Assembly (NCBI GenBank): GCA_902606105.1 | Contig: CACLFK010000003.1 | Location: 24,972-88,971 of the forward strand | Source of the DNA: an uncultured Pelagibacteraceae bacterium | Lineage (GTDB): Bacteria > Pseudomonadota > Alphaproteobacteria > Pelagibacterales > Pelagibacteraceae | Direction: 5' to 3' | DNA: 64,000 nt | In this document: positions 1 to 64,000 of the stretch, one piece after another | Layout: the number at the start of each line of letters is the position of its first letter | Numbering within the stretch: position 1 is the stretch's first letter | The notes under the pieces: model-generated | Told to the model about the DNA's origin: nothing | Seen by the model: the letters and a program-made list of their open reading frames with translations, nothing else | Database searches by the model: none | Position numbers and translations under genes: made by a program

Positions 1-20
1 TTTCTCATTTAAAAAAAAGT

Positions 21-1631
21 TTATTCTGACGTTTTGTATTTACTATTATTTATAATAAATACAAAAAATATTGGAAGAATTAATGTCAAAAGTGTCACAA
101 CAATTAATAAAATCCCAAGTTCAGAATAATCAGCTGTTGTTTGAATTTCACCACTAACTTTGTCTTTAACTTCTCTTGTAACAGTGAATATTTCATTTAA
201 ATATTTTGTTCCTAAAGCACTTGCTGACAATGCGAGATTAGTAAATGAGGCAAAAACTGCAAAAAAAGTTGCCTTTAAATGAGATGGAGCATTTTTTGCT
301 ATCCATGCAAGTAGTGGTATCATTGATACTTGGCCCAGAGGAGACTCAAGAGCTGTATTTATTAATGCAATAAACTTTGCATCGACCACACCACCCGTTA
401 ATGAAGATGTCCAAGTATGAAAACCATAATACATTCCAACACTTGGTAAAAATAAAATTGCACCTGCAATACTTAAAACAACAATTATTTTTGCAATTGA
501 ATTCTTCGCCATAAACGGTCTTAACAAAACAATTCCTGCTAAAGTTAAAACTGATGCAAGTAATGATAAAATTGAAAAAAACTGTTCATTAAATCTAAGT
601 TGGTCAATTTCAAACCAAGTTAAACCTGGTCCAGGTCCTGGCATTGCTCTAAAAATAAAAATAATTACTGCAGTTCCAACAATTGTTAGTCTTAATTCTT
701 TAGGTAATTCTTTAATAAGTTTGAACATTAAAAACAGAATTATGATGACGGAACCTATAAATACAATTTCTTGCGCAAATGGTAAGTTGAAAGATCCTAC
801 TGAAAGTGTGAAAATAACAAAAATTAAACTACCTCCTAAAATCCACCAATTTATTTCTGTTTTTTCATTTTCTCTTACCTCTTTAAATTCTAATCCCCGA
901 GATTTTAAAATACTTATTTTTTTTCTTTTTAAATAACTTGCTAAAATTACACCAAAAATTGAAACTAGAGGTATTACGAGAGCATATAAATAAATTGTTC
1001 CATACAAATTAATTTTTTCAGTCTGCTCTAAACTTTCAACGTCTCTAAATAGAATTACATTTACTAATGCAACAAGAACTGTTCCACCTATTATTGCAAA
1101 ACGACCTAAAGTTTGCATTGTCGTATGCATTATTTTTACTTGATCTTTGCTATAATCTATACCTTGTTCATCTGTTAAGGGAACCGCCTCTACTGTCATT
1201 GCATCAGCAACTACATCTTGAACAACATACCCAACCGGAGCTAGAATTACACTTATAACAAACCAAGTCTCAACTGAAAAAATTTGAGACATTTCTTTTG
1301 TATGAATAATTAATCCATACATTATAAACAAACTTAACGCTATTAACGAAGCTCCGACATAGACCATATAATTTTTTCTTTCCCATATAAGATCAACGAG
1401 ATGACCTAAGGGCATTTTTAATGCCCAAGGGATTCCTGCCCAAAATCCAAGACCTGCGAGGAATGCAGCAGATAAATTTAAATAATCTTTTACAAAAAAA
1501 GTCCCAACTATTCCTGTAAGACCTGAAATACCAGCAGCAACATAAACCATTAAGGGTGGCAAATAAGTCCATTTAAATTGACGTCCTAAATCTAAAAAAG
1601 TATCGTCTAAAAATTTAAGTAATCTATTCAT
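21..1631 (-). CDS. MFS/BT1-like (folate-biopterin type) multi-TM transporter
   Basis: 536 aa ORF, many hydrophobic TM segments; overall resemblance to the MFS/BT1 family from memory, substrate unknown. Confidence 0.65.
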   Translation of the reverse strand: MNRLLKFLDDTFLDLGRQFKWTYLPPLMVYVAAGISGLTGIVGTFFVKDYLNLSAAFLAGLGFWAGIPWALKMPLGHLVDLIWERKNYMVYVGASLIALSLFIMYGLIIHTKEMSQIFSVETWFVISVILAPVGYVVQDVVADAMTVEAVPLTDEQGIDYSKDQVKIMHTTMQTLGRFAIIGGTVLVALVNVILFRDVESLEQTEKINLYGTIYLYALVIPLVSIFGVILASYLKRKKISILKSRGLEFKEVRENEKTEINWWILGGSLIFVIFTLSVGSFNLPFAQEIVFIGSVIIILFLMFKLIKELPKELRLTIVGTAVIIFIFRAMPGPGPGLTWFEIDQLRFNEQFFSILSLLASVLTLAGIVLLRPFMAKNSIAKIIVVLSIAGAILFLPSVGMYYGFHTWTSSLTGGVVDAKFIALINTALESPLGQVSMIPLLAWIAKNAPSHLKATFFAVFASFTNLALSASALGTKYLNEIFTVTREVKDKVSGEIQTTADYSELGILLIVVTLLTLILPIFFVFIINNSKYKTSE

Positions 1632-1660
1632 AAAAATATTAAAATTAAAATTTAATGGCT

Positions 1661-2119
1661 TTAAATTTTAAGATCAAGACGGGGTTTCCAGAAAGGTCTG
1701 AAAAGCTCAATTTTTGGACATCTGTTCATCACAACTTTAAGTCCTGCGTCTTCGGCCAAACGGGCAGCTTCTTCACTTACAACTCCAATTTGTCCCCATA
1801 AGACTTTAGCATTAATAGCTATTGCCTCTTCAGCAACTTCGTAAAGATCTTCGGGTTTTCTAAATACTTCAACCATGTCAACAGTTCTATCGATTGATTT
1901 TAAATTTGGGTAAACTTTTAATCCTCTAATTTCAGTTACATCTGGACGTGGATTTACAGGGATCATGTCATAACCTGTTTCACTTAATACTCTAAGGACC
2001 CCGTAACTAAACTTGGTCTTATCTGGACTAGCGCCCACCATAGCAATAGTTTTAACTGAAGTTAAAATTTCTTTAATATAATCATCGCTATATGGCTCGC
2101 TGTGATTCATATGCTTCAT
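1661..2119 (-). CDS. CoA-binding domain protein (YccU-like)
   Basis: 152 aa; 'IKEILTSVKTIAMVGASPDKTKFSYGVLRVL..GYDMIPVNPR' Rossmann CoA-binding signature; ATGA overlap with upstream ferredoxin ORF. Confidence 0.85.
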   Translation of the reverse strand: MKHMNHSEPYSDDYIKEILTSVKTIAMVGASPDKTKFSYGVLRVLSETGYDMIPVNPRPDVTEIRGLKVYPNLKSIDRTVDMVEVFRKPEDLYEVAEEAIAINAKVLWGQIGVVSEEAARLAEDAGLKVVMNRCPKIELFRPFWKPRLDLKI

Positions 2120-2487
2120 TTTTTAGGTTTTTTTTGAGTAGCTATATCAGCTTTTAACTCATGAGGTGCAAGCGGGTCAAGAAAAGGATTTCGGTAAAGT
2201 TTGTCATGGCTTTCAACTCCTATTTCTATGGTACAGTCTGTTTTTGGACGCGCTACACATAATATTATATAGCCATCATTTATTTGCCGATTATTTAAAG
2301 CTACTTGAGAACGTTGATCCACTTCACCTTCAATTAATTTTGCAGCACAGGTAATACATCCGCCGTATTGACAACCATAAGGTAAATCTACTCCTTGTTC
2401 TCTTAATTCTTGAAGTAGAGACATTCGTCCTGAAACTTTGTAAACACTATTCTCACGGTTCGCTATTTTAATTTGCATTACAGCCAA
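2116..2487 (-). CDS. 2Fe-2S plant-type ferredoxin
   Basis: 'CQYGGCITCAAKL...ILCVARP' matches the CxxxxCxxC...C 2Fe-2S motif. Confidence 0.85.
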   Translation of the reverse strand: MAVMQIKIANRENSVYKVSGRMSLLQELREQGVDLPYGCQYGGCITCAAKLIEGEVDQRSQVALNNRQINDGYIILCVARPKTDCTIEIGVESHDKLYRNPFLDPLAPHELKADIATQKKPKK

Positions 2488-3833
2488 ATATCACTGGTAC
2501 AATCTCCACCTGGATATCTGCTTTCATGACATCTGCTGGGACCATTAGGTTCTTTACCAAAGTCTACTATAAAATCCTTATTTATTTTCATTCCCCCATT
2601 TTCAACGTCACAATCAATCATTATCATTGCTCCGCCTTGCTTTCTGATATCTGGATAAAATTGATTATCCCAAGTAGAGAACAATGAAGTAGTTACGTAC
2701 ATGCGTTTTCCATCAAGCGACAATTGATACATTTGCGGACCACCTGCAATTTTTACTCCATTCACCTCTGGTGCTTTTCCTAAAAGTCCACCCATCCACA
2801 CTTGCCCTGTCAACTTGGGCTTATGGGGATCAGAAATATCGTATTGTCTCATATCACCATGTAACCAATTATTTAAATAAAGATACTTATCGTCCATTGA
2901 AACCAATATCGCAGACATAACACCGGGAATTGGTATCGGCCAATCTGGATGAGGTTCGTTATCAACATCAATTATTTTTTCCCATTCCCACTTACCTTCT
3001 TTTGATTTCCAAAAATGAATTACGTTAGCGCTTAAAGCAGCACCACAAAATCCGTGACTACTATCAGGATTATGCATAAATTTTACTTCGAGGGGTATTA
3101 AGCCATCTTCTCCAAGATACATAGTCTCGACAGGTTCTTTTTTTTTAAAATCCCAAATATGCAGTCTACGTCCATATTTTAAATGTCCAACTTCTTCTAG
3201 ATCAAAACCTGGCATGAAAGTATTTGGTGCTGCCCATTCAGAGCTAACCATTACGTTGTGTCTTGGTTGATACCAAAAATCATAACTAAATGGTATGTCA
3301 CCCATAGAATTTTCCCATCTTCCAACAATTTCAAAATCTTTATTTAAATGCAAATATCCTCCAGGTGCTTCTCCTTTTGCATTTCCTAAAAATGAAATAA
3401 TTATTTCTGACCCTAAGCAATGCACAGTATGCGGTCCAGATAAATTAGTTTTTGCTTTAATCTCTGAACCCTCAATGATTTTATGAATTTTTGGTGCAAA
3501 AGGATCTGAGGCAGTATCAATTATATGAATATTATTTGATCTTACTCCAGGAACTAAAAGATATTTTCTGCTCATCTCTGAGTCACTATGGCAAGAAGAG
3601 CAAGCGTTCCAACCCATGTGATGTAATTCATCTCCGATACCTGGCATCTCAAGCCGATGAATAACCTTAGAGTAATTCTGACTTTCAGGGTCAACATCAA
3701 TAGTTGCTAAATAATCAGGTTTTTGTATTCCTGTTCCAGTGTAAATAGCTATTGTATATAAAAGTTTTTCACTTGGTGCCTTAATAGCAGCAGAAGGGCT
3801 AGCGTATCCAGGTCCACAACATGACTCGCTCAT
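2478..3833 (-). CDS. mtoX: Selenium-binding protein 56 family / methanethiol oxidase
   Basis: 451 aa; N-term 'CCGPGYASP', 'HHMGWNACSSCHSD', C-term 'GPSRCHESRYPGGDCTSDIW' typical of SBP56/MtoX. Confidence 0.85.
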   Translation of the reverse strand: MSESCCGPGYASPSAAIKAPSEKLLYTIAIYTGTGIQKPDYLATIDVDPESQNYSKVIHRLEMPGIGDELHHMGWNACSSCHSDSEMSRKYLLVPGVRSNNIHIIDTASDPFAPKIHKIIEGSEIKAKTNLSGPHTVHCLGSEIIISFLGNAKGEAPGGYLHLNKDFEIVGRWENSMGDIPFSYDFWYQPRHNVMVSSEWAAPNTFMPGFDLEEVGHLKYGRRLHIWDFKKKEPVETMYLGEDGLIPLEVKFMHNPDSSHGFCGAALSANVIHFWKSKEGKWEWEKIIDVDNEPHPDWPIPIPGVMSAILVSMDDKYLYLNNWLHGDMRQYDISDPHKPKLTGQVWMGGLLGKAPEVNGVKIAGGPQMYQLSLDGKRMYVTTSLFSTWDNQFYPDIRKQGGAMIMIDCDVENGGMKINKDFIVDFGKEPNGPSRCHESRYPGGDCTSDIWL

Positions 3834-3847
3834 CGAAAAATCCTTTA

Positions 3848-3884
3848 AAAAGTTTAAAATAAAATTGATTTATTTTAAACTTTT
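3848..3884 (-). promoter_or_regulatory. 16-bp perfect inverted repeat (AAAAGTTTAAAATAAA-5 nt-TTTATTTTAAACTTTT) in the mtoX leader
   Basis: Read directly; lies between the stop of the 65 aa ORF (3903) and the mtoX start (3833), next to an AAGGA ribosome-binding-like sequence. Confidence 0.6.
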
Positions 3885-3902
3885 GTTCAAACACATCAAT
3901 AT

Positions 3903-4100
3903 TTATTTATTTTTTATAATTTGATCTTCACAAAACTTTCTAGCTTCTTTTAAATCACTAATCTTAGAATCTGTTAGTTTCTGACTTGCGGCTAAGCAAG
4001 CATCGACAGCTCTTTTAAAATTATGATCTTTAAAAGTTAAAACTACATACATTCCCAAAAATATAAAAAAAACTATTAAAATATTTTTTTTATTTATCAC
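3903..4100 (-). CDS. Small membrane-anchored hypothetical protein
   Basis: 65 aa, one N-terminal TM; start overlaps the ECH stop by one base. Confidence 0.55.
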   Translation of the reverse strand: MINKKNILIVFFIFLGMYVVLTFKDHNFKRAVDACLAASQKLTDSKISDLKEARKFCEDQIIKNK

Positions 4101-4879
4101 TATTTATTTTTCCAAACTGGTTTTCTTTTTTCAAGAAACGCAGAAATTCCCTCTTTGGCATCAATCGCCATCATATTTAAAGTCATCATTTTACTTGTGT
4201 ATGCATAAGCTTTTCTCAAAGGCATCTCTAATTGTTTGTAGAAAGTTTGTTTTCCTATTTTTATTGTTAGATTTGATTTAGATGCAATTTTTTTAGCTAC
4301 TTTCAAGATTTCACTGTTTAATTTTGATTTGCTATAACAATCATTTATCAATCCAATTTCTTTCGCATAATGTGCAGAAATTGGATCTCCTGTAAGCAAC
4401 ATTTTCATCATAGGTTTTCGATTAATTTTTCTACTAACTGCAACCATCGGTGTGCTGCAAAATAATCCTATATTAACTCCAGGTGTTGCAAATAAAGCAT
4501 CTTTGGAACTATATGCTAAATCACAACTTGCAACTAATTGACATCCTGCTGCAAAAGCTGCTCCATGAATTTTAGCAATTACTGGTTTTCTTCCTTCAAC
4601 TATTTGGAGCATAACTTTAGAGCAAAGATTGAATAATTTTTGATACTTTTGTTTTATTTTTAATCCTTTTACTTCCTTCAAATTATGTCCTGCACTAAAT
4701 CCTTTTCCTGCGCCTTCGAGGATAATAACTTTAACTTTTTTATCGGCATCTAATTTTTTTAAATTTTTTAATATGTCGCTAAGATTTTTAAATGATAATG
4801 AGTTATAAGTTTGTGGTTCATCGATTACAATTGATGAAATTTCGTTGTTAATTTTTTTTATTTTTATATTACTTGCCAT
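4100..4879 (-). CDS. Enoyl-CoA hydratase/isomerase family protein
   Basis: 'GKGFSAGHNLKEV...HGAAFAAGCQLVASCDLAYSS' crotonase signature. Confidence 0.9.
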   Translation of the reverse strand: MASNIKIKKINNEISSIVIDEPQTYNSLSFKNLSDILKNLKKLDADKKVKVIILEGAGKGFSAGHNLKEVKGLKIKQKYQKLFNLCSKVMLQIVEGRKPVIAKIHGAAFAAGCQLVASCDLAYSSKDALFATPGVNIGLFCSTPMVAVSRKINRKPMMKMLLTGDPISAHYAKEIGLINDCYSKSKLNSEILKVAKKIASKSNLTIKIGKQTFYKQLEMPLRKAYAYTSKMMTLNMMAIDAKEGISAFLEKRKPVWKNK

Positions 4880-5731
4880 TTAATCAGCCAACCCGTCAGA
4901 TCTTTCCTGATTTCTTTCTATATGAATTGGCAAAATTTTACCATAAATAGCTTTTGAGTGTTCTGGTGTATTAACTCTCCATGGATCTAAAACATATGCT
5001 GGTATACACATGTATCTAGATTTTAAACCCTCAACCATGGTTACTCTATGAAGTGTAAATCTTCCTTTAAATATTTGTAAATCCCCAGGTTCTAATTTTA
5101 ATTGTCTCACATTTTTTCTGTCTCCTTTTAATACTTTGTTAACTTCATTAAAGTTTTCATGCCCAGGTTTTCTAATGTTAGGACAATATTCAAAAATACC
5201 GCCTTTTTCAGGTTTCTGAATCATTATGCTTAAAGTAAATTCACAACTATCAAAATGCCATGGAAGAATTCCATCTGGTTTCATAATATTGTATGCGTGA
5301 CATGCTAAAGGGTCCGCCCATCTATATATTGGAGAAATATCAAGACAAGCTGACGCAAAATTTAAAAGCTCATCTGTCTCATAAAGATATTTCATTTCAG
5401 AATTTTTTGAAAAACAATCAGAATTTAGATATCCATTGTATCTTTTCATAAAATTTCTTTTAGGGTGATCTGGTGGTAAACTAGGATCGTCTTTAGCATA
5501 CAAATATGCATTAATATTCTCCTTTGACATGTAGACTTCATCAAGTTGTTTCTCTAATTCTGATTTCATCCTCTCCAAGGACGTAGGTAAAATAAAATTA
5601 GGGATTGTTGAGCAGCTAAATTGTTCTAACTCTAATTTACATTTTTGGATTAATTTTTGAATTACTTGAGAATTTAAATCATGAATTGGATACTTTTCAA
5701 GATCAACAACGGTTTTAAGTCTATCATCCAT
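4880..5731 (-). CDS. 2-oxoglutarate/Fe(II)-dependent oxygenase-like protein (ArpA-like)
   Basis: 'PWHFDSCEFTLSIMIQ...LEPGDLQIFKGRFTLHRV' gives HxD...H facial triad plus downstream Arg. Confidence 0.7.
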   Translation of the reverse strand: MDDRLKTVVDLEKYPIHDLNSQVIQKLIQKCKLELEQFSCSTIPNFILPTSLERMKSELEKQLDEVYMSKENINAYLYAKDDPSLPPDHPKRNFMKRYNGYLNSDCFSKNSEMKYLYETDELLNFASACLDISPIYRWADPLACHAYNIMKPDGILPWHFDSCEFTLSIMIQKPEKGGIFEYCPNIRKPGHENFNEVNKVLKGDRKNVRQLKLEPGDLQIFKGRFTLHRVTMVEGLKSRYMCIPAYVLDPWRVNTPEHSKAIYGKILPIHIERNQERSDGLAD

Positions 5732-5736
5732 TAATT

Positions 5737-6111
5737 CTACTTTAGTTTACCTTCTTCTCTCATTTTTGCTCTAATTTTGGTTGCTGAAATTTTTTGAGTC
5801 TCTTCGTCCAGTACTATTTCCTCAATTTTGTAACCAACTCCCCTTCCATAGCAAATATTGGTAATATTCGGTACAAGTATAATTTTAAATCTCCCCTCAT
5901 ATTCAGGGTTTAATCTATCCTCAATATTTTTTTTGACAGTGTTAAAATCAAATGGATTGTCATCAACACCTTGTACATCTCTTATTTGAATACAAACTTG
6001 ACCAGTTTTTTTTATTATTTCCTTAAATAATGTGAAATGGCCATCATGAAATGGTTGCCATCTTCCTAACATTTGTGCTGTTGGTTTTTTATTATCCCAT
6101 TGATAAGTCAT
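5737..6111 (-). CDS. Nucleotidyltransferase (cytidylyltransferase-like, HxGH)
   Basis: 'GRWQPFHDGHFTLFKEI' HxGH motif and 'ISATKIRAKM' motif. Confidence 0.8.
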   Translation of the reverse strand: MTYQWDNKKPTAQMLGRWQPFHDGHFTLFKEIIKKTGQVCIQIRDVQGVDDNPFDFNTVKKNIEDRLNPEYEGRFKIILVPNITNICYGRGVGYKIEEIVLDEETQKISATKIRAKMREEGKLK

Positions 6112-6517
6112 TTTTTATCTCCTCAGAAATTTTTAAAGCCCATTTTTTAGCATCTTTAGTAGTAACATGATAATTAAATGTTTTTGGCTTCACAAACATT
6201 TCATTAGTATCTTCAAAACGACCCTTATTTATTGTATCTACCCAAATTATACAATCTGAAGGAAATAGTTTTCTTGCTTCGGGTGTTGGGGCGATAAAAT
6301 CAGCAATAACATAATGCCCCTGATCTTTTAATTTTAAAGAAAATTCAGCCATTCTTTTTGCTTGTCTAATTCTTCCTTCCATAGAAAAATCCCAATCATT
6401 AGCTTCTTTCCTAACCTCATCGGCATTTACTCTTTTTGCACTTAAAATAGGAGCTAGTTCATTTGCTAAAGTTGTTTTTCCTGCCCCTGGTAATCCCATT
6501 ATTAAAATTATCTTCAT
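6092..6517 (-). CDS. P-loop kinase, adenylylsulfate-kinase-like
   Basis: 'MGLPGAGKTTLANELAPIL' Walker A; overall APS-kinase-like layout. Confidence 0.7.
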   Translation of the reverse strand: MKIILIMGLPGAGKTTLANELAPILSAKRVNADEVRKEANDWDFSMEGRIRQAKRMAEFSLKLKDQGHYVIADFIAPTPEARKLFPSDCIIWVDTINKGRFEDTNEMFVKPKTFNYHVTTKDAKKWALKISEEIKNDLSMG

Positions 6518-7140
6518 TTAACTTTATATAATCCTAACCAAGCATTTACATTTTTACTGGCAATATAATTTGATTTAAAAAATTCTACTTCATGCCATTT
6601 GTTATTTTCTTTTAAATCAGATATTTTTTTATCAAATCCATAATCTTCATAAATTCCTTCGTTAATTGTAAAACAAATTAAACCACCTGGTTTTGTAATT
6701 CTAACAAACTCATCTAAAGCTATAGGTTTAACATGACCAAAAGTAAAAGTTCCAACACACATGACAACATCATATAAATTGCTTTCAATTTGTAATGGTT
6801 TATTTAAATCAGTCTTTTCTAATTTTTGATAAAGATCTTTTGGAATGCTATCTAACAAAGTTTGAGATAGATCCGCACCATGAAAATTTATAAATCCACT
6901 TTTTTTAAGCTTAATGCCAACTAGACCAGTTCCACAGCCTGCATCAAAGATTACTATATCTTTTTTTTTTTGATATCTAGATAAAGTTTCAACACATTCT
7001 TCAGGGCCAGTATAATTCCATTGTAACATATCTTTGTTGTATTTGTCTTTTTCTCCCCACTGATCATAATATTTCATGACCTCTTCGGTAGTTTTTAGTT
7101 TATATATTGGTATTTTATTCCCTACGTCTTTCTGAGACAT
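6514..7140 (-). CDS. SAM-dependent class I methyltransferase
   Basis: 'DIVIFDAGCGTGLVGIKL' motif I; 'DVVMCVGTFTFGHV'. Confidence 0.85.
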   Translation of the reverse strand: MSQKDVGNKIPIYKLKTTEEVMKYYDQWGEKDKYNKDMLQWNYTGPEECVETLSRYQKKKDIVIFDAGCGTGLVGIKLKKSGFINFHGADLSQTLLDSIPKDLYQKLEKTDLNKPLQIESNLYDVVMCVGTFTFGHVKPIALDEFVRITKPGGLICFTINEGIYEDYGFDKKISDLKENNKWHEVEFFKSNYIASKNVNAWLGLYKVK

Positions 7141-7151
7141 GTTTTATTCTT

Positions 7152-8342
7152 TCATTTCAATAAATTATTTGCCACCCATTTATGAAAGTGGTGTGTTGCA
7201 TTATCCATTACAGGTGAAAAATTTCCACCATTATAAGATGGTGATTTTCTTCCCATCTGCATTCCTTCTATAATATTTAAATCTTCTTTCTGTACATCTT
7301 TCCAAAGTTTAAAATTTTGCTCCCTAAGTGACTTATATTTTGCAGAATTCGCAGCGTCTTTACCAACGTAATAAATTTCCATATGCTCTTTAGTAGTATT
7401 ATTACTAATTGGTTCAAGCCAATATGCATAAAAATGATCCTTGTGTATACCAAGCATAACGTTAGGAAATAGAGCGACGTATTCTGCAACATGTTCTTTA
7501 TTTTTTGGCCAATTTGGGAAACTAGGTAAATTTAATTTTCCTTTAAACTTAGGATTATAAACAATTGTACCTTGGCCTGCAAAACGATTTGGTAATCCTT
7601 TTATATGATAATGATCCTTAATTTTTGAATAAGAATTTAATCCTGGATGAACCCATGGGAGATGGTAGCTTTCACAATAATTTTCAATTGCAAATTTCCA
7701 GTTAGTTTTTGCATTAAGATTAAAGTGACCGTAGTCTCTGGAAAAAACTATTAATTTCCTATCATTTTTGGGCCAAAATTTTTCCCACCTATCACTTAAT
7801 GGTTTGATGTATGTATCAAAATCTAATTCATTATTATTTAAATTTACAAAAATTAAATCAAGCCAAACTTTTGATTTTATTTCTTTAAGATTACTTCTAG
7901 ATTTATCAAATTTATTGCAATTATGCTTATTCATTCCTCCAATATGTGGTGTTGCTATTAATTTTCCATTGAAATCATACGACCATGAATGATAAGGACA
8001 TCTTATCAGATTTTTAATTTTGCCTTCTTTCTGAATTATCTTGTATCCTCTGTGGCTACAAACGTTGTGATATACTCTAACTTTTTGGTTTCGATCTCTT
8101 AAAATAATTAAAGGAATTCCTAAGAGATCAAATGGTTTAATATCACCAATGTTAGGTACGGAGCTACCAATACCAATAACAATCCATTTGTTTTCAAAAA
8201 TTTTTTTTCTTTCGATTATGAAATAATTTTTATTAACGTAACATTCGTTTGGTAAGCCATGAGCTTTTTCAATTGGCCGATTTACCATTCTAAGTTTTTT
8301 TAAATCTAACAATCTAAATAAATTCTTTTTTTTAACATTCAT
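7152..8342 (-). CDS. Rieske non-heme iron oxygenase, alpha subunit (choline/quaternary-amine monooxygenase-like)
   Basis: Rieske 'CSHRGY...RCPYHSW' and mononuclear iron site 'ENYCESYHLPWVHPG'. Confidence 0.88.
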   Translation of the reverse strand: MNVKKKNLFRLLDLKKLRMVNRPIEKAHGLPNECYVNKNYFIIERKKIFENKWIVIGIGSSVPNIGDIKPFDLLGIPLIILRDRNQKVRVYHNVCSHRGYKIIQKEGKIKNLIRCPYHSWSYDFNGKLIATPHIGGMNKHNCNKFDKSRSNLKEIKSKVWLDLIFVNLNNNELDFDTYIKPLSDRWEKFWPKNDRKLIVFSRDYGHFNLNAKTNWKFAIENYCESYHLPWVHPGLNSYSKIKDHYHIKGLPNRFAGQGTIVYNPKFKGKLNLPSFPNWPKNKEHVAEYVALFPNVMLGIHKDHFYAYWLEPISNNTTKEHMEIYYVGKDAANSAKYKSLREQNFKLWKDVQKEDLNIIEGMQMGRKSPSYNGGNFSPVMDNATHHFHKWVANNLLK

Positions 8343-8442
8343 AAAGAATTCTTTTTACGTGAGATTGATTAAAAATGAAATTTGATTAAATTTTAATTAA
8401 AAACCTTCATATAATAATTTATTTGTAAAAAAGACTAAAAGC

Positions 8443-8461
8443 TTTCAACTCAAAGTTGAAA
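8443..8461. promoter_or_regulatory. Perfect 8-bp inverted repeat TTTCAACT-CAA-AGTTGAAA in the divergent intergenic region
   Basis: Read directly between the divergent Rieske operon and proX. Confidence 0.4.
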
Positions 8462-8525
8462 TATATTTGCTTTTTTTATCTCCATGTGTTCTTAATTAAG
8501 TATTAACAATCATTGGGAGAAATAA

Positions 8526-9536
8526 ATGAAAATTAAAAGAATACTAATTTCACTTGCTCTTGTTTTTGGTTTAACTTCATTTGGAAGTGTTGCCAATGCA
8601 GCTTGTGGAAATATAACTATTGCTAATATGAACTGGGCTTCTGCTAATTTTATGGCTGAAGTTGATAAAGTTATATTAGAAGAAGGATATGGATGTTCTG
8701 TTGAGCTTGTTCCAGGATCGACAATGCCTACATTTACATCTATGCAAGAAAAAGGTGAGCCAGATATAGCTCCAGAGTTTTGGGCAAATGCTGCGAAGGT
8801 AGAATTAGAAGCTGCTGTTGCTGAAGGAAAACTTCATTCAATAAACAAAGCTCCTATTACTGGGTTAGGTGAAGGTTGGTGGGTACTTCCTGCTACTTTA
8901 GAGAAACATCCAGAATTAACTACTGCTGATGCAATTCTAAAAAGACCTGACTTATTTCCTCATCCAGAAGATCCATCAAAAGGTGGATTTCATATTTGTC
9001 CTCCAGGATGGAACTGTGAATTAAGTAACAGAAATCATTTTAGAGCATGGGGAATGGAAGATAAAGGATGGATGATAGTTGAAACTGGTTCAGCTGCAGG
9101 ACTTGATGGATCAATTGCAAAAGCTGCTGAAAGAGGAGAAAACTGGTTTGGTTATTATTGGTCTCCAACAGCAATAATCGGTAAGTACAACATGCAAGCT
9201 GTAGATATGGGTGAATATGCTGGTAAAGATAACTGGGATAATTGTTTATCAAAACCAGAACAAGAGTGTGCTAATCCATTAAAATCTTCATGGGTAAAAT
9301 CTGAGGTTTACTCAGTTGCTACTGACAATTTCAAAAAAACTGCTGGTAAAGAAGGTATGAGTTATTTAGAAAAAAGAACTTATCCTGGTCCAGTTATGAA
9401 TGGAATGTTAGTTTGGATGGGTGAAAACCAAGCTGAAGGTGCAGATGCTGCAATTGAATTCTTAAAAACACAGGAAGATGTGTGGACTAAGTGGGTTTCA
9501 AAATCGGCTGCTAAAAAAATAAAAAAAGCACTTTAA
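8526..9536 (+). CDS. proX: Glycine-betaine/quaternary-amine ABC transporter substrate-binding protein
   Basis: Signal peptide, OpuAC-like 'ITIANMNWASANFMAEVDKVILEEGYGC'; followed by a ProW-like permease. Confidence 0.85.
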   Translation: MKIKRILISLALVFGLTSFGSVANAACGNITIANMNWASANFMAEVDKVILEEGYGCSVELVPGSTMPTFTSMQEKGEPDIAPEFWANAAKVELEAAVAEGKLHSINKAPITGLGEGWWVLPATLEKHPELTTADAILKRPDLFPHPEDPSKGGFHICPPGWNCELSNRNHFRAWGMEDKGWMIVETGSAAGLDGSIAKAAERGENWFGYYWSPTAIIGKYNMQAVDMGEYAGKDNWDNCLSKPEQECANPLKSSWVKSEVYSVATDNFKKTAGKEGMSYLEKRTYPGPVMNGMLVWMGENQAEGADAAIEFLKTQEDVWTKWVSKSAAKKIKKAL

Positions 9537-9549
9537 TTAAATTAAATAA

Positions 9550-9575
9550 TTGAACCCGTTTAATAACGGGTTCAA
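9550..9575 (+). terminator. Hairpin between proX and proW (11-bp stem TTGAACCCGTT-TAAT-AACGGGTTCAA), no strong U-tract
   Basis: Perfect inverted repeat read directly; possible attenuator or mRNA stabiliser. Confidence 0.6.
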
Positions 9576-9592
9576 TTAAGTTCAAAAATTTT

Positions 9593-10480
9593 ATGGAATT
9601 CTTTAACAAAATACCTGTAATGGACAGAACAGCCTTGAGAGAGCTAAAAAAAAGTATTGATTTTAGTTTTAAGGAATTTTCTAGAGCTTACGGAGATGGA
9701 ATAGAAGGTTTTTTTGATCCTCTTTTATATTTTTTAATTTGGTTAGAAAAACTATTGGTAAGTAGTCCTTGGCCTCTAGTTATAGGTATTTTTGCATTGC
9801 TAGCGTGGGTTGGTTCAAGAAGCATAAAGCTTGTGGTTGGGACTATAGTTTGTTTTATGGTTATTGGATATTTTGGTATGTGGAAAAATTGTATGGCTAC
9901 TGTTGCTATAATTTCTGTATCAACGCTAGTTTGTATTGTGGTGGGTATACCGATTGGAGTATTAATGTCTAAATCGGCTAGAGCTGAAAAAACAATTTTG
10001 CCTGTATTAGATATGATGCAAACTATTCCTAGTTTTGTTTATTTAATTCCTATAATTATGCTGCTCGGTATTGGAAAGGTTCCTGGTTTACTGGCGGTAT
10101 GTATTTATGCATTACCTCCAATTGTGAGACTTACAAACTTAGGTATTAGGGAAGTTGACAAAGAAACGCTAGAAGCAAGCGAGGCTTTTGGTGCAACCCC
10201 GATGCAGAAATTAAGATCTGTCCAAATTCCACTTTCTTTACCGACAATATTTGCTGGCATTAACCAGACAATTATGATGGCCTTAGCTATGGTTGTTATA
10301 GCATCGATGATAGGTGTCCGAGGATTAGGAGTGCCTATTTTACAAGCTATATCTAACCAATATCTTGCTCTTGGTTTAATGAATGGTTTGGCAATTGTTG
10401 CTCTTGCCATTATCTTTGACCGGGTGACGCAGCAGTACGGACAAAGAATACAAAAGCACAGAGGTCAACTTAAAAAATAA
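9593..10480 (+). CDS. proW: Glycine-betaine/proline-type ABC transporter permease
   Basis: 295 aa; 'LDMMQTIPSFVYLIPIIMLLGIGKVPG' ProW-like, 'EASEAFGATPMQKLRSVQIPLSLPTI' EAA loop. Confidence 0.88.
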   Translation: MEFFNKIPVMDRTALRELKKSIDFSFKEFSRAYGDGIEGFFDPLLYFLIWLEKLLVSSPWPLVIGIFALLAWVGSRSIKLVVGTIVCFMVIGYFGMWKNCMATVAIISVSTLVCIVVGIPIGVLMSKSARAEKTILPVLDMMQTIPSFVYLIPIIMLLGIGKVPGLLAVCIYALPPIVRLTNLGIREVDKETLEASEAFGATPMQKLRSVQIPLSLPTIFAGINQTIMMALAMVVIASMIGVRGLGVPILQAISNQYLALGLMNGLAIVALAIIFDRVTQQYGQRIQKHRGQLKK

Positions 10481-10538
10481 ATCGTATACAATCGAATTTT
10501 CTAGACTCATATTTTAAAATCAATAAAGATCTAAATAA

Positions 10539-11267
10539 ATGAATTTTTCATTAGAAATAGGTCCTAAAACTAATATTGAAACTTTACCACCAATAAGTGA
10601 TATTTATATTACTATGTTACCTGGTGGAGATTATAAAGAAACAGCAGACAAGGCTGTTGAACTTGTCAAAAAAGGATTTAATCCAGTTCCTCATTTTCCA
10701 GCTAGATCAATGCAAAATGAAAAAGAGCTTAAAGATTATGTTGATAGATGTAAAGATGGTGGGGTTAAACAAGTTTTAATAATTGGTGGTGGAAGAGAAC
10801 CTGCAGGAAAATTTGACAGTTCATTTCAACTTTTAGAGACAGGTTATTTTGAAAAAATGAAAATAGGAATAGCTGGACATCCTGAGGGGAGTCCTGATAT
10901 ATCCGATAGGGAATTAGAGACAGCTATGATAGATAAAAAGCCTTATGCTGATTATATAGTAACTCAATGGTTACTTGATCCTCAGCCTATTATAGATTTT
11001 ATCTCTAAACAAAGCATACCAGTGCATGTAGGAATTACTGGGCCTTTAAAAATATCTAGCTTAATCAAATTTGCTAATATTGTGGGGGCAAAAAATTCTA
11101 TTAATTTTCTTAAATCTAATTTTACTAAGGCGTTAGATTTATTGAAACCTAAAGACCCTAATGATTTAATTGGGAAAGTTAAATCGCATACTGATAACTT
11201 CCACATTTATACATTCGGCGGCTTGAAGGAAACTAACAAGTGGTTGAAGGAGAATAGTTATGTCTAA
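10539..11267 (+). CDS. Methylenetetrahydrofolate reductase-like protein
   Basis: MetF TIM-barrel-like: 'NPVPHFPARSM', 'LIIGGGREPAGKF', 'IGIAGHPEGSPD'; start of next CDS overlaps. Confidence 0.8.
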   Translation: MNFSLEIGPKTNIETLPPISDIYITMLPGGDYKETADKAVELVKKGFNPVPHFPARSMQNEKELKDYVDRCKDGGVKQVLIIGGGREPAGKFDSSFQLLETGYFEKMKIGIAGHPEGSPDISDRELETAMIDKKPYADYIVTQWLLDPQPIIDFISKQSIPVHVGITGPLKISSLIKFANIVGAKNSINFLKSNFTKALDLLKPKDPNDLIGKVKSHTDNFHIYTFGGLKETNKWLKENSYV

Positions 11268-12618
11268 TGAATTTGACTATACTAAATTAAAACATGTTAC
11301 TTCTGTTGATCAATCAGACAGAGAAGTACCATATAATTTAAGACAAAGTGGGCCAACAAAAGTTGAAATGTTAATTTCAACAAGGGTAAGAAAGTCACCC
11401 TATTGGCATTTATCAATGCAGGCTGGTTGCTGGAGGGCAACTGTATATAATCGTATTTATCATCCAAGAGGTTATGTAAAACCTGAAGATGGTGGTGCGA
11501 TGGTAGAATACGATGCAATTGTTAATCATGTAACTATGTGGAACGTTGCTGTTGAAAGGCAAATAAGAGTTAAGGGTCCAGATGCAGAAAAATTTACTGA
11601 TTATGTAATTACTAGAGATGCTACTAAAATTTCTCCAATGAGAGCGAGATATGTAATTTTATGTAATGCCTATGGTGGAGTTTTAAATGACCCAATTCTT
11701 CTAAGAATTTCTGAAGATGAATTTTGGTTTTCATTGTCAGATTCTGATATTGGAATGTATTTACAAGGAGTGAATGCAGATGGAAGGTTTAATTGTACAG
11801 TTGAAGAGATAGATGCATGTCCAGTTCAAATTCAGGGACCAAAATCAAAAGCTTTAATGAAAGACCTTTGTGGAGATCAAGTAGACTTTGATAATATGCC
11901 TTTTTATGGATTGGCTGAAGCTAATGTAGGGGGAAGAAGTTGTGTGATTTCTCAATCTGGTTTCTCTGGAGAAGCCGGGTATGAAATATATTTAAGAGAT
12001 GCAACTTTATATGCTGAAGATATGTGGAATGCTGTTCTAGATGCAGGAAAACAACATAGTCTTATGGTAATTGCGCCTGCACATCATCGAAGAATTCAAG
12101 CAGGTATACTTTCTTGGGGGCAAGACATGGACCAACAACACAATCCTTTTCAATGTAACTTGGGATATCAAGTTTCTTTATCTGGAAAAGGAGAATGGAA
12201 TAAAAAGGGTGACTATGTTGGAAAAGCTGCTTTAGAAAAAATGAAAGCAGATCTCGTAGATGGAAAAAAGCCTTATAAATTACAATTAGTTGGGTTGGAA
12301 TTTGGTGGTAAACCAATTGAAGATTACGCACCTGACTTTTGGCTGGTTTCTCCTGAAAGTGGCGGCGATCCTGTGGGGTTTATTACATCACCTTGGTATC
12401 ATCCTGAAAAAAAACAAAACATTGCAATGGGATATGTCCCATTTGATGGAACACTTAATGCTAATGGCTTTCCAAAAGGTAAGGTTGGAACAAGGTTTAA
12501 AGTTCATTTGCCAGAGCAGTACTCTGAAAAAGCAGGAGTTCCAGTTGAAGCAGTTGTAGTTGATATTCCATTTAAAGAGTCTTTTAACGCAAATACAAGG
12601 GAAGTTGTAAAAGGCTAA
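11260..12618 (+). CDS. GcvT/DmdA-like aminomethyltransferase (folate-dependent demethylase homolog)
   Basis: 'MWNVAVERQIRVKGPDAEKF', 'GGVLNDPILLRI', 'VQIQGPKSKALM', 'SGFSGEAGYEIYLRD' GcvT family motifs, with resemblance to DmdA. Confidence 0.8.
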   Translation: MSNEFDYTKLKHVTSVDQSDREVPYNLRQSGPTKVEMLISTRVRKSPYWHLSMQAGCWRATVYNRIYHPRGYVKPEDGGAMVEYDAIVNHVTMWNVAVERQIRVKGPDAEKFTDYVITRDATKISPMRARYVILCNAYGGVLNDPILLRISEDEFWFSLSDSDIGMYLQGVNADGRFNCTVEEIDACPVQIQGPKSKALMKDLCGDQVDFDNMPFYGLAEANVGGRSCVISQSGFSGEAGYEIYLRDATLYAEDMWNAVLDAGKQHSLMVIAPAHHRRIQAGILSWGQDMDQQHNPFQCNLGYQVSLSGKGEWNKKGDYVGKAALEKMKADLVDGKKPYKLQLVGLEFGGKPIEDYAPDFWLVSPESGGDPVGFITSPWYHPEKKQNIAMGYVPFDGTLNANGFPKGKVGTRFKVHLPEQYSEKAGVPVEAVVVDIPFKESFNANTREVVKG

Positions 12619-12627
12619 AAACATTTT

Positions 12628-12650
12628 GGGGGAGCAAATTAAACTCCCCC
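12628..12650 (+). other. GC hairpin (GGGGGAG ... CTCCCCC) after the DmdA-like gene
   Basis: 7-bp stem, no U-tract; possible terminator or processing site. Confidence 0.35.
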
Positions 12651-12660
12651 CATAAAATCA

Positions 12661-12771
12661 ATGACAAAAGGTTTTTTAATAGGAATTTGCGTTACGATTG
12701 CAATTGCATTAATAGTATTTCCCTTGATAGTCTCATATAAAGCACAAAAAAATAAAAAGAATAAAAATTAA
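12661..12771 (+). CDS. Small single-TM protein, 36 aa (MTKGFLIGICVTIAIALIVFPLIVSYKAQKNKKNKN)
   Basis: Below the ORF-track length cutoff; TM helix plus Lys/Asn tail; stop overlaps next ATG (TAATG). Confidence 0.5.
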   Translation: MTKGFLIGICVTIAIALIVFPLIVSYKAQKNKKNKN

Positions 12772-13316
12772 TGTTTGGTGAATTTTTAAATATAATCTTC
12801 AAATCAATAAAATTAGATAAGACTCTTTATTCAGATAATAAGAATTTTACAGAAGCTTCAATTTATTTTGCAGGTATTATAATGATTTTAGATGGTATAG
12901 CTGGTGCGGTTGCAGCAAATACAATAATTAAAACTGCAATTGCTATGTCTGGCATTACAGCAATAATTACTTGGCTTATTTGGGCAATTTTTATTTATGT
13001 TATAGGTGTAAAACTTTTTCCGGATAAACAAACAAAAGTTTCATTTAAAAAAGTTTTAACTGCAGTTGGTTATGCACATGCTCCAGGTCTGCTAAGATTT
13101 TTTGCAGTAACACCAGACTTAATGATACCAATAATCTTTCTTACACAATTTTGGATATTTGCTGGTTTAATTATTTCAACAAAACAAATTCTAAATCTAA
13201 AATCTAATTTTAAATCTTTTGGAATTATTCTTTTATCTTTCCTAATTATAGCATTTTTATCTATTTCATTTGTGATGAGTAGAATGAATATGCTTCCAGT
13301 TAGTCAAATAAGTTAA
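12771..13316 (+). CDS. Yip1-like multi-TM membrane protein
   Basis: 181 aa, ~5 TM; 'KKVLTAVGYAHAPGLLRFFA' Yip1-like motif. Confidence 0.65.
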   Translation: MFGEFLNIIFKSIKLDKTLYSDNKNFTEASIYFAGIIMILDGIAGAVAANTIIKTAIAMSGITAIITWLIWAIFIYVIGVKLFPDKQTKVSFKKVLTAVGYAHAPGLLRFFAVTPDLMIPIIFLTQFWIFAGLIISTKQILNLKSNFKSFGIILLSFLIIAFLSISFVMSRMNMLPVSQIS

Positions 13317-13480
13317 AGTGGAAAAATAGTTTTGGAAACCCTGCAAGATTTGCAAAGTTTAAAACCTGTCATTATCAGATTTTGAAAAACGCTTTCTTCC
13401 TCTTTTCTGCACTCATCACAGATATTATTAAAGTCGTTGCTAATTTTATTTTCATTATCTTTTTCTAAATCTTTAGTCAT
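13313..13480 (-). CDS. Small Cys4 (zinc-ribbon-like) protein, 55 aa
   Basis: Translated by hand: MTKDLEKDNENKISNDFNNICDECRKEEESVFQNLIMTGFKLCKSCRVSKTIFPL; CxxC...CxxC; start overlaps upstream DUF3726-like stop by 8 nt. Confidence 0.5.
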   Translation of the reverse strand: MTKDLEKDNENKISNDFNNICDECRKEEESVFQNLIMTGFKLCKSCRVSKTIFPL

Positions 13481-14123
13481 TATCTGTTAAACCCGCTCCT
13501 GCAGCACTTTTTTTCAAACTATCAGTTTCTTCTACAAAAGTATTCTCTGATAATTTATATAAACTTTCCCATTCATTTTCATTAAAATTATCCTTATTTT
13601 CAATAAAACTGATTTCTAAATTTTTAGAATTTTTGGGAAATTCTATATTTAAAAAATTTGAATAAATATTTACATTTAAATTCAATAAAATTTCTTTTTT
13701 ATCAAATTTAACATTAATTTTTTTTCCAATAATTTCTGAAGATCTACTTAAAAATGATAAAAAAATAATTGGATAAGCAATATTTGTAAAATAAATTTTT
13801 TCATAATTTTCTAGTATTTTTAGTTGATCTAAAAAACTAATTCCTAAAATGATTGGGCAATATGGATTTGGAGAAGATGAATTTGACACATTTATTAAAC
13901 TTAAATTCTCGTATGTATTATTTTCCTTATCACGAAAATAATAGTTTAAATGTTTAACACCAGGTAAACCAAACATCTCTAATTGTCTTATACATTTACC
14001 AATTTCTTCAGATTCGCCCCAAGAAAATCCAGCAGCTTTTGATGCTCTTTTAGCTGTAGTTTCAATTTCGCTTAAGGACTTCATTTTTTTAAATACTTGT
14101 CCTGTAGACCCACTGCTCGTCAT
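13473..14123 (-). CDS. DUF3726-like protein
   Basis: 'SLSEIETTAKRASKAAGFSWGESEEIGKCIRQLEMFGLPG' matches remembered DUF3726 N-terminus. Confidence 0.65.
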   Translation of the reverse strand: MTSSGSTGQVFKKMKSLSEIETTAKRASKAAGFSWGESEEIGKCIRQLEMFGLPGVKHLNYYFRDKENNTYENLSLINVSNSSSPNPYCPIILGISFLDQLKILENYEKIYFTNIAYPIIFLSFLSRSSEIIGKKINVKFDKKEILLNLNVNIYSNFLNIEFPKNSKNLEISFIENKDNFNENEWESLYKLSENTFVEETDSLKKSAAGAGLTDND

Positions 14124-15750
14124 AATTTTTTAATTCATCAGGTAGTGGTGCTCCTTGGAACATGCAAATTCTCAACCATTTGTCAGATCGTGGATCGAAT
14201 TTCAAAGCCCCAAAAAATGACAGCTTTAACCTAAGCATATCTATGGGCATTATATTTTTACCAATGGTATTATCTTGTATCTCGGAGTATGGAAATTTTT
14301 CAACAATAAATGCTCTTCTAACAATATGTCTTAGCTTAGAATTTTTAGACAAAAATTCAGCAACCGTGGAACTATTTTTTGTATCTAATAATTTTTTATG
14401 CAGTTTTTTAACATCTCTAGCTATTGCAAGTGGTTGTTCTAATTCAGATCCTCCTTCTTCAAATCTATCAGCTAATCTAGGCTCCTCTTTATTCTTGGAA
14501 ATAAACCAAAAATTTTGTGTATTTTGTTTCTTTTTAAAATTTATTTCTAAAATATTTGAATATTTTTTTTCAATAATATTAATTAAATCTTTGACTGTTC
14601 TGTTAGTTGGAATAGTGAAATATTTATCCTCCTCAGAACTCATCTGACTCACTAACGGATTAGTGATTTCATCATATGGTTCCATCATAATAGAAACCAC
14701 ATACTCAATACACTCCTCACATGCTTTCTCATCTAACCAAAGATATATTTGGTTAAAAGGATATTCGTCTTCAAAATCAAAATCATTATCGATAAAATGG
14801 ATAAATTTTTTTATGTCTTTTAATAAATTTTTAATTTTATTTTGCTGATACTCACTATCAGTATTCCAGCTGGTAATATTTGTTATAGATTTTTTAATAC
14901 AATCAATAAACAATACACTGTCTTTTTTCTTAACAATTTTTATTTCTCTTATTTTTTTTAAGGCAATCTCTCTACTCATTACCCAATTATTTAACAAGGT
15001 TGGGTGATTTACAATAAATGGAGCCATGCCTAATCCTGTAGAATTTCCAATACCTAAATTTTTACAAATCTTTCTATCTAATACAACAGCTTTACTGGGG
15101 TTTTTATGATGAGCGACATGGTTTACTTGATCAAATGTAAATTGTCTAACTAAATAAACAAGCATCATTTCCAATCTAAAAGGTCCATTTATTTCTTCTC
15201 TATTCTTAATTCTAAAACGATCTGCTAAGCCAAATTTTCCAGAACCATATACTGCGGTTGTTCTATACAAATATCCGACATTTGATAGTAACTCTAAATC
15301 TGGTTGTTTACCTTCACTTAATCTTTCAACTACATGATTGAACACTCGAACAGATTTATTTGCTCTAGATAATGTTAACTCTTTAAATGAAAGTCTGCCA
15401 ACTTCCTGCCTGGGTACTTCATTTTTAAGTCTATCAATATCTTTTTGATTAGGAACACCATCATGTAGTGTAAATGCGGCATCCCATTTTGTTGCAATTA
15501 CTCTATCTGATCTTTCGTCATCTTTAATTTTATTTGCAAAACAAACTAGTGAATAAGTTCTTTTATTTTTTCTAAAAGAGTAGACTGCTTCTCCATAACC
15601 AAATCTATCTAAATTAAATAAGTCTCTCTTATATTCCCAATCTTTAAATTCATTAAGAAAGCTTCTTAAAAAAGATAGTTTAGACTGATGAAATGATCCC
15701 AATCTTGATAGTCTCATTATCTTATTAGGATCTCTAAGTTGAACTTTCAT
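14089..15750 (-). CDS. Conserved hypothetical protein, 553 aa
   Basis: Long ORF overlapping the downstream DUF3726-like ORF; no family recognised. Confidence 0.75.
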   Translation of the reverse strand: MKVQLRDPNKIMRLSRLGSFHQSKLSFLRSFLNEFKDWEYKRDLFNLDRFGYGEAVYSFRKNKRTYSLVCFANKIKDDERSDRVIATKWDAAFTLHDGVPNQKDIDRLKNEVPRQEVGRLSFKELTLSRANKSVRVFNHVVERLSEGKQPDLELLSNVGYLYRTTAVYGSGKFGLADRFRIKNREEINGPFRLEMMLVYLVRQFTFDQVNHVAHHKNPSKAVVLDRKICKNLGIGNSTGLGMAPFIVNHPTLLNNWVMSREIALKKIREIKIVKKKDSVLFIDCIKKSITNITSWNTDSEYQQNKIKNLLKDIKKFIHFIDNDFDFEDEYPFNQIYLWLDEKACEECIEYVVSIMMEPYDEITNPLVSQMSSEEDKYFTIPTNRTVKDLINIIEKKYSNILEINFKKKQNTQNFWFISKNKEEPRLADRFEEGGSELEQPLAIARDVKKLHKKLLDTKNSSTVAEFLSKNSKLRHIVRRAFIVEKFPYSEIQDNTIGKNIMPIDMLRLKLSFFGALKFDPRSDKWLRICMFQGAPLPDELKNYDEQWVYRTSI

Positions 15751-15752
15751 GG

Positions 15753-16718
15753 CTAAATTAATTTATAGAAATTGTACCAGTTGTTTCCAAGTATTCCATT
15801 TATCTCTTCATCAGAAAATCCAACTTTTTTAAGTCCTTTGTCGATATTTGAAAAACCCCTCGCGTCTTCAAACCATTGAGGTTGTTTGGGAAAGCCAGGT
15901 TTATTTTTATTACCCTCACCAAAATTTGTACTTTTAGACCATGTTCCATTTCTCATCCATTCAACAACACTATCAGGCTGATTGAGGCAAAGATCAGATC
16001 CAATACCTATTTGTTTAGTGTTCATTATTTCAGCTGTCTTAGCAACCATCTCACAGAAGCTTTCAAGGGTACAATTTGTGTTATCTTTCAAATGATGAGG
16101 ATATAAAGATAATCCAAGAATACCTCCGCTGTCACTTAAAATTTTTAATAAATCAGACGATTTGTTTCTTTTTGCAGGATGCCAAAAAAATGGATTGGCA
16201 TGTGTTATTGCTATTGGTTTTTGACTTAATTCGATTGCTTCGATTGTACTTTTTTCAGCTGAATGTGACATGTCAATTACTACACCCACCCTATTCATTT
16301 CCTTTATGACTTCGCGTCCAAAATTAGTAACTCCACTATCTATATTTTCATAACAACCAGTAGCTAATAATGATTGGTTGTTATAAGTAAGCTGCATAAA
16401 TCGGCAACCTAATTTATGTATTTTTTCAACTAATTTTATATCATCTTCTATAGGAGAACAATTTTGAAAACCAAAAAAAATTGCTGTTTTTTTTTCTTTA
16501 TTTGCCTTTTCTATATCTTTGTAGTCCCAACCTTGGAATATTATATCTGAATTATCATTAAAAAGTTTTTCCCATTTTTTAATCTCAGTTAATAATTCAT
16601 GGTAATCTTCATGATAGACTATCGTAACGTGAACAGCGTCAAGACCTGCGGATCTATTAAACTCGAAGGTTTCTCTTGACCAATTACAATATTGAAGATT
16701 ATCAATTTTAAAATTCAT
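15753..16718 (-). CDS. Membrane (renal) dipeptidase, peptidase M19 family
   Basis: 'GVVIDMSHSAEKSTIEAIELSQKPIAITHANP', 'IGIGSDL'. Confidence 0.88.
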   Translation of the reverse strand: MNFKIDNLQYCNWSRETFEFNRSAGLDAVHVTIVYHEDYHELLTEIKKWEKLFNDNSDIIFQGWDYKDIEKANKEKKTAIFFGFQNCSPIEDDIKLVEKIHKLGCRFMQLTYNNQSLLATGCYENIDSGVTNFGREVIKEMNRVGVVIDMSHSAEKSTIEAIELSQKPIAITHANPFFWHPAKRNKSSDLLKILSDSGGILGLSLYPHHLKDNTNCTLESFCEMVAKTAEIMNTKQIGIGSDLCLNQPDSVVEWMRNGTWSKSTNFGEGNKNKPGFPKQPQWFEDARGFSNIDKGLKKVGFSDEEINGILGNNWYNFYKLI

Positions 16719-16809
16719 ATTAGTTTAACTCTAATCAATATGTTTTTAAATACTATTAATTTTATTGAAATTTTAAGATAATTTTGAAATAAACCAATTA
16801 CTAATTTTC

Positions 16810-17301
16810 ATGAAAAAAAATAAAAATATAAAAGTTTCAGTCGTTATGGGTAGTCAGTCTGATTATAAGACTATGAAGATGGCAGAAAAAACGCTTAAAA
16901 AAATTGGTGTTTCTTTTGAAACAAAAATTGTTTCAGCTCACAGAACTCCTAAGAGAATGTACGATTATGCTCTAAAAGTAGAACAAAATAATATAGGTGT
17001 AATTATAGCGGGCGCTGGAGGATCAGCACATTTGCCTGGTATGATTTCGGCACTTACCTCGTTGCCGGTTCTTGGTGTACCTATTGAAAGCAAAAAATTA
17101 AAAGGCTTAGATAGCCTTTTATCAATAGCTCAAATGCCAAAAGGAATACCTGTTGGAACACTTGCTATTGGTGAAGACGGTGCAGTTAATGCTGCATTAC
17201 TAGCAGCCTCAATAATTGCAAACCAAAATCCATCTATTAAAAGGAAACTGAGTAACTGGAGATCTAGTCAAACTAAGTCAGTCAAAAAAAATCCTAAGTA
17301 A
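16810..17301 (+). CDS. purE: N5-carboxyaminoimidazole ribonucleotide mutase
   Basis: 'VMGSQSDYKTM...VSAHRTPKRM...AGAGGSAHLPGM'. Confidence 0.97.
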   Translation: MKKNKNIKVSVVMGSQSDYKTMKMAEKTLKKIGVSFETKIVSAHRTPKRMYDYALKVEQNNIGVIIAGAGGSAHLPGMISALTSLPVLGVPIESKKLKGLDSLLSIAQMPKGIPVGTLAIGEDGAVNAALLAASIIANQNPSIKRKLSNWRSSQTKSVKKNPK

Positions 17302-17302
17302 A

Positions 17303-18349
17303 ATGTCTTATATTACTCTTGGCATTATAGGAGGTGGACAGCTTGGTAGTATGTTGGCAATTGCCGCAAAAAAATTAAATGTTAAAACTATAATTTTTTC
17401 TGACGATGCAGATGCCCCAGCTCGTAACTTTTGTAATCAATTTATTTCAGGAAATTATGATGATAAACAAAAAGTTACTGATTTTATTAATCGAGTTGAT
17501 GTTGTAACCTACGAATTTGAAAATATACCTTTTGAAACTCTTAACGAAATAAACAAATTAAAACCTGTTTTGCCTAAACCTTCTGTTAATCGACTTATTC
17601 AACATCGATTGGCTGAAAAAGATTTTATAAATAAACTAAATATCAGAACTACAAGGTATGTATCAGTTGAAAAAAAGTCAGATATAGATGCTTTGGAAGA
17701 TTTTTTACCGGGTATATTAAAGACTACAACACTCGGTTATGATGGAAAAGGACAATATCCAATAAATTCGACCGAAGAGTTAAATTCTATTAATATAGAT
17801 TTTTCCAGTGGATATATTCTTGAGAAACTTGTTAAGCTAAAAAAAGAAATTTCAATAATTATAACCAGATTTAGTAATAATAAATACGAAATTTATGAGC
17901 CCATTGAGAATACTCATGAAGATCAAATATTAAAATATTCTAAAATACCTGCTGAAATAAATGAGAAAATTTTTAATCAATCTAAAGACTGGGCTATGCT
18001 GATTGCAGAAGAACTAAAATATGTGGGAACTATGTGTGTAGAGTTTTTTATTGATAGAAATGATAATTTATATGTAAACGAAGTTGCACCTAGAGTACAT
18101 AACTCTGGCCATCTTACAATTAATTCATACAATGTAAGTCAATTTGAAAATCATGTTAGAGCAGTTTGTGGATTAGAGCAAATACCGTTAAAAAAAATTT
18201 CTAATGCAAAAATGATTAATTTAATAGGTGATCAGATAACTTCATATAGAAATTCTACTAAATCAAAAGATAATGAATTTTTTTTTGATTATTTAAAAAA
18301 AGAGATTAAAGAAAACAGAAAAATGGGTCATATCACAATATTAATTTAA
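17303..18349 (+). CDS. purK: N5-carboxyaminoimidazole ribonucleotide synthase
   Basis: 'LGIIGGGQLGSMLAIAA', ATP-grasp 'NEVAPRVHNSGH'. Confidence 0.97.
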   Translation: MSYITLGIIGGGQLGSMLAIAAKKLNVKTIIFSDDADAPARNFCNQFISGNYDDKQKVTDFINRVDVVTYEFENIPFETLNEINKLKPVLPKPSVNRLIQHRLAEKDFINKLNIRTTRYVSVEKKSDIDALEDFLPGILKTTTLGYDGKGQYPINSTEELNSINIDFSSGYILEKLVKLKKEISIIITRFSNNKYEIYEPIENTHEDQILKYSKIPAEINEKIFNQSKDWAMLIAEELKYVGTMCVEFFIDRNDNLYVNEVAPRVHNSGHLTINSYNVSQFENHVRAVCGLEQIPLKKISNAKMINLIGDQITSYRNSTKSKDNEFFFDYLKKEIKENRKMGHITILI

Positions 18350-18817
18350 ATGTTTAAATCATTAGTTGATAATTTTGATAATCCTAAAGTTCATGAACTT
18401 CTTAGTAAACACTTTGTTGAACTTAAAGCAGCATCTCCAGAAGGTAGCGCTCATGTTTTAGATATTCCTGGTTTAAAAGTATCATCAATTAAATTTTGGA
18501 GCTTGTGGCAAAATGAAAACTTAATAGGGTGCGGTGCTCTTAAATTTCTAAATAAGGGTCATGGGGAATTTAAATCTATAAGGATTCATGATAATTTTAG
18601 AAATAAAGGGTATGGGGTCAATGTAATAAATCATTTAATAAATGAAGCTAAAAAACTAAATATTAAAAGACTAAGTATTGAAACAGGTGCTGGAGATTTT
18701 TTTTTACCAGCAAGGAAACTTTTTAAAAAATGTGAATTTAAAGAATGTCAGCCCTTTGCGCATTATAAAGATGATGTAAATTCTGTATATTTGACTAAAA
18801 TTATTAACACAATTTAA
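18350..18817 (+). CDS. GNAT-family N-acetyltransferase
   Basis: 'FKSIRIHDNFRNKGYGVNVINHLINEAKKLNIKRLSIETG'. Confidence 0.88.
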   Translation: MFKSLVDNFDNPKVHELLSKHFVELKAASPEGSAHVLDIPGLKVSSIKFWSLWQNENLIGCGALKFLNKGHGEFKSIRIHDNFRNKGYGVNVINHLINEAKKLNIKRLSIETGAGDFFLPARKLFKKCEFKECQPFAHYKDDVNSVYLTKIINTI

Positions 18818-18880
18818 AAATTTTATTAATTTATAACATATTTTGTTGACAAAACCCTTTAAAGTCTAAACAAAGCCAGG

Positions 18881-18900
18881 ATTACTTAATTATAAGTAAT
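18881..18900 (+). promoter_or_regulatory. Cold-shock gene leader palindrome ATTACTTA-ATTA-TAAGTAAT
   Basis: Perfect 8-bp inverted repeat in cspA-like 5' leader; TTGACA -35-like element upstream (18845-18850). Confidence 0.4.
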
Positions 18901-18932
18901 AAATTAATATAACAAAAAGTAAGAAGATAAAT

Positions 18933-19139
18933 ATGAGTCTACAAGGAAAAGTAAAATGGTTCAATCCAACCAAAGGTTTTGGTTTTATTGAAAGAGAAGA
19001 TAAAGAAAAAGATGTGTTTGTACATGTTTCAGCTGTAAGAGATGCAGGTATGAACGGTTTAGATGAGGGTCAAGCTTTGACTTTCGATGTTGAAGATGGT
19101 CCTAAAGGTCCTTCAGCAGTTAACTTAAAAACTGCATAA
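18933..19139 (+). CDS. cspA: Cold-shock protein
   Basis: '[31 protein letters not shown]' CSD. Confidence 0.97.
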
Positions 19140-19152
19140 TTTCACACTTCCT

Positions 19153-19204
19153 ATTGGCTGAAATCATTAACTAAATTTTTTCTAATTTATATTTTTCAGC
19201 CAAT
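19153..19204. repeat. Inverted repeat ATTGGCTGAAA ... TTTCAGCCAAT (11 bp arms, ~30 nt AT-rich loop)
   Basis: Read directly, 14 nt after the csp stop. Confidence 0.6.
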
Positions 19205-19285
19205 ACCGATTAATGAAAATCAACGTTTAAACACAATTATTAATTATAAAAATTGAAATCAAAGTTTATAAATTAATTAAAAATT

Positions 19286-20032
19286 ATGATTGGAATTTTA
19301 GGTGGAATGGGAACTCAAGCAGGGCTTGATTTTTGTAATAAACTTGCAGTCCTGAATAGAGGAAAGATTGACCAAGAATATCCCTTATTTTTACTCTACA
19401 ACAAATCTAATATTCCTGGTCGACCTGAATCAATTGGGTCTCAAACCAAAAATCTTTCTAATAAATCTACAAACAAGAAAAGTAGATTAAAATACGAAAG
19501 AGTTTTAAAAAGTTTACTTAAAGGTTGTAAACTACTAGAGAAAAATAAATGTAAATTTATTGTTATACCCTGTAATACTGCTCACTATTGGTATGATGAT
19601 TTGCGAAGGAAGATAAATATTCCAATTATTAATATGCCTAAAGAAGTATTTGAATTTACAAAAAAAAAATGTAAGAAAAATTCGAAAATAGGACTTTTAG
19701 CAACAGAGGGTACTTTAAAAACTGGAATCTACAACGAGTTTTTTGATAAAGATTATAATCTTTTAAATCCTTCTGAAAATATTCAGAGAAACTCAGTTAA
19801 CAAAGCAATTAAATTCGTAAAAATGGGAAATGTGCGGGCTGCCGAAAAAGCCATCAAACCTGCAATAAGCTATTTAATGGGTATGAAATGTAAAAAAATA
19901 ATTTTAGGATGTACAGAACTTCCTATAGCAATATTTGCGTTTAAATCATTTAAAAATATAAAGTCCTCAAAATTATTTTTAGATCCTAATCTTATTTTGG
20001 CAGAGTCTGCAATGACAAAACATAAAAATTGA
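19286..20032 (+). CDS. Aspartate/glutamate racemase family protein
   Basis: 'IGILGGMGTQAGLDF', 'IPCNTAHYWYDDL', 'LGCTELPIAI'. Confidence 0.92.
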   Translation: MIGILGGMGTQAGLDFCNKLAVLNRGKIDQEYPLFLLYNKSNIPGRPESIGSQTKNLSNKSTNKKSRLKYERVLKSLLKGCKLLEKNKCKFIVIPCNTAHYWYDDLRRKINIPIINMPKEVFEFTKKKCKKNSKIGLLATEGTLKTGIYNEFFDKDYNLLNPSENIQRNSVNKAIKFVKMGNVRAAEKAIKPAISYLMGMKCKKIILGCTELPIAIFAFKSFKNIKSSKLFLDPNLILAESAMTKHKN

Positions 20033-20035
20033 GTT

Positions 20036-20476
20036 ATGCAGTCAAAGATTGAAAAGCCCTATGTGCTTAGAGTTGCTGAATTTATTTATTTTAAAATAAT
20101 TGAAATTAAAAGCAAAAGCCCAGAAAGTAATAATATTCAAGCGTTTGAAATATTTATGACATCTAAAGAATACGAATTAATTAGCTCAGGTGAGTTTCAT
20201 GATAAATGGTTTGATGAATTAAAAAAAAATAGCTTTGTTGATAAAATAACAGAAAAAAAAATAACTAGTGAAACTTTAAAATTATTGGAAGTACAAAGAG
20301 AGTCTATGATAAAACTTTTAATGAAAATTCCTAAACTCTATTATACTAAAAGTCATTTCCCACTAGAAATATCTCAAAGAGCCTTTGATCATCTTTGGCG
20401 GGTCTGTGAAAGTTACGAGATGTGGTGTAAGGAAACAAAGCAAGACAAACTAATAAAATTAAATATCTTAAATTAG
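20036..20476 (+). CDS. Hypothetical protein, 146 aa
   Basis: ORF immediately downstream of racemase; no family recognised. Confidence 0.5.
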   Translation: MQSKIEKPYVLRVAEFIYFKIIEIKSKSPESNNIQAFEIFMTSKEYELISSGEFHDKWFDELKKNSFVDKITEKKITSETLKLLEVQRESMIKLLMKIPKLYYTKSHFPLEISQRAFDHLWRVCESYEMWCKETKQDKLIKLNILN

Positions 20477-20769
20477 TTAGATAACAATTTTTGTCTAGTG
20501 GTTTCTATTCTATTTTCTATTAATTGTTTTAATTTAACGTGAAATTTTTTTTCTTTATTTTTTTCATCAACTTTATCTTTAATATGGGTTATAACATCTT
20601 TACCAGTTTCATTTTTCAATGCTGTATTAGCCCCATATTGAAGACCTGCTTGAAATGCATTTCCTGTAGTAGCGACAGTTACTCCTGGTCCTAAGAGGGA
20701 TGTTGTTTGAACACATCCTTCTAAAATTATTAAACTAAAAATTACAAAGAATATTTTAAATATTTTCAT
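20473..20769 (-). CDS. Small lipoprotein
   Basis: 98 aa; lipobox-like 'LIILEGC'; 'GPGVTVATTGNAFQAGLQYGANTALKNETGKD'. Confidence 0.65.
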   Translation of the reverse strand: MKIFKIFFVIFSLIILEGCVQTTSLLGPGVTVATTGNAFQAGLQYGANTALKNETGKDVITHIKDKVDEKNKEKKFHVKLKQLIENRIETTRQKLLSN

Positions 20770-20878
20770 AAGAAAGTTATTTAATTAATACTTATTTAAG
20801 AATTCAACTCAAGATAGAATTGGTTCAAATTGAGCATTATTATTGAGACTATATTGAATAATTAACTATAAAACAAAA

Positions 20879-21727
20879 ATGGTTAATGTTTTTCCATTTA
20901 TCTTTATTCTACTATGGTCTTCTGCATTTATTACCACTAAACCAATTATAGATAATAGCGACCCCTTTTCAGCTCTTGCATTTAGATTTGCTATAGTTGC
21001 ATTAGGTTTTTTTGTGTTTTCTATTTATTCTAAAAAAAAAATAATTGTTGATAGAAAAAACTTTTTTGAATCTTTTTTTAGTGGTGTTCTGTTTCATGGA
21101 GTTTACTTAGGAGGTGTTTTTTTTTCAATTTCAAAAGGAATGCCTACTGGGATTGCAGCACTAATAGTAACACTCCAACCCATACTTACAAACTCATTAA
21201 GTGGACCAATTTTAAATGAAAAAGTATCCATAAAACAATGGGTAGGTGTTCTTTTAGGTTTTTCAGGTGCAGTAATGGTTTTGGGTTTTGATATAGGTAC
21301 TGAAATTCCAACTATTGGATTAGTTGCTACAATAGTTGCGTTAATAGCTATAACAACATCAACTATTTGGCAAAAAAAATTAAGTAATAATTTACCTTTA
21401 TCAGTCAGTAATATGAACCAAGCTTTGGGAGGTTTTATTTTCCATATTATTATTGTTATTCTTTTTGCAGAACCTTACATAGATTTTTCAAAAACTTTTT
21501 TAATTGCAATGAGCCATCAAATTTTTTTAGTTTCCTTTGGTGCATTTACAATTTTAATGTTTTTGATTAAAAGAAATTCTGCAAGTAAAACAGTTTCTAT
21601 TTTTTTTCTAATTCCACCTACTTCTGCTTTTATGGCTTGGCTATTTTTAAACGAAAGCCTAAGTAATTTAGATCTTTGTGGTTTTTTAATTGCATCAATC
21701 GGTGTTTATATTGCTACAAGAGATTAA
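20879..21727 (+). CDS. EamA/DMT-superfamily transporter
   Basis: 282 aa, ~10 TM, 'LLWSSAFITTKPIIDNSDPFSALAFRF'. Confidence 0.9.
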   Translation: MVNVFPFIFILLWSSAFITTKPIIDNSDPFSALAFRFAIVALGFFVFSIYSKKKIIVDRKNFFESFFSGVLFHGVYLGGVFFSISKGMPTGIAALIVTLQPILTNSLSGPILNEKVSIKQWVGVLLGFSGAVMVLGFDIGTEIPTIGLVATIVALIAITTSTIWQKKLSNNLPLSVSNMNQALGGFIFHIIIVILFAEPYIDFSKTFLIAMSHQIFLVSFGAFTILMFLIKRNSASKTVSIFFLIPPTSAFMAWLFLNESLSNLDLCGFLIASIGVYIATRD

Positions 21728-21728
21728 A

Positions 21729-22316
21729 TTATTTCCCTATATAGCCAAATTCTAGCGAAGAATCTGTTATTGAATGATAAATAGATTCACCAAAACTTCT
21801 TAGAGCAAAAATTCTAAATGTGTCAGGATTATCATTTATCATATCAACAATTATGGACATTCCATTAAATGTAGAACTCAGGCAATTATCTTTATAAAAT
21901 TCATTAAAATTAAAAGGACATCCTTTTTTTAAAACTTCCTTTGCATCATCACCTTCCAACTCAATAATTGATTTTGAATGAGAAATATCAGTAATTGCAA
22001 AATCTTTCTCTTCAAACTTTTTGTCGATTTCAGAGACAACTTCTATTCGAGTTGTAATAACTAACCAATTTCTCGGTCCATTCCAAAGAATTCGGGTATT
22101 TTCATTGTTTTCCACTAATAGTGGTTTTGAACTTAAATTTAAATTATCTAATTTAATTTCTTCACATACAACATTAGAATTTTTATGTTGAACAATCTGA
22201 GTAATAAATACGTTTTTTATTTCTGAAATTTTAATTAAATCTTTTTCATTTTTTCCTTCATAATCTCCAAATTGTCCTTTTTGATGAACATTTTCTAAGG
22301 CTGATATTGAGCTCAT
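21729..22316 (-). CDS. soxG: Sarcosine oxidase gamma-like subunit (alternatively N-methylglutamate dehydrogenase subunit)
   Basis: Position in B-D-A-G operon; SoxG-like '[12 protein letters not shown]...[28 protein letters not shown]'. Confidence 0.8.
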
Positions 22317-25309
22317 GATCTAACTCTTTCTCCTTTTGGATCTACATAATGTGATGAAACAATTTCAACTGGAATTACTTTGTTTTTCAATGGAGACATA
22401 ACGAATAATTTTTCTCCAATCATATTTTTTCCATCCTTTAAAATTGCAAGTGAAAAAGGATTGTCATGCTCTACACTCCAGCATGAGGCGGATATGTGTC
22501 CTAATTTTTTATTTGGTAATGGAGCCTTAGCATCTTTCACTAAATGTGATCCCTCTGGTATACTTGTTTTTTTATCTAGAGGGACTACTCCAACGATCTT
22601 TTGTCTATCATCAGAGGTAAAAGCTTCTCTATTTAATGATCTTTTTCCAATAAAATCTTTCTTTTTACTAATTAATCCCTCTAATGACGTATCATAGGAA
22701 ATAGTTCTTCCATCAAGTTCTGAACCTGCCACATGGCCCATTTCGATCCTTAAAGTAGATAATGCCTCTGTTCCATAAGGTTGAACTTTAAACTCTTGAC
22801 CTAGTTCAATTATTTTTTCCCACATAAAGTTTCCATTGTTAGACTCTACATTTACCTCGTACGCTAATTCACCTGAAAATGAGATTCTAAAAATTCTAGC
22901 TTTAACCCCAAACAAATCTGACTCTAAGTAGCCCATGAAAGGTAGTCCTTCGTTTGAAACATCATTATTAGGAAATAATTTTTCTAATAATTTTCTCGAT
23001 TTTGGTCCTGCAATTGCCGCACCAGCCCATTGTTCAGTTGTAGAAACTACATTAACATTCAATTCTGGCCAAACAAGTTGCAGATAATATTCTAAATGTG
23101 AAAGGACATTTGCGGCTTGTGCTGTAGTAGTTGTCATATGGTAATGATTTTCAGAAACCCTCGTTGTTGTTCCATCGTCCATAACTATTCCGTCTTCTCT
23201 AAGCATCACTCCATATCTTGCTTTACCAACTGGCAACTTTAACCAAGCATTTGTGTAAACTCTATTTAACAGTTCTGCTGAATCAGGACCTTTGATGTCA
23301 ATTTTTCCTAAAGTGGTAACATCACAAACACCAACATTCATTCTAACATTTTTGGCTTCTCGTTTTGATGCCTCAAAAAGATTTTCTTTACCTTGCTTAT
23401 AATATCTTGGTCTTAACCAAACTCCAGCATCGACAAATACAGCATTATTTTTTTCATGCCATGAATGCATAGGAGATTTACGTATAGGTTTGGAATGCTT
23501 TCCAACTTCTCTTCCTACAATTGCTCCAATAGATATTGGAGTGTATGGAGGTCTAAAAGTAGTATGACCTACTGCAGGTACAACTTTATTTTCAATATCA
23601 GAAACTAATTGTAGTCCATTCAAATTGCTTGTTTTACCTTGATCAGTTGCCATCCCTAGAGTTGTGTATCTTTTAACATGCTCTATTGATCTATACCCTT
23701 CTTTTAAAGCTATTTCGATATCTGAAACAGCAACATCATTTTGAAAATCTAAAAATCTCTTATAACTTTTTCCTTTAGGCAAAGGCACACACCAAAACTT
23801 GTCATGTTGAGAAGATTTTTTCTCAACAACATTAGGAAATGAAATTTTATTATCATTATTTGTTATTTTTTTTGACAAATCTTGTCCAGCTGTGAATGAA
23901 CTTTTTAAAGTTTCTTCTAGTGTAAAAGTTCCATTAGCAGCACCTAAAGTTCTTTCATTCTGCTTAGATGTCCCAGGCACAAAAGCATCAATTTCTTCCT
24001 TAAATTTAGTTTTATTACCCGATTGGGAGGCTAAATGAATAGTTGGTGTCCAGAAACCAGAGACACAAATACAATCACACTTAATATTTTCAACTGTACC
24101 AAGTTGCTTTTTATCATCAGAAATTTTTGCGATATCTGCTGAACTTACTTTTTTATATCCTTGTGCTGCAACAACAACATATGAAAATTTTATTTTAATA
24201 CCCTGGTTTATTGCTTCATCAATGATTTCTGATTGTGGATTTACTCTTGTATCTAAAATAATTGGATTAATTCCATTTTTCTTAAATTCGATTGCTGTTT
24301 CATATCCACTATCATTATTTGTAAAAACTAGTGGATTTTTACCAACCAAAACACCGTATACTTTTAAATATTCTTTAGCCGCTGAGGACAACATAACGCC
24401 AGGAGTATCATTATTCCCAAAAACTATTGGTCTTTCAATTGATCCTGAGGAAATTAAAACCTCTTTTGCCCTAATATACCAAAGTCTTTGTTTTGGATGG
24501 TGTTTTTTTGTTTTTGGAAGATGGTCGCTTACTTTTTCTGACATCACCAACATATTATGATCATAATACCCAAAAACTTGAGATCTATTTTTAACAACCA
24601 CATTTGGCATTTCATTTAATTCGGAAATAATACTATTTGCCCAATCCTCACCTGATTGATTTCCAATATTTACATCGCTAGTTAATAAAGATCCTCCAAA
24701 TCTTGGTTTGTCCTCAGCTAGAATAACTCTCGCGCCATTTTTTGCTGCTGCATAAGCACTTGCTAAACCTGATGGACCCGAACCAGTAATTAATAAATCA
24801 CAATATTCATATTTATGCTCGTATCTTTCTTTGTCATGTTTGGTTGATGCAACACCTAATCCTGCAGCTTTCCTGATAAATGGTTCATAAATTCGATACC
24901 AAAAACTTTTAGGCCACATAAAGGTCTTGTAATAAAAGCCCGCAGGTAAAAAAATTTTTAAAAAGTTATTAATTGCACCAATATCAAAGTTAACACTGGG
25001 CCAACAATTTACACTTTTAGCCTCCAGTCCTTCAAAAAGTTCTTGCTCCGTAGCTTTTATATTTGGTTCAGTTTCGTTATTTCTATAAAGCTGAACGATA
25101 GCATAAGGCTCATCTACGCCAGCTCCAAAAAACCCTCTTGGTCTGTGATATTTAAAGCTTCTACCCACCAAATGAATTCCATTAGCAATTAAAGCAGATG
25201 CTAAAGTATCTCCTTCATATCCATAGTATGTTTTTCCGTTAAATTTGAATGATAATTTTTTATCTCTATTAATTAGTCCACCATTTTCTAATCTAAATTT
25301 TTGAACCAT
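22313..25309 (-). CDS. soxA: Sarcosine oxidase alpha-like subunit (FAD/NAD + GcvT domains)
   Basis: 998 aa; '[23 protein letters not shown]', '[29 protein letters not shown]', C-terminal GcvT domain. Confidence 0.9.
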
Positions 25310-25578
25310 TAAGAAATTACCTCATCTGCTTTATAAGTATTAAATATTTCGTGAGTTGCTGTGTCTCTCTCAACCTTAATCCATTGTCTACATCCAGCTA
25401 GATGGTGCCATAACTCTAAGTGCTTACCTCTTAAACTTTTTCGATTATAAACAAAATTATCCCATTCTTCATCTGAGATTTCTTTATTAAGCTCGGGTCT
25501 TTTAACGCTAGCATCACCACCATAAGAAAATTCATTTTGTGATCTCATCCCACAATACGGACATTTAATATAAAGCAT
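25309..25578 (-). CDS. soxD: Sarcosine oxidase delta-like subunit
   Basis: 'CPYCGMRSQNEFSYGGDA...HLAGCRQWIKVERDTATHEI'. Confidence 0.92.
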   Translation of the reverse strand: MLYIKCPYCGMRSQNEFSYGGDASVKRPELNKEISDEEWDNFVYNRKSLRGKHLELWHHLAGCRQWIKVERDTATHEIFNTYKADEVIS

Positions 25579-26835
25579 TTAAGATATCCAAGTCTTCGTG
25601 CCAAGTCCTTTTTCATCAATTAAATGACCAGTGCTAAATCGATTTAAACTAAATCCTGCATTTAATTCATGAACCCTGTCTTGAGCGATTGTGTGTGCGA
25701 ACGTCCACCCAGAGGCAGGTGTTGCTTTAAAACCACCATAACACCAACCGCAGTTCAAATATAAACCATCAATATGTGTTTTATCAATAATTGGGGATCC
25801 ATCCATTGACATATCCATTATACCTCCCCAAGTTCGAAGCATTTTTAATTTACTTAAAAAAGGCATCATTGCAATTCCTTCTGTCAAAACATGTTGAAGA
25901 GTTGGTAAATTTCCTCTTTGAGCATAACTGTTATATCCATCTAGGTCGCCGCCCATTACCATTTCTCCTTTATCTGATTGGCTTATATAAAAGTGACCTG
26001 CTCCAAAAGTTACAACCCTATCTAAAATTGGTTTGACAGGTTCAGATACACATGCTTGGAGAAGATGCGTTTCTATGGGCAAAGTCATATTTAACTTTTC
26101 AGCTAAAATATTTGTACTACCCGCAACACATAAACCAACTTTTTTTGTTTTTATATTTCCACGAGAAGTTCTTATTCCATTGATCTTACCTGCAGCTACA
26201 TCAAAACCTGTTACTTCGCAATTTTGAATTATATCAACTCCCATAGAGTCAGCTTGACGTGCGTATCCCCAAGCAACTGCATCATGTCTTGCTGTTCCAG
26301 CACTTGGCTGCATTAATCCACCAAAAATTGGAAACCTAACATTTTCTGAAAAATCTGCCATCGGTATTATTTCTTTTACTTGTTCACGGTTTAACAAAAC
26401 AGCATCAATTCCGTTTAATCTCATTGAATTGCCTCTTCTGGCGTAAGCATTCATTTGTGCATCAGAGTGTGCAAGATTAATAATTCCTCTTGGAGAGAAC
26501 ATCACATTATAATTTAAATCTTGACTCATTTTTCTCCATAGGTTCATTCCAAACTCGCTGAAGAGAGCATTCTCATCATGCATATAGTTTGACCTAATTA
26601 TCGTTGTATTCCTTCCAACGTTACCACCACCTATCCAACCCTTTTCGATAATTGCTACTTTTGTAATATTATGCTCTTTTGCAAGATAATATGCAGTGGC
26701 AAGTCCATGGCCTCCACCACCAATAATAACTACATCATATTCTTCTTTTGGAGTTGGATCCTTCCAAGCTAAATCCCAGTTTTCATGATTAGAAAATGCG
26801 TTTTTAATTAAATTAAATATGGAGTATTTTTGCAT
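25579..26835 (-). CDS. soxB: Sarcosine oxidase beta-like subunit
   Basis: 418 aa DAO family; 'YDVVIIGGGGHGLATAYYLAKEHNI'. Confidence 0.92.
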   Translation of the reverse strand: MQKYSIFNLIKNAFSNHENWDLAWKDPTPKEEYDVVIIGGGGHGLATAYYLAKEHNITKVAIIEKGWIGGGNVGRNTTIIRSNYMHDENALFSEFGMNLWRKMSQDLNYNVMFSPRGIINLAHSDAQMNAYARRGNSMRLNGIDAVLLNREQVKEIIPMADFSENVRFPIFGGLMQPSAGTARHDAVAWGYARQADSMGVDIIQNCEVTGFDVAAGKINGIRTSRGNIKTKKVGLCVAGSTNILAEKLNMTLPIETHLLQACVSEPVKPILDRVVTFGAGHFYISQSDKGEMVMGGDLDGYNSYAQRGNLPTLQHVLTEGIAMMPFLSKLKMLRTWGGIMDMSMDGSPIIDKTHIDGLYLNCGWCYGGFKATPASGWTFAHTIAQDRVHELNAGFSLNRFSTGHLIDEKGLGTKTWIS

Positions 26836-26963
26836 TTTTTAATTTTATAACAAAGAATATAAATAGTTCTTATTTTTTTTATATATATTTTTTAGAAGTT
26901 TCCAAATATGACAAAAAAGGATAAGAAGTCTGCAACGATAACATATAATTTATAGGATTAATA

Positions 26964-28649
26964 ATGAGTGATGTTAAATCAGATATTCAAATAGCTCGAG
27001 AAGCAAAAATGCAGCCTATAAATGAGGTATTAGCAAAGATAAATGTTCCAGACGAGAGTACTGCTTTCAGTCCAATGGGACGACACATTGCAAAAATTAA
27101 CCTGGAGTATTTAGATACATTAAAAGATAAACCAGAAGGTAAATTAATTTTAGTCACTGCAATTACACCTACACCTGCTGGTGAGGGAAAAACCACTACT
27201 TCAGTTGGTTTAAATGATGGATTAAATAAAATTGGAAAAAAATCTATAGTTTGTTTAAGAGAGCCAAGTCTTGGACCTTCATTTGGGATGAAAGGTGGTG
27301 CTGCTGGAGGAGGTTATGCTCAAGTTGTTCCCATGGAACAAATTAATTTACATTTTACTGGAGATTTTCATGCAATTACTTCAGCTCATAATCTATTATC
27401 AGCATTAATCGACAATCATATCTATTGGGGTAACAAATTAGATATAGATGTAAGACGGATTGTTTGGAAAAGAGTTATGGATATGAACGACCGTTCATTA
27501 AGATCAATAAATATAAATTTAGGAGGAGTAGCAAATGGTTTTCCTAGAGAAGACGGATTTGATATTACAGTTGCTTCAGAAATCATGGCAATTTTCTGCT
27601 TATCAAATGATTTGGAAGATTTAGAAAAAAGAATTGGTAATATAACAATTGCTTATACGAGAGATAAGAAACCAGTTTATGCGAAAGACTTGAAAGCACA
27701 TGGTCCAATGACTGTATTATTAAAAGATGCGATTAGACCAAATGTAACTCAAACATTAGAAAATAATCCTGCGATTATTCATGGTGGTCCTTTTGCAAAT
27801 ATTGCACATGGATGTAACTCAGTTATAGCTACTAAAACTGGATTAAAACTCGCAGACTATGTTGTAACAGAAGCAGGTTTTGGCGCTGACCTTGGAGCAG
27901 AAAAGTTTTTAGATATTAAATGCAGAAAATCTAATTTGAAACCGAGTTGTGTTGTCATCGTAGCAACAATTAGAGCTTTAAAAATGCATGGTGGTGTTGC
28001 AAAAGATGACTTAAAAAATGAAAATGTTGATGCTTTGAAAAAAGGTCTAGTGAACCTTGAAAGACACATAGAAAACGTGAAAAAATTTGGATTACCTGTT
28101 GCGATTGCAGTTAATCATTTTATTAAAGACACAGATAGTGAAGTTAAAGCTCTAATTGATTTTTGTGAAAACCTAGGAGTTAAAGCAAGTTTATGCACAC
28201 ACTGGGCAAATGGTGGTGAAGGAACAAAAGAATTAGCAGGGCATGTTGCTGATTTGTGTGAAAAAAAAGATGCTAAGTTTAATTTTCTTTATGAAAGTAA
28301 AACGCCTCTATTTAAAAAAATAGAAACGATTGCAAAAGAAATTTATAGAGCTGATGAAGTAATTGCTGATACAAAAATAAGAGACCAATTAAAAAGTTTT
28401 GAAGAAGCAGGTTATGGAGAATTGCCGATTTGTGTAGCAAAAACACAGTACAGTTTTTCAACTGATCCAAATCTTAAAGGTGCACCAACAGGACATGTTT
28501 TGCCTGTAAGAGAAATAAGACTTTCGTCGGGTGCAGAATTTATTGTTGTTGTTTGTGGAGCAATTATGACTATGCCAGGACTACCTCGAGTACCTGCAGC
28601 TGACTCAATTAAATTAAATAATAATGGTGAAATTGAAGGTTTATTTTAA
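26964..28649 (+). CDS. fhs: Formate--tetrahydrofolate ligase
   Basis: '[23 protein letters not shown]', '[26 protein letters not shown]'. Confidence 0.97.
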
Positions 28650-28658
28650 AAAAGTTAA

Positions 28659-29438
28659 CTAAATAAAATCAAGCCAATTTCGTAATTCCCTCATTCTTAG
28701 ATCTTTATTTGAAACCTTAATTTCATCTTTAATTGTTTGAATATATACATTCATATCTTCTTCATTTTTAAAAGACTCATTTAAAAGTAATCGCTCTTTT
28801 CTAAAATTAATCAGGGTTATCATTTTTTCATACATTATTTCTGGGTGATATTGAATTCCCCAAATATTACTTGCATCTGTTTTAAAACTCATGCCCATTA
28901 CTTTATTAACTTTATTCGAAGAGAGTAGAATTGAATTTTTTGGCAAAGTTACGACTTCGTCGTAATTAAATGCAGGTGTATTAAAGTTTTGGTTTTTGTC
29001 TTTATACAATAGATGTTTTAATCCATCTGAATTAATTATTATTTCATGAGCAATACCTCTATGAGCACCATTGTTACCTTTTTTAACATCTCCTCCCGCT
29101 GCCGTCACAGCTACCTGTAATCCCCAGCAAATTGCTAAAATATTTTTAACTTTCTTTTGGCATTCTCTCATAAAATCTATTTGTCTTCTTATCTCTATGG
29201 TGTCACTATAAATATTTAAGCTACTTCCACCCCAAATTAACCCATCATACTTATCTAAATCTTTTACCTTTTCAAAAATATCTTTATCAGATGATGGATT
29301 GACAGAGTCTATTGCTAAATTATTTGTAAAATAATCAATACTCTCTCTTAAGCTTTCAGTGTGTGTTTTAATTCCATTATCTGTAAACTCTTGGTTTACC
29401 TCCCTTAGATTTCCTTCAACTAGTAATATTTTTTTCAT
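28659..29438 (-). CDS. Class I glutamine amidotransferase-like protein
   Basis: 'ILAICWGLQVAVTAAGG' nucleophile elbow; 'GIQYHPEIM'. Confidence 0.85.
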   Translation of the reverse strand: MKKILLVEGNLREVNQEFTDNGIKTHTESLRESIDYFTNNLAIDSVNPSSDKDIFEKVKDLDKYDGLIWGGSSLNIYSDTIEIRRQIDFMRECQKKVKNILAICWGLQVAVTAAGGDVKKGNNGAHRGIAHEIIINSDGLKHLLYKDKNQNFNTPAFNYDEVVTLPKNSILLSSNKVNKVMGMSFKTDASNIWGIQYHPEIMYEKMITLINFRKERLLLNESFKNEEDMNVYIQTIKDEIKVSNKDLRMRELRNWLDFI

Positions 29439-30595
29439 TAAAAAAGTTTTCCAGAAATACTATGCTCGTACATAGTTTTAATATAATTTATGTTTAATTT
29501 TTTTGGATTGCCATTGGTGGATGGATCATCGAATGCCATTTTTGACAATATATCTAAATCGATTTTATCGATATCAATAACATCTGATAATTTATGGGGT
29601 ATGTTTAATTCTTCTCGTAAATTCATTATCCATTTAACAAAGTTTTCAAAAGATTTTTCTATACCAATATAATCACAGATCGAAATTATTTTATTTGATA
29701 TTTCATTTTTATTAAAAGTTAATACATACGGCATAAAAATTGCATTTGACAAGCCATGATGAATATTAAATTGTGCATTAACCGGGTGACTTAGAGAATG
29801 TATAGCACCCAAGCCCTTTTGAAATGCAGTAGAACCCATAGTTGATGCAACAAGCATGTTTAGTCTTGCATCAATGTTTTTGCCATTTTTAACTACTTCA
29901 CTTAAAGATCTCTTAATTAATCTCATTCCTTCCAAAGCAATACCGTCAGCCATAGGATGAAATCCTGGTGCACAAAATGCCTCTAAATTATGAGCTAATG
30001 CATCCATGCCTGTAGTAGCTGTTAACCTTGGAGGAAGATCTATTGTAAGAAAAGGATCTAAAATTACAATTGAAGGTAATATTTTTGGGTGAAAAATTAT
30101 TTTTTTTATTCCAGTATCTTTGTTAATTATTGCTGAAGCTCTACCTGTTTCTGATCCAGTTCCTGCTGTAGTAGGTATGGCTATAATTTTTGAAATTTTT
30201 GAACTATCAGCTCTTGTCCAGTAATCTCCTATATCCTCAAAATCCCAAATAGGTCTTTTTTGACCACACATAAAAGCTATTGCTTTTCCGACATCAATTG
30301 CACTTCCGCCGCCAAATGCTATAACCCCATCACATTGTGATTGATTGTAATTTTTAACTCCATCTTCAACATTTTCACCAAATGGATTTCCTGAAAAATT
30401 TGAAAATACTACGAGATCATTAAATTCTTTATTTAAATTTATTAATATTTTATTAGTCATATCTAAATTTATTAGGTCTTTGTCTGTGACAAACAGTGGG
30501 TTTGAAATCCCAAGTTGTTTACAAGCTTTAGATATATCTTCAACCCTGTTTTCACCTACCCACATCGAAGTTGGATAATTCCAATTAATTTTCAT
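29438..30595 (-). CDS. Iron-containing alcohol dehydrogenase
   Basis: 'GVIAFGGGSAIDVGKAIA', 'IPTTAGTGSETGRASAI', 'GAIHSLSHPVNAQFNIHHGLSNAI'. Confidence 0.92.
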   Translation of the reverse strand: MKINWNYPTSMWVGENRVEDISKACKQLGISNPLFVTDKDLINLDMTNKILINLNKEFNDLVVFSNFSGNPFGENVEDGVKNYNQSQCDGVIAFGGGSAIDVGKAIAFMCGQKRPIWDFEDIGDYWTRADSSKISKIIAIPTTAGTGSETGRASAIINKDTGIKKIIFHPKILPSIVILDPFLTIDLPPRLTATTGMDALAHNLEAFCAPGFHPMADGIALEGMRLIKRSLSEVVKNGKNIDARLNMLVASTMGSTAFQKGLGAIHSLSHPVNAQFNIHHGLSNAIFMPYVLTFNKNEISNKIISICDYIGIEKSFENFVKWIMNLREELNIPHKLSDVIDIDKIDLDILSKMAFDDPSTNGNPKKLNINYIKTMYEHSISGKLF

Positions 30596-30671
30596 ATCAA
30601 AAAATAATTTTTAATTTTCTTATTTTATTAGTAAGATATATTTATAGAATTATTAAAGATAGGGAAATTAA

Positions 30672-32003
30672 ATGTCAAAAATTGCAATAATAGGCGCAGG
30701 CCCATGTGGTTTATCAATGTTAAGAGCTTTCGAGCATCTGGAGGCTAAGGGTGAAAAAATTCCAGAAATAATTTGTTTTGAAAAACAAGAAAATTGGGGA
30801 GGCCTTTGGAATTACAGCTGGAGAACTGGTTCAGATCAATATGGAGATCCTGTTCCAAATAGTATGTATAGATACTTGTGGTCAAATGGACCAAAAGAGT
30901 GTTTGGAATTTGCTGATTACTCATTTGATGAACATTTTGGGAAGCCAATCCCCTCTTTTCCACCTAGAGAAGTTCTTCACGATTATATTATAGGTAGAGT
31001 AAACAAAGGAAATTTAAAAAATAAGATAAAATTTAATACAAGAGTTATAAACACTACATTCAGAAATAATAAATTTGAACTAAGTTATCAAGATAAAGCA
31101 AATAATAAAATTTTGGTAGACAGTTTTGATTTTGTTGTCATATCTACTGGACACTTTTCTGTACCATTCATTCCAGAATATAAAGGGATGAATTCTTTTC
31201 CTGGAAGAATAATGCACTCTCATGATTTTAGAGACGCAGAAGAATTCAGAAATAAAAATGTAATAGTTCTAGGAAGCAGTTATTCAGCTGAAGATGTTGC
31301 TCTGCAATGTAATAAATATGGAGCTAAAAGTGTGACTATTGGATATAGAAATAATGCAATGGGTTTTAAATGGCCGAAAGGAATGAAGGAAGTTCATTAT
31401 TTAGACAGACTTGAAGGTAAAAAAGCAATTTTTAAAGATGGTACCGAACAAGATGCTGATGTTATTATTTTATGTACCGGTTATCTTCATCATTTTCCAT
31501 TCTTAAATGAGGATTTGCAGTTAAAAACGCATAACAGATTATATCCCCCTAAATTATACAAAGGTGTTGTTTGGCAAAACAACCATAAACTTTTATATCT
31601 TGGAATGCAGGATCAATTTCATACCTTCAATATGTTTGACTGCCAAGCTTGGTATGCAAGAGATGTAATCATAGGTAAAATTAAAATGCCTAGCGATGAC
31701 GAAATAGAAAAAGATATAAGTAAATGGGTTGCAATGGAAGAAAAACTGGAAAATCCAGATCAAATGATTGACTTCCAAACAGAATATACAAAAGAACTCC
31801 ATAGTATGTCAGATTATCCAAAAATAGATTTTGAATTAATCAGAGAAAATTTTAAAGAATGGGAGCACCATAAGGTGGAAGATATACTTACATATAGAAA
31901 TAAATCTTTTTCTTCACCTGTCACTGGCTCCGTTGCACCAATCCATCATACACCATGGGAAAAGGCAATGGATGACACGATGAAAACATTTCTTAATAAA
32001 TAA
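30672..32003 (+). CDS. tmm: Flavin-containing trimethylamine monooxygenase
   Basis: 'IGAGPCGLSMLRAF', 'FPGRIMHSHDF' (FxGxxxHxxxF), 'VLGSSYSAEDVALQ'; length and sequence match SAR11-type Tmm. Confidence 0.92.
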   Translation: MSKIAIIGAGPCGLSMLRAFEHLEAKGEKIPEIICFEKQENWGGLWNYSWRTGSDQYGDPVPNSMYRYLWSNGPKECLEFADYSFDEHFGKPIPSFPPREVLHDYIIGRVNKGNLKNKIKFNTRVINTTFRNNKFELSYQDKANNKILVDSFDFVVISTGHFSVPFIPEYKGMNSFPGRIMHSHDFRDAEEFRNKNVIVLGSSYSAEDVALQCNKYGAKSVTIGYRNNAMGFKWPKGMKEVHYLDRLEGKKAIFKDGTEQDADVIILCTGYLHHFPFLNEDLQLKTHNRLYPPKLYKGVVWQNNHKLLYLGMQDQFHTFNMFDCQAWYARDVIIGKIKMPSDDEIEKDISKWVAMEEKLENPDQMIDFQTEYTKELHSMSDYPKIDFELIRENFKEWEHHKVEDILTYRNKSFSSPVTGSVAPIHHTPWEKAMDDTMKTFLNK

Positions 32004-32005
32004 AA

Positions 32006-32962
32006 TTAATAATTTATTTTTAATTTATTATTTTTGGTAATTGCTTTTAATAAAGCAATCATCAAAGGTATTTTTTTATTACTCATTTTTTTAAATACAT
32101 AAGGTGCTATTTCAAAAGCAAGATCTGCACCCTCAATCGTATCTTCTCTCATAAGTCTATTTTTTGCTTGTTTAAATGTAATTCCTTTACCCAAATATTC
32201 TCCCATCTTACTATTTCGGCCACCTACTGCGCTTACATATAAGTCCCCAATTCCTGCAAGCCCATAGACTGTTTCTTTTTTCCCTTTAAAAAATTTAATT
32301 AAATATTCCATTTCCTCAACTGATTTTCTAAATAAAGCTGATGAAGTATTATTTCCTTGTCCTGACCCAATTATCATTGAGTAAATATTTTTAATTGCAG
32401 ATGAGAACTCTACACCTTTAACATCAGTAGAATATTCTGTTCTATAAAAATTTGTAGAAATTATATTACCAATATTCTTTGCAATTTTTATGTTTTGATT
32501 TGCCACTACTGTATAACTCTTAATTTTTCTTGACAGTTCTTTTGCCAAACATGGTCCCTTCAAAACTGAAATATTTAATTTTTTATTACTTTTTTTTAGT
32601 TGCTCAGACATTGTGATAATTTTATTTTTATCTAACTTCAAACCTTTTGTTAGAACTAATATGGGAGTGGTTTTCTTAAAATTTTTTAAATATTTACCAA
32701 TTGAATCTATTCCAATGGAGCTTACTGCGATAACAATTAGGTCCCATTTAGTAGATAAAATATCCAATGAAAATTTTTTTATAACTAACTTTTTTGGTAA
32801 ATTTATTTTTAAAACTGGATGAAACTTTTTTTTTAAACTTAGTATTTTCAATAGCTTCAAATTATAAGGTTCGGTAAGTGTTACTTTGTGATTATTATCT
32901 ATTAGGGGAATAGAAAATGCTGCTCCCATTGCTCCTGAACCAATAATTAATATTTTTTTCAT
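32006..32962 (-). CDS. gpsA: Glycerol-3-phosphate dehydrogenase, NAD(P)-dependent
   Basis: 'ILIIGSGAMGAAFSIPLIDN', 'LKGPCLAKEL', 'GVEFSSAIKNIYSM', 'GLAGIGDLYVSAVGGRNSKMG'. Confidence 0.85.
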   Translation of the reverse strand: MKKILIIGSGAMGAAFSIPLIDNNHKVTLTEPYNLKLLKILSLKKKFHPVLKINLPKKLVIKKFSLDILSTKWDLIVIAVSSIGIDSIGKYLKNFKKTTPILVLTKGLKLDKNKIITMSEQLKKSNKKLNISVLKGPCLAKELSRKIKSYTVVANQNIKIAKNIGNIISTNFYRTEYSTDVKGVEFSSAIKNIYSMIIGSGQGNNTSSALFRKSVEEMEYLIKFFKGKKETVYGLAGIGDLYVSAVGGRNSKMGEYLGKGITFKQAKNRLMREDTIEGADLAFEIAPYVFKKMSNKKIPLMIALLKAITKNNKLKINY

Positions 32963-32970
32963 ATTTTAAG

Positions 32971-34449
32971 TTAAGCTAAGGTTCTTTTTATTGCTAAATT
33001 CCAACCTTTAATCAAATTGTTTCTGGTTACCTTGTTGATTTTTGGCTTAAAATTTCTATCTTTTTTCCACAAATAAGTAATTTCTTTTAGTGATTTGAAT
33101 ACACCTGATTGGTAACCTGCAAATAATGCAACTCCTAGAGCTGTAGTTTCTAGAACCTTGGGTCTTATAACCTGAATATCTATTATATCTGACAAAAATT
33201 GAGAAAACCAATTATTGACTACCATACCACCATCTATTTTAATAATTTTTGGTTTTAAACCATCTTTATTCATTGAACTAAATAAATCGTAACTTTGATA
33301 AGCAACAGACTCTATGGTTGCTCTAACTAAATTTTTCCAGTCACTATCTCTTGTTAATCCTGTAATTAACCCTCTTGCATCGGATCTCCAATATGGGGCA
33401 CCTATGCCACTAAAAGCAGGAACAATATACACTCCATTATTGGTCTTTGTAGATTTAGCTATTTTTTCTGTTTCATAGGCATTATTTATTAATTTAATTT
33501 TATCTCTTAGCCATTGAATGCCTGCGCCTGCAATAAATATAGAGCCTTCTAGTGCATATGTATTCTTACCATTTAACCTATAACAAATAGTCGTTAATAA
33601 TTTATTTTTTGAATTGATTTTGTTAGATCCTGTATTCATTATAACAAAAGCACCTGTGCCATAGGTACTTTTTATGGAACCTTTTTCAAAACATACTTGA
33701 CCAACTGCTGCTGCTTGTTGATCTCCTAAAACAGCAGAGATCGGAATTTTCTTCCCAGTAATTTTTATATCAGTGAAACCAAAATTATCTGCAGAATTTT
33801 TAACATCAGGTAAAATTTTTTTAGGAATTTTTAATTTTTCAATGATTTCATTGTCCCATTTGTTATTATTAATATTATAAAGCATAGTCCTACTAGCATT
33901 TGTTGCATCTGTTACATGTTGTTTGCCATTAGTAAGTTTCCATATTAAATAAGTATCGACTGTACCAAAAAGTAAATTATTAGATTTTATTAAACTTTTG
34001 GTTTCTGGAACATTATCTAAAATCCATTTTATTTTGGTAGCTGAAAAATATGGATCTATAAATAAACCAGTTTTTTTTCTAAATTTTTTTTCATAATTTT
34101 TATTTTTTAATTTATTGCAATATTTCTCTGTTCTTCTATCCTGCCAAACAATTGCATTGTATACTGGCTTTCCATTCTTTTTATTCCAAATAATAGTAGT
34201 CTCTCTTTGATTGGTAATACCAATACTAATAATTTTTCCATTAAGTTTAGAGGCTTTCTTTATAACATTTTTCAAAGCCTTAATTGTAGTCAGCCATATT
34301 TCTCTAGGATTGTGCTCAACCCAACCGTTTTTTGGAAAATATTGTTTAAATTCAAATTGAGATTTGAAAACTATTTTAGCCTTGTTATCGAAAAGAATTA
34401 CTCTTGATGAAGTTGTGCCCTGGTCTATCGAAATAATAAACTTTTTCAA
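32971..34449 (-). CDS. glpK: Glycerol kinase
   Basis: 'FIISIDQGTTSSRVILFD', 'WVEHNPREIW', 'KIDGGMVVNNWFSQFLSDI'. Confidence 0.95.
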   Translation of the reverse strand: MKKFIISIDQGTTSSRVILFDNKAKIVFKSQFEFKQYFPKNGWVEHNPREIWLTTIKALKNVIKKASKLNGKIISIGITNQRETTIIWNKKNGKPVYNAIVWQDRRTEKYCNKLKNKNYEKKFRKKTGLFIDPYFSATKIKWILDNVPETKSLIKSNNLLFGTVDTYLIWKLTNGKQHVTDATNASRTMLYNINNNKWDNEIIEKLKIPKKILPDVKNSADNFGFTDIKITGKKIPISAVLGDQQAAAVGQVCFEKGSIKSTYGTGAFVIMNTGSNKINSKNKLLTTICYRLNGKNTYALEGSIFIAGAGIQWLRDKIKLINNAYETEKIAKSTKTNNGVYIVPAFSGIGAPYWRSDARGLITGLTRDSDWKNLVRATIESVAYQSYDLFSSMNKDGLKPKIIKIDGGMVVNNWFSQFLSDIIDIQVIRPKVLETTALGVALFAGYQSGVFKSLKEITYLWKKDRNFKPKINKVTRNNLIKGWNLAIKRTLA

Positions 34450-34453
34450 AATT

Positions 34454-36607
34454 TTAAGCTATGCCAAGATGTTTTTTTCTTTTGCCCACCCAAGTTCTGA
34501 TTAAATTATCAAATATTAAACCTATGAAAGCAACACAAATACCTAGTGTTAGTCCAATACCAGCTCCATTTTTATCAGATAAAGCCTTCAAGATATATTG
34601 TCCTAAGTCTTCTGTTCCAATAAAAGCACCAATAATGACCATAAATAAAGCGAAAACAATCGTCTGATTTAAACCAAGCATCATATGAGGAAAAGCTAAT
34701 GGGAACTCTATTTTTGTTAACCTTTGAAATTTATTTACACCAGACATTGTTGCGGCTTCATGTAAACCTATCGGAACACTTCTAAGGCCCTCAATTGTAT
34801 ATCTAGTTGCAGGTATCGTTGCATAAACGATTACAGCAATCAGTACTGAAGTATCGGTTATTCCAAATAGCATCATAACTGGGATCAAGTATACAAAGGA
34901 TGGGAAAGTTTGAAATATATCACAAACACCTAACATAAATCTTGCTGCACTCTTGCTTTGAAAGCATAGGGTTCCAACAGTAAAACCAATCAAGCAAGAA
35001 ATAATTACACCAAAGGTTGCCATGTAAGTAGTTACTAATGCTCTATCCCACCAAGGACTTAAGGCTATAAACAAAGTTAAGCCACACACGACTAATGCTG
35101 ATCTAATTCCACCAATTAAATAACCAGCTCCAACTACTAAAACAATTGTAGCAACAGCAGGCATTCTTAAATATAGCGCTCGCATTGGCTGTAACACTTC
35201 TTGAATTAACCATGTGTTAAATGCTTTTATATAAACAAAAAATGTATCAAAGATCCAATCAACTCCTTTATTCCAAAAATCCGCCGTTGATATTCCTTTA
35301 TTATGTGGAATTTCAAACAAATAATTGAATGTTCCTTTAAATAAAAAAGTTCCTATATAAGCAAGAATAATTCCTATAATAAATGCTCCAATAAAAAATA
35401 TAGTATTTTTATTTCTTTCAAAGAATGTAAGATTTCCAAAATAGTCTGTTTGTTTATTTGCCCATGCCAAAGACATTTTATCTAATAATATTGCGATCAG
35501 ACTAATACATAAACCCGCTTCTAAAGCTAATCCAATATTAAGCTGATTAAGAGCTAATAATAAATTAAAACCTAAACCCTTAGCTCCAATAAAAGCTGAG
35601 ATAACTGCCATTGAAAAACACACCATTATTACCTGGTTAACTCCAATCAGTATATCTCTTCTAGCTGTAGGAATTAATACTTTAAACATTAGTTGCCAGT
35701 TATTGCATCCGCTCATCCTACCTGCTTCAATTACCTCTGGAGGTATAGCTCTTAAACCTAATAAAGTTAACAATATCATCGGTGGAATAGCGACTATCAT
35801 AGTGATAATGACTGCTGCATGATCACCAACTCCAAATAAAACAAGTGCAGGAACAAGAACTGCATATTGTGGCATGGTCTGCATAACTAAAAGTATTGGA
35901 TATAAAGCTTTTTCAACTCGTTTACTTTTAAATGCAGATATACCCAGACCTAGTCCAAATATAAATGACAATGGTGCAGCAACTAATATAAATGAAAGAG
36001 TTTGCATTGATGGTTTCCACTGACCAAAAATAGAAATGTAAACCATGGTCAAACCAGCGAAAATGGCCAAACCTTTACCGCTCAGCTTGTAAGATAATAT
36101 TGTGGCACCTGCAGCAACAATAGTCCATGGTAAACCTGGTAATTCTGCCCATGGATTAGCATCAATAAAATCCCAACTTGTAAATGCAACAATAGTTTCT
36201 AGTCCGCCTAATAAAATCTCTCTAATTAACTCAATTATAAAAGTCATGAAACCTGTTAAATTTCTACTAATTTGTAAGAGAAGAGGTCTAGTTTTAAATT
36301 CTTGTGTGTCTTCATTCCAAAACTCCATAGGCATCCAGTCGTTCATTAAGAAAAACAGTGAGTCATTTATCCAGATAGGCAACCATCCAAGCAATGGAGG
36401 TAATCTCCAGAATACATCAAAAGCATAGTATCTTACCTCTTTACCTGCAAAAACAAAGGTACTTTGGTTAGGGTCTTTGATAAACTCTGCCTGACCTCTT
36501 ATAAATTTATATGTTTCTGGGACTTCGATTGAAAAACATAAGGCAAAAAAAACAACTAATAAAAACAACCATTGAAATATCTTTGGGTTTTTTTTTAAAA
36601 ATTCCAT
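34454..36607 (-). CDS. tmoW: TMAO/quaternary-amine ABC transporter permease with two ProW-type domains
   Basis: 717 aa; two tandem permease cores ('VMQTMPQYAVLVPALVLFGVGDHAAV...' and 'IFQTFPSFVYLIPVMMLFGITDTSV...'); beside Tmm/Tdm. Confidence 0.85.
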   Translation of the reverse strand: MEFLKKNPKIFQWLFLLVVFFALCFSIEVPETYKFIRGQAEFIKDPNQSTFVFAGKEVRYYAFDVFWRLPPLLGWLPIWINDSLFFLMNDWMPMEFWNEDTQEFKTRPLLLQISRNLTGFMTFIIELIREILLGGLETIVAFTSWDFIDANPWAELPGLPWTIVAAGATILSYKLSGKGLAIFAGLTMVYISIFGQWKPSMQTLSFILVAAPLSFIFGLGLGISAFKSKRVEKALYPILLVMQTMPQYAVLVPALVLFGVGDHAAVIITMIVAIPPMILLTLLGLRAIPPEVIEAGRMSGCNNWQLMFKVLIPTARRDILIGVNQVIMVCFSMAVISAFIGAKGLGFNLLLALNQLNIGLALEAGLCISLIAILLDKMSLAWANKQTDYFGNLTFFERNKNTIFFIGAFIIGIILAYIGTFLFKGTFNYLFEIPHNKGISTADFWNKGVDWIFDTFFVYIKAFNTWLIQEVLQPMRALYLRMPAVATIVLVVGAGYLIGGIRSALVVCGLTLFIALSPWWDRALVTTYMATFGVIISCLIGFTVGTLCFQSKSAARFMLGVCDIFQTFPSFVYLIPVMMLFGITDTSVLIAVIVYATIPATRYTIEGLRSVPIGLHEAATMSGVNKFQRLTKIEFPLAFPHMMLGLNQTIVFALFMVIIGAFIGTEDLGQYILKALSDKNGAGIGLTLGICVAFIGLIFDNLIRTWVGKRKKHLGIA

Positions 36608-37643
36608 AGGTTAATTTCCATTTTTTCCTTCCACCAAAGACTGTATTGATTATCTTTGTAGGATTAATAGAGCCTATAATTTTATTATTACTATCTATGA
36701 CTCCTACAGTTTTTTCTTGAGTTAGAATTTTTTCAGCAACATTTTCAATAATCTCATCTTTTGAAACTCTTAAATCTCCTAAATTGTCATTTTTAGTTTG
36801 ATCCATTACATCTTCAATTAACAAAACTTTTTCTCTTGGAACTTCCTCAGTAAATTTCCTCACATATTCAGTTGCGGGATTTAAAACTATTTTAGCGGGT
36901 GTATCTAATTGTTCAATGATACCATCTTTCATAATTGCTATTCGATCAGCTAGCTTTAAAGCTTCATCAAAATCATGAGTAATGAACATAATAGTTTTTT
37001 GCAATTTATCTTGAAGTCTTAAAAATTCATCCTGCATTTCTTTTCGGATCAAAGGATCTAACGCGGAAAAAGGTTCATCTAAAAACCAAATATCTGGTTC
37101 TACTGCTAAAGATCTTGCAATACCAACTCTTTGCTGTTGTCCTCCTGATAGTTCTCTTGGAAAATAGTTTTCTCTTCCATCTAGTCCAACTAACTTAACC
37201 ATATCCATTGCCTTGCTAATGCTATCGTCAGTGTTAATCCCTTTGATTTGAAGTGGGAATGCAATATTTTCTACTACAGTTTTATGTGGCAATAACGCGA
37301 AGCTCTGAAAAACCATTCCCATTTTATTTCTTCTAAGATCAATGAGTTCTTTGTTGTTCAAGTCTAATAAATCTTGACCCTCTATAAAAATTTTTCCTCC
37401 TGTTGCATCTGTTAATCTTGAAATACATCTAAGTAATGTTGATTTGCCTGATCCAGATAAACCCATCACAACCAACATTTCTCCTTTTGCTACTTCAAAA
37501 GAAGCATTATTAACTCCAACTATACATCCGTTTTCTTGAAAAGTTTTTGCATCTACATTTCCATTTGCTTCTTGAAGCATTTTTTCAGCATTTTCGCCAA
37601 AAATTTTATAAACAGACTCACATTTAATAACTGCGTCAGACAT
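36507..37643 (-). CDS. tmoV: TMAO/quaternary-amine ABC transporter ATPase (C-terminus probably mis-extended; see finding)
   Basis: Walker A 'GLSGSGKSTLLRC', signature 'LSGGQQQRVGIARSLA', C-terminal CBS-like region; last ~33 codons overlap tmoW out of frame. Confidence 0.88.
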   Translation of the reverse strand: MSDAVIKCESVYKIFGENAEKMLQEANGNVDAKTFQENGCIVGVNNASFEVAKGEMLVVMGLSGSGKSTLLRCISRLTDATGGKIFIEGQDLLDLNNKELIDLRRNKMGMVFQSFALLPHKTVVENIAFPLQIKGINTDDSISKAMDMVKLVGLDGRENYFPRELSGGQQQRVGIARSLAVEPDIWFLDEPFSALDPLIRKEMQDEFLRLQDKLQKTIMFITHDFDEALKLADRIAIMKDGIIEQLDTPAKIVLNPATEYVRKFTEEVPREKVLLIEDVMDQTKNDNLGDLRVSKDEIIENVAEKILTQEKTVGVIDSNNKIIGSINPTKIINTVFGGRKKWKLTYGIFKKKPKDISMVVFISCFFCLMFFNRSPRNI

Positions 37644-37709
37644 AAATTATTATTAAGTTATACGAAATTTAATTGAATTAATATGCATATAATACTTGTT
37701 TCTCCTTAA

Positions 37710-38261
37710 TTAAAAATTTTTGATATAATAAATTCTAGTATCAATACCAGTACTTAAAAAACTTAATGCTTCCCCACTTACTTTAATTTTTTCATCAACC
37801 CCAACATTGTTTCCACTGACCGTAAAACCTGCAAAACATTTATTTTTTTCTTCATCCCACTCGACAAATGTCTCATCGATTTTATTGCCATTAATTGTAT
37901 AAATTTCATGCGCTCTAAAATTAAGGAAATTAGCCCCCATTATTGCTCTTTGTGGAATAAGTTTTGTAGCTTTACAGACTTTCTCGTAAACATCTTCCGA
38001 TAATCTATAATGATTAGTTCCATCAAAAGTAACTAAAATTCCAGATGGCAGACTTGATATTAATTCATTTAATTTCCTCTCTTCTGCAATTCTATCTTCC
38101 TCAATTTTCATCCTTTTAACTAAATCATCACCCTCTCCAAAAATATTATTTAAGATAATAAAAGATAAAATTATTATTAATGTAATAATAATTAATCCAA
38201 CAAACTGTCTAATTGACTCTGGTAAATTCTTTATTTTAGTAAAATAATTTTCTTGATTCAT
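37710..38261 (-). CDS. Single-TM hypothetical protein
   Basis: ORF track starts at 38318 but MNQENYF start at 38261 overlaps the MORN-protein stop as TAATG. Confidence 0.55.
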   Translation of the reverse strand: MNQENYFTKIKNLPESIRQFVGLIIITLIIILSFIILNNIFGEGDDLVKRMKIEEDRIAEERKLNELISSLPSGILVTFDGTNHYRLSEDVYEKVCKATKLIPQRAIMGANFLNFRAHEIYTINGNKIDETFVEWDEEKNKCFAGFTVSGNNVGVDEKIKVSGEALSFLSTGIDTRIYYIKNF

Positions 38262-38638
38262 TATTTCTGAAGTTTTCCATTTTTCCAAATTCCTGATTTT
38301 TGTTTTCCATCTGCCCAAGTAAATGTTCCATTGCCATTCATAAAACCATTAGCCCACTCTCCATCATAAGTAGAACCATCAGGGAATATTAAAATCCCCT
38401 GTCCACTCCACACACTATTTTTAAATTCACCTTTATAGATATATCCGTTAGGCCAAGTTTCTACTCCTTTACCTTGTTTTTTTGTCTCGACCCACTCACC
38501 TTCATAAGTAGTTTTATCTGTATAAACCCATTTTCCATATCCATTTTCACAATTTCCCTCTTTACATCCGGTGCTTCTAGCAAAAGCTGATGTATGAACA
38601 AAATAAGTTAAAATTAAAAATAAAAAAATTTTTTTCAT
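38261..38638 (-). CDS. Secreted MORN-repeat protein
   Basis: Signal peptide and repeats 'TTYEGEWVETKKQGKG', 'YIYKGEFKNSVWSGQG', 'STYDGEWANGFMNGNG'. Confidence 0.9.
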   Translation of the reverse strand: MKKIFLFLILTYFVHTSAFARSTGCKEGNCENGYGKWVYTDKTTYEGEWVETKKQGKGVETWPNGYIYKGEFKNSVWSGQGILIFPDGSTYDGEWANGFMNGNGTFTWADGKQKSGIWKNGKLQK

Positions 38639-38663
38639 GATTTTATTTTACACAATATTAGGT

Positions 38664-38700
38664 AAAAAAAAATCTCCCCCAACAAAGTTGGGAGAGATCT
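38664..38700 (-). terminator. Rho-independent terminator downstream of tmoX
   Basis: On minus strand CTCTCCCAAC-TTT-GTTGGGGGAG (one G-U) followed by ATTTTTTTTT. Confidence 0.85.
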
Positions 38701-38722
38701 ATAAGTTTTTAAATGTTTAACC

Positions 38723-39676
38723 TTAATGATCGTGTGTAAATTCTTCCCACACTTTCTTATTGTCCGCTAACCATTTTTTAGCTGCATCCTCATGAGTCAT
38801 TTTATCCATGTCAACTAAAGCTGCCATTGCTCCAATTTGACTTGTAGAAAATGACATTTTTTTAAATACCTTAGCTGCTTTTGGATGAGTTTTTGGAAAA
38901 TCCTCATGTGCTGCTTTTTTCAGATAGCCATCTGGAGAACCACATTTTCCATCTCCACCATCTTCTGGTCTGCAACCTGCAGTGTATGGAGGAAAGTCAA
39001 TAAATGTAAAACCAGCCCCATCAGTAAAATTTGGTGTCCAATTGAAAATTATTGTTCCTCTTCCTTCTTTTTCAGCAGCTGCTAATTCAGCCCAAAGCGC
39101 ATCTGCACTTCCAGCAAATTTAACCCACCAAAGATCTCCTAAACCTAAAGCATCAACCCTTTGTGGAATTAAATCACCATGCCAAGTTTGTGGACCTTCC
39201 AACATTCTTCCTTTTCCATTTGGAGAATCAGGTGTTGTAAAGTTTTTAGCACAGTCAGGATTTTTTAAAGCAGTCCAGTCTGGTAAACCAGGACATAATC
39301 CTTTGTCTGTAACCCAGTTTGGATATCCCATGTCTTCAAGTGTTCTTGCTTCATGATCACCCATATCTAATAAGCCACCTTTATCTAAAGCAGTTGTAAA
39401 TGATTTACCAAATGCAGACTCCCACACTTCGTGAGATATAGTTACATCTCCAATTCTGATTGACTCGTAAACTGCTTGTGAGTCAGCATTTACATATTTA
39501 ACATTGTTACCCATACTTTCAAAAATTCCACCAATAACATAGGCCATTACAATTTGGCTTGACCAGTTATGAGTAGGGATTACTATGGGTTTTTTGCTAT
39601 CTGCAGCATTAGAAATTCCTGCAAAACTAACTACAGAAATTATAAGAGCAGATAATAATGATATTATTTTTTTCAT
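38723..39676 (-). CDS. tmoX: TMAO/quaternary-amine ABC transporter substrate-binding protein
   Basis: 317 aa, signal peptide, OpuAC-type 'KPIVIPTHNWSSQIVMAYVIGGIFESMGNNV'; between tmoVW-like genes and tdm. Confidence 0.85.
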   Translation of the reverse strand: MKKIISLLSALIISVVSFAGISNAADSKKPIVIPTHNWSSQIVMAYVIGGIFESMGNNVKYVNADSQAVYESIRIGDVTISHEVWESAFGKSFTTALDKGGLLDMGDHEARTLEDMGYPNWVTDKGLCPGLPDWTALKNPDCAKNFTTPDSPNGKGRMLEGPQTWHGDLIPQRVDALGLGDLWWVKFAGSADALWAELAAAEKEGRGTIIFNWTPNFTDGAGFTFIDFPPYTAGCRPEDGGDGKCGSPDGYLKKAAHEDFPKTHPKAAKVFKKMSFSTSQIGAMAALVDMDKMTHEDAAKKWLADNKKVWEEFTHDH

Positions 39677-39782
39677 TTTTTCCCCTCGATTATTAATATT
39701 AATGACAAAGTATGTTCCGATTTAAAGGTATAGTCAACTCGTTTTCAGTATAATATGGTCACAATAAAATTATAATAAAACA

Positions 39783-42128
39783 TTGAAGATGTTAGGAACT
39801 AGTAAAGATATAAAATATCCAGGACTAAATATTTTACCACCAGGAGTTGAAAGACATACTGTAAATGGTGGTGGCCTCACTGCTTTTCATATTTTCCCTG
39901 ATGATGAAATAGAGATTATCAATAACGAAGGAAATCAAATTTGTGAAATTATATGTTTTAATAAAGACGGAAAATCAGATGTAGGTATTTTAAATCTTAA
40001 AAGTAACAACAATAAAAATTTTATTAGAGATATTTTAAGTAAAAAAGATGAAAGTATTATAGCAACCAATTATCAACTTAAAAAACTAAATTTAAATATT
40101 TCAGAATCAAAATCCTCAATAGTGTTTGATGTTGATACCCAAATTAGTGAAAAAATTAATTTAAAGTCAAAAGATAAATGTTTTGCAATATTTGCAGCTC
40201 CTGGGGGAGACATGGATGTTACAAAGCAAAATCCTCCTACTGATTTAATTATTTACATTAAAAGAGCAAGTATTATTAATGACAAAGAATTAAATGTTAT
40301 TCCAAACCCTGTCTTTGAACCTTTACATGAAGAAAATATAGATAAAGCAAGTAGCATATCTTATGAAGTTAAAGAAGGTGATTACATCCAAGTAATAAGT
40401 CCTACTGGAAGACAATGTTCAGACTTTGTAGCATTTGATACAAGGAAACTAGAAAAAGGAATTGAGAAAGGTTTGGATTGGCAAACAACTAGAACTTTCA
40501 TGGGAAATACATTTCCAGGTCCAGGATTATTTTCTAAATTTTATGATACTGATCACGAACCTTTGGTAGAAGTAATTAGAGATACCGTTGGTAAACACGA
40601 TACTTTTAATCTTGCCTGTACTTCAAAGTACTATGAAGATGCTGGTTATTTTGGTCATGCAAATTGCTCTGATAATTTGTCAGAAAGTATGTCCAAGTAT
40701 GGTCTACAAAAACAAAAAGGGTGGCACGCAATTAATTTATTTTTTAATACCTCTGAAGGTGGATTAAACTCGGTTGTTTCAGATGAATCTTATTCGCGTC
40801 CTGGTGATTATGTCATGTTTAGAGCCTTAAAAGATTTAACTATTGGAACAACAGCATGTCCTAGTGATATAGATCCTTGTAATTCATGGAATCCAACTAA
40901 TATTTTTGTTAGAACATATGACAAAAAAAAAGAATTTACTAAATCATTTGCATTCAGAATGAAAACAGACTCTGAAAAAAAACTCACTAGAAACTCTGGC
41001 TTTTATGAACGAACATCAAAGCTAACTAGAAACTTTATAGATGCTAGAGGCTTTTGGCTTCCAAATGATTATACAAAACATGGACTTGTTAATGAGTACA
41101 ACGCTTGCAGAAATGATGCAGTTTTAATTGACTTATCTTCATTAAGAAAATTTGAAATTATTGGCCCTGATGCAGAAGAATTATTAAATTATACGCTTAC
41201 AAGAAACATTAAAAAATTATCCGTAGGTCAAGTTGTATATTCTGCAATGTGCTACGAAAATGGAATGATGTTTGATGACGGTACTCTTTTACGATTAAGT
41301 GAGACTGGTTTTAGATGGATCTGTGGAGATGAATATGGAGGTGAATGGTTAAAAGAAATTGCAAAAAAGAAAAATTTCAATGCAAATATAAAAAATTCAA
41401 CTGACCAAATAAGTAACGTTTCATTACAGGGTCCAAAAAGTAGAGAAATTTTAAAAAAGATAATTTTTACACCTCCAACCCAACCTTCAATAGATGAACT
41501 TGGTTGGTTTAGATTTAGCATTTGTAGGATAGAAGAGTTACAAGGAATACCATTGATTGTTTCTAGAACTGGTTATACTGGTGAGCTAGGTTATGAAATT
41601 TGGTGTCACCCTAAACATGCTTCTGAAGTCTGGGATAAATTAATGGAAGCAGGAAAAGAAGATGGTTTGATTCCTGCAGGATTTGGAGCTCTAGATAAAC
41701 TTAGAATTGAAGCAGGATTAATTTTATTTGGTAATGAGTTTGACGGTCAACAAGATCCTTTTGAGGCAGGTATTGGTTTTGCTGTTCCATTGAAAACAAA
41801 AGAAGAGGATTTTATTGGTAAAGAAGAATTAATAAAAAGAAAAAATAACCCTCAAAAAAAACTTGTTGGGTTAGAATTAGCAGGCAAAGAAATTGCGGGT
41901 CATGGTGACTGTGTTCATATCGGAAGATCTCAGATAGGTGTGGTTACAAGTGGATGTTTATCCTCAACTTTAAATAAAAATATAGCATTGTGTAGAATGG
42001 ACATGCAGTATTCAGAGATTGGAAATGAGGTTGAAATTGGTAAAATTGACGGTCATCAAAAAAGAATAAGTGCCAAAGTAGTTGCTTTTCCTTTTTATGA
42101 CCCGACTAAATCTAAAGTAAGATCATAG
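39783..42128 (+). CDS. tdm: Trimethylamine N-oxide demethylase (Tdm; DUF1989-like + GcvT domains)
   Basis: 781 aa; 'YIQVISPTGRQCSDFVAFD', 'FNLACTSKYYEDAGYFGHANCSDN', 'GTTACPSDIDPCN', C-terminal GcvT domain 'LQGPKSREIL'. Confidence 0.9.
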   Translation: MKMLGTSKDIKYPGLNILPPGVERHTVNGGGLTAFHIFPDDEIEIINNEGNQICEIICFNKDGKSDVGILNLKSNNNKNFIRDILSKKDESIIATNYQLKKLNLNISESKSSIVFDVDTQISEKINLKSKDKCFAIFAAPGGDMDVTKQNPPTDLIIYIKRASIINDKELNVIPNPVFEPLHEENIDKASSISYEVKEGDYIQVISPTGRQCSDFVAFDTRKLEKGIEKGLDWQTTRTFMGNTFPGPGLFSKFYDTDHEPLVEVIRDTVGKHDTFNLACTSKYYEDAGYFGHANCSDNLSESMSKYGLQKQKGWHAINLFFNTSEGGLNSVVSDESYSRPGDYVMFRALKDLTIGTTACPSDIDPCNSWNPTNIFVRTYDKKKEFTKSFAFRMKTDSEKKLTRNSGFYERTSKLTRNFIDARGFWLPNDYTKHGLVNEYNACRNDAVLIDLSSLRKFEIIGPDAEELLNYTLTRNIKKLSVGQVVYSAMCYENGMMFDDGTLLRLSETGFRWICGDEYGGEWLKEIAKKKNFNANIKNSTDQISNVSLQGPKSREILKKIIFTPPTQPSIDELGWFRFSICRIEELQGIPLIVSRTGYTGELGYEIWCHPKHASEVWDKLMEAGKEDGLIPAGFGALDKLRIEAGLILFGNEFDGQQDPFEAGIGFAVPLKTKEEDFIGKEELIKRKNNPQKKLVGLELAGKEIAGHGDCVHIGRSQIGVVTSGCLSSTLNKNIALCRMDMQYSEIGNEVEIGKIDGHQKRISAKVVAFPFYDPTKSKVRS

Positions 42129-42133
42129 ATTAA

Positions 42134-42484
42134 ATGCCAAAAGATAAAAAAACTCTATTAAATTTCTGGGAAGATCAGATGAAGCAGTCACATACTTCTA
42201 GCAATTATTTTTTTAGAAAGTCCCCTTCTCATTATCATATGATGTTATTAGTAATGTCAGCATATAAAGAAAATAAAAAGTTATCTGTTGAAGAACTTAA
42301 AACAAAATTATTTAAAACATCTAGACCAAAATCAGCACTGATTATTACTGAGGCTTGTGAAAAAGGATTCTTCCTATTAGAAAAAACTTCAACAGATCAA
42401 AGAATTAAAAATATTAAGCCAAGCGACTCTTTTATTAAAGAGTTCAATGAATATTTAATTACTCTTAAAAATATAAGCTATTAA
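42134..42484 (+). CDS. Small winged-helix (MarR-like) protein candidate
   Basis: 116 aa; 'KLSVEELKTKLFKTSRPKSALIITEACEKGFFLLEKTSTDQRIKNIKPSDSFIKEFNEY' resembles wHTH + wing; 5 nt after tdm. Confidence 0.55.
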   Translation: MPKDKKTLLNFWEDQMKQSHTSSNYFFRKSPSHYHMMLLVMSAYKENKKLSVEELKTKLFKTSRPKSALIITEACEKGFFLLEKTSTDQRIKNIKPSDSFIKEFNEYLITLKNISY

Positions 42485-42586
42485 GCACTTATTTCAGTAA
42501 AGTTTAAAGTGTATATTTTATATATATACTTTTTAGTTCTAAAAATAATTATATTAATTCTACTTTGTAAAAAATAAGGTTTTAAA

Positions 42587-43912
42587 ATGTCATTACCCAC
42601 AAAAGCAAAAGTAGTCATAATAGGTGGTGGAATACACGGTTTAAGTACCGCATGGAAACTATCAGAAACGTATAAAAATCCTGGAGATATAGTTGTTCTA
42701 GAAAAAAAAGATACTGCTGCAGGTGCAAGTGGAATTGCATGTGGAGTTGTGAGAAATAATTATTTTCAGCCAGCAATGAGAGAATTAATGGCACATTCAG
42801 TTTCTGTGTGGGAAAGTGATCCCGATGCTTTCAAATATAATGCAGTTGGATATTTACAAATTTCTCCTGAAGTTATGCATGAAGACGTTGCTTCAATTTT
42901 TGAGCAACAAAAAGCAATTGGTTATGAGTCAGAATTTATAGAAGGTGAAAAAGATTGTACGAATTATATGAAAGATATGTTCTATGATTGGCAAGCAAAA
43001 GGTATAACTTCTATCTTGCATGAAAAAAAAGGAGGCTATGCATTCAATGTTGACTCAATAAAAGCACTCGAAAAAAAATCAACATCAAATGGTGTAAACG
43101 TTTTCAAAGAAGTTAAAGTAACTGGTTTTAAAAGAGGAAGTAATAGTAAAGCTGTAACTGGTGTAGAAACTGATAAAGGTACAATTGATTGCGAACAAGT
43201 AGTTGTTGGTGCAGGTCCTTGGGTAAGAGATTTCTGGAACATGTTAGAGCTTCCAAAAACTGCAAATATAAAGGACAAAGATGGTAAATTACATACTACT
43301 GATATGTGGAAATACTGGATGCTGCAAGAAGGTGTTCTAGGTGTTGAACCAGATTTTTTAAAAATGAATGATGGTAAACAACCTCCAGTTATTCATGTGG
43401 ACTCAACTGCCCCTTTATATTCTGATACAACAAAAAAATTAATTACTGATAAAATTTGGGGAATATATTACAAGCCAGATATAGAAGGACTAGGAGTTCA
43501 AGGTGGGACATCCCCTTACATAGTTGATAAACATTTTGATAAAGTTAATGTTGATCCATATGGAGTGGAGTCACCTGAATACCAAACTACTGAAGCATTT
43601 AATGATATGTGGTGTTCAGCTTTAGCACATTGTCAAAAAAGATTTGAAGGAAAATCCGGTTTATATAGAAAAGGACCATCGGGAGGACTTGGATGCATGA
43701 CACCAGACTCGTTTCCGATCTTTGATAGATTTTTAGAAAATGTTTATATGATTGCTGATGCAAATCATGGATATAAAATGATTGGTGTAGGTGAGCTTGT
43801 TGCAAAAGAAATTCTGGGTACTGAAAGTGATTTATTAAAACCGTTTAGATTCAACCGTTACGAGAAAGGTGAACTTCACCCTACTTCGAACAGTCCGTTC
43901 CCTTGGAGTTAA
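42587..43912 (+). CDS. DAO-family FAD-dependent oxidoreductase (sarcosine/dimethylglycine dehydrogenase-like)
   Basis: 'KVVIIGGGIHGLSTAWKL', 'GASGIACGVVRNNYF'. Confidence 0.85.
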   Translation: MSLPTKAKVVIIGGGIHGLSTAWKLSETYKNPGDIVVLEKKDTAAGASGIACGVVRNNYFQPAMRELMAHSVSVWESDPDAFKYNAVGYLQISPEVMHEDVASIFEQQKAIGYESEFIEGEKDCTNYMKDMFYDWQAKGITSILHEKKGGYAFNVDSIKALEKKSTSNGVNVFKEVKVTGFKRGSNSKAVTGVETDKGTIDCEQVVVGAGPWVRDFWNMLELPKTANIKDKDGKLHTTDMWKYWMLQEGVLGVEPDFLKMNDGKQPPVIHVDSTAPLYSDTTKKLITDKIWGIYYKPDIEGLGVQGGTSPYIVDKHFDKVNVDPYGVESPEYQTTEAFNDMWCSALAHCQKRFEGKSGLYRKGPSGGLGCMTPDSFPIFDRFLENVYMIADANHGYKMIGVGELVAKEILGTESDLLKPFRFNRYEKGELHPTSNSPFPWS

Positions 43913-43982
43913 ACTTCAAGCCTAGACACAAATAAATTTTTCAGCTACGCTTTAAAAAATTTATAATTCATTAAGGGGAAAA

Positions 43983-45452
43983 ATGACTGATCTAGAAAAA
44001 CACGTTAACCAACCTGGAAGAAGTAAATTAGTTAAGCAGGTTAGAGCTAAAATAAATGAACTAGGAATTGAATATATTTTTTTTCAATTTATTTCGGTTA
44101 CAGGAAGAGTTGTTGGTAAAGGTATTCCCACAGATCATTGGGAAAGAACTTGTGAAAAAGGTTTTCAATTAGTTTATGGCGCAACAGCCAACCTATTTAC
44201 TGATCGTCATGGTAGTTATATTGGTTATGGTCCTGAGGCAAAGGAACTTGTTGGTATTCCTGATCCAGAAACATTTTGTCAGCTTCCTTGGGATAAAAAA
44301 GTAGCAAGAGTTTTTGTTACTTGTTTTAGAAATAGAGAAGAAAGAGAAAACCCTGGTGCTCATTTAACCTCAGACTGTCGAGGTAATTTGAGAATTCATG
44401 CTCAGGAATTCAAGAAAAAACATGGTTATCAATTAAGAGTTGGAACTGAGCCTGAGATGATGTGGTTAACAAAAAATCAAGATGGTACTCCAACTGGTAA
44501 AGGTTTTTCTAAACCATACTGTTATCACATTGACCAATTTGAATCATTAAGACCAGTTTTTATGCAAGTTATGAAATATGCAAGAGCTATGGGTTTAGAT
44601 ATGATCCAAGGTGATCATGAAGATGCCCCAGGTCAGCTAGAATTAAACTGGATGTATGATGATGTTTTGAGAAATGCTGATAGATTATCTACATATAGAC
44701 AGATCTGTGCACAAGTAGCCAGAGAATTTAATTTAATTGCTTGCTTTATGACCAAACCATTTATGGGTGTATCTGCAAGTGGATGTCATACAAATATGTC
44801 TTTATGGACAGGTGGAAAAGATAAAGTTAATAAATTATCTCACAAATCTCTTCCAGCAATGGATGAGGTATTTACATATGTTGAGGGTGGAAAAAATACA
44901 TTCATGCCCGACACTAAAGATGTACAGCTACCAGGAAAAGTAGGTTTAAAAGCAATCGGAGGTGTTATGAAGCATCTGGGAGCCTTAACTGCAATTGGTT
45001 CTTCTACAGTAAACTCATATAGAAGATTATGGGATACAGGTTTTTGGGCGCCAGTTTATGCTGATTGGGGATATCAGAACAGAACTTGTGGATTAAGAGT
45101 ATCAGCACCTGGAAGATTTGAGTATCGTTCAGTGGACTCGATGCACAATCCATATTTGATGGGTTCAGGATTATTAAAATGTTTTGATGATGGAATATCA
45201 AATAATATTGATCCAGGTAAACCAGAGTCTAGAAGTATGTACGAAGCTCAAGCAGCTGGTAAACAGGTTAAAAAATTACCTTTAAGTCTTGGTCAAGCAC
45301 TTGATCGTTTAGCAGAAGATGAGGTTATTAAATCAGCTATGCCAGATGAAATGTATAAAGTTTTTCATTGGTATAAAAATGATGAATGGGAAAGATTTTT
45401 AGGTGCAACAACTCAATGGGATCTGGATACTTATCTTGATTGTCTTCCATAG
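43983..45452 (+). CDS. Glutamine synthetase family protein (GlnT/type III-like), cassette 1
   Basis: 'MGLDMIQGDHEDAPGQLELNW', 'GCHTNMSLW', 'SSTVNSYRRL'. Confidence 0.9.
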   Translation: MTDLEKHVNQPGRSKLVKQVRAKINELGIEYIFFQFISVTGRVVGKGIPTDHWERTCEKGFQLVYGATANLFTDRHGSYIGYGPEAKELVGIPDPETFCQLPWDKKVARVFVTCFRNREERENPGAHLTSDCRGNLRIHAQEFKKKHGYQLRVGTEPEMMWLTKNQDGTPTGKGFSKPYCYHIDQFESLRPVFMQVMKYARAMGLDMIQGDHEDAPGQLELNWMYDDVLRNADRLSTYRQICAQVAREFNLIACFMTKPFMGVSASGCHTNMSLWTGGKDKVNKLSHKSLPAMDEVFTYVEGGKNTFMPDTKDVQLPGKVGLKAIGGVMKHLGALTAIGSSTVNSYRRLWDTGFWAPVYADWGYQNRTCGLRVSAPGRFEYRSVDSMHNPYLMGSGLLKCFDDGISNNIDPGKPESRSMYEAQAAGKQVKKLPLSLGQALDRLAEDEVIKSAMPDEMYKVFHWYKNDEWERFLGATTQWDLDTYLDCLP

Positions 45453-45479
45453 GTCTTTAAATAAAAGAAGGGTAAAAAT

Positions 45480-46424
45480 ATGTGTGGTATCGCAGGTTTA
45501 ATTCATAGAGGTAAGTCTTCAAATGTTGGAAGTGAACTTCAAGGCATGCTTCAAGCATTAAAACACAGAGGTGAAGACTCAACAGGTTATGCTTTATACG
45601 GAGATACGGATGGTAAACATTTTATCATGCGTTTTAAGGTTGGAGAAAATGTTGGAGAAGGTAGTTCCTCAGTCATGGAAGATGTTTCAGTCTACGATGA
45701 AAGAAAAAAGATTGTTGATCAAACTCTATCTGAAATGGGTGCAAAAATTGTTAAAGAGGAAAGAACGCTCCCTTACTCGTTAAGATATGAAGTTGATTAT
45801 GAAACAAAAGATTTATTAGATTTTTCTCAAAGAATTGAAAGTATTCCTGGAGTAGAAATATTATCAATGGGAAAATCTTTAGAAGTAATTAAAGACTTAG
45901 GAAATGCAAAAATGGTCTGCGATAGATATAGTTTAGATAAACTTGTTGGAACACATGCTATTGGTCATGCAAGAATGGCAACTGAGTCTGGTGTAGATAT
46001 AAAATCAGCCCACCCTTTCTGGGGTTATCCATTTAGTGACGTATCAGTAGTTCATAACGGTCAATTAACAAATTATTGGAATAATCGAAGAATTTTAGAA
46101 AATAAAGGAATGAGATTCATGTCCGAATGTGACTCAGAATTAATCGCAGTTTATATTGCTCAGAAAATGAGAGAAGGAGCAAGTCTTCAAGAAGGAATGA
46201 AAGACTCGTTATCTGGTCTTGACGGGGTATTTACATATTTCGTAGCAACAAAAAATTCTTTGGGAATGGCTAAGGATACTATGGCTGCTAAACCTTTAGT
46301 ACTTTATGAATCGGATGATTTAGTTGCAATGGGATCAGAAGAGATTGCAATCAGATCTGTGTTACCACATGAAATAGATACTTATGATCCTTTTGATGGA
46401 GAGGTAAAAGTATGGCAAATATAA
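45480..46424 (+). CDS. Class II glutamine amidotransferase (GlxB/MgsA-like), cassette 1
   Basis: N-terminal 'MCGIAGLIH' catalytic Cys; 'IGHARMATESGVDIKSAHPF'. Confidence 0.92.
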   Translation: MCGIAGLIHRGKSSNVGSELQGMLQALKHRGEDSTGYALYGDTDGKHFIMRFKVGENVGEGSSSVMEDVSVYDERKKIVDQTLSEMGAKIVKEERTLPYSLRYEVDYETKDLLDFSQRIESIPGVEILSMGKSLEVIKDLGNAKMVCDRYSLDKLVGTHAIGHARMATESGVDIKSAHPFWGYPFSDVSVVHNGQLTNYWNNRRILENKGMRFMSECDSELIAVYIAQKMREGASLQEGMKDSLSGLDGVFTYFVATKNSLGMAKDTMAAKPLVLYESDDLVAMGSEEIAIRSVLPHEIDTYDPFDGEVKVWQI

Positions 46425-47266
46425 AAACTAGCGAGAAAAAGTCCAAAGCCCAATCAATGGGAATGCACACAGAGATATTAACGGGAAGAACTCAGCAAAA
46501 GTTTTTTAACCCTGATGAAGCTGAAAACTTTTATTATTTTGGAACTTACGATGTTGATTTCAATAAAAGAACAGATTTAGACGTAATGAATATGTCAGCA
46601 CCTGAGGCTAATAAAGAAATTGAGAATTTGATGAGTCAAGGATATGGAACAATTGTAATTAAAAATCCACAGGGAAAACATAGTTTAGGTGTTGGAATTT
46701 TAAATAAATTAAACTTAATTTTTGAGGGAAGCTTAGGGTATTTTGGAATGGGATCTTGTGATGGTCCAATCGTTAGAATTAACGGAAGAGTTGGTTGGTC
46801 ATGTGCAGAAAATCTAATGGCTGGAAAAGTAGTTATTGAAAAAAATGCAGGTTCTTGTTTTGGAGCTGCTATAAGAGGTGGAGATTTAATCTGCAAAGGT
46901 AGTGTTGGTGCAAGAACAGGTATCGATATGAAAGGTGGAACAATTATTATTGGTGGAGATGCTGGTGCATTTACTGGTTTTATGATGCAAAGAGGAAGAA
47001 TAATTATCCTTGGTGATGTTGGAATAAATCTAGGTGATTCTATGTATGATGGGACAATTTTCGTAGGTGGAGAAATTGGGTCATATGGTAGTGATGCTGT
47101 AGATGCAGAATTAACATCTAGTGACCAAGATTGGTTAAGACGAAAACTAAAGGTTGCAGAAATAGGTGAAGATTTTGACGTTAGCAAAATGAAAAAAATT
47201 GTAGCTGGTAAAAAACTTTGGAATTATGATAATTTAGAACCTACAGAGAAGAAGGGAGCAATTTAA
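46412..47266 (+). CDS. GXGXG-domain glutamate synthase-like subunit (GlxC/MgsB-like), cassette 1
   Basis: Repeated 'GxxGxxG' beta-helix repeats. Confidence 0.9.
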   Translation: MANIKTSEKKSKAQSMGMHTEILTGRTQQKFFNPDEAENFYYFGTYDVDFNKRTDLDVMNMSAPEANKEIENLMSQGYGTIVIKNPQGKHSLGVGILNKLNLIFEGSLGYFGMGSCDGPIVRINGRVGWSCAENLMAGKVVIEKNAGSCFGAAIRGGDLICKGSVGARTGIDMKGGTIIIGGDAGAFTGFMMQRGRIIILGDVGINLGDSMYDGTIFVGGEIGSYGSDAVDAELTSSDQDWLRRKLKVAEIGEDFDVSKMKKIVAGKKLWNYDNLEPTEKKGAI

Positions 47267-48687
47267 TGCCTAAGAAAAAAAGTAAAAAAAATGGGAAAGT
47301 AAAATTAAATGGAAAAGGAGTTGGTGGAAAAGCTGACGTTCATGCACACGAAGATGGAAAAAGAAATAAAAGTTTATTAGGGCATAACGCTATCTTCACT
47401 CCTGAAGTAATCGACGACATACATATTAAAGCACAGTTAGGAAGATACAGAATGCGAGGAATGGCATTAATGAAAAAAATTCCAACATTTGATGATTTAG
47501 TTTTCTTACCAGGAACATTAACAAGATTTGTAATTGAAGGTTATAGAGAAAAATGTGAAACAAAAACAGTAATTGGTCCAAGATGTGAAAACCCAATTGA
47601 ATTAGATATTCCAGTTTATATTACTGGCATGAGTTTTGGTGCACTATCTTATGAAGCTAAAACTGCTTTAGCAAGAGGAGCAACTATGGCTGGTAGCGCT
47701 ACTTGTTCAGGTGAAGGTGGAATGATACCAGATGAAAGAAGATATTCTGAAAAATGGTACTATCAATGTATTCAATCAAGATATGGTTTTAATCCCCATC
47801 ATGCTCAGTTAGCTGATGGGATAGAAGTTTTTATAGGACAAGGTCAAAAAGTTGGAATGGGTGGTCATCTTATGGGGCAAAAAGTAACTGACCAAGTTGC
47901 TGAAATGAGATCACTACCTTCAGGTATTGACCAAAGATCACCTGCTAGACATCCTGACTGGTTAGGTCCAGATGATTTAGCTTTAAAAGTTGAAGAGTTA
48001 AGACAATTAACAAAAAATAAAGTTCCAATTCAATTAAAATTAGGAGCTTCAAAAGTTTATGACGATGTCCGAATGGCTGCAAAATGTGATCCAGACTCAA
48101 TTTATTTAGATGGAATGGAAGGATCTACAGGTGCTGGTCCACACATTGCTGCTGCAAATACTGGAATACCTGGAATTGCAGCTATTAGAGAAGCTAGAAG
48201 AGCAATTGATGATGTCGGTAAAACTGGAAAAGTAACTCTGATTTATGCTGGTGGAGTAAGAGATGGTGCTGACATGGCAAAAGCTCTAGCACTAGGAGCT
48301 GATGCAATTGCAATTGGTACAGGATCAATGATTGCACTAAACTGTAACAAAGATATTCCTGAAGCTGATTTTGAAAAAGAAATGGGAGTAAAAGCTGGAG
48401 AATGTTACCACTGTCATACTGGTCGTTGCCCTGTAGGAGTTGCTACACAAGATCCAAAATTAAGAGCAAGATTAAATCCTGATGATGCTGCTTTAAGAGT
48501 TTATAATTATTTACACGCAATGACTTTAGAAGCTCAATTATTAGCAAGAGCATGTGGTAAAACAAATATACATTCTTTAGAGCCAGAGGATTTAGCTGCA
48601 TTAACATCAGAGGCATCTGCATTAGCTAAGGTTCCTTTAGCTGGTACTAATTACACTGTTGGAGTTGATAACTATCACAAAATATAG
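47266..48687 (+). CDS. FMN-binding glutamate synthase-like subunit (GlxD/MgsC-like), cassette 1, with CxxCxxxxC motif
   Basis: 'VYITGMSFGALSYEAKTAL', 'YAGGVRDGADMAKALALGADAIAIGT', 'CYHCHTGRCPVGVATQDP'. Confidence 0.92.
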   Translation: MPKKKSKKNGKVKLNGKGVGGKADVHAHEDGKRNKSLLGHNAIFTPEVIDDIHIKAQLGRYRMRGMALMKKIPTFDDLVFLPGTLTRFVIEGYREKCETKTVIGPRCENPIELDIPVYITGMSFGALSYEAKTALARGATMAGSATCSGEGGMIPDERRYSEKWYYQCIQSRYGFNPHHAQLADGIEVFIGQGQKVGMGGHLMGQKVTDQVAEMRSLPSGIDQRSPARHPDWLGPDDLALKVEELRQLTKNKVPIQLKLGASKVYDDVRMAAKCDPDSIYLDGMEGSTGAGPHIAAANTGIPGIAAIREARRAIDDVGKTGKVTLIYAGGVRDGADMAKALALGADAIAIGTGSMIALNCNKDIPEADFEKEMGVKAGECYHCHTGRCPVGVATQDPKLRARLNPDDAALRVYNYLHAMTLEAQLLARACGKTNIHSLEPEDLAALTSEASALAKVPLAGTNYTVGVDNYHKI

Positions 48688-48694
48688 GGTAACT

Positions 48695-49108
48695 ATGCCA
48701 AAGAAAAAAACAAAAAAAATAAAATCTAAAGGCAAACCAAAAAAAGATAAACTTGGTACTTTTAAGGAAACTGCAAGAGAAAAATTAATTGGTCAACATA
48801 TTGGTTATAGATATGACGTTAATTTACTTCCAGATTATAAGAAAATTACACCTTTCTTAAAAAAATATATTGAGGCCATGGGTTGGGATGATTTAAATTG
48901 GCTAGAAGATGTTCATATGGGTTACGAAGAAGATAGACCAGCAGTATTTTGTAGAAATGCTAACGGTTGGGTTACTATTCCAAAATCAATTAAGCTACCT
49001 AACAATCAACAAGACAGAGATATGATAGCTAGAGAACTGTTAGTTAAATTTCAAATGTCTCCTAAACATCCACTTGTTGACTTGAAAAAAGCATATTTAA
49101 AATTTTAA
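48695..49108 (+). CDS. Conserved hypothetical protein, Lys-rich N-terminus
   Basis: More likely start at 48695 (MPKKKTKK...), leaving the glxD stop just upstream. Confidence 0.6.
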   Translation: MPKKKTKKIKSKGKPKKDKLGTFKETAREKLIGQHIGYRYDVNLLPDYKKITPFLKKYIEAMGWDDLNWLEDVHMGYEEDRPAVFCRNANGWVTIPKSIKLPNNQQDRDMIARELLVKFQMSPKHPLVDLKKAYLKF

Positions 49109-49232
49109 TATCACAATCCAGAGTTGATTTTATTTTTAAATCTATTGTCCACAGTAGGTTTTTCAGACTTGTTTTGTTTGTAACACCCCTAAAAATTTCA
49201 TAAAGTTTCTTAAACAAATATGGGGGTAAAAA

Positions 49233-50633
49233 ATGACTGATCAGTTAGGTGCTCTTACTACTATATTTACGGAGTTTTACTACTGGGTAACAGTAGTACT
49301 GATGTTTTTAATTCACGTCGGTTTCTGTATGTATGAAGTTGGAGCGTCAAGATACAAACACCACCAACATACCTTAATGAAAAACACAATGCTAATACCT
49401 TTGGTAACAGTAACTTGGTTTTTATTTGGTTGGTGGATTTATTGGGCTTTTCCAACGGGACCAGGAATAGCTCCATCAATAATGACAGAAAGTACCGGAC
49501 TAGTTTTAGGTGGAGGATTTGGAGGGAATGATCTCGCTAATCCAACTAACGCTCTTATGGCAGTTAATCTTAACGATCATATAATGGGTGTTTTCTGGGC
49601 GGCGTTCTTATTATTTTCATGGACAGCTGCTTCTATTGTTTCAGGGGCTATTATTGAAAGAATAACAACTTTCGCATTCGGAGTTTTAGCAATTGCGATT
49701 GGATCTGTTTTCTGGTCGATAGATGCTTCATGGGGATGGCACTTTGATGGATGGATGCTAAAAATTTTAGGATATCATGATGCTTATGCTTCAGGTGTTA
49801 TTCACGCAATTGCAGGTGGATTTGCACTGGGTGTTCTAATGGTTCTCGGACCAAGAATTGGAAAATTCTCATCAAGTGGCGAACCAAGAAACATAGGACC
49901 AAGAAATCCTTGGCTAGTTACTATTGGATTGTTTCTAATTTATACTGGTTTCTGGGGATTTTATGCGGCATGTAATGTTCCTATATATGACCTTGGGCCT
50001 GAGTATGGAATGGAAGGAGTAACATTCTGGACAGCAACTAACATCTATTTAACGCCTACTACATTAAGTGGAATAACTATGAACTTCTTAATGTCGTTAT
50101 CAGGTGGATTGTTAGCTGGGTATGTTATTGCTAAAGGTGATCCTTTCTGGACTTACTCAAGTGGACTAGCAGGTATAATATGTGCATCAGCTGGAAATGA
50201 CTTATATCATCCAATTCAAGCTTTAATTATTGGTATGATTGGTGTTGTGATTTCATACAAACTTCATTATTGGGTTGAACGAAAGTTCAAAATTGATGAT
50301 GCAGTTGGAGCAGTAGCTGTACATGGTTATGCTGGCTTTATTGGTCTTGTAATCTGTGGCTTTGTTTTGAATGGTTATCCTTCATCTGGATATAGCGTTG
50401 GAGCTATGTTTGATGGAACAACTTACGCAACAATTAATCCATTGGGTCAATTTATAGGAGCAATAATAATGTTCTTCGTTCTAGGGCTTATACCAGGGTA
50501 TATAATTGCTAGAGTTCTTAACGGTATGGGTAAATTAAGAATCCCACGAGAAGTTGAGATAGCAGGACTAGACTTTGAAATGATGGAGTCTGCTAAAGAT
50601 GATGAAAAAGCAGTTTCATCAGCAACCAGGTAA
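49233..50633 (+). CDS. amt: Divergent ammonium/methylammonium transporter (Amt family)
   Basis: 466 aa, 11 TM; putative twin His 'ASGVIHAIAGGFALG' and 'VGAVAVHGYAGFIG'. Confidence 0.9.
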   Translation: MTDQLGALTTIFTEFYYWVTVVLMFLIHVGFCMYEVGASRYKHHQHTLMKNTMLIPLVTVTWFLFGWWIYWAFPTGPGIAPSIMTESTGLVLGGGFGGNDLANPTNALMAVNLNDHIMGVFWAAFLLFSWTAASIVSGAIIERITTFAFGVLAIAIGSVFWSIDASWGWHFDGWMLKILGYHDAYASGVIHAIAGGFALGVLMVLGPRIGKFSSSGEPRNIGPRNPWLVTIGLFLIYTGFWGFYAACNVPIYDLGPEYGMEGVTFWTATNIYLTPTTLSGITMNFLMSLSGGLLAGYVIAKGDPFWTYSSGLAGIICASAGNDLYHPIQALIIGMIGVVISYKLHYWVERKFKIDDAVGAVAVHGYAGFIGLVICGFVLNGYPSSGYSVGAMFDGTTYATINPLGQFIGAIIMFFVLGLIPGYIIARVLNGMGKLRIPREVEIAGLDFEMMESAKDDEKAVSSATR

Positions 50634-50644
50634 AGGAGAAAAAT

Positions 50645-50875
50645 ATGGCTACAGTATCAAACTGGATAGATCATCTAAATAAACCTGCAGAAGAGGTTGC
50701 TGGATCGGTTTATCCTGGAGCAGGATCTAGTGAATTTATACTAGTCCTATTGTTAATTGCTGTATGGATTGGATGGAGTGTCATAACAGATAAATCTGAG
50801 AGGGAAGAACTTGATAGATTGTCTAGAAAAAGACACGGTGCAAACGATCATAAAAGCAATATTACCGATTGGTAA
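50645..50875 (+). CDS. Single-TM small protein, amt-linked
   Basis: 76 aa, one TM, RBS-like AAAGGAG upstream, 12 nt after amt. Confidence 0.65.
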   Translation: MATVSNWIDHLNKPAEEVAGSVYPGAGSSEFILVLLLIAVWIGWSVITDKSEREELDRLSRKRHGANDHKSNITDW

Positions 50876-50889
50876 TTAATAGAAAATTT

Positions 50890-50922
50890 GGGCGCTACTT
50901 AAATGTAGCGCCCTTTTTTTTT
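50890..50922 (+). terminator. Rho-independent terminator after amt/76 aa ORF
   Basis: GGGCGCTAC-TTAAAT-GTAGCGCCC followed by nine T. Confidence 0.95.
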
Positions 50923-50936
50923 AACAAAATTTTAGA

Positions 50937-51089
50937 ATGAATGAAGATAACAAAGAAGAGTTAAGGCCCAGTAAGATGAGGGGAGTAGCTTTCCCAAAAG
51001 CTAAATATGGAGTTATTGTAGCTATAATCATCATTGTGATAGTTAATCTTATCTATTATAAAGATTTTCTTATTTCTTTAATTAAATAA
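50937..51089 (+). CDS. Small single-TM protein, 50 aa
   Basis: Hand translation MNEDNKEELRPSKMRGVAFPKAKYGVIVAIIIIVIVNLIYYKDFLISLIK; below ORF-track cutoff. Confidence 0.5.
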   Translation: MNEDNKEELRPSKMRGVAFPKAKYGVIVAIIIIVIVNLIYYKDFLISLIK

Positions 51090-51102
51090 ACTTAAAAAAA
51101 AT

Positions 51103-51987
51103 ATGTGTGGGATCGTTGGCGTTTATCTTAAAACAAAAAAGTTTGAAAAAGATCTAGGAAAAATATTGTCAGAAATGTTAAATAATATGGAGTCTCGTGG
51201 CCCAGATAGTGCTGGATTTGCACTTTATAAGACTGAAAATGAAAAAAACTATAAATATTCAATATGTATAAATAAATTAAACTTTGATGATTTTAGAAAA
51301 GAAATAATTAAAAAAGTAAAAAAACCTACAATAAATCAATTTTCTGATCATGTTATCCTAATAACTTCAGATGAACCAAAAAAAGTAATTAAAGTAATTA
51401 ATTCAGAGTTTACAAATATATCTTTGGTTGGATATGGCAGATCAATAGAAATTTTTAAACAGGTGGGTAATCCAAAAGATGTTGTTAAAAAATTTAAATT
51501 AGAGACTTTTAGTGGCTCACATGGCATTGGTCATACTAGAATGGCAACAGAGAGTGCAATTACAACTGATGGTTCTCACCCATATTCAACAGGAGAGGAT
51601 GAATGTCTTGTTCATAATGGATCATTGTCAAATCATAATAATTTAAGAAGAGAACTTAAAAAACAGGGTAATATTTTTAATTCAGAAAATGACACAGAAG
51701 TTGCAGCAGGCTATGTCTCTAATAGTTTATCAAATAATAAATCTTTAAAAGATACTCTTATATCTGGACTAAAAGATCTAGATGGCTTTTATACTTTTAT
51801 AACAGGCACAAGAAAAGGTTTTGCAGTTGTAAGAGACGAAATAGCATGCAAACCAGCTGTTATCGCTGAAACAGATGATTACGTATCTATAGCATCTGAA
51901 TTTCAAGCTATGGCTCATTTACCTAGTGTAAATAGTGCTAAAATTTTTGAGCCTGAACCAGGTATAGTTTATTCTTGGGGAAATTAA
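51103..51987 (+). CDS. mgsA: N-methylglutamate synthase amidotransferase subunit
   Basis: 'MCGIVGVYL', 'GIGHTRMATESAITTDGSHPYS'; beside GmaS. Confidence 0.85.
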   Translation: MCGIVGVYLKTKKFEKDLGKILSEMLNNMESRGPDSAGFALYKTENEKNYKYSICINKLNFDDFRKEIIKKVKKPTINQFSDHVILITSDEPKKVIKVINSEFTNISLVGYGRSIEIFKQVGNPKDVVKKFKLETFSGSHGIGHTRMATESAITTDGSHPYSTGEDECLVHNGSLSNHNNLRRELKKQGNIFNSENDTEVAAGYVSNSLSNNKSLKDTLISGLKDLDGFYTFITGTRKGFAVVRDEIACKPAVIAETDDYVSIASEFQAMAHLPSVNSAKIFEPEPGIVYSWGN

Positions 51988-52670
51988 TGGAATTAGATTT
52001 AAAAAAATTAAAGTTAAGATCAATAAATGAAACACTTCAAAACCTAGATAGAAAGAAAAATGAAAGAGATTTTAAAATAATAAACCCAGAAGGAAGTCAC
52101 GCTCTTTGCGCGGGTCTTACACAGGATATGAATATAAATATTAAAGGCCACGTAGGATATTACTGTGGTGGAATGAATCAAAAAGCCAACATCACTATTG
52201 AGGGTAATGCTGGAACTGGGGTTGCTGAAAATATGATGTCTGGAAAAGTTCATGTAAAAGGTAACGCCTCTCAATCAGCGGGAGCAACTGCTCATGGTGG
52301 AATGTTAATTATTGATGGAGATGCCAGTTCTAGGTGTGGAATTTCAATGAAAGGTATTGATATTGTTGTTAAAGGTTCTGTTGGTCATATGTCTGGATTT
52401 ATGTCACAATCAGGGAACCTGATAGTTTGTGGAGATGCTGGTGAAGCATTGGGTGATAGTTTATATGAAACAAATATTTATATTAAAGGAAAAGTAAAAT
52501 CACTTGGTGCTGATTGTGTTGAAAAAAAAATGGATAAAAATCATATTAAAAAATTAAAAAAATATTTGAAAGAGGCTAATATAAAAAACCTTAAGGCCGA
52601 AAATTTCAAAAGATATGGTTCAGCTAGAAAATTATATAATTTTAAAATTGATAATCTATCAAGTTACTAA
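51975..52670 (+). CDS. mgsB: N-methylglutamate synthase GXGXG subunit
   Basis: GXGXG repeats; beside GmaS. Confidence 0.85.
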   Translation: MGKLMELDLKKLKLRSINETLQNLDRKKNERDFKIINPEGSHALCAGLTQDMNINIKGHVGYYCGGMNQKANITIEGNAGTGVAENMMSGKVHVKGNASQSAGATAHGGMLIIDGDASSRCGISMKGIDIVVKGSVGHMSGFMSQSGNLIVCGDAGEALGDSLYETNIYIKGKVKSLGADCVEKKMDKNHIKKLKKYLKEANIKNLKAENFKRYGSARKLYNFKIDNLSSY

Positions 52671-52672
52671 AT

Positions 52673-54001
52673 ATGAAAAAAAATAATAAAACTCAACCTC
52701 GACAATCTTGGACTTTTGATGAATATACAAACTCTGAAATTAGGAGAGCTGCAGAAACTGGCATCTACGATATTAGAGGTGGAGGATCAAAAAGAAGGCT
52801 TCCACATTTTGATGATTTATTATTTTTAGGTGCTTCTATGTCCAGATATCCTTTAGAGGGATATCGGGAAAAATGTACAACGAATGTAACTCTAGGAACT
52901 AAATACGCAAAAAAACCTCTTGAACTTGATATTCCAATTACTATTGCTGGTATGAGCTTTGGTGCTTTATCAGGTCCTGCAAAAGAAGCTTTGGGAAGAG
53001 GAGCAAGTGCAGCTGGTACATCTACAACCACTGGAGATGGGGGTATGACGCCAGAAGAAAGAGGACAATCTAAATATTTAGTTTACCAGTTATTGCCATC
53101 AAGATACGGCATGAATCCTGACGATTTACGTAAAGCAGACGCTATTGAAGTTGTTATTGGTCAAGGTGCGAAACCTGGAGGTGGTGGAATGCTATTAGGT
53201 CAGAAAATAAACGACCGTGTAGCAAAAATGAGAACTCTGCCAAAAGGTGTCGATCAAAGGTCTGCGTGTAGACACCCTGATTGGACAGGTCCTGATGACT
53301 TAAAAATAAAAATTTTAGAATTAAGAGAAATTACAAAATGGAAAGTTCCAATCTTTATCAAAATTGCTGGGGCCAGACCATATTATGATACTGCTTTAGC
53401 AGTAAAAGCAGGAGCTGATGTGGTTGTGCTTGACGGAATGCAAGGTGGGACTGCAGCGACCCAAGAAGTGTTTATAGAAAATGTTGGACAACCTACTCTA
53501 GCATGTATCAGACCAGCAGTAGATGCGTTACAAGATTTAAATTCTCACAGAGAGGTTCAGCTTATAATATCTGGAGGTATCAGAAATGGAGCAGACGTTG
53601 CTAAAGCACTTGCACTTGGTGCTGATGCTGTTTCAATAGGTAGTGCTGCAATGATTGCAATTGGAGATAACGATCCAAAATGGGAAAAAGAATATAATAA
53701 ACTAGGAACAACATCTGGAGCATATGATGATTGGCATGAAGGAAATGATCCTGCAGGTATTTCAACCCAAAATCCAAAATTAATGAAAAGATTAAATCCT
53801 ATCAAAGCAGGAAAAAAACTTACAAATTATTTAAAGGTTATGACTCTTGAGGCACAGACCTTAGCAAGAGCATGTGGAAAAAATAGTTTACATAATCTTG
53901 AACCAGAAGATTTATGTGCTTTAACTGTGGAAGCAGCTGCAATGGCTAGAGTTCCATTAGCTGGCAGTAATTGGATACCAGGGAACAAAGAAAAAAAATG
54001 A
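52673..54001 (+). CDS. mgsC: N-methylglutamate synthase FMN subunit, lacking the Fe-S cysteines
   Basis: 'TIAGMSFGALSGPAKEAL', 'GGIRNGADVAKALALGADAVSIGS'; 'YDDWHEGNDPAGISTQNP' where cassette 1 has CYHCHTGRCPVGVATQDP. Confidence 0.85.
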   Translation: MKKNNKTQPRQSWTFDEYTNSEIRRAAETGIYDIRGGGSKRRLPHFDDLLFLGASMSRYPLEGYREKCTTNVTLGTKYAKKPLELDIPITIAGMSFGALSGPAKEALGRGASAAGTSTTTGDGGMTPEERGQSKYLVYQLLPSRYGMNPDDLRKADAIEVVIGQGAKPGGGGMLLGQKINDRVAKMRTLPKGVDQRSACRHPDWTGPDDLKIKILELREITKWKVPIFIKIAGARPYYDTALAVKAGADVVVLDGMQGGTAATQEVFIENVGQPTLACIRPAVDALQDLNSHREVQLIISGGIRNGADVAKALALGADAVSIGSAAMIAIGDNDPKWEKEYNKLGTTSGAYDDWHEGNDPAGISTQNPKLMKRLNPIKAGKKLTNYLKVMTLEAQTLARACGKNSLHNLEPEDLCALTVEAAAMARVPLAGSNWIPGNKEKK

Positions 54002-54035
54002 TTGCTAGTAATCTTTTATACTCGTAAAGTCTAGT

Positions 54036-55361
54036 ATGGTTAAAAATTTATCACAAATAGCCAAAACAAAAAAAATAAAATATTTTCTAATAAGTTTTGT
54101 AGATTTATTTGGTATTCTGAGATCAAAACTAGTACCCGCTCAAGCTATTAAAGATATGCAAAAAAATGGTGCAGGTTTTGCAGGTTTTGCTGCTTGGCTT
54201 GATATGTCTCCTGCAGATAGTGATATGTTTGGTATTCCAGATCCAGATAGTCTGATACAATTACCTTGGAATAAAGAGGTAGGTTGGCTTGCATCTGATC
54301 TATGGATGAATGGCAAACCGGTCGAAGCATCTCCTAGAGTAATGTTAAAAAATCAAATTAAGAAGTTAAAAGAACAAAATTTAAATATGAAATCTGGTGT
54401 TGAATGTGAATATTTTTTAATATCTCCTGACGGAAGTTCTATCGCAGATCAAAGGGACACCCAATCAAAACCTTGTTATGACCAGTCCGCATTAATGAGA
54501 AGATACGACTTAATAAAAGAAATTTGTGATTGTATGATTGAGATGGGATGGGGTCCATATCAAAATGATCATGAGGATGCTAATGGTCAATTTGAAATGA
54601 ATTGGGATTACTCTGACTGCCTAAAAACCGCTGACAGACAAACTTTTTTTAAATATATGGTTAAAACATTGGCTGAAAAACATGGCCTTAGAGCTACATT
54701 CATGCCAAAACCATTTGAAAATCTAACAGGTAACGGATGTCATGCTCACATATCTGTTTGGGAAGGTAAAAAGAATAAGTTTTTAGAAAAATCAGATAAG
54801 CTGGGTCTAAGCAAAATAGCATATAACTTTTTGGGTGGAGTTATGAAAAATGCTTCCTCACTTTCAGCATTTTTTAATCCAACAATCAATAGTTATCGAA
54901 GAATAAATGCACCTCCAACAAAATCTGGCGCAACATGGTCTCCAAGTAGTATTTCTTATACAGGAAATAATAGAACTCACATGATAAGAATACCTGATCC
55001 AGGAAGGTTTGAGTTAAGATTAATGGATGGATCGGTAAATCCATATTTACTTCAAGCAGGAGTATTAGCTGCTGGTATAGAGGGTTTAAATAAAAAAATT
55101 AATCCAGGTAAACCTCTTCATTGCAATATGTATGAAGACTCAGATAAATATCCAAATCTTTCAAAATTACCAAATGAACTTGGTGAGTCTCTTGATAAAA
55201 TTACAAATAATAAAGTAATAAATAAGGCTTTTGGAAAAAATGTAATTGATAGCTATGTCAAATTAAAAAAAATAGAATTAAAAGAATTTAATAGTAAAGA
55301 AAAATTCGACAAGTCAAAACCTATAACTAAATGGGAAAGACAAAACACTTTAGATTGTTAA
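54036..55361 (+). CDS. gmaS: Gamma-glutamylmethylamide synthetase
   Basis: 'MGWGPYQNDHEDANGQFEMNWDYSD', 'NAPPTKSGATWSPSSISYTGNNRTHMIRIPDPGRFELRL' matches GmaS-type GS. Confidence 0.85.
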   Translation: MVKNLSQIAKTKKIKYFLISFVDLFGILRSKLVPAQAIKDMQKNGAGFAGFAAWLDMSPADSDMFGIPDPDSLIQLPWNKEVGWLASDLWMNGKPVEASPRVMLKNQIKKLKEQNLNMKSGVECEYFLISPDGSSIADQRDTQSKPCYDQSALMRRYDLIKEICDCMIEMGWGPYQNDHEDANGQFEMNWDYSDCLKTADRQTFFKYMVKTLAEKHGLRATFMPKPFENLTGNGCHAHISVWEGKKNKFLEKSDKLGLSKIAYNFLGGVMKNASSLSAFFNPTINSYRRINAPPTKSGATWSPSSISYTGNNRTHMIRIPDPGRFELRLMDGSVNPYLLQAGVLAAGIEGLNKKINPGKPLHCNMYEDSDKYPNLSKLPNELGESLDKITNNKVINKAFGKNVIDSYVKLKKIELKEFNSKEKFDKSKPITKWERQNTLDC

Positions 55362-55362
55362 A

Positions 55363-56496
55363 GTGAAAAGTTCTAAAGGTATTAGAAAATGGAAGCTAAC
55401 AAATTTTTTATTAAATAGAAATTATGTATTTAATAGGAGTTATGTTCTTAAATTTGTTTCATCAAAATTACTTGCAAACTCATATAAATCAATTTCTGGC
55501 TGGAAAAATTATAAGGCTACCCCCCTACTTAAACTCGATAAATTAAAAAACGATTTAAAACTTAATAATGTTTTTTATAAAGATGAGTCAAAAAGATTTC
55601 ATTTAAAATCCTTCAAAGCTTTAGGCGGAGCATATGCCGTTGAAAAAATATCTAAAGGAAAAAAAAATATAATTATTTCTTCAGCGACCGCTGGAAACCA
55701 TGGGAGATCTGTCGCGTGGGGTGCAAAAAGATTAGATTTAAAATGCAAAATCTTTGTTAGTCAATACGTGAGTGATTCTAGGGTTAAAGAAATTAAAAAA
55801 TTTGGAGCCGAAGTAATAAGAGTTAAAGGAGATTATGAAAACTCACTTGATGAATGTAAAAAATTATCAAAAAAAAATAATTGGAAAATTGTGCAAGATG
55901 TTGCAACAAAAGATTACAAATTAGTACCTCAACTTACAATGGCTGGATATTCCATAATGATAAGAGAAATATCAAAACAAACTAATCAATATATAACCCA
56001 TATTTTTTTGCAAGCTGGTGTAGGAGGTATGGCTGCTGGTGTTGTTGCTGGTGTTGCAAAATATTTTAAAAGAATCCCAAAAATAATAATTGTTGAGCCT
56101 GATAGAGCTGATTGTGTACTTCAGAGTATCAAAAGTAATAAACTAAAAAAAATTAAGATTAAAAAGGAAAGCATCATGGGTGGCATGTCATGTAATGAAA
56201 TGTCATATATTCCTTGGCAAATATTAAAAAAAGCAAGCAATTGTTGTGTCTCAGTGAGTGATAGGCATGTTGCCAAAACTGTAGTTATGTTGAAAGACAA
56301 AAAGCTAAGCAAAAATTCAATAATTGGTGGGGAATGCTCTACTCCAGGGATTATAAGCTTAATAGGCGTTTGTAATAATTCCAAGACTAAAAAAATGATT
56401 GAACTTAACGAAAAATCTAATGTTTTAATAATAGGATGCGAAGGTAATGCAGATGTAAAACTTTACAAACAACTGCTATCTAAAGGAAGAAAATAA
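55363..56496 (+). CDS. PLP-dependent enzyme, diaminopropionate ammonia-lyase-like
   Basis: GTG start; 'YKDESKRFHLKSFKALGGAYAV', 'SSATAGNHGRSVAWGAKRL'. Confidence 0.82.
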   Translation: MKSSKGIRKWKLTNFLLNRNYVFNRSYVLKFVSSKLLANSYKSISGWKNYKATPLLKLDKLKNDLKLNNVFYKDESKRFHLKSFKALGGAYAVEKISKGKKNIIISSATAGNHGRSVAWGAKRLDLKCKIFVSQYVSDSRVKEIKKFGAEVIRVKGDYENSLDECKKLSKKNNWKIVQDVATKDYKLVPQLTMAGYSIMIREISKQTNQYITHIFLQAGVGGMAAGVVAGVAKYFKRIPKIIIVEPDRADCVLQSIKSNKLKKIKIKKESIMGGMSCNEMSYIPWQILKKASNCCVSVSDRHVAKTVVMLKDKKLSKNSIIGGECSTPGIISLIGVCNNSKTKKMIELNEKSNVLIIGCEGNADVKLYKQLLSKGRK

Positions 56497-56503
56497 AATT
56501 CAT

Positions 56504-57922
56504 ATGACAAAAAATGCAATATTCTGGATTAGGGAAGATTTTAGAATCGAACATAATCCAGCACTTTCTTTTGCTAGTCAAAATCATGATAACGTTATTG
56601 GATTATTTATTTATAACAACTCTGATTTTGATAAAAAACGAGAAGCACAAAAATGGTGGCTTTATAAATCTTTAGAAGAATTTAAATCACAATTATCTAA
56701 ATATAAAATCAATCTTCAAATATTAGAGGGAGATGAGCTAGATGTGTTATCAAAAATAACAAAAAAAGATGATATTACAGTTTATTGGAACAAAATATAT
56801 GAACCAGATGTAATTGCTAAAGGTAAAAAAATTAGAGATGCTTTTTTAAAAAATGAGGTTGAGTTTAAATACTTTAAAGGAAATATTTTAAATGAATTTC
56901 AAGAGGTAACAAAAAATGATGGAACACCTTTTAAAGTATTTACACCATTCTGGAGAAATGCTGAACAGAAATATTTAAGTTTACCACCAAGCAAAAATTA
57001 CACTGTAAAAAAAAAATTAAAAATAATTTCCTTTTTTAAAAATTGTATTGAAGCACAAAATATTTTACCTAAAAAGAATTGGTATAAAAAATTTGAAGAA
57101 TACTGGAAAGTTTCTGAGGATGAATCCAAAAAAGTTCTTGGTAATTTAATTTCAAAGAAAATTAAAGATTACGGAACTGCTAGAGATTTCCCATCAATCG
57201 AAGGTACTTCAAGATTATCTCCTTACATTAAACATGGTCAAATTCATGTTAGTACTATTTGGCAAAAGTGTAATGAAATTAATTCTAAAGGAATTGGCTA
57301 TAGAAAATATATTAATGAAATTGGTTGGCGTGAGTTTTCACATAGTCTAATTAATTATTTTCCAGAATTTTTAAAAGGAAATTATAGAAAAGAGTTTGAT
57401 CGATTTCCTTGGGTTAAGAATGAAAAGTTTCTAAAAGCATGGAAATCAGGAATGACAGGCTATCCTATTGTAGACGCTGGAATGAGAGAGTTATATGAAA
57501 CTGGATGGATGCATAACAGAATTAGAATGGTAGTTGGATCCTTTCTTGTAAAACATTTAAGAATTAATTGGACTGAGGGTGAAAAACATTTCAGAAATTG
57601 TTTATTAGATTTTAATAAAGCAAATAATGTAGCTCAATGGCAATGGGTAGCCGGTTGTGGAGCTGATGCTGCACCTTACTTTAGAATATTTAATCCAATT
57701 TTACAGGGAGAAAAATTTGATAAAGAAGGATTATATGTAAAGAGATGGGTACCTGAATTAAGTAAAGTACCTAATAAATTCATTCATAAACCATGGGAAA
57801 TGGAGATTAAATACCAAGAGGCTATCAAGACTACGATAGGTAAAGATTACCCTAAACCTATTGTGATCCACGAAAAAGCAAGAGTTGCTGCTCTTGAAGC
57901 TTTTCAGTCACTTAAAAAATAA
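56504..57922 (+). CDS. phr: Cryptochrome/DNA photolyase family protein
   Basis: 'WIREDFRIEHNPAL', 'WREFSHSLINYFPEF', 'GMTGYPIVDAGMREL', 'NNVAQWQWVAGCGADAAPYFRIFNP'. Confidence 0.95.
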   Translation: MTKNAIFWIREDFRIEHNPALSFASQNHDNVIGLFIYNNSDFDKKREAQKWWLYKSLEEFKSQLSKYKINLQILEGDELDVLSKITKKDDITVYWNKIYEPDVIAKGKKIRDAFLKNEVEFKYFKGNILNEFQEVTKNDGTPFKVFTPFWRNAEQKYLSLPPSKNYTVKKKLKIISFFKNCIEAQNILPKKNWYKKFEEYWKVSEDESKKVLGNLISKKIKDYGTARDFPSIEGTSRLSPYIKHGQIHVSTIWQKCNEINSKGIGYRKYINEIGWREFSHSLINYFPEFLKGNYRKEFDRFPWVKNEKFLKAWKSGMTGYPIVDAGMRELYETGWMHNRIRMVVGSFLVKHLRINWTEGEKHFRNCLLDFNKANNVAQWQWVAGCGADAAPYFRIFNPILQGEKFDKEGLYVKRWVPELSKVPNKFIHKPWEMEIKYQEAIKTTIGKDYPKPIVIHEKARVAALEAFQSLKK

Positions 57923-57927
57923 TGGTT

Positions 57928-58347
57928 CTATTCGCCAATAAAATGGTGGATAATTGTTCTATTTTGTGTCTCTAAACGATGTTCAAATAAATATAAACCC
58001 TGCCAAGTTCCAAGTAGTAATTCATTATCTTTAACACTAAGTGAGATTTGATTATTGGTTAATGCAGATTTTATATGAGCAGGCATATCGTCTTTACCCT
58101 CAGTGGTGTGTACATACAATTTATTATCCATGGGCACTAATTTATCGAAATAATTTACTAAATCTATTTGAACATCTGGATCAGCATTTTCTTGAACAAT
58201 TAAAGATGCACTAGTGTGTTGAATACTTAAATTAAGCATTCCATTTTTAAATTTATTTTTATTAATCCACTGAATTGTCTGATCAGTAAATTCATACAAC
58301 CTTTGACCAGCAGTACTTATTCTAAGATTAAAGAACTCTTGCTTCAT
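57928..58347 (-). CDS. YjbQ/UPF0047 family protein
   Basis: 'NLSIQHTSASLIVQENADPDVQIDL', 'LLGTWQGLYLFEHR'. Confidence 0.93.
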   Translation of the reverse strand: MKQEFFNLRISTAGQRLYEFTDQTIQWINKNKFKNGMLNLSIQHTSASLIVQENADPDVQIDLVNYFDKLVPMDNKLYVHTTEGKDDMPAHIKSALTNNQISLSVKDNELLLGTWQGLYLFEHRLETQNRTIIHHFIGE

Positions 58348-59399
58348 TAATACTTTTCCACAGACGTTAATTCATATAATCGACTAATAGTTCGTTTAAA
58401 TGAGTTTTCTAATAATCTTGATGAAGTAAATTGATCTAGGTTTTGATCAGCAGTAACGGCTAAAGGAATATTTTTGTCATATATGACATCTATTAATGTT
58501 ATAAATCGCTGTTGTTGGTTAGAATTAATATCATTAAATTGTGGAATATTATCAAGAGTAATAAATTTGCAATTTTTAATTATCTCTAAATAATCTTCAG
58601 CACCAAGGTTTCGATTACATAGATCATCAAAATTAAATCTAGCTACTCCTTCATAAAAATTTTCTATTTTAAAATTTCTTCCCTTTACGTTAATTATTTT
58701 TGATAAATAATTTTTATCTTTTGTAATTGTTCTAAAAAATTTATTTATTTTAAAATTTGTCTCTTGATTAAGAGGATAAAAATATCTTTGTTTTTGATTT
58801 TCATTTGATTTTCTATAATCGTCTTCTAATTCAAGTTCAAGTTCAATAGATTGTTTATCCATAATTTTTATAAAAGGTTTAAACTGATCTCTTTGAAGGC
58901 CGTCTTTATAAAGTTCAGAAATTTTTGTATTAGAAGTTAAAATAATTTTAATATTTTCTTTAAATATTTGCTCAAATAATTTTCCTAAAATCATTGCATC
59001 AACAATATTTGTTACCTGGAACTCATCAAAATAAACTAATTTAGTTTTAGATTTTAAGTCTTTTACAAAATGGTTTATTACATTTTCCTCATTTTTTTCT
59101 TTTCTTTTGTGCGCAAAATCATGAAAGCTCAACATAAATTCATTAAAGTGTTGTCTTAATTTTTTTTCTTCTATTAGATCAAAAAAAAAATTTAGGATCA
59201 TTGTTTTTCCTACACCAACACCACCATATAAATAAAAAGCAGGTTTTGAATTATTTTTTGAGAAGAATTTATATAAAATTGACTGATTAAAGTTTAATTC
59301 ATAAAAACTTTTGAGTTGATCAATAATTGCTAATTGATAAGTGTTTATTTCTAAATTATTTTTTTTACAAAAATTTTCAAAAAGATTGTCTAAGTTCAT
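58347..59399 (-). CDS. zapE: AFG1/ZapE-family ATPase
   Basis: 'FYLYGGVGVGKTMILNFFF', 'LVYFDEFQVTNIVDAMIL'. Confidence 0.9.
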   Translation of the reverse strand: MNLDNLFENFCKKNNLEINTYQLAIIDQLKSFYELNFNQSILYKFFSKNNSKPAFYLYGGVGVGKTMILNFFFDLIEEKKLRQHFNEFMLSFHDFAHKRKEKNEENVINHFVKDLKSKTKLVYFDEFQVTNIVDAMILGKLFEQIFKENIKIILTSNTKISELYKDGLQRDQFKPFIKIMDKQSIELELELEDDYRKSNENQKQRYFYPLNQETNFKINKFFRTITKDKNYLSKIINVKGRNFKIENFYEGVARFNFDDLCNRNLGAEDYLEIIKNCKFITLDNIPQFNDINSNQQQRFITLIDVIYDKNIPLAVTADQNLDQFTSSRLLENSFKRTISRLYELTSVEKY

Positions 59400-59824
59400 T
59401 TTTTTGTTTTAAAATCGATACCATATTCTGATCTTGGTCCTTTGCGTAATCCAAATGGTCCAGAAATAAATATAGTTAATGGTCTTGTTCCTGGTTTAAG
59501 ATCTACTCTATGTAGATTATTTGCTGATCTAAAGCCAATATAACCCGGTGGTCTCCAGAATTTTCCTGAACTTAAAGTCTCCCAATAACCACCTCTTAAA
59601 ACTATTGTTATATAAGGAAAAGTGTGGTTGTGTACACCCTCACCGTGGTCATCTGCTAACATCTCATGAACTAATATATTGAATGGGAACCACCTTGGTC
59701 GGTGTCGTATTAAAACATAATATCTATTCATCCACGGTTTTGCCTCGTGAAATTTGGGATGAGATGGTCCCCTATCTAATACAACTTTTTTTCTACCGAT
59801 CTTCTCTAAAAATTTTAAGATCAT
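59396..59824 (-). CDS. Cupin-like protein
   Basis: 'DDHGEGVHNHTFPYITIVLRGGYWE...HRVDLKPGTRPLTIFISGP' cupin HxH...H. Confidence 0.75.
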   Translation of the reverse strand: MILKFLEKIGRKKVVLDRGPSHPKFHEAKPWMNRYYVLIRHRPRWFPFNILVHEMLADDHGEGVHNHTFPYITIVLRGGYWETLSSGKFWRPPGYIGFRSANNLHRVDLKPGTRPLTIFISGPFGLRKGPRSEYGIDFKTKK

Positions 59825-59826
59825 AA

Positions 59827-61125
59827 CTAATTATATCGATCAATAGACCCGTTTCTAACTAAAAATAAATTTCTATTGAATATAAATGGTTTTGATGTGA
59901 AATTTTTTGAAACTTTTTGAGTTTTTGTAATATTACCTTGCTGTAAACCAGCTACAATAATTTTACCATCAGAATTAGTTAAATATAAACTTTTATTTCC
60001 AATCACAAATCCTAAAGGATAAATATTTTTTCTTTTTTTTTTATCATAATTTACATAAAGATCGGTTATTCTAAGAATATTTCCCTTATTCTTTTCAATT
60101 ACATATAAAAAACCCTCGTTAGAAACAGTAAAAATAAGATTACTTATTAATATAGGTGTAAGGTTAGAATTAACTTTATTAATCCAATTTATAGTGCCTG
60201 TTTTACTATCAATTGAATAGAATTCATTTTTGTTGTTTGATAAAAATATAATTTTGCTATCGGAAACAAGTTTTGAGTTTTTGAAACTATATGATTTATT
60301 AATAATACTGCTACTCTGTGTTGGTAATTGCCAAATTATCTGACCAGATTCACTATCAACTGCTGTAATATCTCCTATAGAGTTACTAAATACAATTTTA
60401 TCCTTTAAAACTATTAAAGAATTCTTAGAATTAGATATTGTAAAAGACTCGTCTGTTTGTAAACTCCAGCATTCTGATCCGTCATAAATATAGTAACATC
60501 TGAGAGTATTTTTATAATCTACAACATAAAAACTATTTTTAGACTTTTTAATATCTGAATTAAAAGGGTAAGAGTTATTTTTAGACCAGTTTAATTCACC
60601 ATTATTTAACTTAATAGAATAGTATTTAGCAATACTATCAGTTATTAAAATATTATCTTTATCCAAAATTAAATTTAACTTTGGATACAGTTCTCTTTCT
60701 AACTTAGTATAATAATTTTTTTTCCATACGATTTTTTGATTATTGTCATATCTTATAATTGTACCTTTTTTGTCAAAATAAATAACTCCATTTTTTAAAA
60801 AAATTGGTTTGAAATTAATCCTGTTTATTTCTTCTAATTTAGAGAATTTATAACTTCCATTTTTGTTTAAACTTCCATCAAAACTTTGTGATCCAAAATT
60901 ATTTTGGTTATCAAAATTTATATTTTTTATCTTAATTGCTGATAGATCTAATTTTAGACTCTGATTGAATTCTTTTATAACAAACTTTTCATTCGAAAAT
61001 ATTTTCTCAATGTTTGGTTTTATCGATATATCTTTTTCATTTTTTTTCCAAATTTTTGAGTTTTTATTAAACGAGCAATGATTTAATAAAATTAACAAAA
61101 AAAATAATGCAATTAATTTATTCAC
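59827..61125 (-). CDS. bamB: PQQ-like beta-propeller lipoprotein (BamB-like)
   Basis: Lipobox-like 'LILLNHC'; 'ITAVDSESGQIIWQLP', 'FYSIDSKTGTINWINK' repeats. Confidence 0.75.
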   Translation of the reverse strand: MNKLIALFFLLILLNHCSFNKNSKIWKKNEKDISIKPNIEKIFSNEKFVIKEFNQSLKLDLSAIKIKNINFDNQNNFGSQSFDGSLNKNGSYKFSKLEEINRINFKPIFLKNGVIYFDKKGTIIRYDNNQKIVWKKNYYTKLERELYPKLNLILDKDNILITDSIAKYYSIKLNNGELNWSKNNSYPFNSDIKKSKNSFYVVDYKNTLRCYYIYDGSECWSLQTDESFTISNSKNSLIVLKDKIVFSNSIGDITAVDSESGQIIWQLPTQSSSIINKSYSFKNSKLVSDSKIIFLSNNKNEFYSIDSKTGTINWINKVNSNLTPILISNLIFTVSNEGFLYVIEKNKGNILRITDLYVNYDKKKRKNIYPLGFVIGNKSLYLTNSDGKIIVAGLQQGNITKTQKVSKNFTSKPFIFNRNLFLVRNGSIDRYN

Positions 61126-61768
61126 TCAAATCTCTGCTTAGCCTTTTCTCTGCCTCTAACCTTATATCTTGATTGGGGTTTTCTAAACTGGTGATTAGAT
61201 TAAAAAACTCTTTTGCCTTTTGATTTTGTGATTGTGAATAAAAGTACTCTGCAAGTAAATACAGAGCATGAGATTTCCAAACACTTTTAGAGTTAATAAT
61301 TGGATTTAACATCAATAATAGCTCAGATTCTGATGCTATATCTGCGTTATATAGGGCTTTTTTGTAAATAACTAAATTTTTAATTTCATTATCAAGTGAT
61401 GTTTTTTCAATTAATAAATCAAATAATTCGTTTATCTGGTTTTGATCTGTAAGAAGATTATTATCAATAATGAAGTAAAGTGATAATGGTGAATATGTTG
61501 GATCTTTTTTATTAATAATCTCTATTAACTTATCAATCGACTTATTTTTTTTATCCTCAGAATATTCGATAGTAATTAAATTAAAATCATCAGAAATTTG
61601 TTTTTTTTTACTAGTTTTATATTTATCAAATCCATAAATTACTATTAATGCTATTAATAAAATTATAACACCAAATATTATTCTATATTTATTTGTAACA
61701 AAAAAACTTTTAATCTTTTCGTTCCTGGTGTTAGTATTTATAATTGTTAAATCTTCGTCCATAATCAA
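61118..61768 (-). CDS. TPR-like single-TM protein (YfgM-like)
   Basis: N-terminal TM + helical repeat; overlaps bamB-like start. Confidence 0.65.
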   Translation of the reverse strand: MIMDEDLTIINTNTRNEKIKSFFVTNKYRIIFGVIILLIALIVIYGFDKYKTSKKKQISDDFNLITIEYSEDKKNKSIDKLIEIINKKDPTYSPLSLYFIIDNNLLTDQNQINELFDLLIEKTSLDNEIKNLVIYKKALYNADIASESELLLMLNPIINSKSVWKSHALYLLAEYFYSQSQNQKAKEFFNLITSLENPNQDIRLEAEKRLSRDLSE

Positions 61769-64000
61769 ATCATATTTCTTAACACATACTGAAGTATTCC
61801 ACCATTTTTATAATATTCCAATTCATTTTTAGTATCTATTCGGCATAAGGTTTTAATTTTCTTCATTTCACCAGATGTATATTTAATCTCTATAATTACT
61901 TCATCTGAAGGATTAATTCCATTTTCTATCTCTAGAACACTTATTAACTCAGATCCAATTAAATTTAAATTTTTTCTGTTTATTTCATTTATAAATTGTA
62001 AAGGTAATATTCCCATACCAATTAGATTAGATCTATGTATTCTTTCAAAACTTTCTGCAATGACCGCTTTAACACCTAATAATTTTGTTCCTTTTGCTGC
62101 CCAATCTCTTGAAGATCCTGTTCCATATTCTTTGCCGCCTATTATAACGAGATCAGTACCTCTTTTTTTGTATTCAACTACTGCATCGTAAATTGATAAA
62201 ACTTTTTCCTCAGGATATAATTTCGTAAATCCACCTTCTGTTCCAGGAGCCATTTCATTTTTTATTCTGATATTTGCAAATGTTCCTCTCATCATAACTT
62301 CATGATTTCCTCTTCTAGAACCATATGAATTAAAATCTTTTGGTAAAATCTGATGCTGCATAAAATACTCACCTGTTGGACTATCTTTCTGAATACTTCC
62401 TGCAGGTGAAATATGATCTGTTGTTACCATATCACCTAGGATCAATAATGGTCTTGCATCTTTGATCTCTTTGAAACCCTCTGGTTCATCCGATAATGTC
62501 TCAAAAAAAGGAGGTTTTTTTACGTAAGTCGATCCTTGATCCCAATTGTAAATACTACTTTTTTCTGTTTTAATCTTTTGCCACTGTACTGGACCTTCTG
62601 AAACGTTAGAGTATCTTTCTATAAACATTTCTGCGTTTAGAGATTTTTTTAAAATATCTTCTATCTCTTTATTTGATGGCCAAATATCCTTTAAGTATAT
62701 ATCATTGCCACTTTTATCTTGACCCAATGGATCTTTATATAGATCAACTTCCATATGACCTGCTATTGCATACGCCACAACAAGTGGAGGTGATGCCAGA
62801 TAGTTTGCCTTTATATGAGGCGAAATTCTACCTTCAAAATTTCTATTACCTGACAAAACTGAAACAGAATAAATGTTCTCTTTTTGAATAGCTTCAACAA
62901 TGTTTTCCTCTAATGGTCCTGAATTTCCAATACAAGTTGTGCATCCATATCCAACTAAATTAAAACCTAATTTATCTAAATATTTATTTAATCCAGCTTT
63001 TTCTAAATAATCAGTAACCACTTGCGAGCCAGGTGCCAAAGAAGTTTTAACCCATGGCTTAACTTCTAAACCTAATTCAACTGCTTTTTTTGCTAGCAAT
63101 CCAGCTCCAATTAAAACGTTCGGGTTTGATGTATTTGTACATGATGTTATGGCTGCAATTAGTATAGAGCCATCACTAATTTGATAGTCTGTGCTAGAAA
63201 CCTTTGAAATTGATTTTTCTTTTTTATTAGTTGTGTCATGCATTACTTTTTTAAATGAACTTGACGCATCAGTTAAAAGAACTTTGTCCTGAGGTCTTTT
63301 TGGACCTGAAATAGTCGGAACGACTGTAGACATATCCAAAGATATAATATCAGTAAATTCAATCTCATCACTTGCCCACAAACCTTGTTGCTTAGCGTAT
63401 TTTTCAACAATTTCTATTGTATGCTTATCTCTACCTGAAAATTTTAAATATTTTAATGTCTCATCATCTATTGGAAAAAAACCACAAGTAGCTCCATATT
63501 CAGGTGCCATATTTGCAATAGTAGCTCTATCAGCAAGAGTTAAATTTTTCAATCCCTCTCCATAAAACTCTACAAATTTTCCTACCACCCCTTTATCTCT
63601 AAGCATTTTTACAACTGTTAAAACTAGATCTGTTGCTGTGGTTCCTTCTGGCATTTTATTTTTTATTTCTAAACCTATAACTTCTGGAATTAACATCGAT
63701 ATCGGCTGACCTAACATGCCTGCTTCTGCTTCAATTCCTCCAACTCCCCAACCTAAAACTGATAAACCGTTAACCATTGTAGTATGGCTATCAGTTCCCA
63801 CTAAAGTATCTGGAAATAGATACTCATCTTCTTCAAATTTTTCTGACCAAACAACTTTTGACAAATACTCTAAATTTACTTGATGACATATACCTGTGCC
63901 TGGTGGAACAATTCTAAAATTATCAAATGCTTGTTGACCCCACTTTAAAAATGAATATCTTTCACCATTTCTTTCAAATTCTATATCTACATTTTTTTCA
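61765..64000 (-). CDS. acnA: Aconitate hydratase (5' part truncated by window edge)
   Basis: 'GTDSHTTMVNGLSVLGWGVGGIEAEAGMLGQP', 'GYGCTTCIGNSGPL'; reading frame continues upstream of Met 63864 through 'GQQAFDNFRIVPPGTGICHQVNLEYLSKV'. Confidence 0.96.
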   Translation of the reverse strand, partial: EKNVDIEFERNGERYSFLKWGQQAFDNFRIVPPGTGICHQVNLEYLSKVVWSEKFEEDEYLFPDTLVGTDSHTTMVNGLSVLGWGVGGIEAEAGMLGQPISMLIPEVIGLEIKNKMPEGTTATDLVLTVVKMLRDKGVVGKFVEFYGEGLKNLTLADRATIANMAPEYGATCGFFPIDDETLKYLKFSGRDKHTIEIVEKYAKQQGLWASDEIEFTDIISLDMSTVVPTISGPKRPQDKVLLTDASSSFKKVMHDTTNKKEKSISKVSSTDYQISDGSILIAAITSCTNTSNPNVLIGAGLLAKKAVELGLEVKPWVKTSLAPGSQVVTDYLEKAGLNKYLDKLGFNLVGYGCTTCIGNSGPLEENIVEAIQKENIYSVSVLSGNRNFEGRISPHIKANYLASPPLVVAYAIAGHMEVDLYKDPLGQDKSGNDIYLKDIWPSNKEIEDILKKSLNAEMFIERYSNVSEGPVQWQKIKTEKSSIYNWDQGSTYVKKPPFFETLSDEPEGFKEIKDARPLLILGDMVTTDHISPAGSIQKDSPTGEYFMQHQILPKDFNSYGSRRGNHEVMMRGTFANIRIKNEMAPGTEGGFTKLYPEEKVLSIYDAVVEYKKRGTDLVIIGGKEYGTGSSRDWAAKGTKLLGVKAVIAESFERIHRSNLIGMGILPLQFINEINRKNLNLIGSELISVLEIENGINPSDEVIIEIKYTSGEMKKIKTLCRIDTKNELEYYKNGGILQYVLRNMI

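Follow-up and report, generated by a model that had tools for sequence, protein, structure and literature searches.

Here, we describe a pair of overlapping genes in an uncultured Pelagibacteraceae bacterium (SAR11), found in a 64,000-nt stretch of contig CACLFK010000003.1 (hereafter the window) from an assembly of 1.03 Mb that is 72.6% complete. A MetF-like gene and a gene for a 452-aa GcvT/DmdA-like protein lie directly 3' of proX and then proW, all on the same strand (Table 1). The two reading frames of the pair overlap by 8 nt (11260-11267), and all but one of 127 loci of relatives (126) have exactly this overlap. Orthologs of the 452-aa protein (at least 77% identity) were found in 84 of 101 genomes (this one and relatives) and in 21 of the 22 with a completeness of 90% or more; the MetF-like gene was matched in 81 of the 101, with a single MetF match per genome. 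Because the overlap is kept and the orthologs recur in near-complete relatives, the pairing is not chance. The original prediction had described both the 8-nt overlap and a position after proXW; the ORF coordinates agree with each, and the placement of proXW varies among SAR11 loci. Of the 70 SAR11 loci whose upstream sequence is long enough, just 33 have proXW directly before metF, which makes it a common neighbour but no constant component.

Table 1. Features at the locus, numbered by window position
Feature	Position	Strand	Description
MetF-like ORF	10539-11267	+	242 aa; proposed 5-methyl-THF oxidase; catabolic, SYK-6-type MTHFR flavoprotein
GcvT/DmdA-like ORF (C452)	11260-12618	+	452 aa; proposed glycine betaine:THF methyltransferase
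proX	8526-9536	+	OpuAC-type substrate-binding protein, DmpX-like; neighbour varying by strain
proW	9593-10480	+	Permease; BPD_transp_1 (Pfam), best profile matches ProW and ChoW
Rieske oxygenase	7152-8342	-	Divergent conserved neighbour of metF; pathway role uncertain
Motif SGFSGEAGYEIY	11956-11991	+	C452 residues 233-244; includes Phe235

Pfam assigned the 452-aa protein a GCV_T domain (1e-38), a weak GCV_T_C and no other domain, and on this basis membership of the GbcA or MtgB/PF06253 families was rejected. The DmdA-like stretch quoted earlier, WNVAVERQIRVKGPDA, was confirmed in the protein. Against NCBIfam models it scores 224.6 bits for DmdA (PRK12486; equivalog cut-off 410), 147 and 130 bits for GcvT (cut-offs 300 and 235.9, respectively), and 37 and 40 bits for LigM/DesA (cut-offs 580 and 800), the last two placing it outside the LigM/DesA O-demethylases by these models. 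A separate DmdA is encoded in the same genome (L003, contig C17), with 515.6 bits against the 410 cut-off and 54% identity to P. ubique DmdA. In a tree of 56 rows, the 452-aa proteins form one clade (support 99/99), named C452 here; as the LigM rows are very long branches, a second tree was made without them (52 rows), with the same outcome (100/98). In both trees DmdA is a clade apart from C452 (100/99 and 100/100), C452 is also apart from the DmdA-like SAR11 paralogs, and the GcvT rows, on long branches, are placed outside C452. Cut-offs and trees together rule out both a canonical GcvT and a DmdA, of which the genome holds its own. The protein has the GcvT motifs, and the difference from SAR11 DmdA, that the original prediction gave it, and the phylogenetic comparison proposed there sets C452 outside the DmdA and GcvT clades alike. 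Within the GcvT/DmdA superfamily C452 stands as a clade of its own, and its substrate is proposed from a well supported pathway context. A second DmdA-like clade scores 365-386 bits, slightly under the DmdA cut-off, and includes genes on contig C5 of the same genome (L002 1393-2532) and on a Phaeobacter plasmid (L143 7971-9113), the latter in a row with genes for OsmC, enoyl-CoA hydratase and acyl-CoA synthetase.

A fold search with the AlphaFold model of the 452-aa protein (mean pLDDT 77, pTM 0.81) returned DmdA first (3tfh, TM 0.88 by target length), followed by GcvT, dimethylglycine oxidase/dehydrogenase, sarcosine oxidase and LigM, with YgfZ and IBA57 also among the matches. The closest solved relative is DmdA, a THF methyltransferase, and a THF-binding GcvT fold is predicted. 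Many residues are invariant across the C452 clade, including parts of the N-terminal 44 residues, which are modelled at low confidence. Residues whose conservation is specific to the clade include W58, Y67, H68, W286 and Y303. At the DMSP-specific position (W171 in PMC7487153), 28 of 29 C452 proteins have Phe (Phe235); DmdA carries Trp or Tyr there, with Tyr in three of the four DmdA rows here. Other THF-related roles are known for proteins of the GcvT fold, such as YgfZ and IBA57, and C452 might likewise lack demethylase activity of its own and act instead as a THF-binding accessory or a regulator of dimethylglycine dehydrogenase (DMGDH) or other C1 enzymes; its many clade-invariant residues, its tight pairing with a MTHFR and the GcvT-type domain that DMGDH-like neighbours themselves carry make such a role very improbable.

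The MetF-like protein narrowly matches Pfam MTHFR (4e-6, 26.8 bits; cut-off 24) and scores 28.8 bits against the biosynthetic MTHFR model, with a cut-off of 293.7. Its sole PDB match is SYK-6 MTHFR (7xg9, 3.8e-33), to which it is closer than to biosynthetic MTHFR. When aligned with E. coli MetF, it retains Glu28 and Gln183 and has the RGD motif replaced, while PHxxAR and AG[HY]PEG motifs are common, wholly or partly, to the MetF-like protein, SYK-6 MTHFR and the MTHFRs adjacent to C452 elsewhere. Asp120 of E. coli MetF corresponds to Gly in SAR11 family f1 and to Asp in family f2 and haloarchaea, and therefore no claim is built on it. SYK-6 MTHFR is reported to belong to a subfamily that prefers 5-methyl-THF oxidation and co-evolved with a THF-dependent demethylase (2026 review, PMC13001107); the gene described here is likewise paired with one of THF demethylase type. 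Since SAR11 is reported to be without MetH and MetE (PMC5069961; PMC12478193), reduction to 5-methyl-THF would serve no obvious biosynthetic use. The MetF-like protein probably runs oxidatively, from 5-methyl-THF to 5,10-methylene-THF.

The sole PDB match of ProX is the DMSP-binding DmpX (7yle, 8e-62), and seven of the eight DMSP-contact residues of RnDmpX (PMC10030565) are kept (W35, T64, W84, E113, W152, Y200 and W202), with Ala153 replaced by Asn163. There are two alleles of proX at this site (83-97% versus 58-64% identity), both retaining the DmpX cage residues and having Asn or Gly at position 163; the adjoining metF (82-94%) and the 452-aa gene are better conserved. No ATPase gene lies beside proW; across the window a single ABC-ATPase-like frame was detected, at 36510-37646. 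A DmpX-like ProX that varies by strain says little about the substrate of the pair itself. As DmdA demethylation of DMSP also yields 5-methyl-THF, a DMSP importer beside a shared metF is plausible without DMSP necessarily being the substrate of C452.

Gene order, protein family and the presence of one MetF match in each genome suggest that the pair is SAR11_1264/1265 of strain HTCC1062. Sun et al. (2011) described SAR11_1265, the neighbour of SAR11_1264 (metF), as an aminomethyltransferase whose substrate was unknown, and their speculation was that it removes the second methyl in DMSP degradation (PMC3160333). The mRNAs of both genes are among those that drop strongly in stationary phase (PMC5069961). 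In the literature text searched, which takes in a minority of subscription journals and preprints, there was no experimental assignment of function for the pair. That speculation, the dmpXW-like genes directly 5' in part of SAR11, the solved structure nearest to C452 and a DmdA-like gene following C452 in one relative (L187) would all suit a role in DMSP metabolism, either as a second DMSP demethylase or in removing the second methyl, that of MMPA. MMPA is a neutral thioether, a weaker methyl donor than an onium, and is chemically disfavoured in this role. The genome has its separate DmdA with more than the required score, DmdB (NF005426) is above cut-off in just 2 of 25 C452 carriers, a count that is supporting only as the model may miss SAR11 DmdB, and no known DMSP genes are found among the C452 clusters of family f206 or of haloarchaea, all of which leaves a role in DMSP metabolism improbable. 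An acyl-CoA synthetase gene beside Fhs in the SAR11-order family f2 was considered as DmdB and rejected, scoring 315 bits against the NF005426 cut-off of 822.

Further upstream, a Rieske oxygenase was found in 50 of 58 SAR11 loci; the one in the window has carnitine monooxygenase 6y9c as its closest PDB entry and is far under the GbcA cut-off. Where proXW is absent, the divergent Rieske gene is ~110 bp from metF. A conserved pair of minus-strand genes for a 124-aa nucleotidyltransferase-like and a 141-aa kinase-like protein (5737-6111 and 6092-6517) is also upstream of metF in many SAR11 genomes. Elsewhere in the window, GcvT-like domains occur in two longer proteins (41034-41990 and 22625-23488), which by length and context are TMAO-demethylase-like and sarcosine-oxidase-alpha-like, respectively; the region therefore holds several C1 genes.

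Close named relatives of the 452-aa protein (93-99% identity) are all Pelagibacteraceae/SAR11, and C452 as a clade reaches further. Carriers make up 19 of 385 sampled alphaproteobacteria, in 13 families. A phylum sample of 399 genomes contained six carriers, made up of this genome, an alphaproteobacterium counted before and four genomes of another class, taken to be Gammaproteobacteria, in families f202 and f206. Haloarchaea, among them Halomicrococcus, Halobellus, Haloarcula and Haladaptatus, have full-length homologs with 50-57% identity on plasmids, in Haloarcula hispanica on the megaplasmid. A GcvT-like gene whose product shares 40% identity with the 452-aa protein is also present on a 'Bacteriophage sp.' scaffold from human faeces (MT835505.1; L200 6001-7143), which may be a bacterial contig.

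Outside SAR11, the neighbours of C452 are genes of glycine betaine catabolism, DMGDH-like here denoting FAD proteins of 810-880 aa that themselves include a GcvT domain and whose substrate is presumed. Among alphaproteobacteria, two genomes of family f32 have soxBDAG, DMGDH-like, MTHFR and C452 genes in one run, and in f142 C452 is followed by DMGDH-like, etfBA and ETF-QO genes. DMGDH-like genes are found with SoxA/SoxB around C452 in three genomes of f77, divergent from C452 in f31, and with SoxBA, MTHFR and Fhs in f17. The clusters of three f206 genomes hold DMGDH-like, L-serine ammonia-lyase, GbdR, Fhs, MTHFR (recognised in two of the three) and C452 genes; this GbdR scores 497.9 bits (NCBIfam cut-off 480), and a GbdR-like gene 39% identical to it is 1.2 kb from C452 in f82. 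Haloarchaeal C452 clusters include MTHFR in four of five cases and variously hold SHMT, IlvA, FolD, Fhs, formate dehydrogenase, a BCCT transporter and DMGDH-like oxidoreductases, with a Rieske protein in that of Haloarcula.

Within SAR11, an ortholog of the f142 DMGDH (85% identity) lies ~5-12 kb from the pair (L189, L191, L192, L194). The DMGDH gene of this genome is just beyond the window (C3:22036-24459), and in HTCC1062 dmgdh (SAR11_1253, named by Sun et al.; PMC3160333) is 11 genes away from metF SAR11_1264. In the SAR11-order relative L187, the DmdA-like gene (11659-12795; 371.9 bits, cut-off 410) is directly 3' of metF and C452, with DMGDH-like and Sox genes downstream of it.

Co-occurrence by genome agrees with these neighbourhoods. 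A full-length DMGDH-like gene is present in 19 of 19 C452 carriers versus 121 of the 385 sampled alphaproteobacteria (P ~1e-10 by genome; P ~2e-7 with the 13 families as independent units and a genus background rate), and neither C452 nor DMGDH-like genes occur in two complete genomes from a different genus of the same family. Other first-step enzymes are mostly absent from carriers: GbcA is above cut-off in 1 of 25, with one further just below, and MtgB-type PF06253 is found in 2 of 27. Mutual exclusion of C452 and GbcA among DMGDH carriers was not detected, the overlap of one genome being not significantly smaller than expected by chance (P = 0.18).

What this context specifies is a methylated-amine pathway with DMGDH and Sox, and the breadth of the DMGDH-like family, with its presumed substrates, weighs against glycine betaine in particular, as do the seven carrier families outside SAR11 in which DMGDH is not within ~10 kb of C452. 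C452 could instead demethylate one or more other quaternary amines or betaines (for example carnitine, choline or proline betaine) by the same THF/MetF chemistry, and it fits this that a Rieske oxygenase nearest carnitine monooxygenase adjoins the SAR11 pair and that another Rieske protein is present in the Haloarcula cluster. The SHMT, SdaA or IlvA partners and GbdR point to glycine betaine, however, and we regard another amine as unlikely, if somewhat less so than a role in DMSP metabolism.

We therefore propose, with moderate confidence, that C452 is a cobalamin-free, THF-dependent glycine betaine demethylase and that the MetF-like protein oxidises the resulting 5-methyl-THF, so that the proposed kind of system is a THF-dependent onium demethylase with an oxidative MTHFR. 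With glycine betaine and THF both bound in its GcvT/DmdA-type fold, C452 would take one methyl off the quaternary nitrogen and place it on N5 of THF; the products would be dimethylglycine and 5-methyl-THF. The MetF-like flavoprotein would convert the latter to 5,10-methylene-THF, which would pass to FolD, Fhs and formate dehydrogenase for energy, while dimethylglycine would become sarcosine and then glycine via dimethylglycine dehydrogenase followed by sarcosine oxidase. We infer the substrate, the product and the direction of the MetF step. That C452 is paired with a MTHFR implies a THF product at the methyl level. Methylene-THF is what the DMGDH and Sox steps yield, and glycine betaine is favoured because its demethylation is the pathway step that would give methyl-level THF and hence need a MTHFR. 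It is favoured also because GbdR and serine-metabolising enzymes accompany C452 and because the other first-step enzymes are so rare in carriers. The outline of the original prediction, in which a methyl donor passes its methyl to THF and the MetF-like protein oxidises the product, is supported by a THF-methyltransferase relative, a SYK-6-type MetF and the reported lack of MetH and MetE, its chemistry staying at the level of a proposal. The substrate, left there as a betaine, DMSP or an analogue, is narrowed towards glycine betaine by the context across lineages, and the adjacent transporter is largely uninformative on this point.

Among marine osmolytes glycine betaine is a major one, and no marine heterotrophs are more abundant than SAR11. 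A point against our reading is that SAR11 has Bhmt, the enzyme currently proposed for the first betaine step and stated as not experimentally validated; the same 2025 paper has this step run via Bhmt alone, tying betaine use to methionine synthesis (PMC12478193). SAR11 bhmT is under SAM-II/SAM-V riboswitches and is induced ~34-fold in sulfur limitation (PMC5069961), which suits methionine supply better than betaine catabolism, and C452 and Bhmt may both act, under differing conditions. Whether a betaine-to-folate route free of cobalamin, oxygen and homocysteine is the main catabolic route of SAR11, scattered in proteobacteria and haloarchaea, with Bhmt serving mainly methionine supply, we hold to be evenly balanced. 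If true, such a direct folate route would uncouple betaine catabolism from methionine need and explain betaine methyl respiration in a lineage without MetH, MetE and MtgBCD, and C452 could serve as a genetic marker of betaine turnover in ocean and hypersaline waters.

Among known systems, C452 shares the GcvT fold, the NDP region and the Glu/Tyr of the folate-binding motif with DmdA (Ca. Pelagibacter ubique SAR11_0246, PDB 3tfh-3tfj), which passes a methyl from an onium osmolyte to THF in a redox-neutral reaction yielding 5-methyl-THF, the chemistry proposed for C452. It differs from DmdA in its ~32% identity, separate clade, score under the equivalog cut-off, longer N-terminus and gene partners (DMGDH, Sox and MTHFR). 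LigM/DesA with SYK-6 MTHFR follow the same two-enzyme logic, a THF-dependent demethylase and a 5-methyl-THF-oxidising MTHFR, but LigM acts on aromatic methoxyl groups of lignin aromatics and is remote from C452 in sequence. The Rieske glycine betaine monooxygenase GbcAB also takes the first betaine step, yet is oxygen-dependent, releases formaldehyde and is unrelated to C452. Bhmt (SAR11_1173) converts glycine betaine to dimethylglycine, as is proposed for C452, but passes the methyl to homocysteine, is under SAM-riboswitch control and belongs to another protein family. The same job as that proposed here, betaine methyl to THF followed by MetF2 oxidation, is that of MtgBCD and MetF2 of Ruegeria pomeroyi (PNAS 2025), a pathway that continues via dimethylglycine and sarcosine steps and SdaA and is reported absent from Pelagibacteraceae (PMC12478193); unlike C452, MtgBCD is corrinoid-based and of the MttB family, and 25 of 27 C452 carriers are without PF06253. 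The pair itself was noted already in 2011, and what is new is the clade, its spread beyond SAR11, its betaine-pathway context and its contrast with the cobalamin route.
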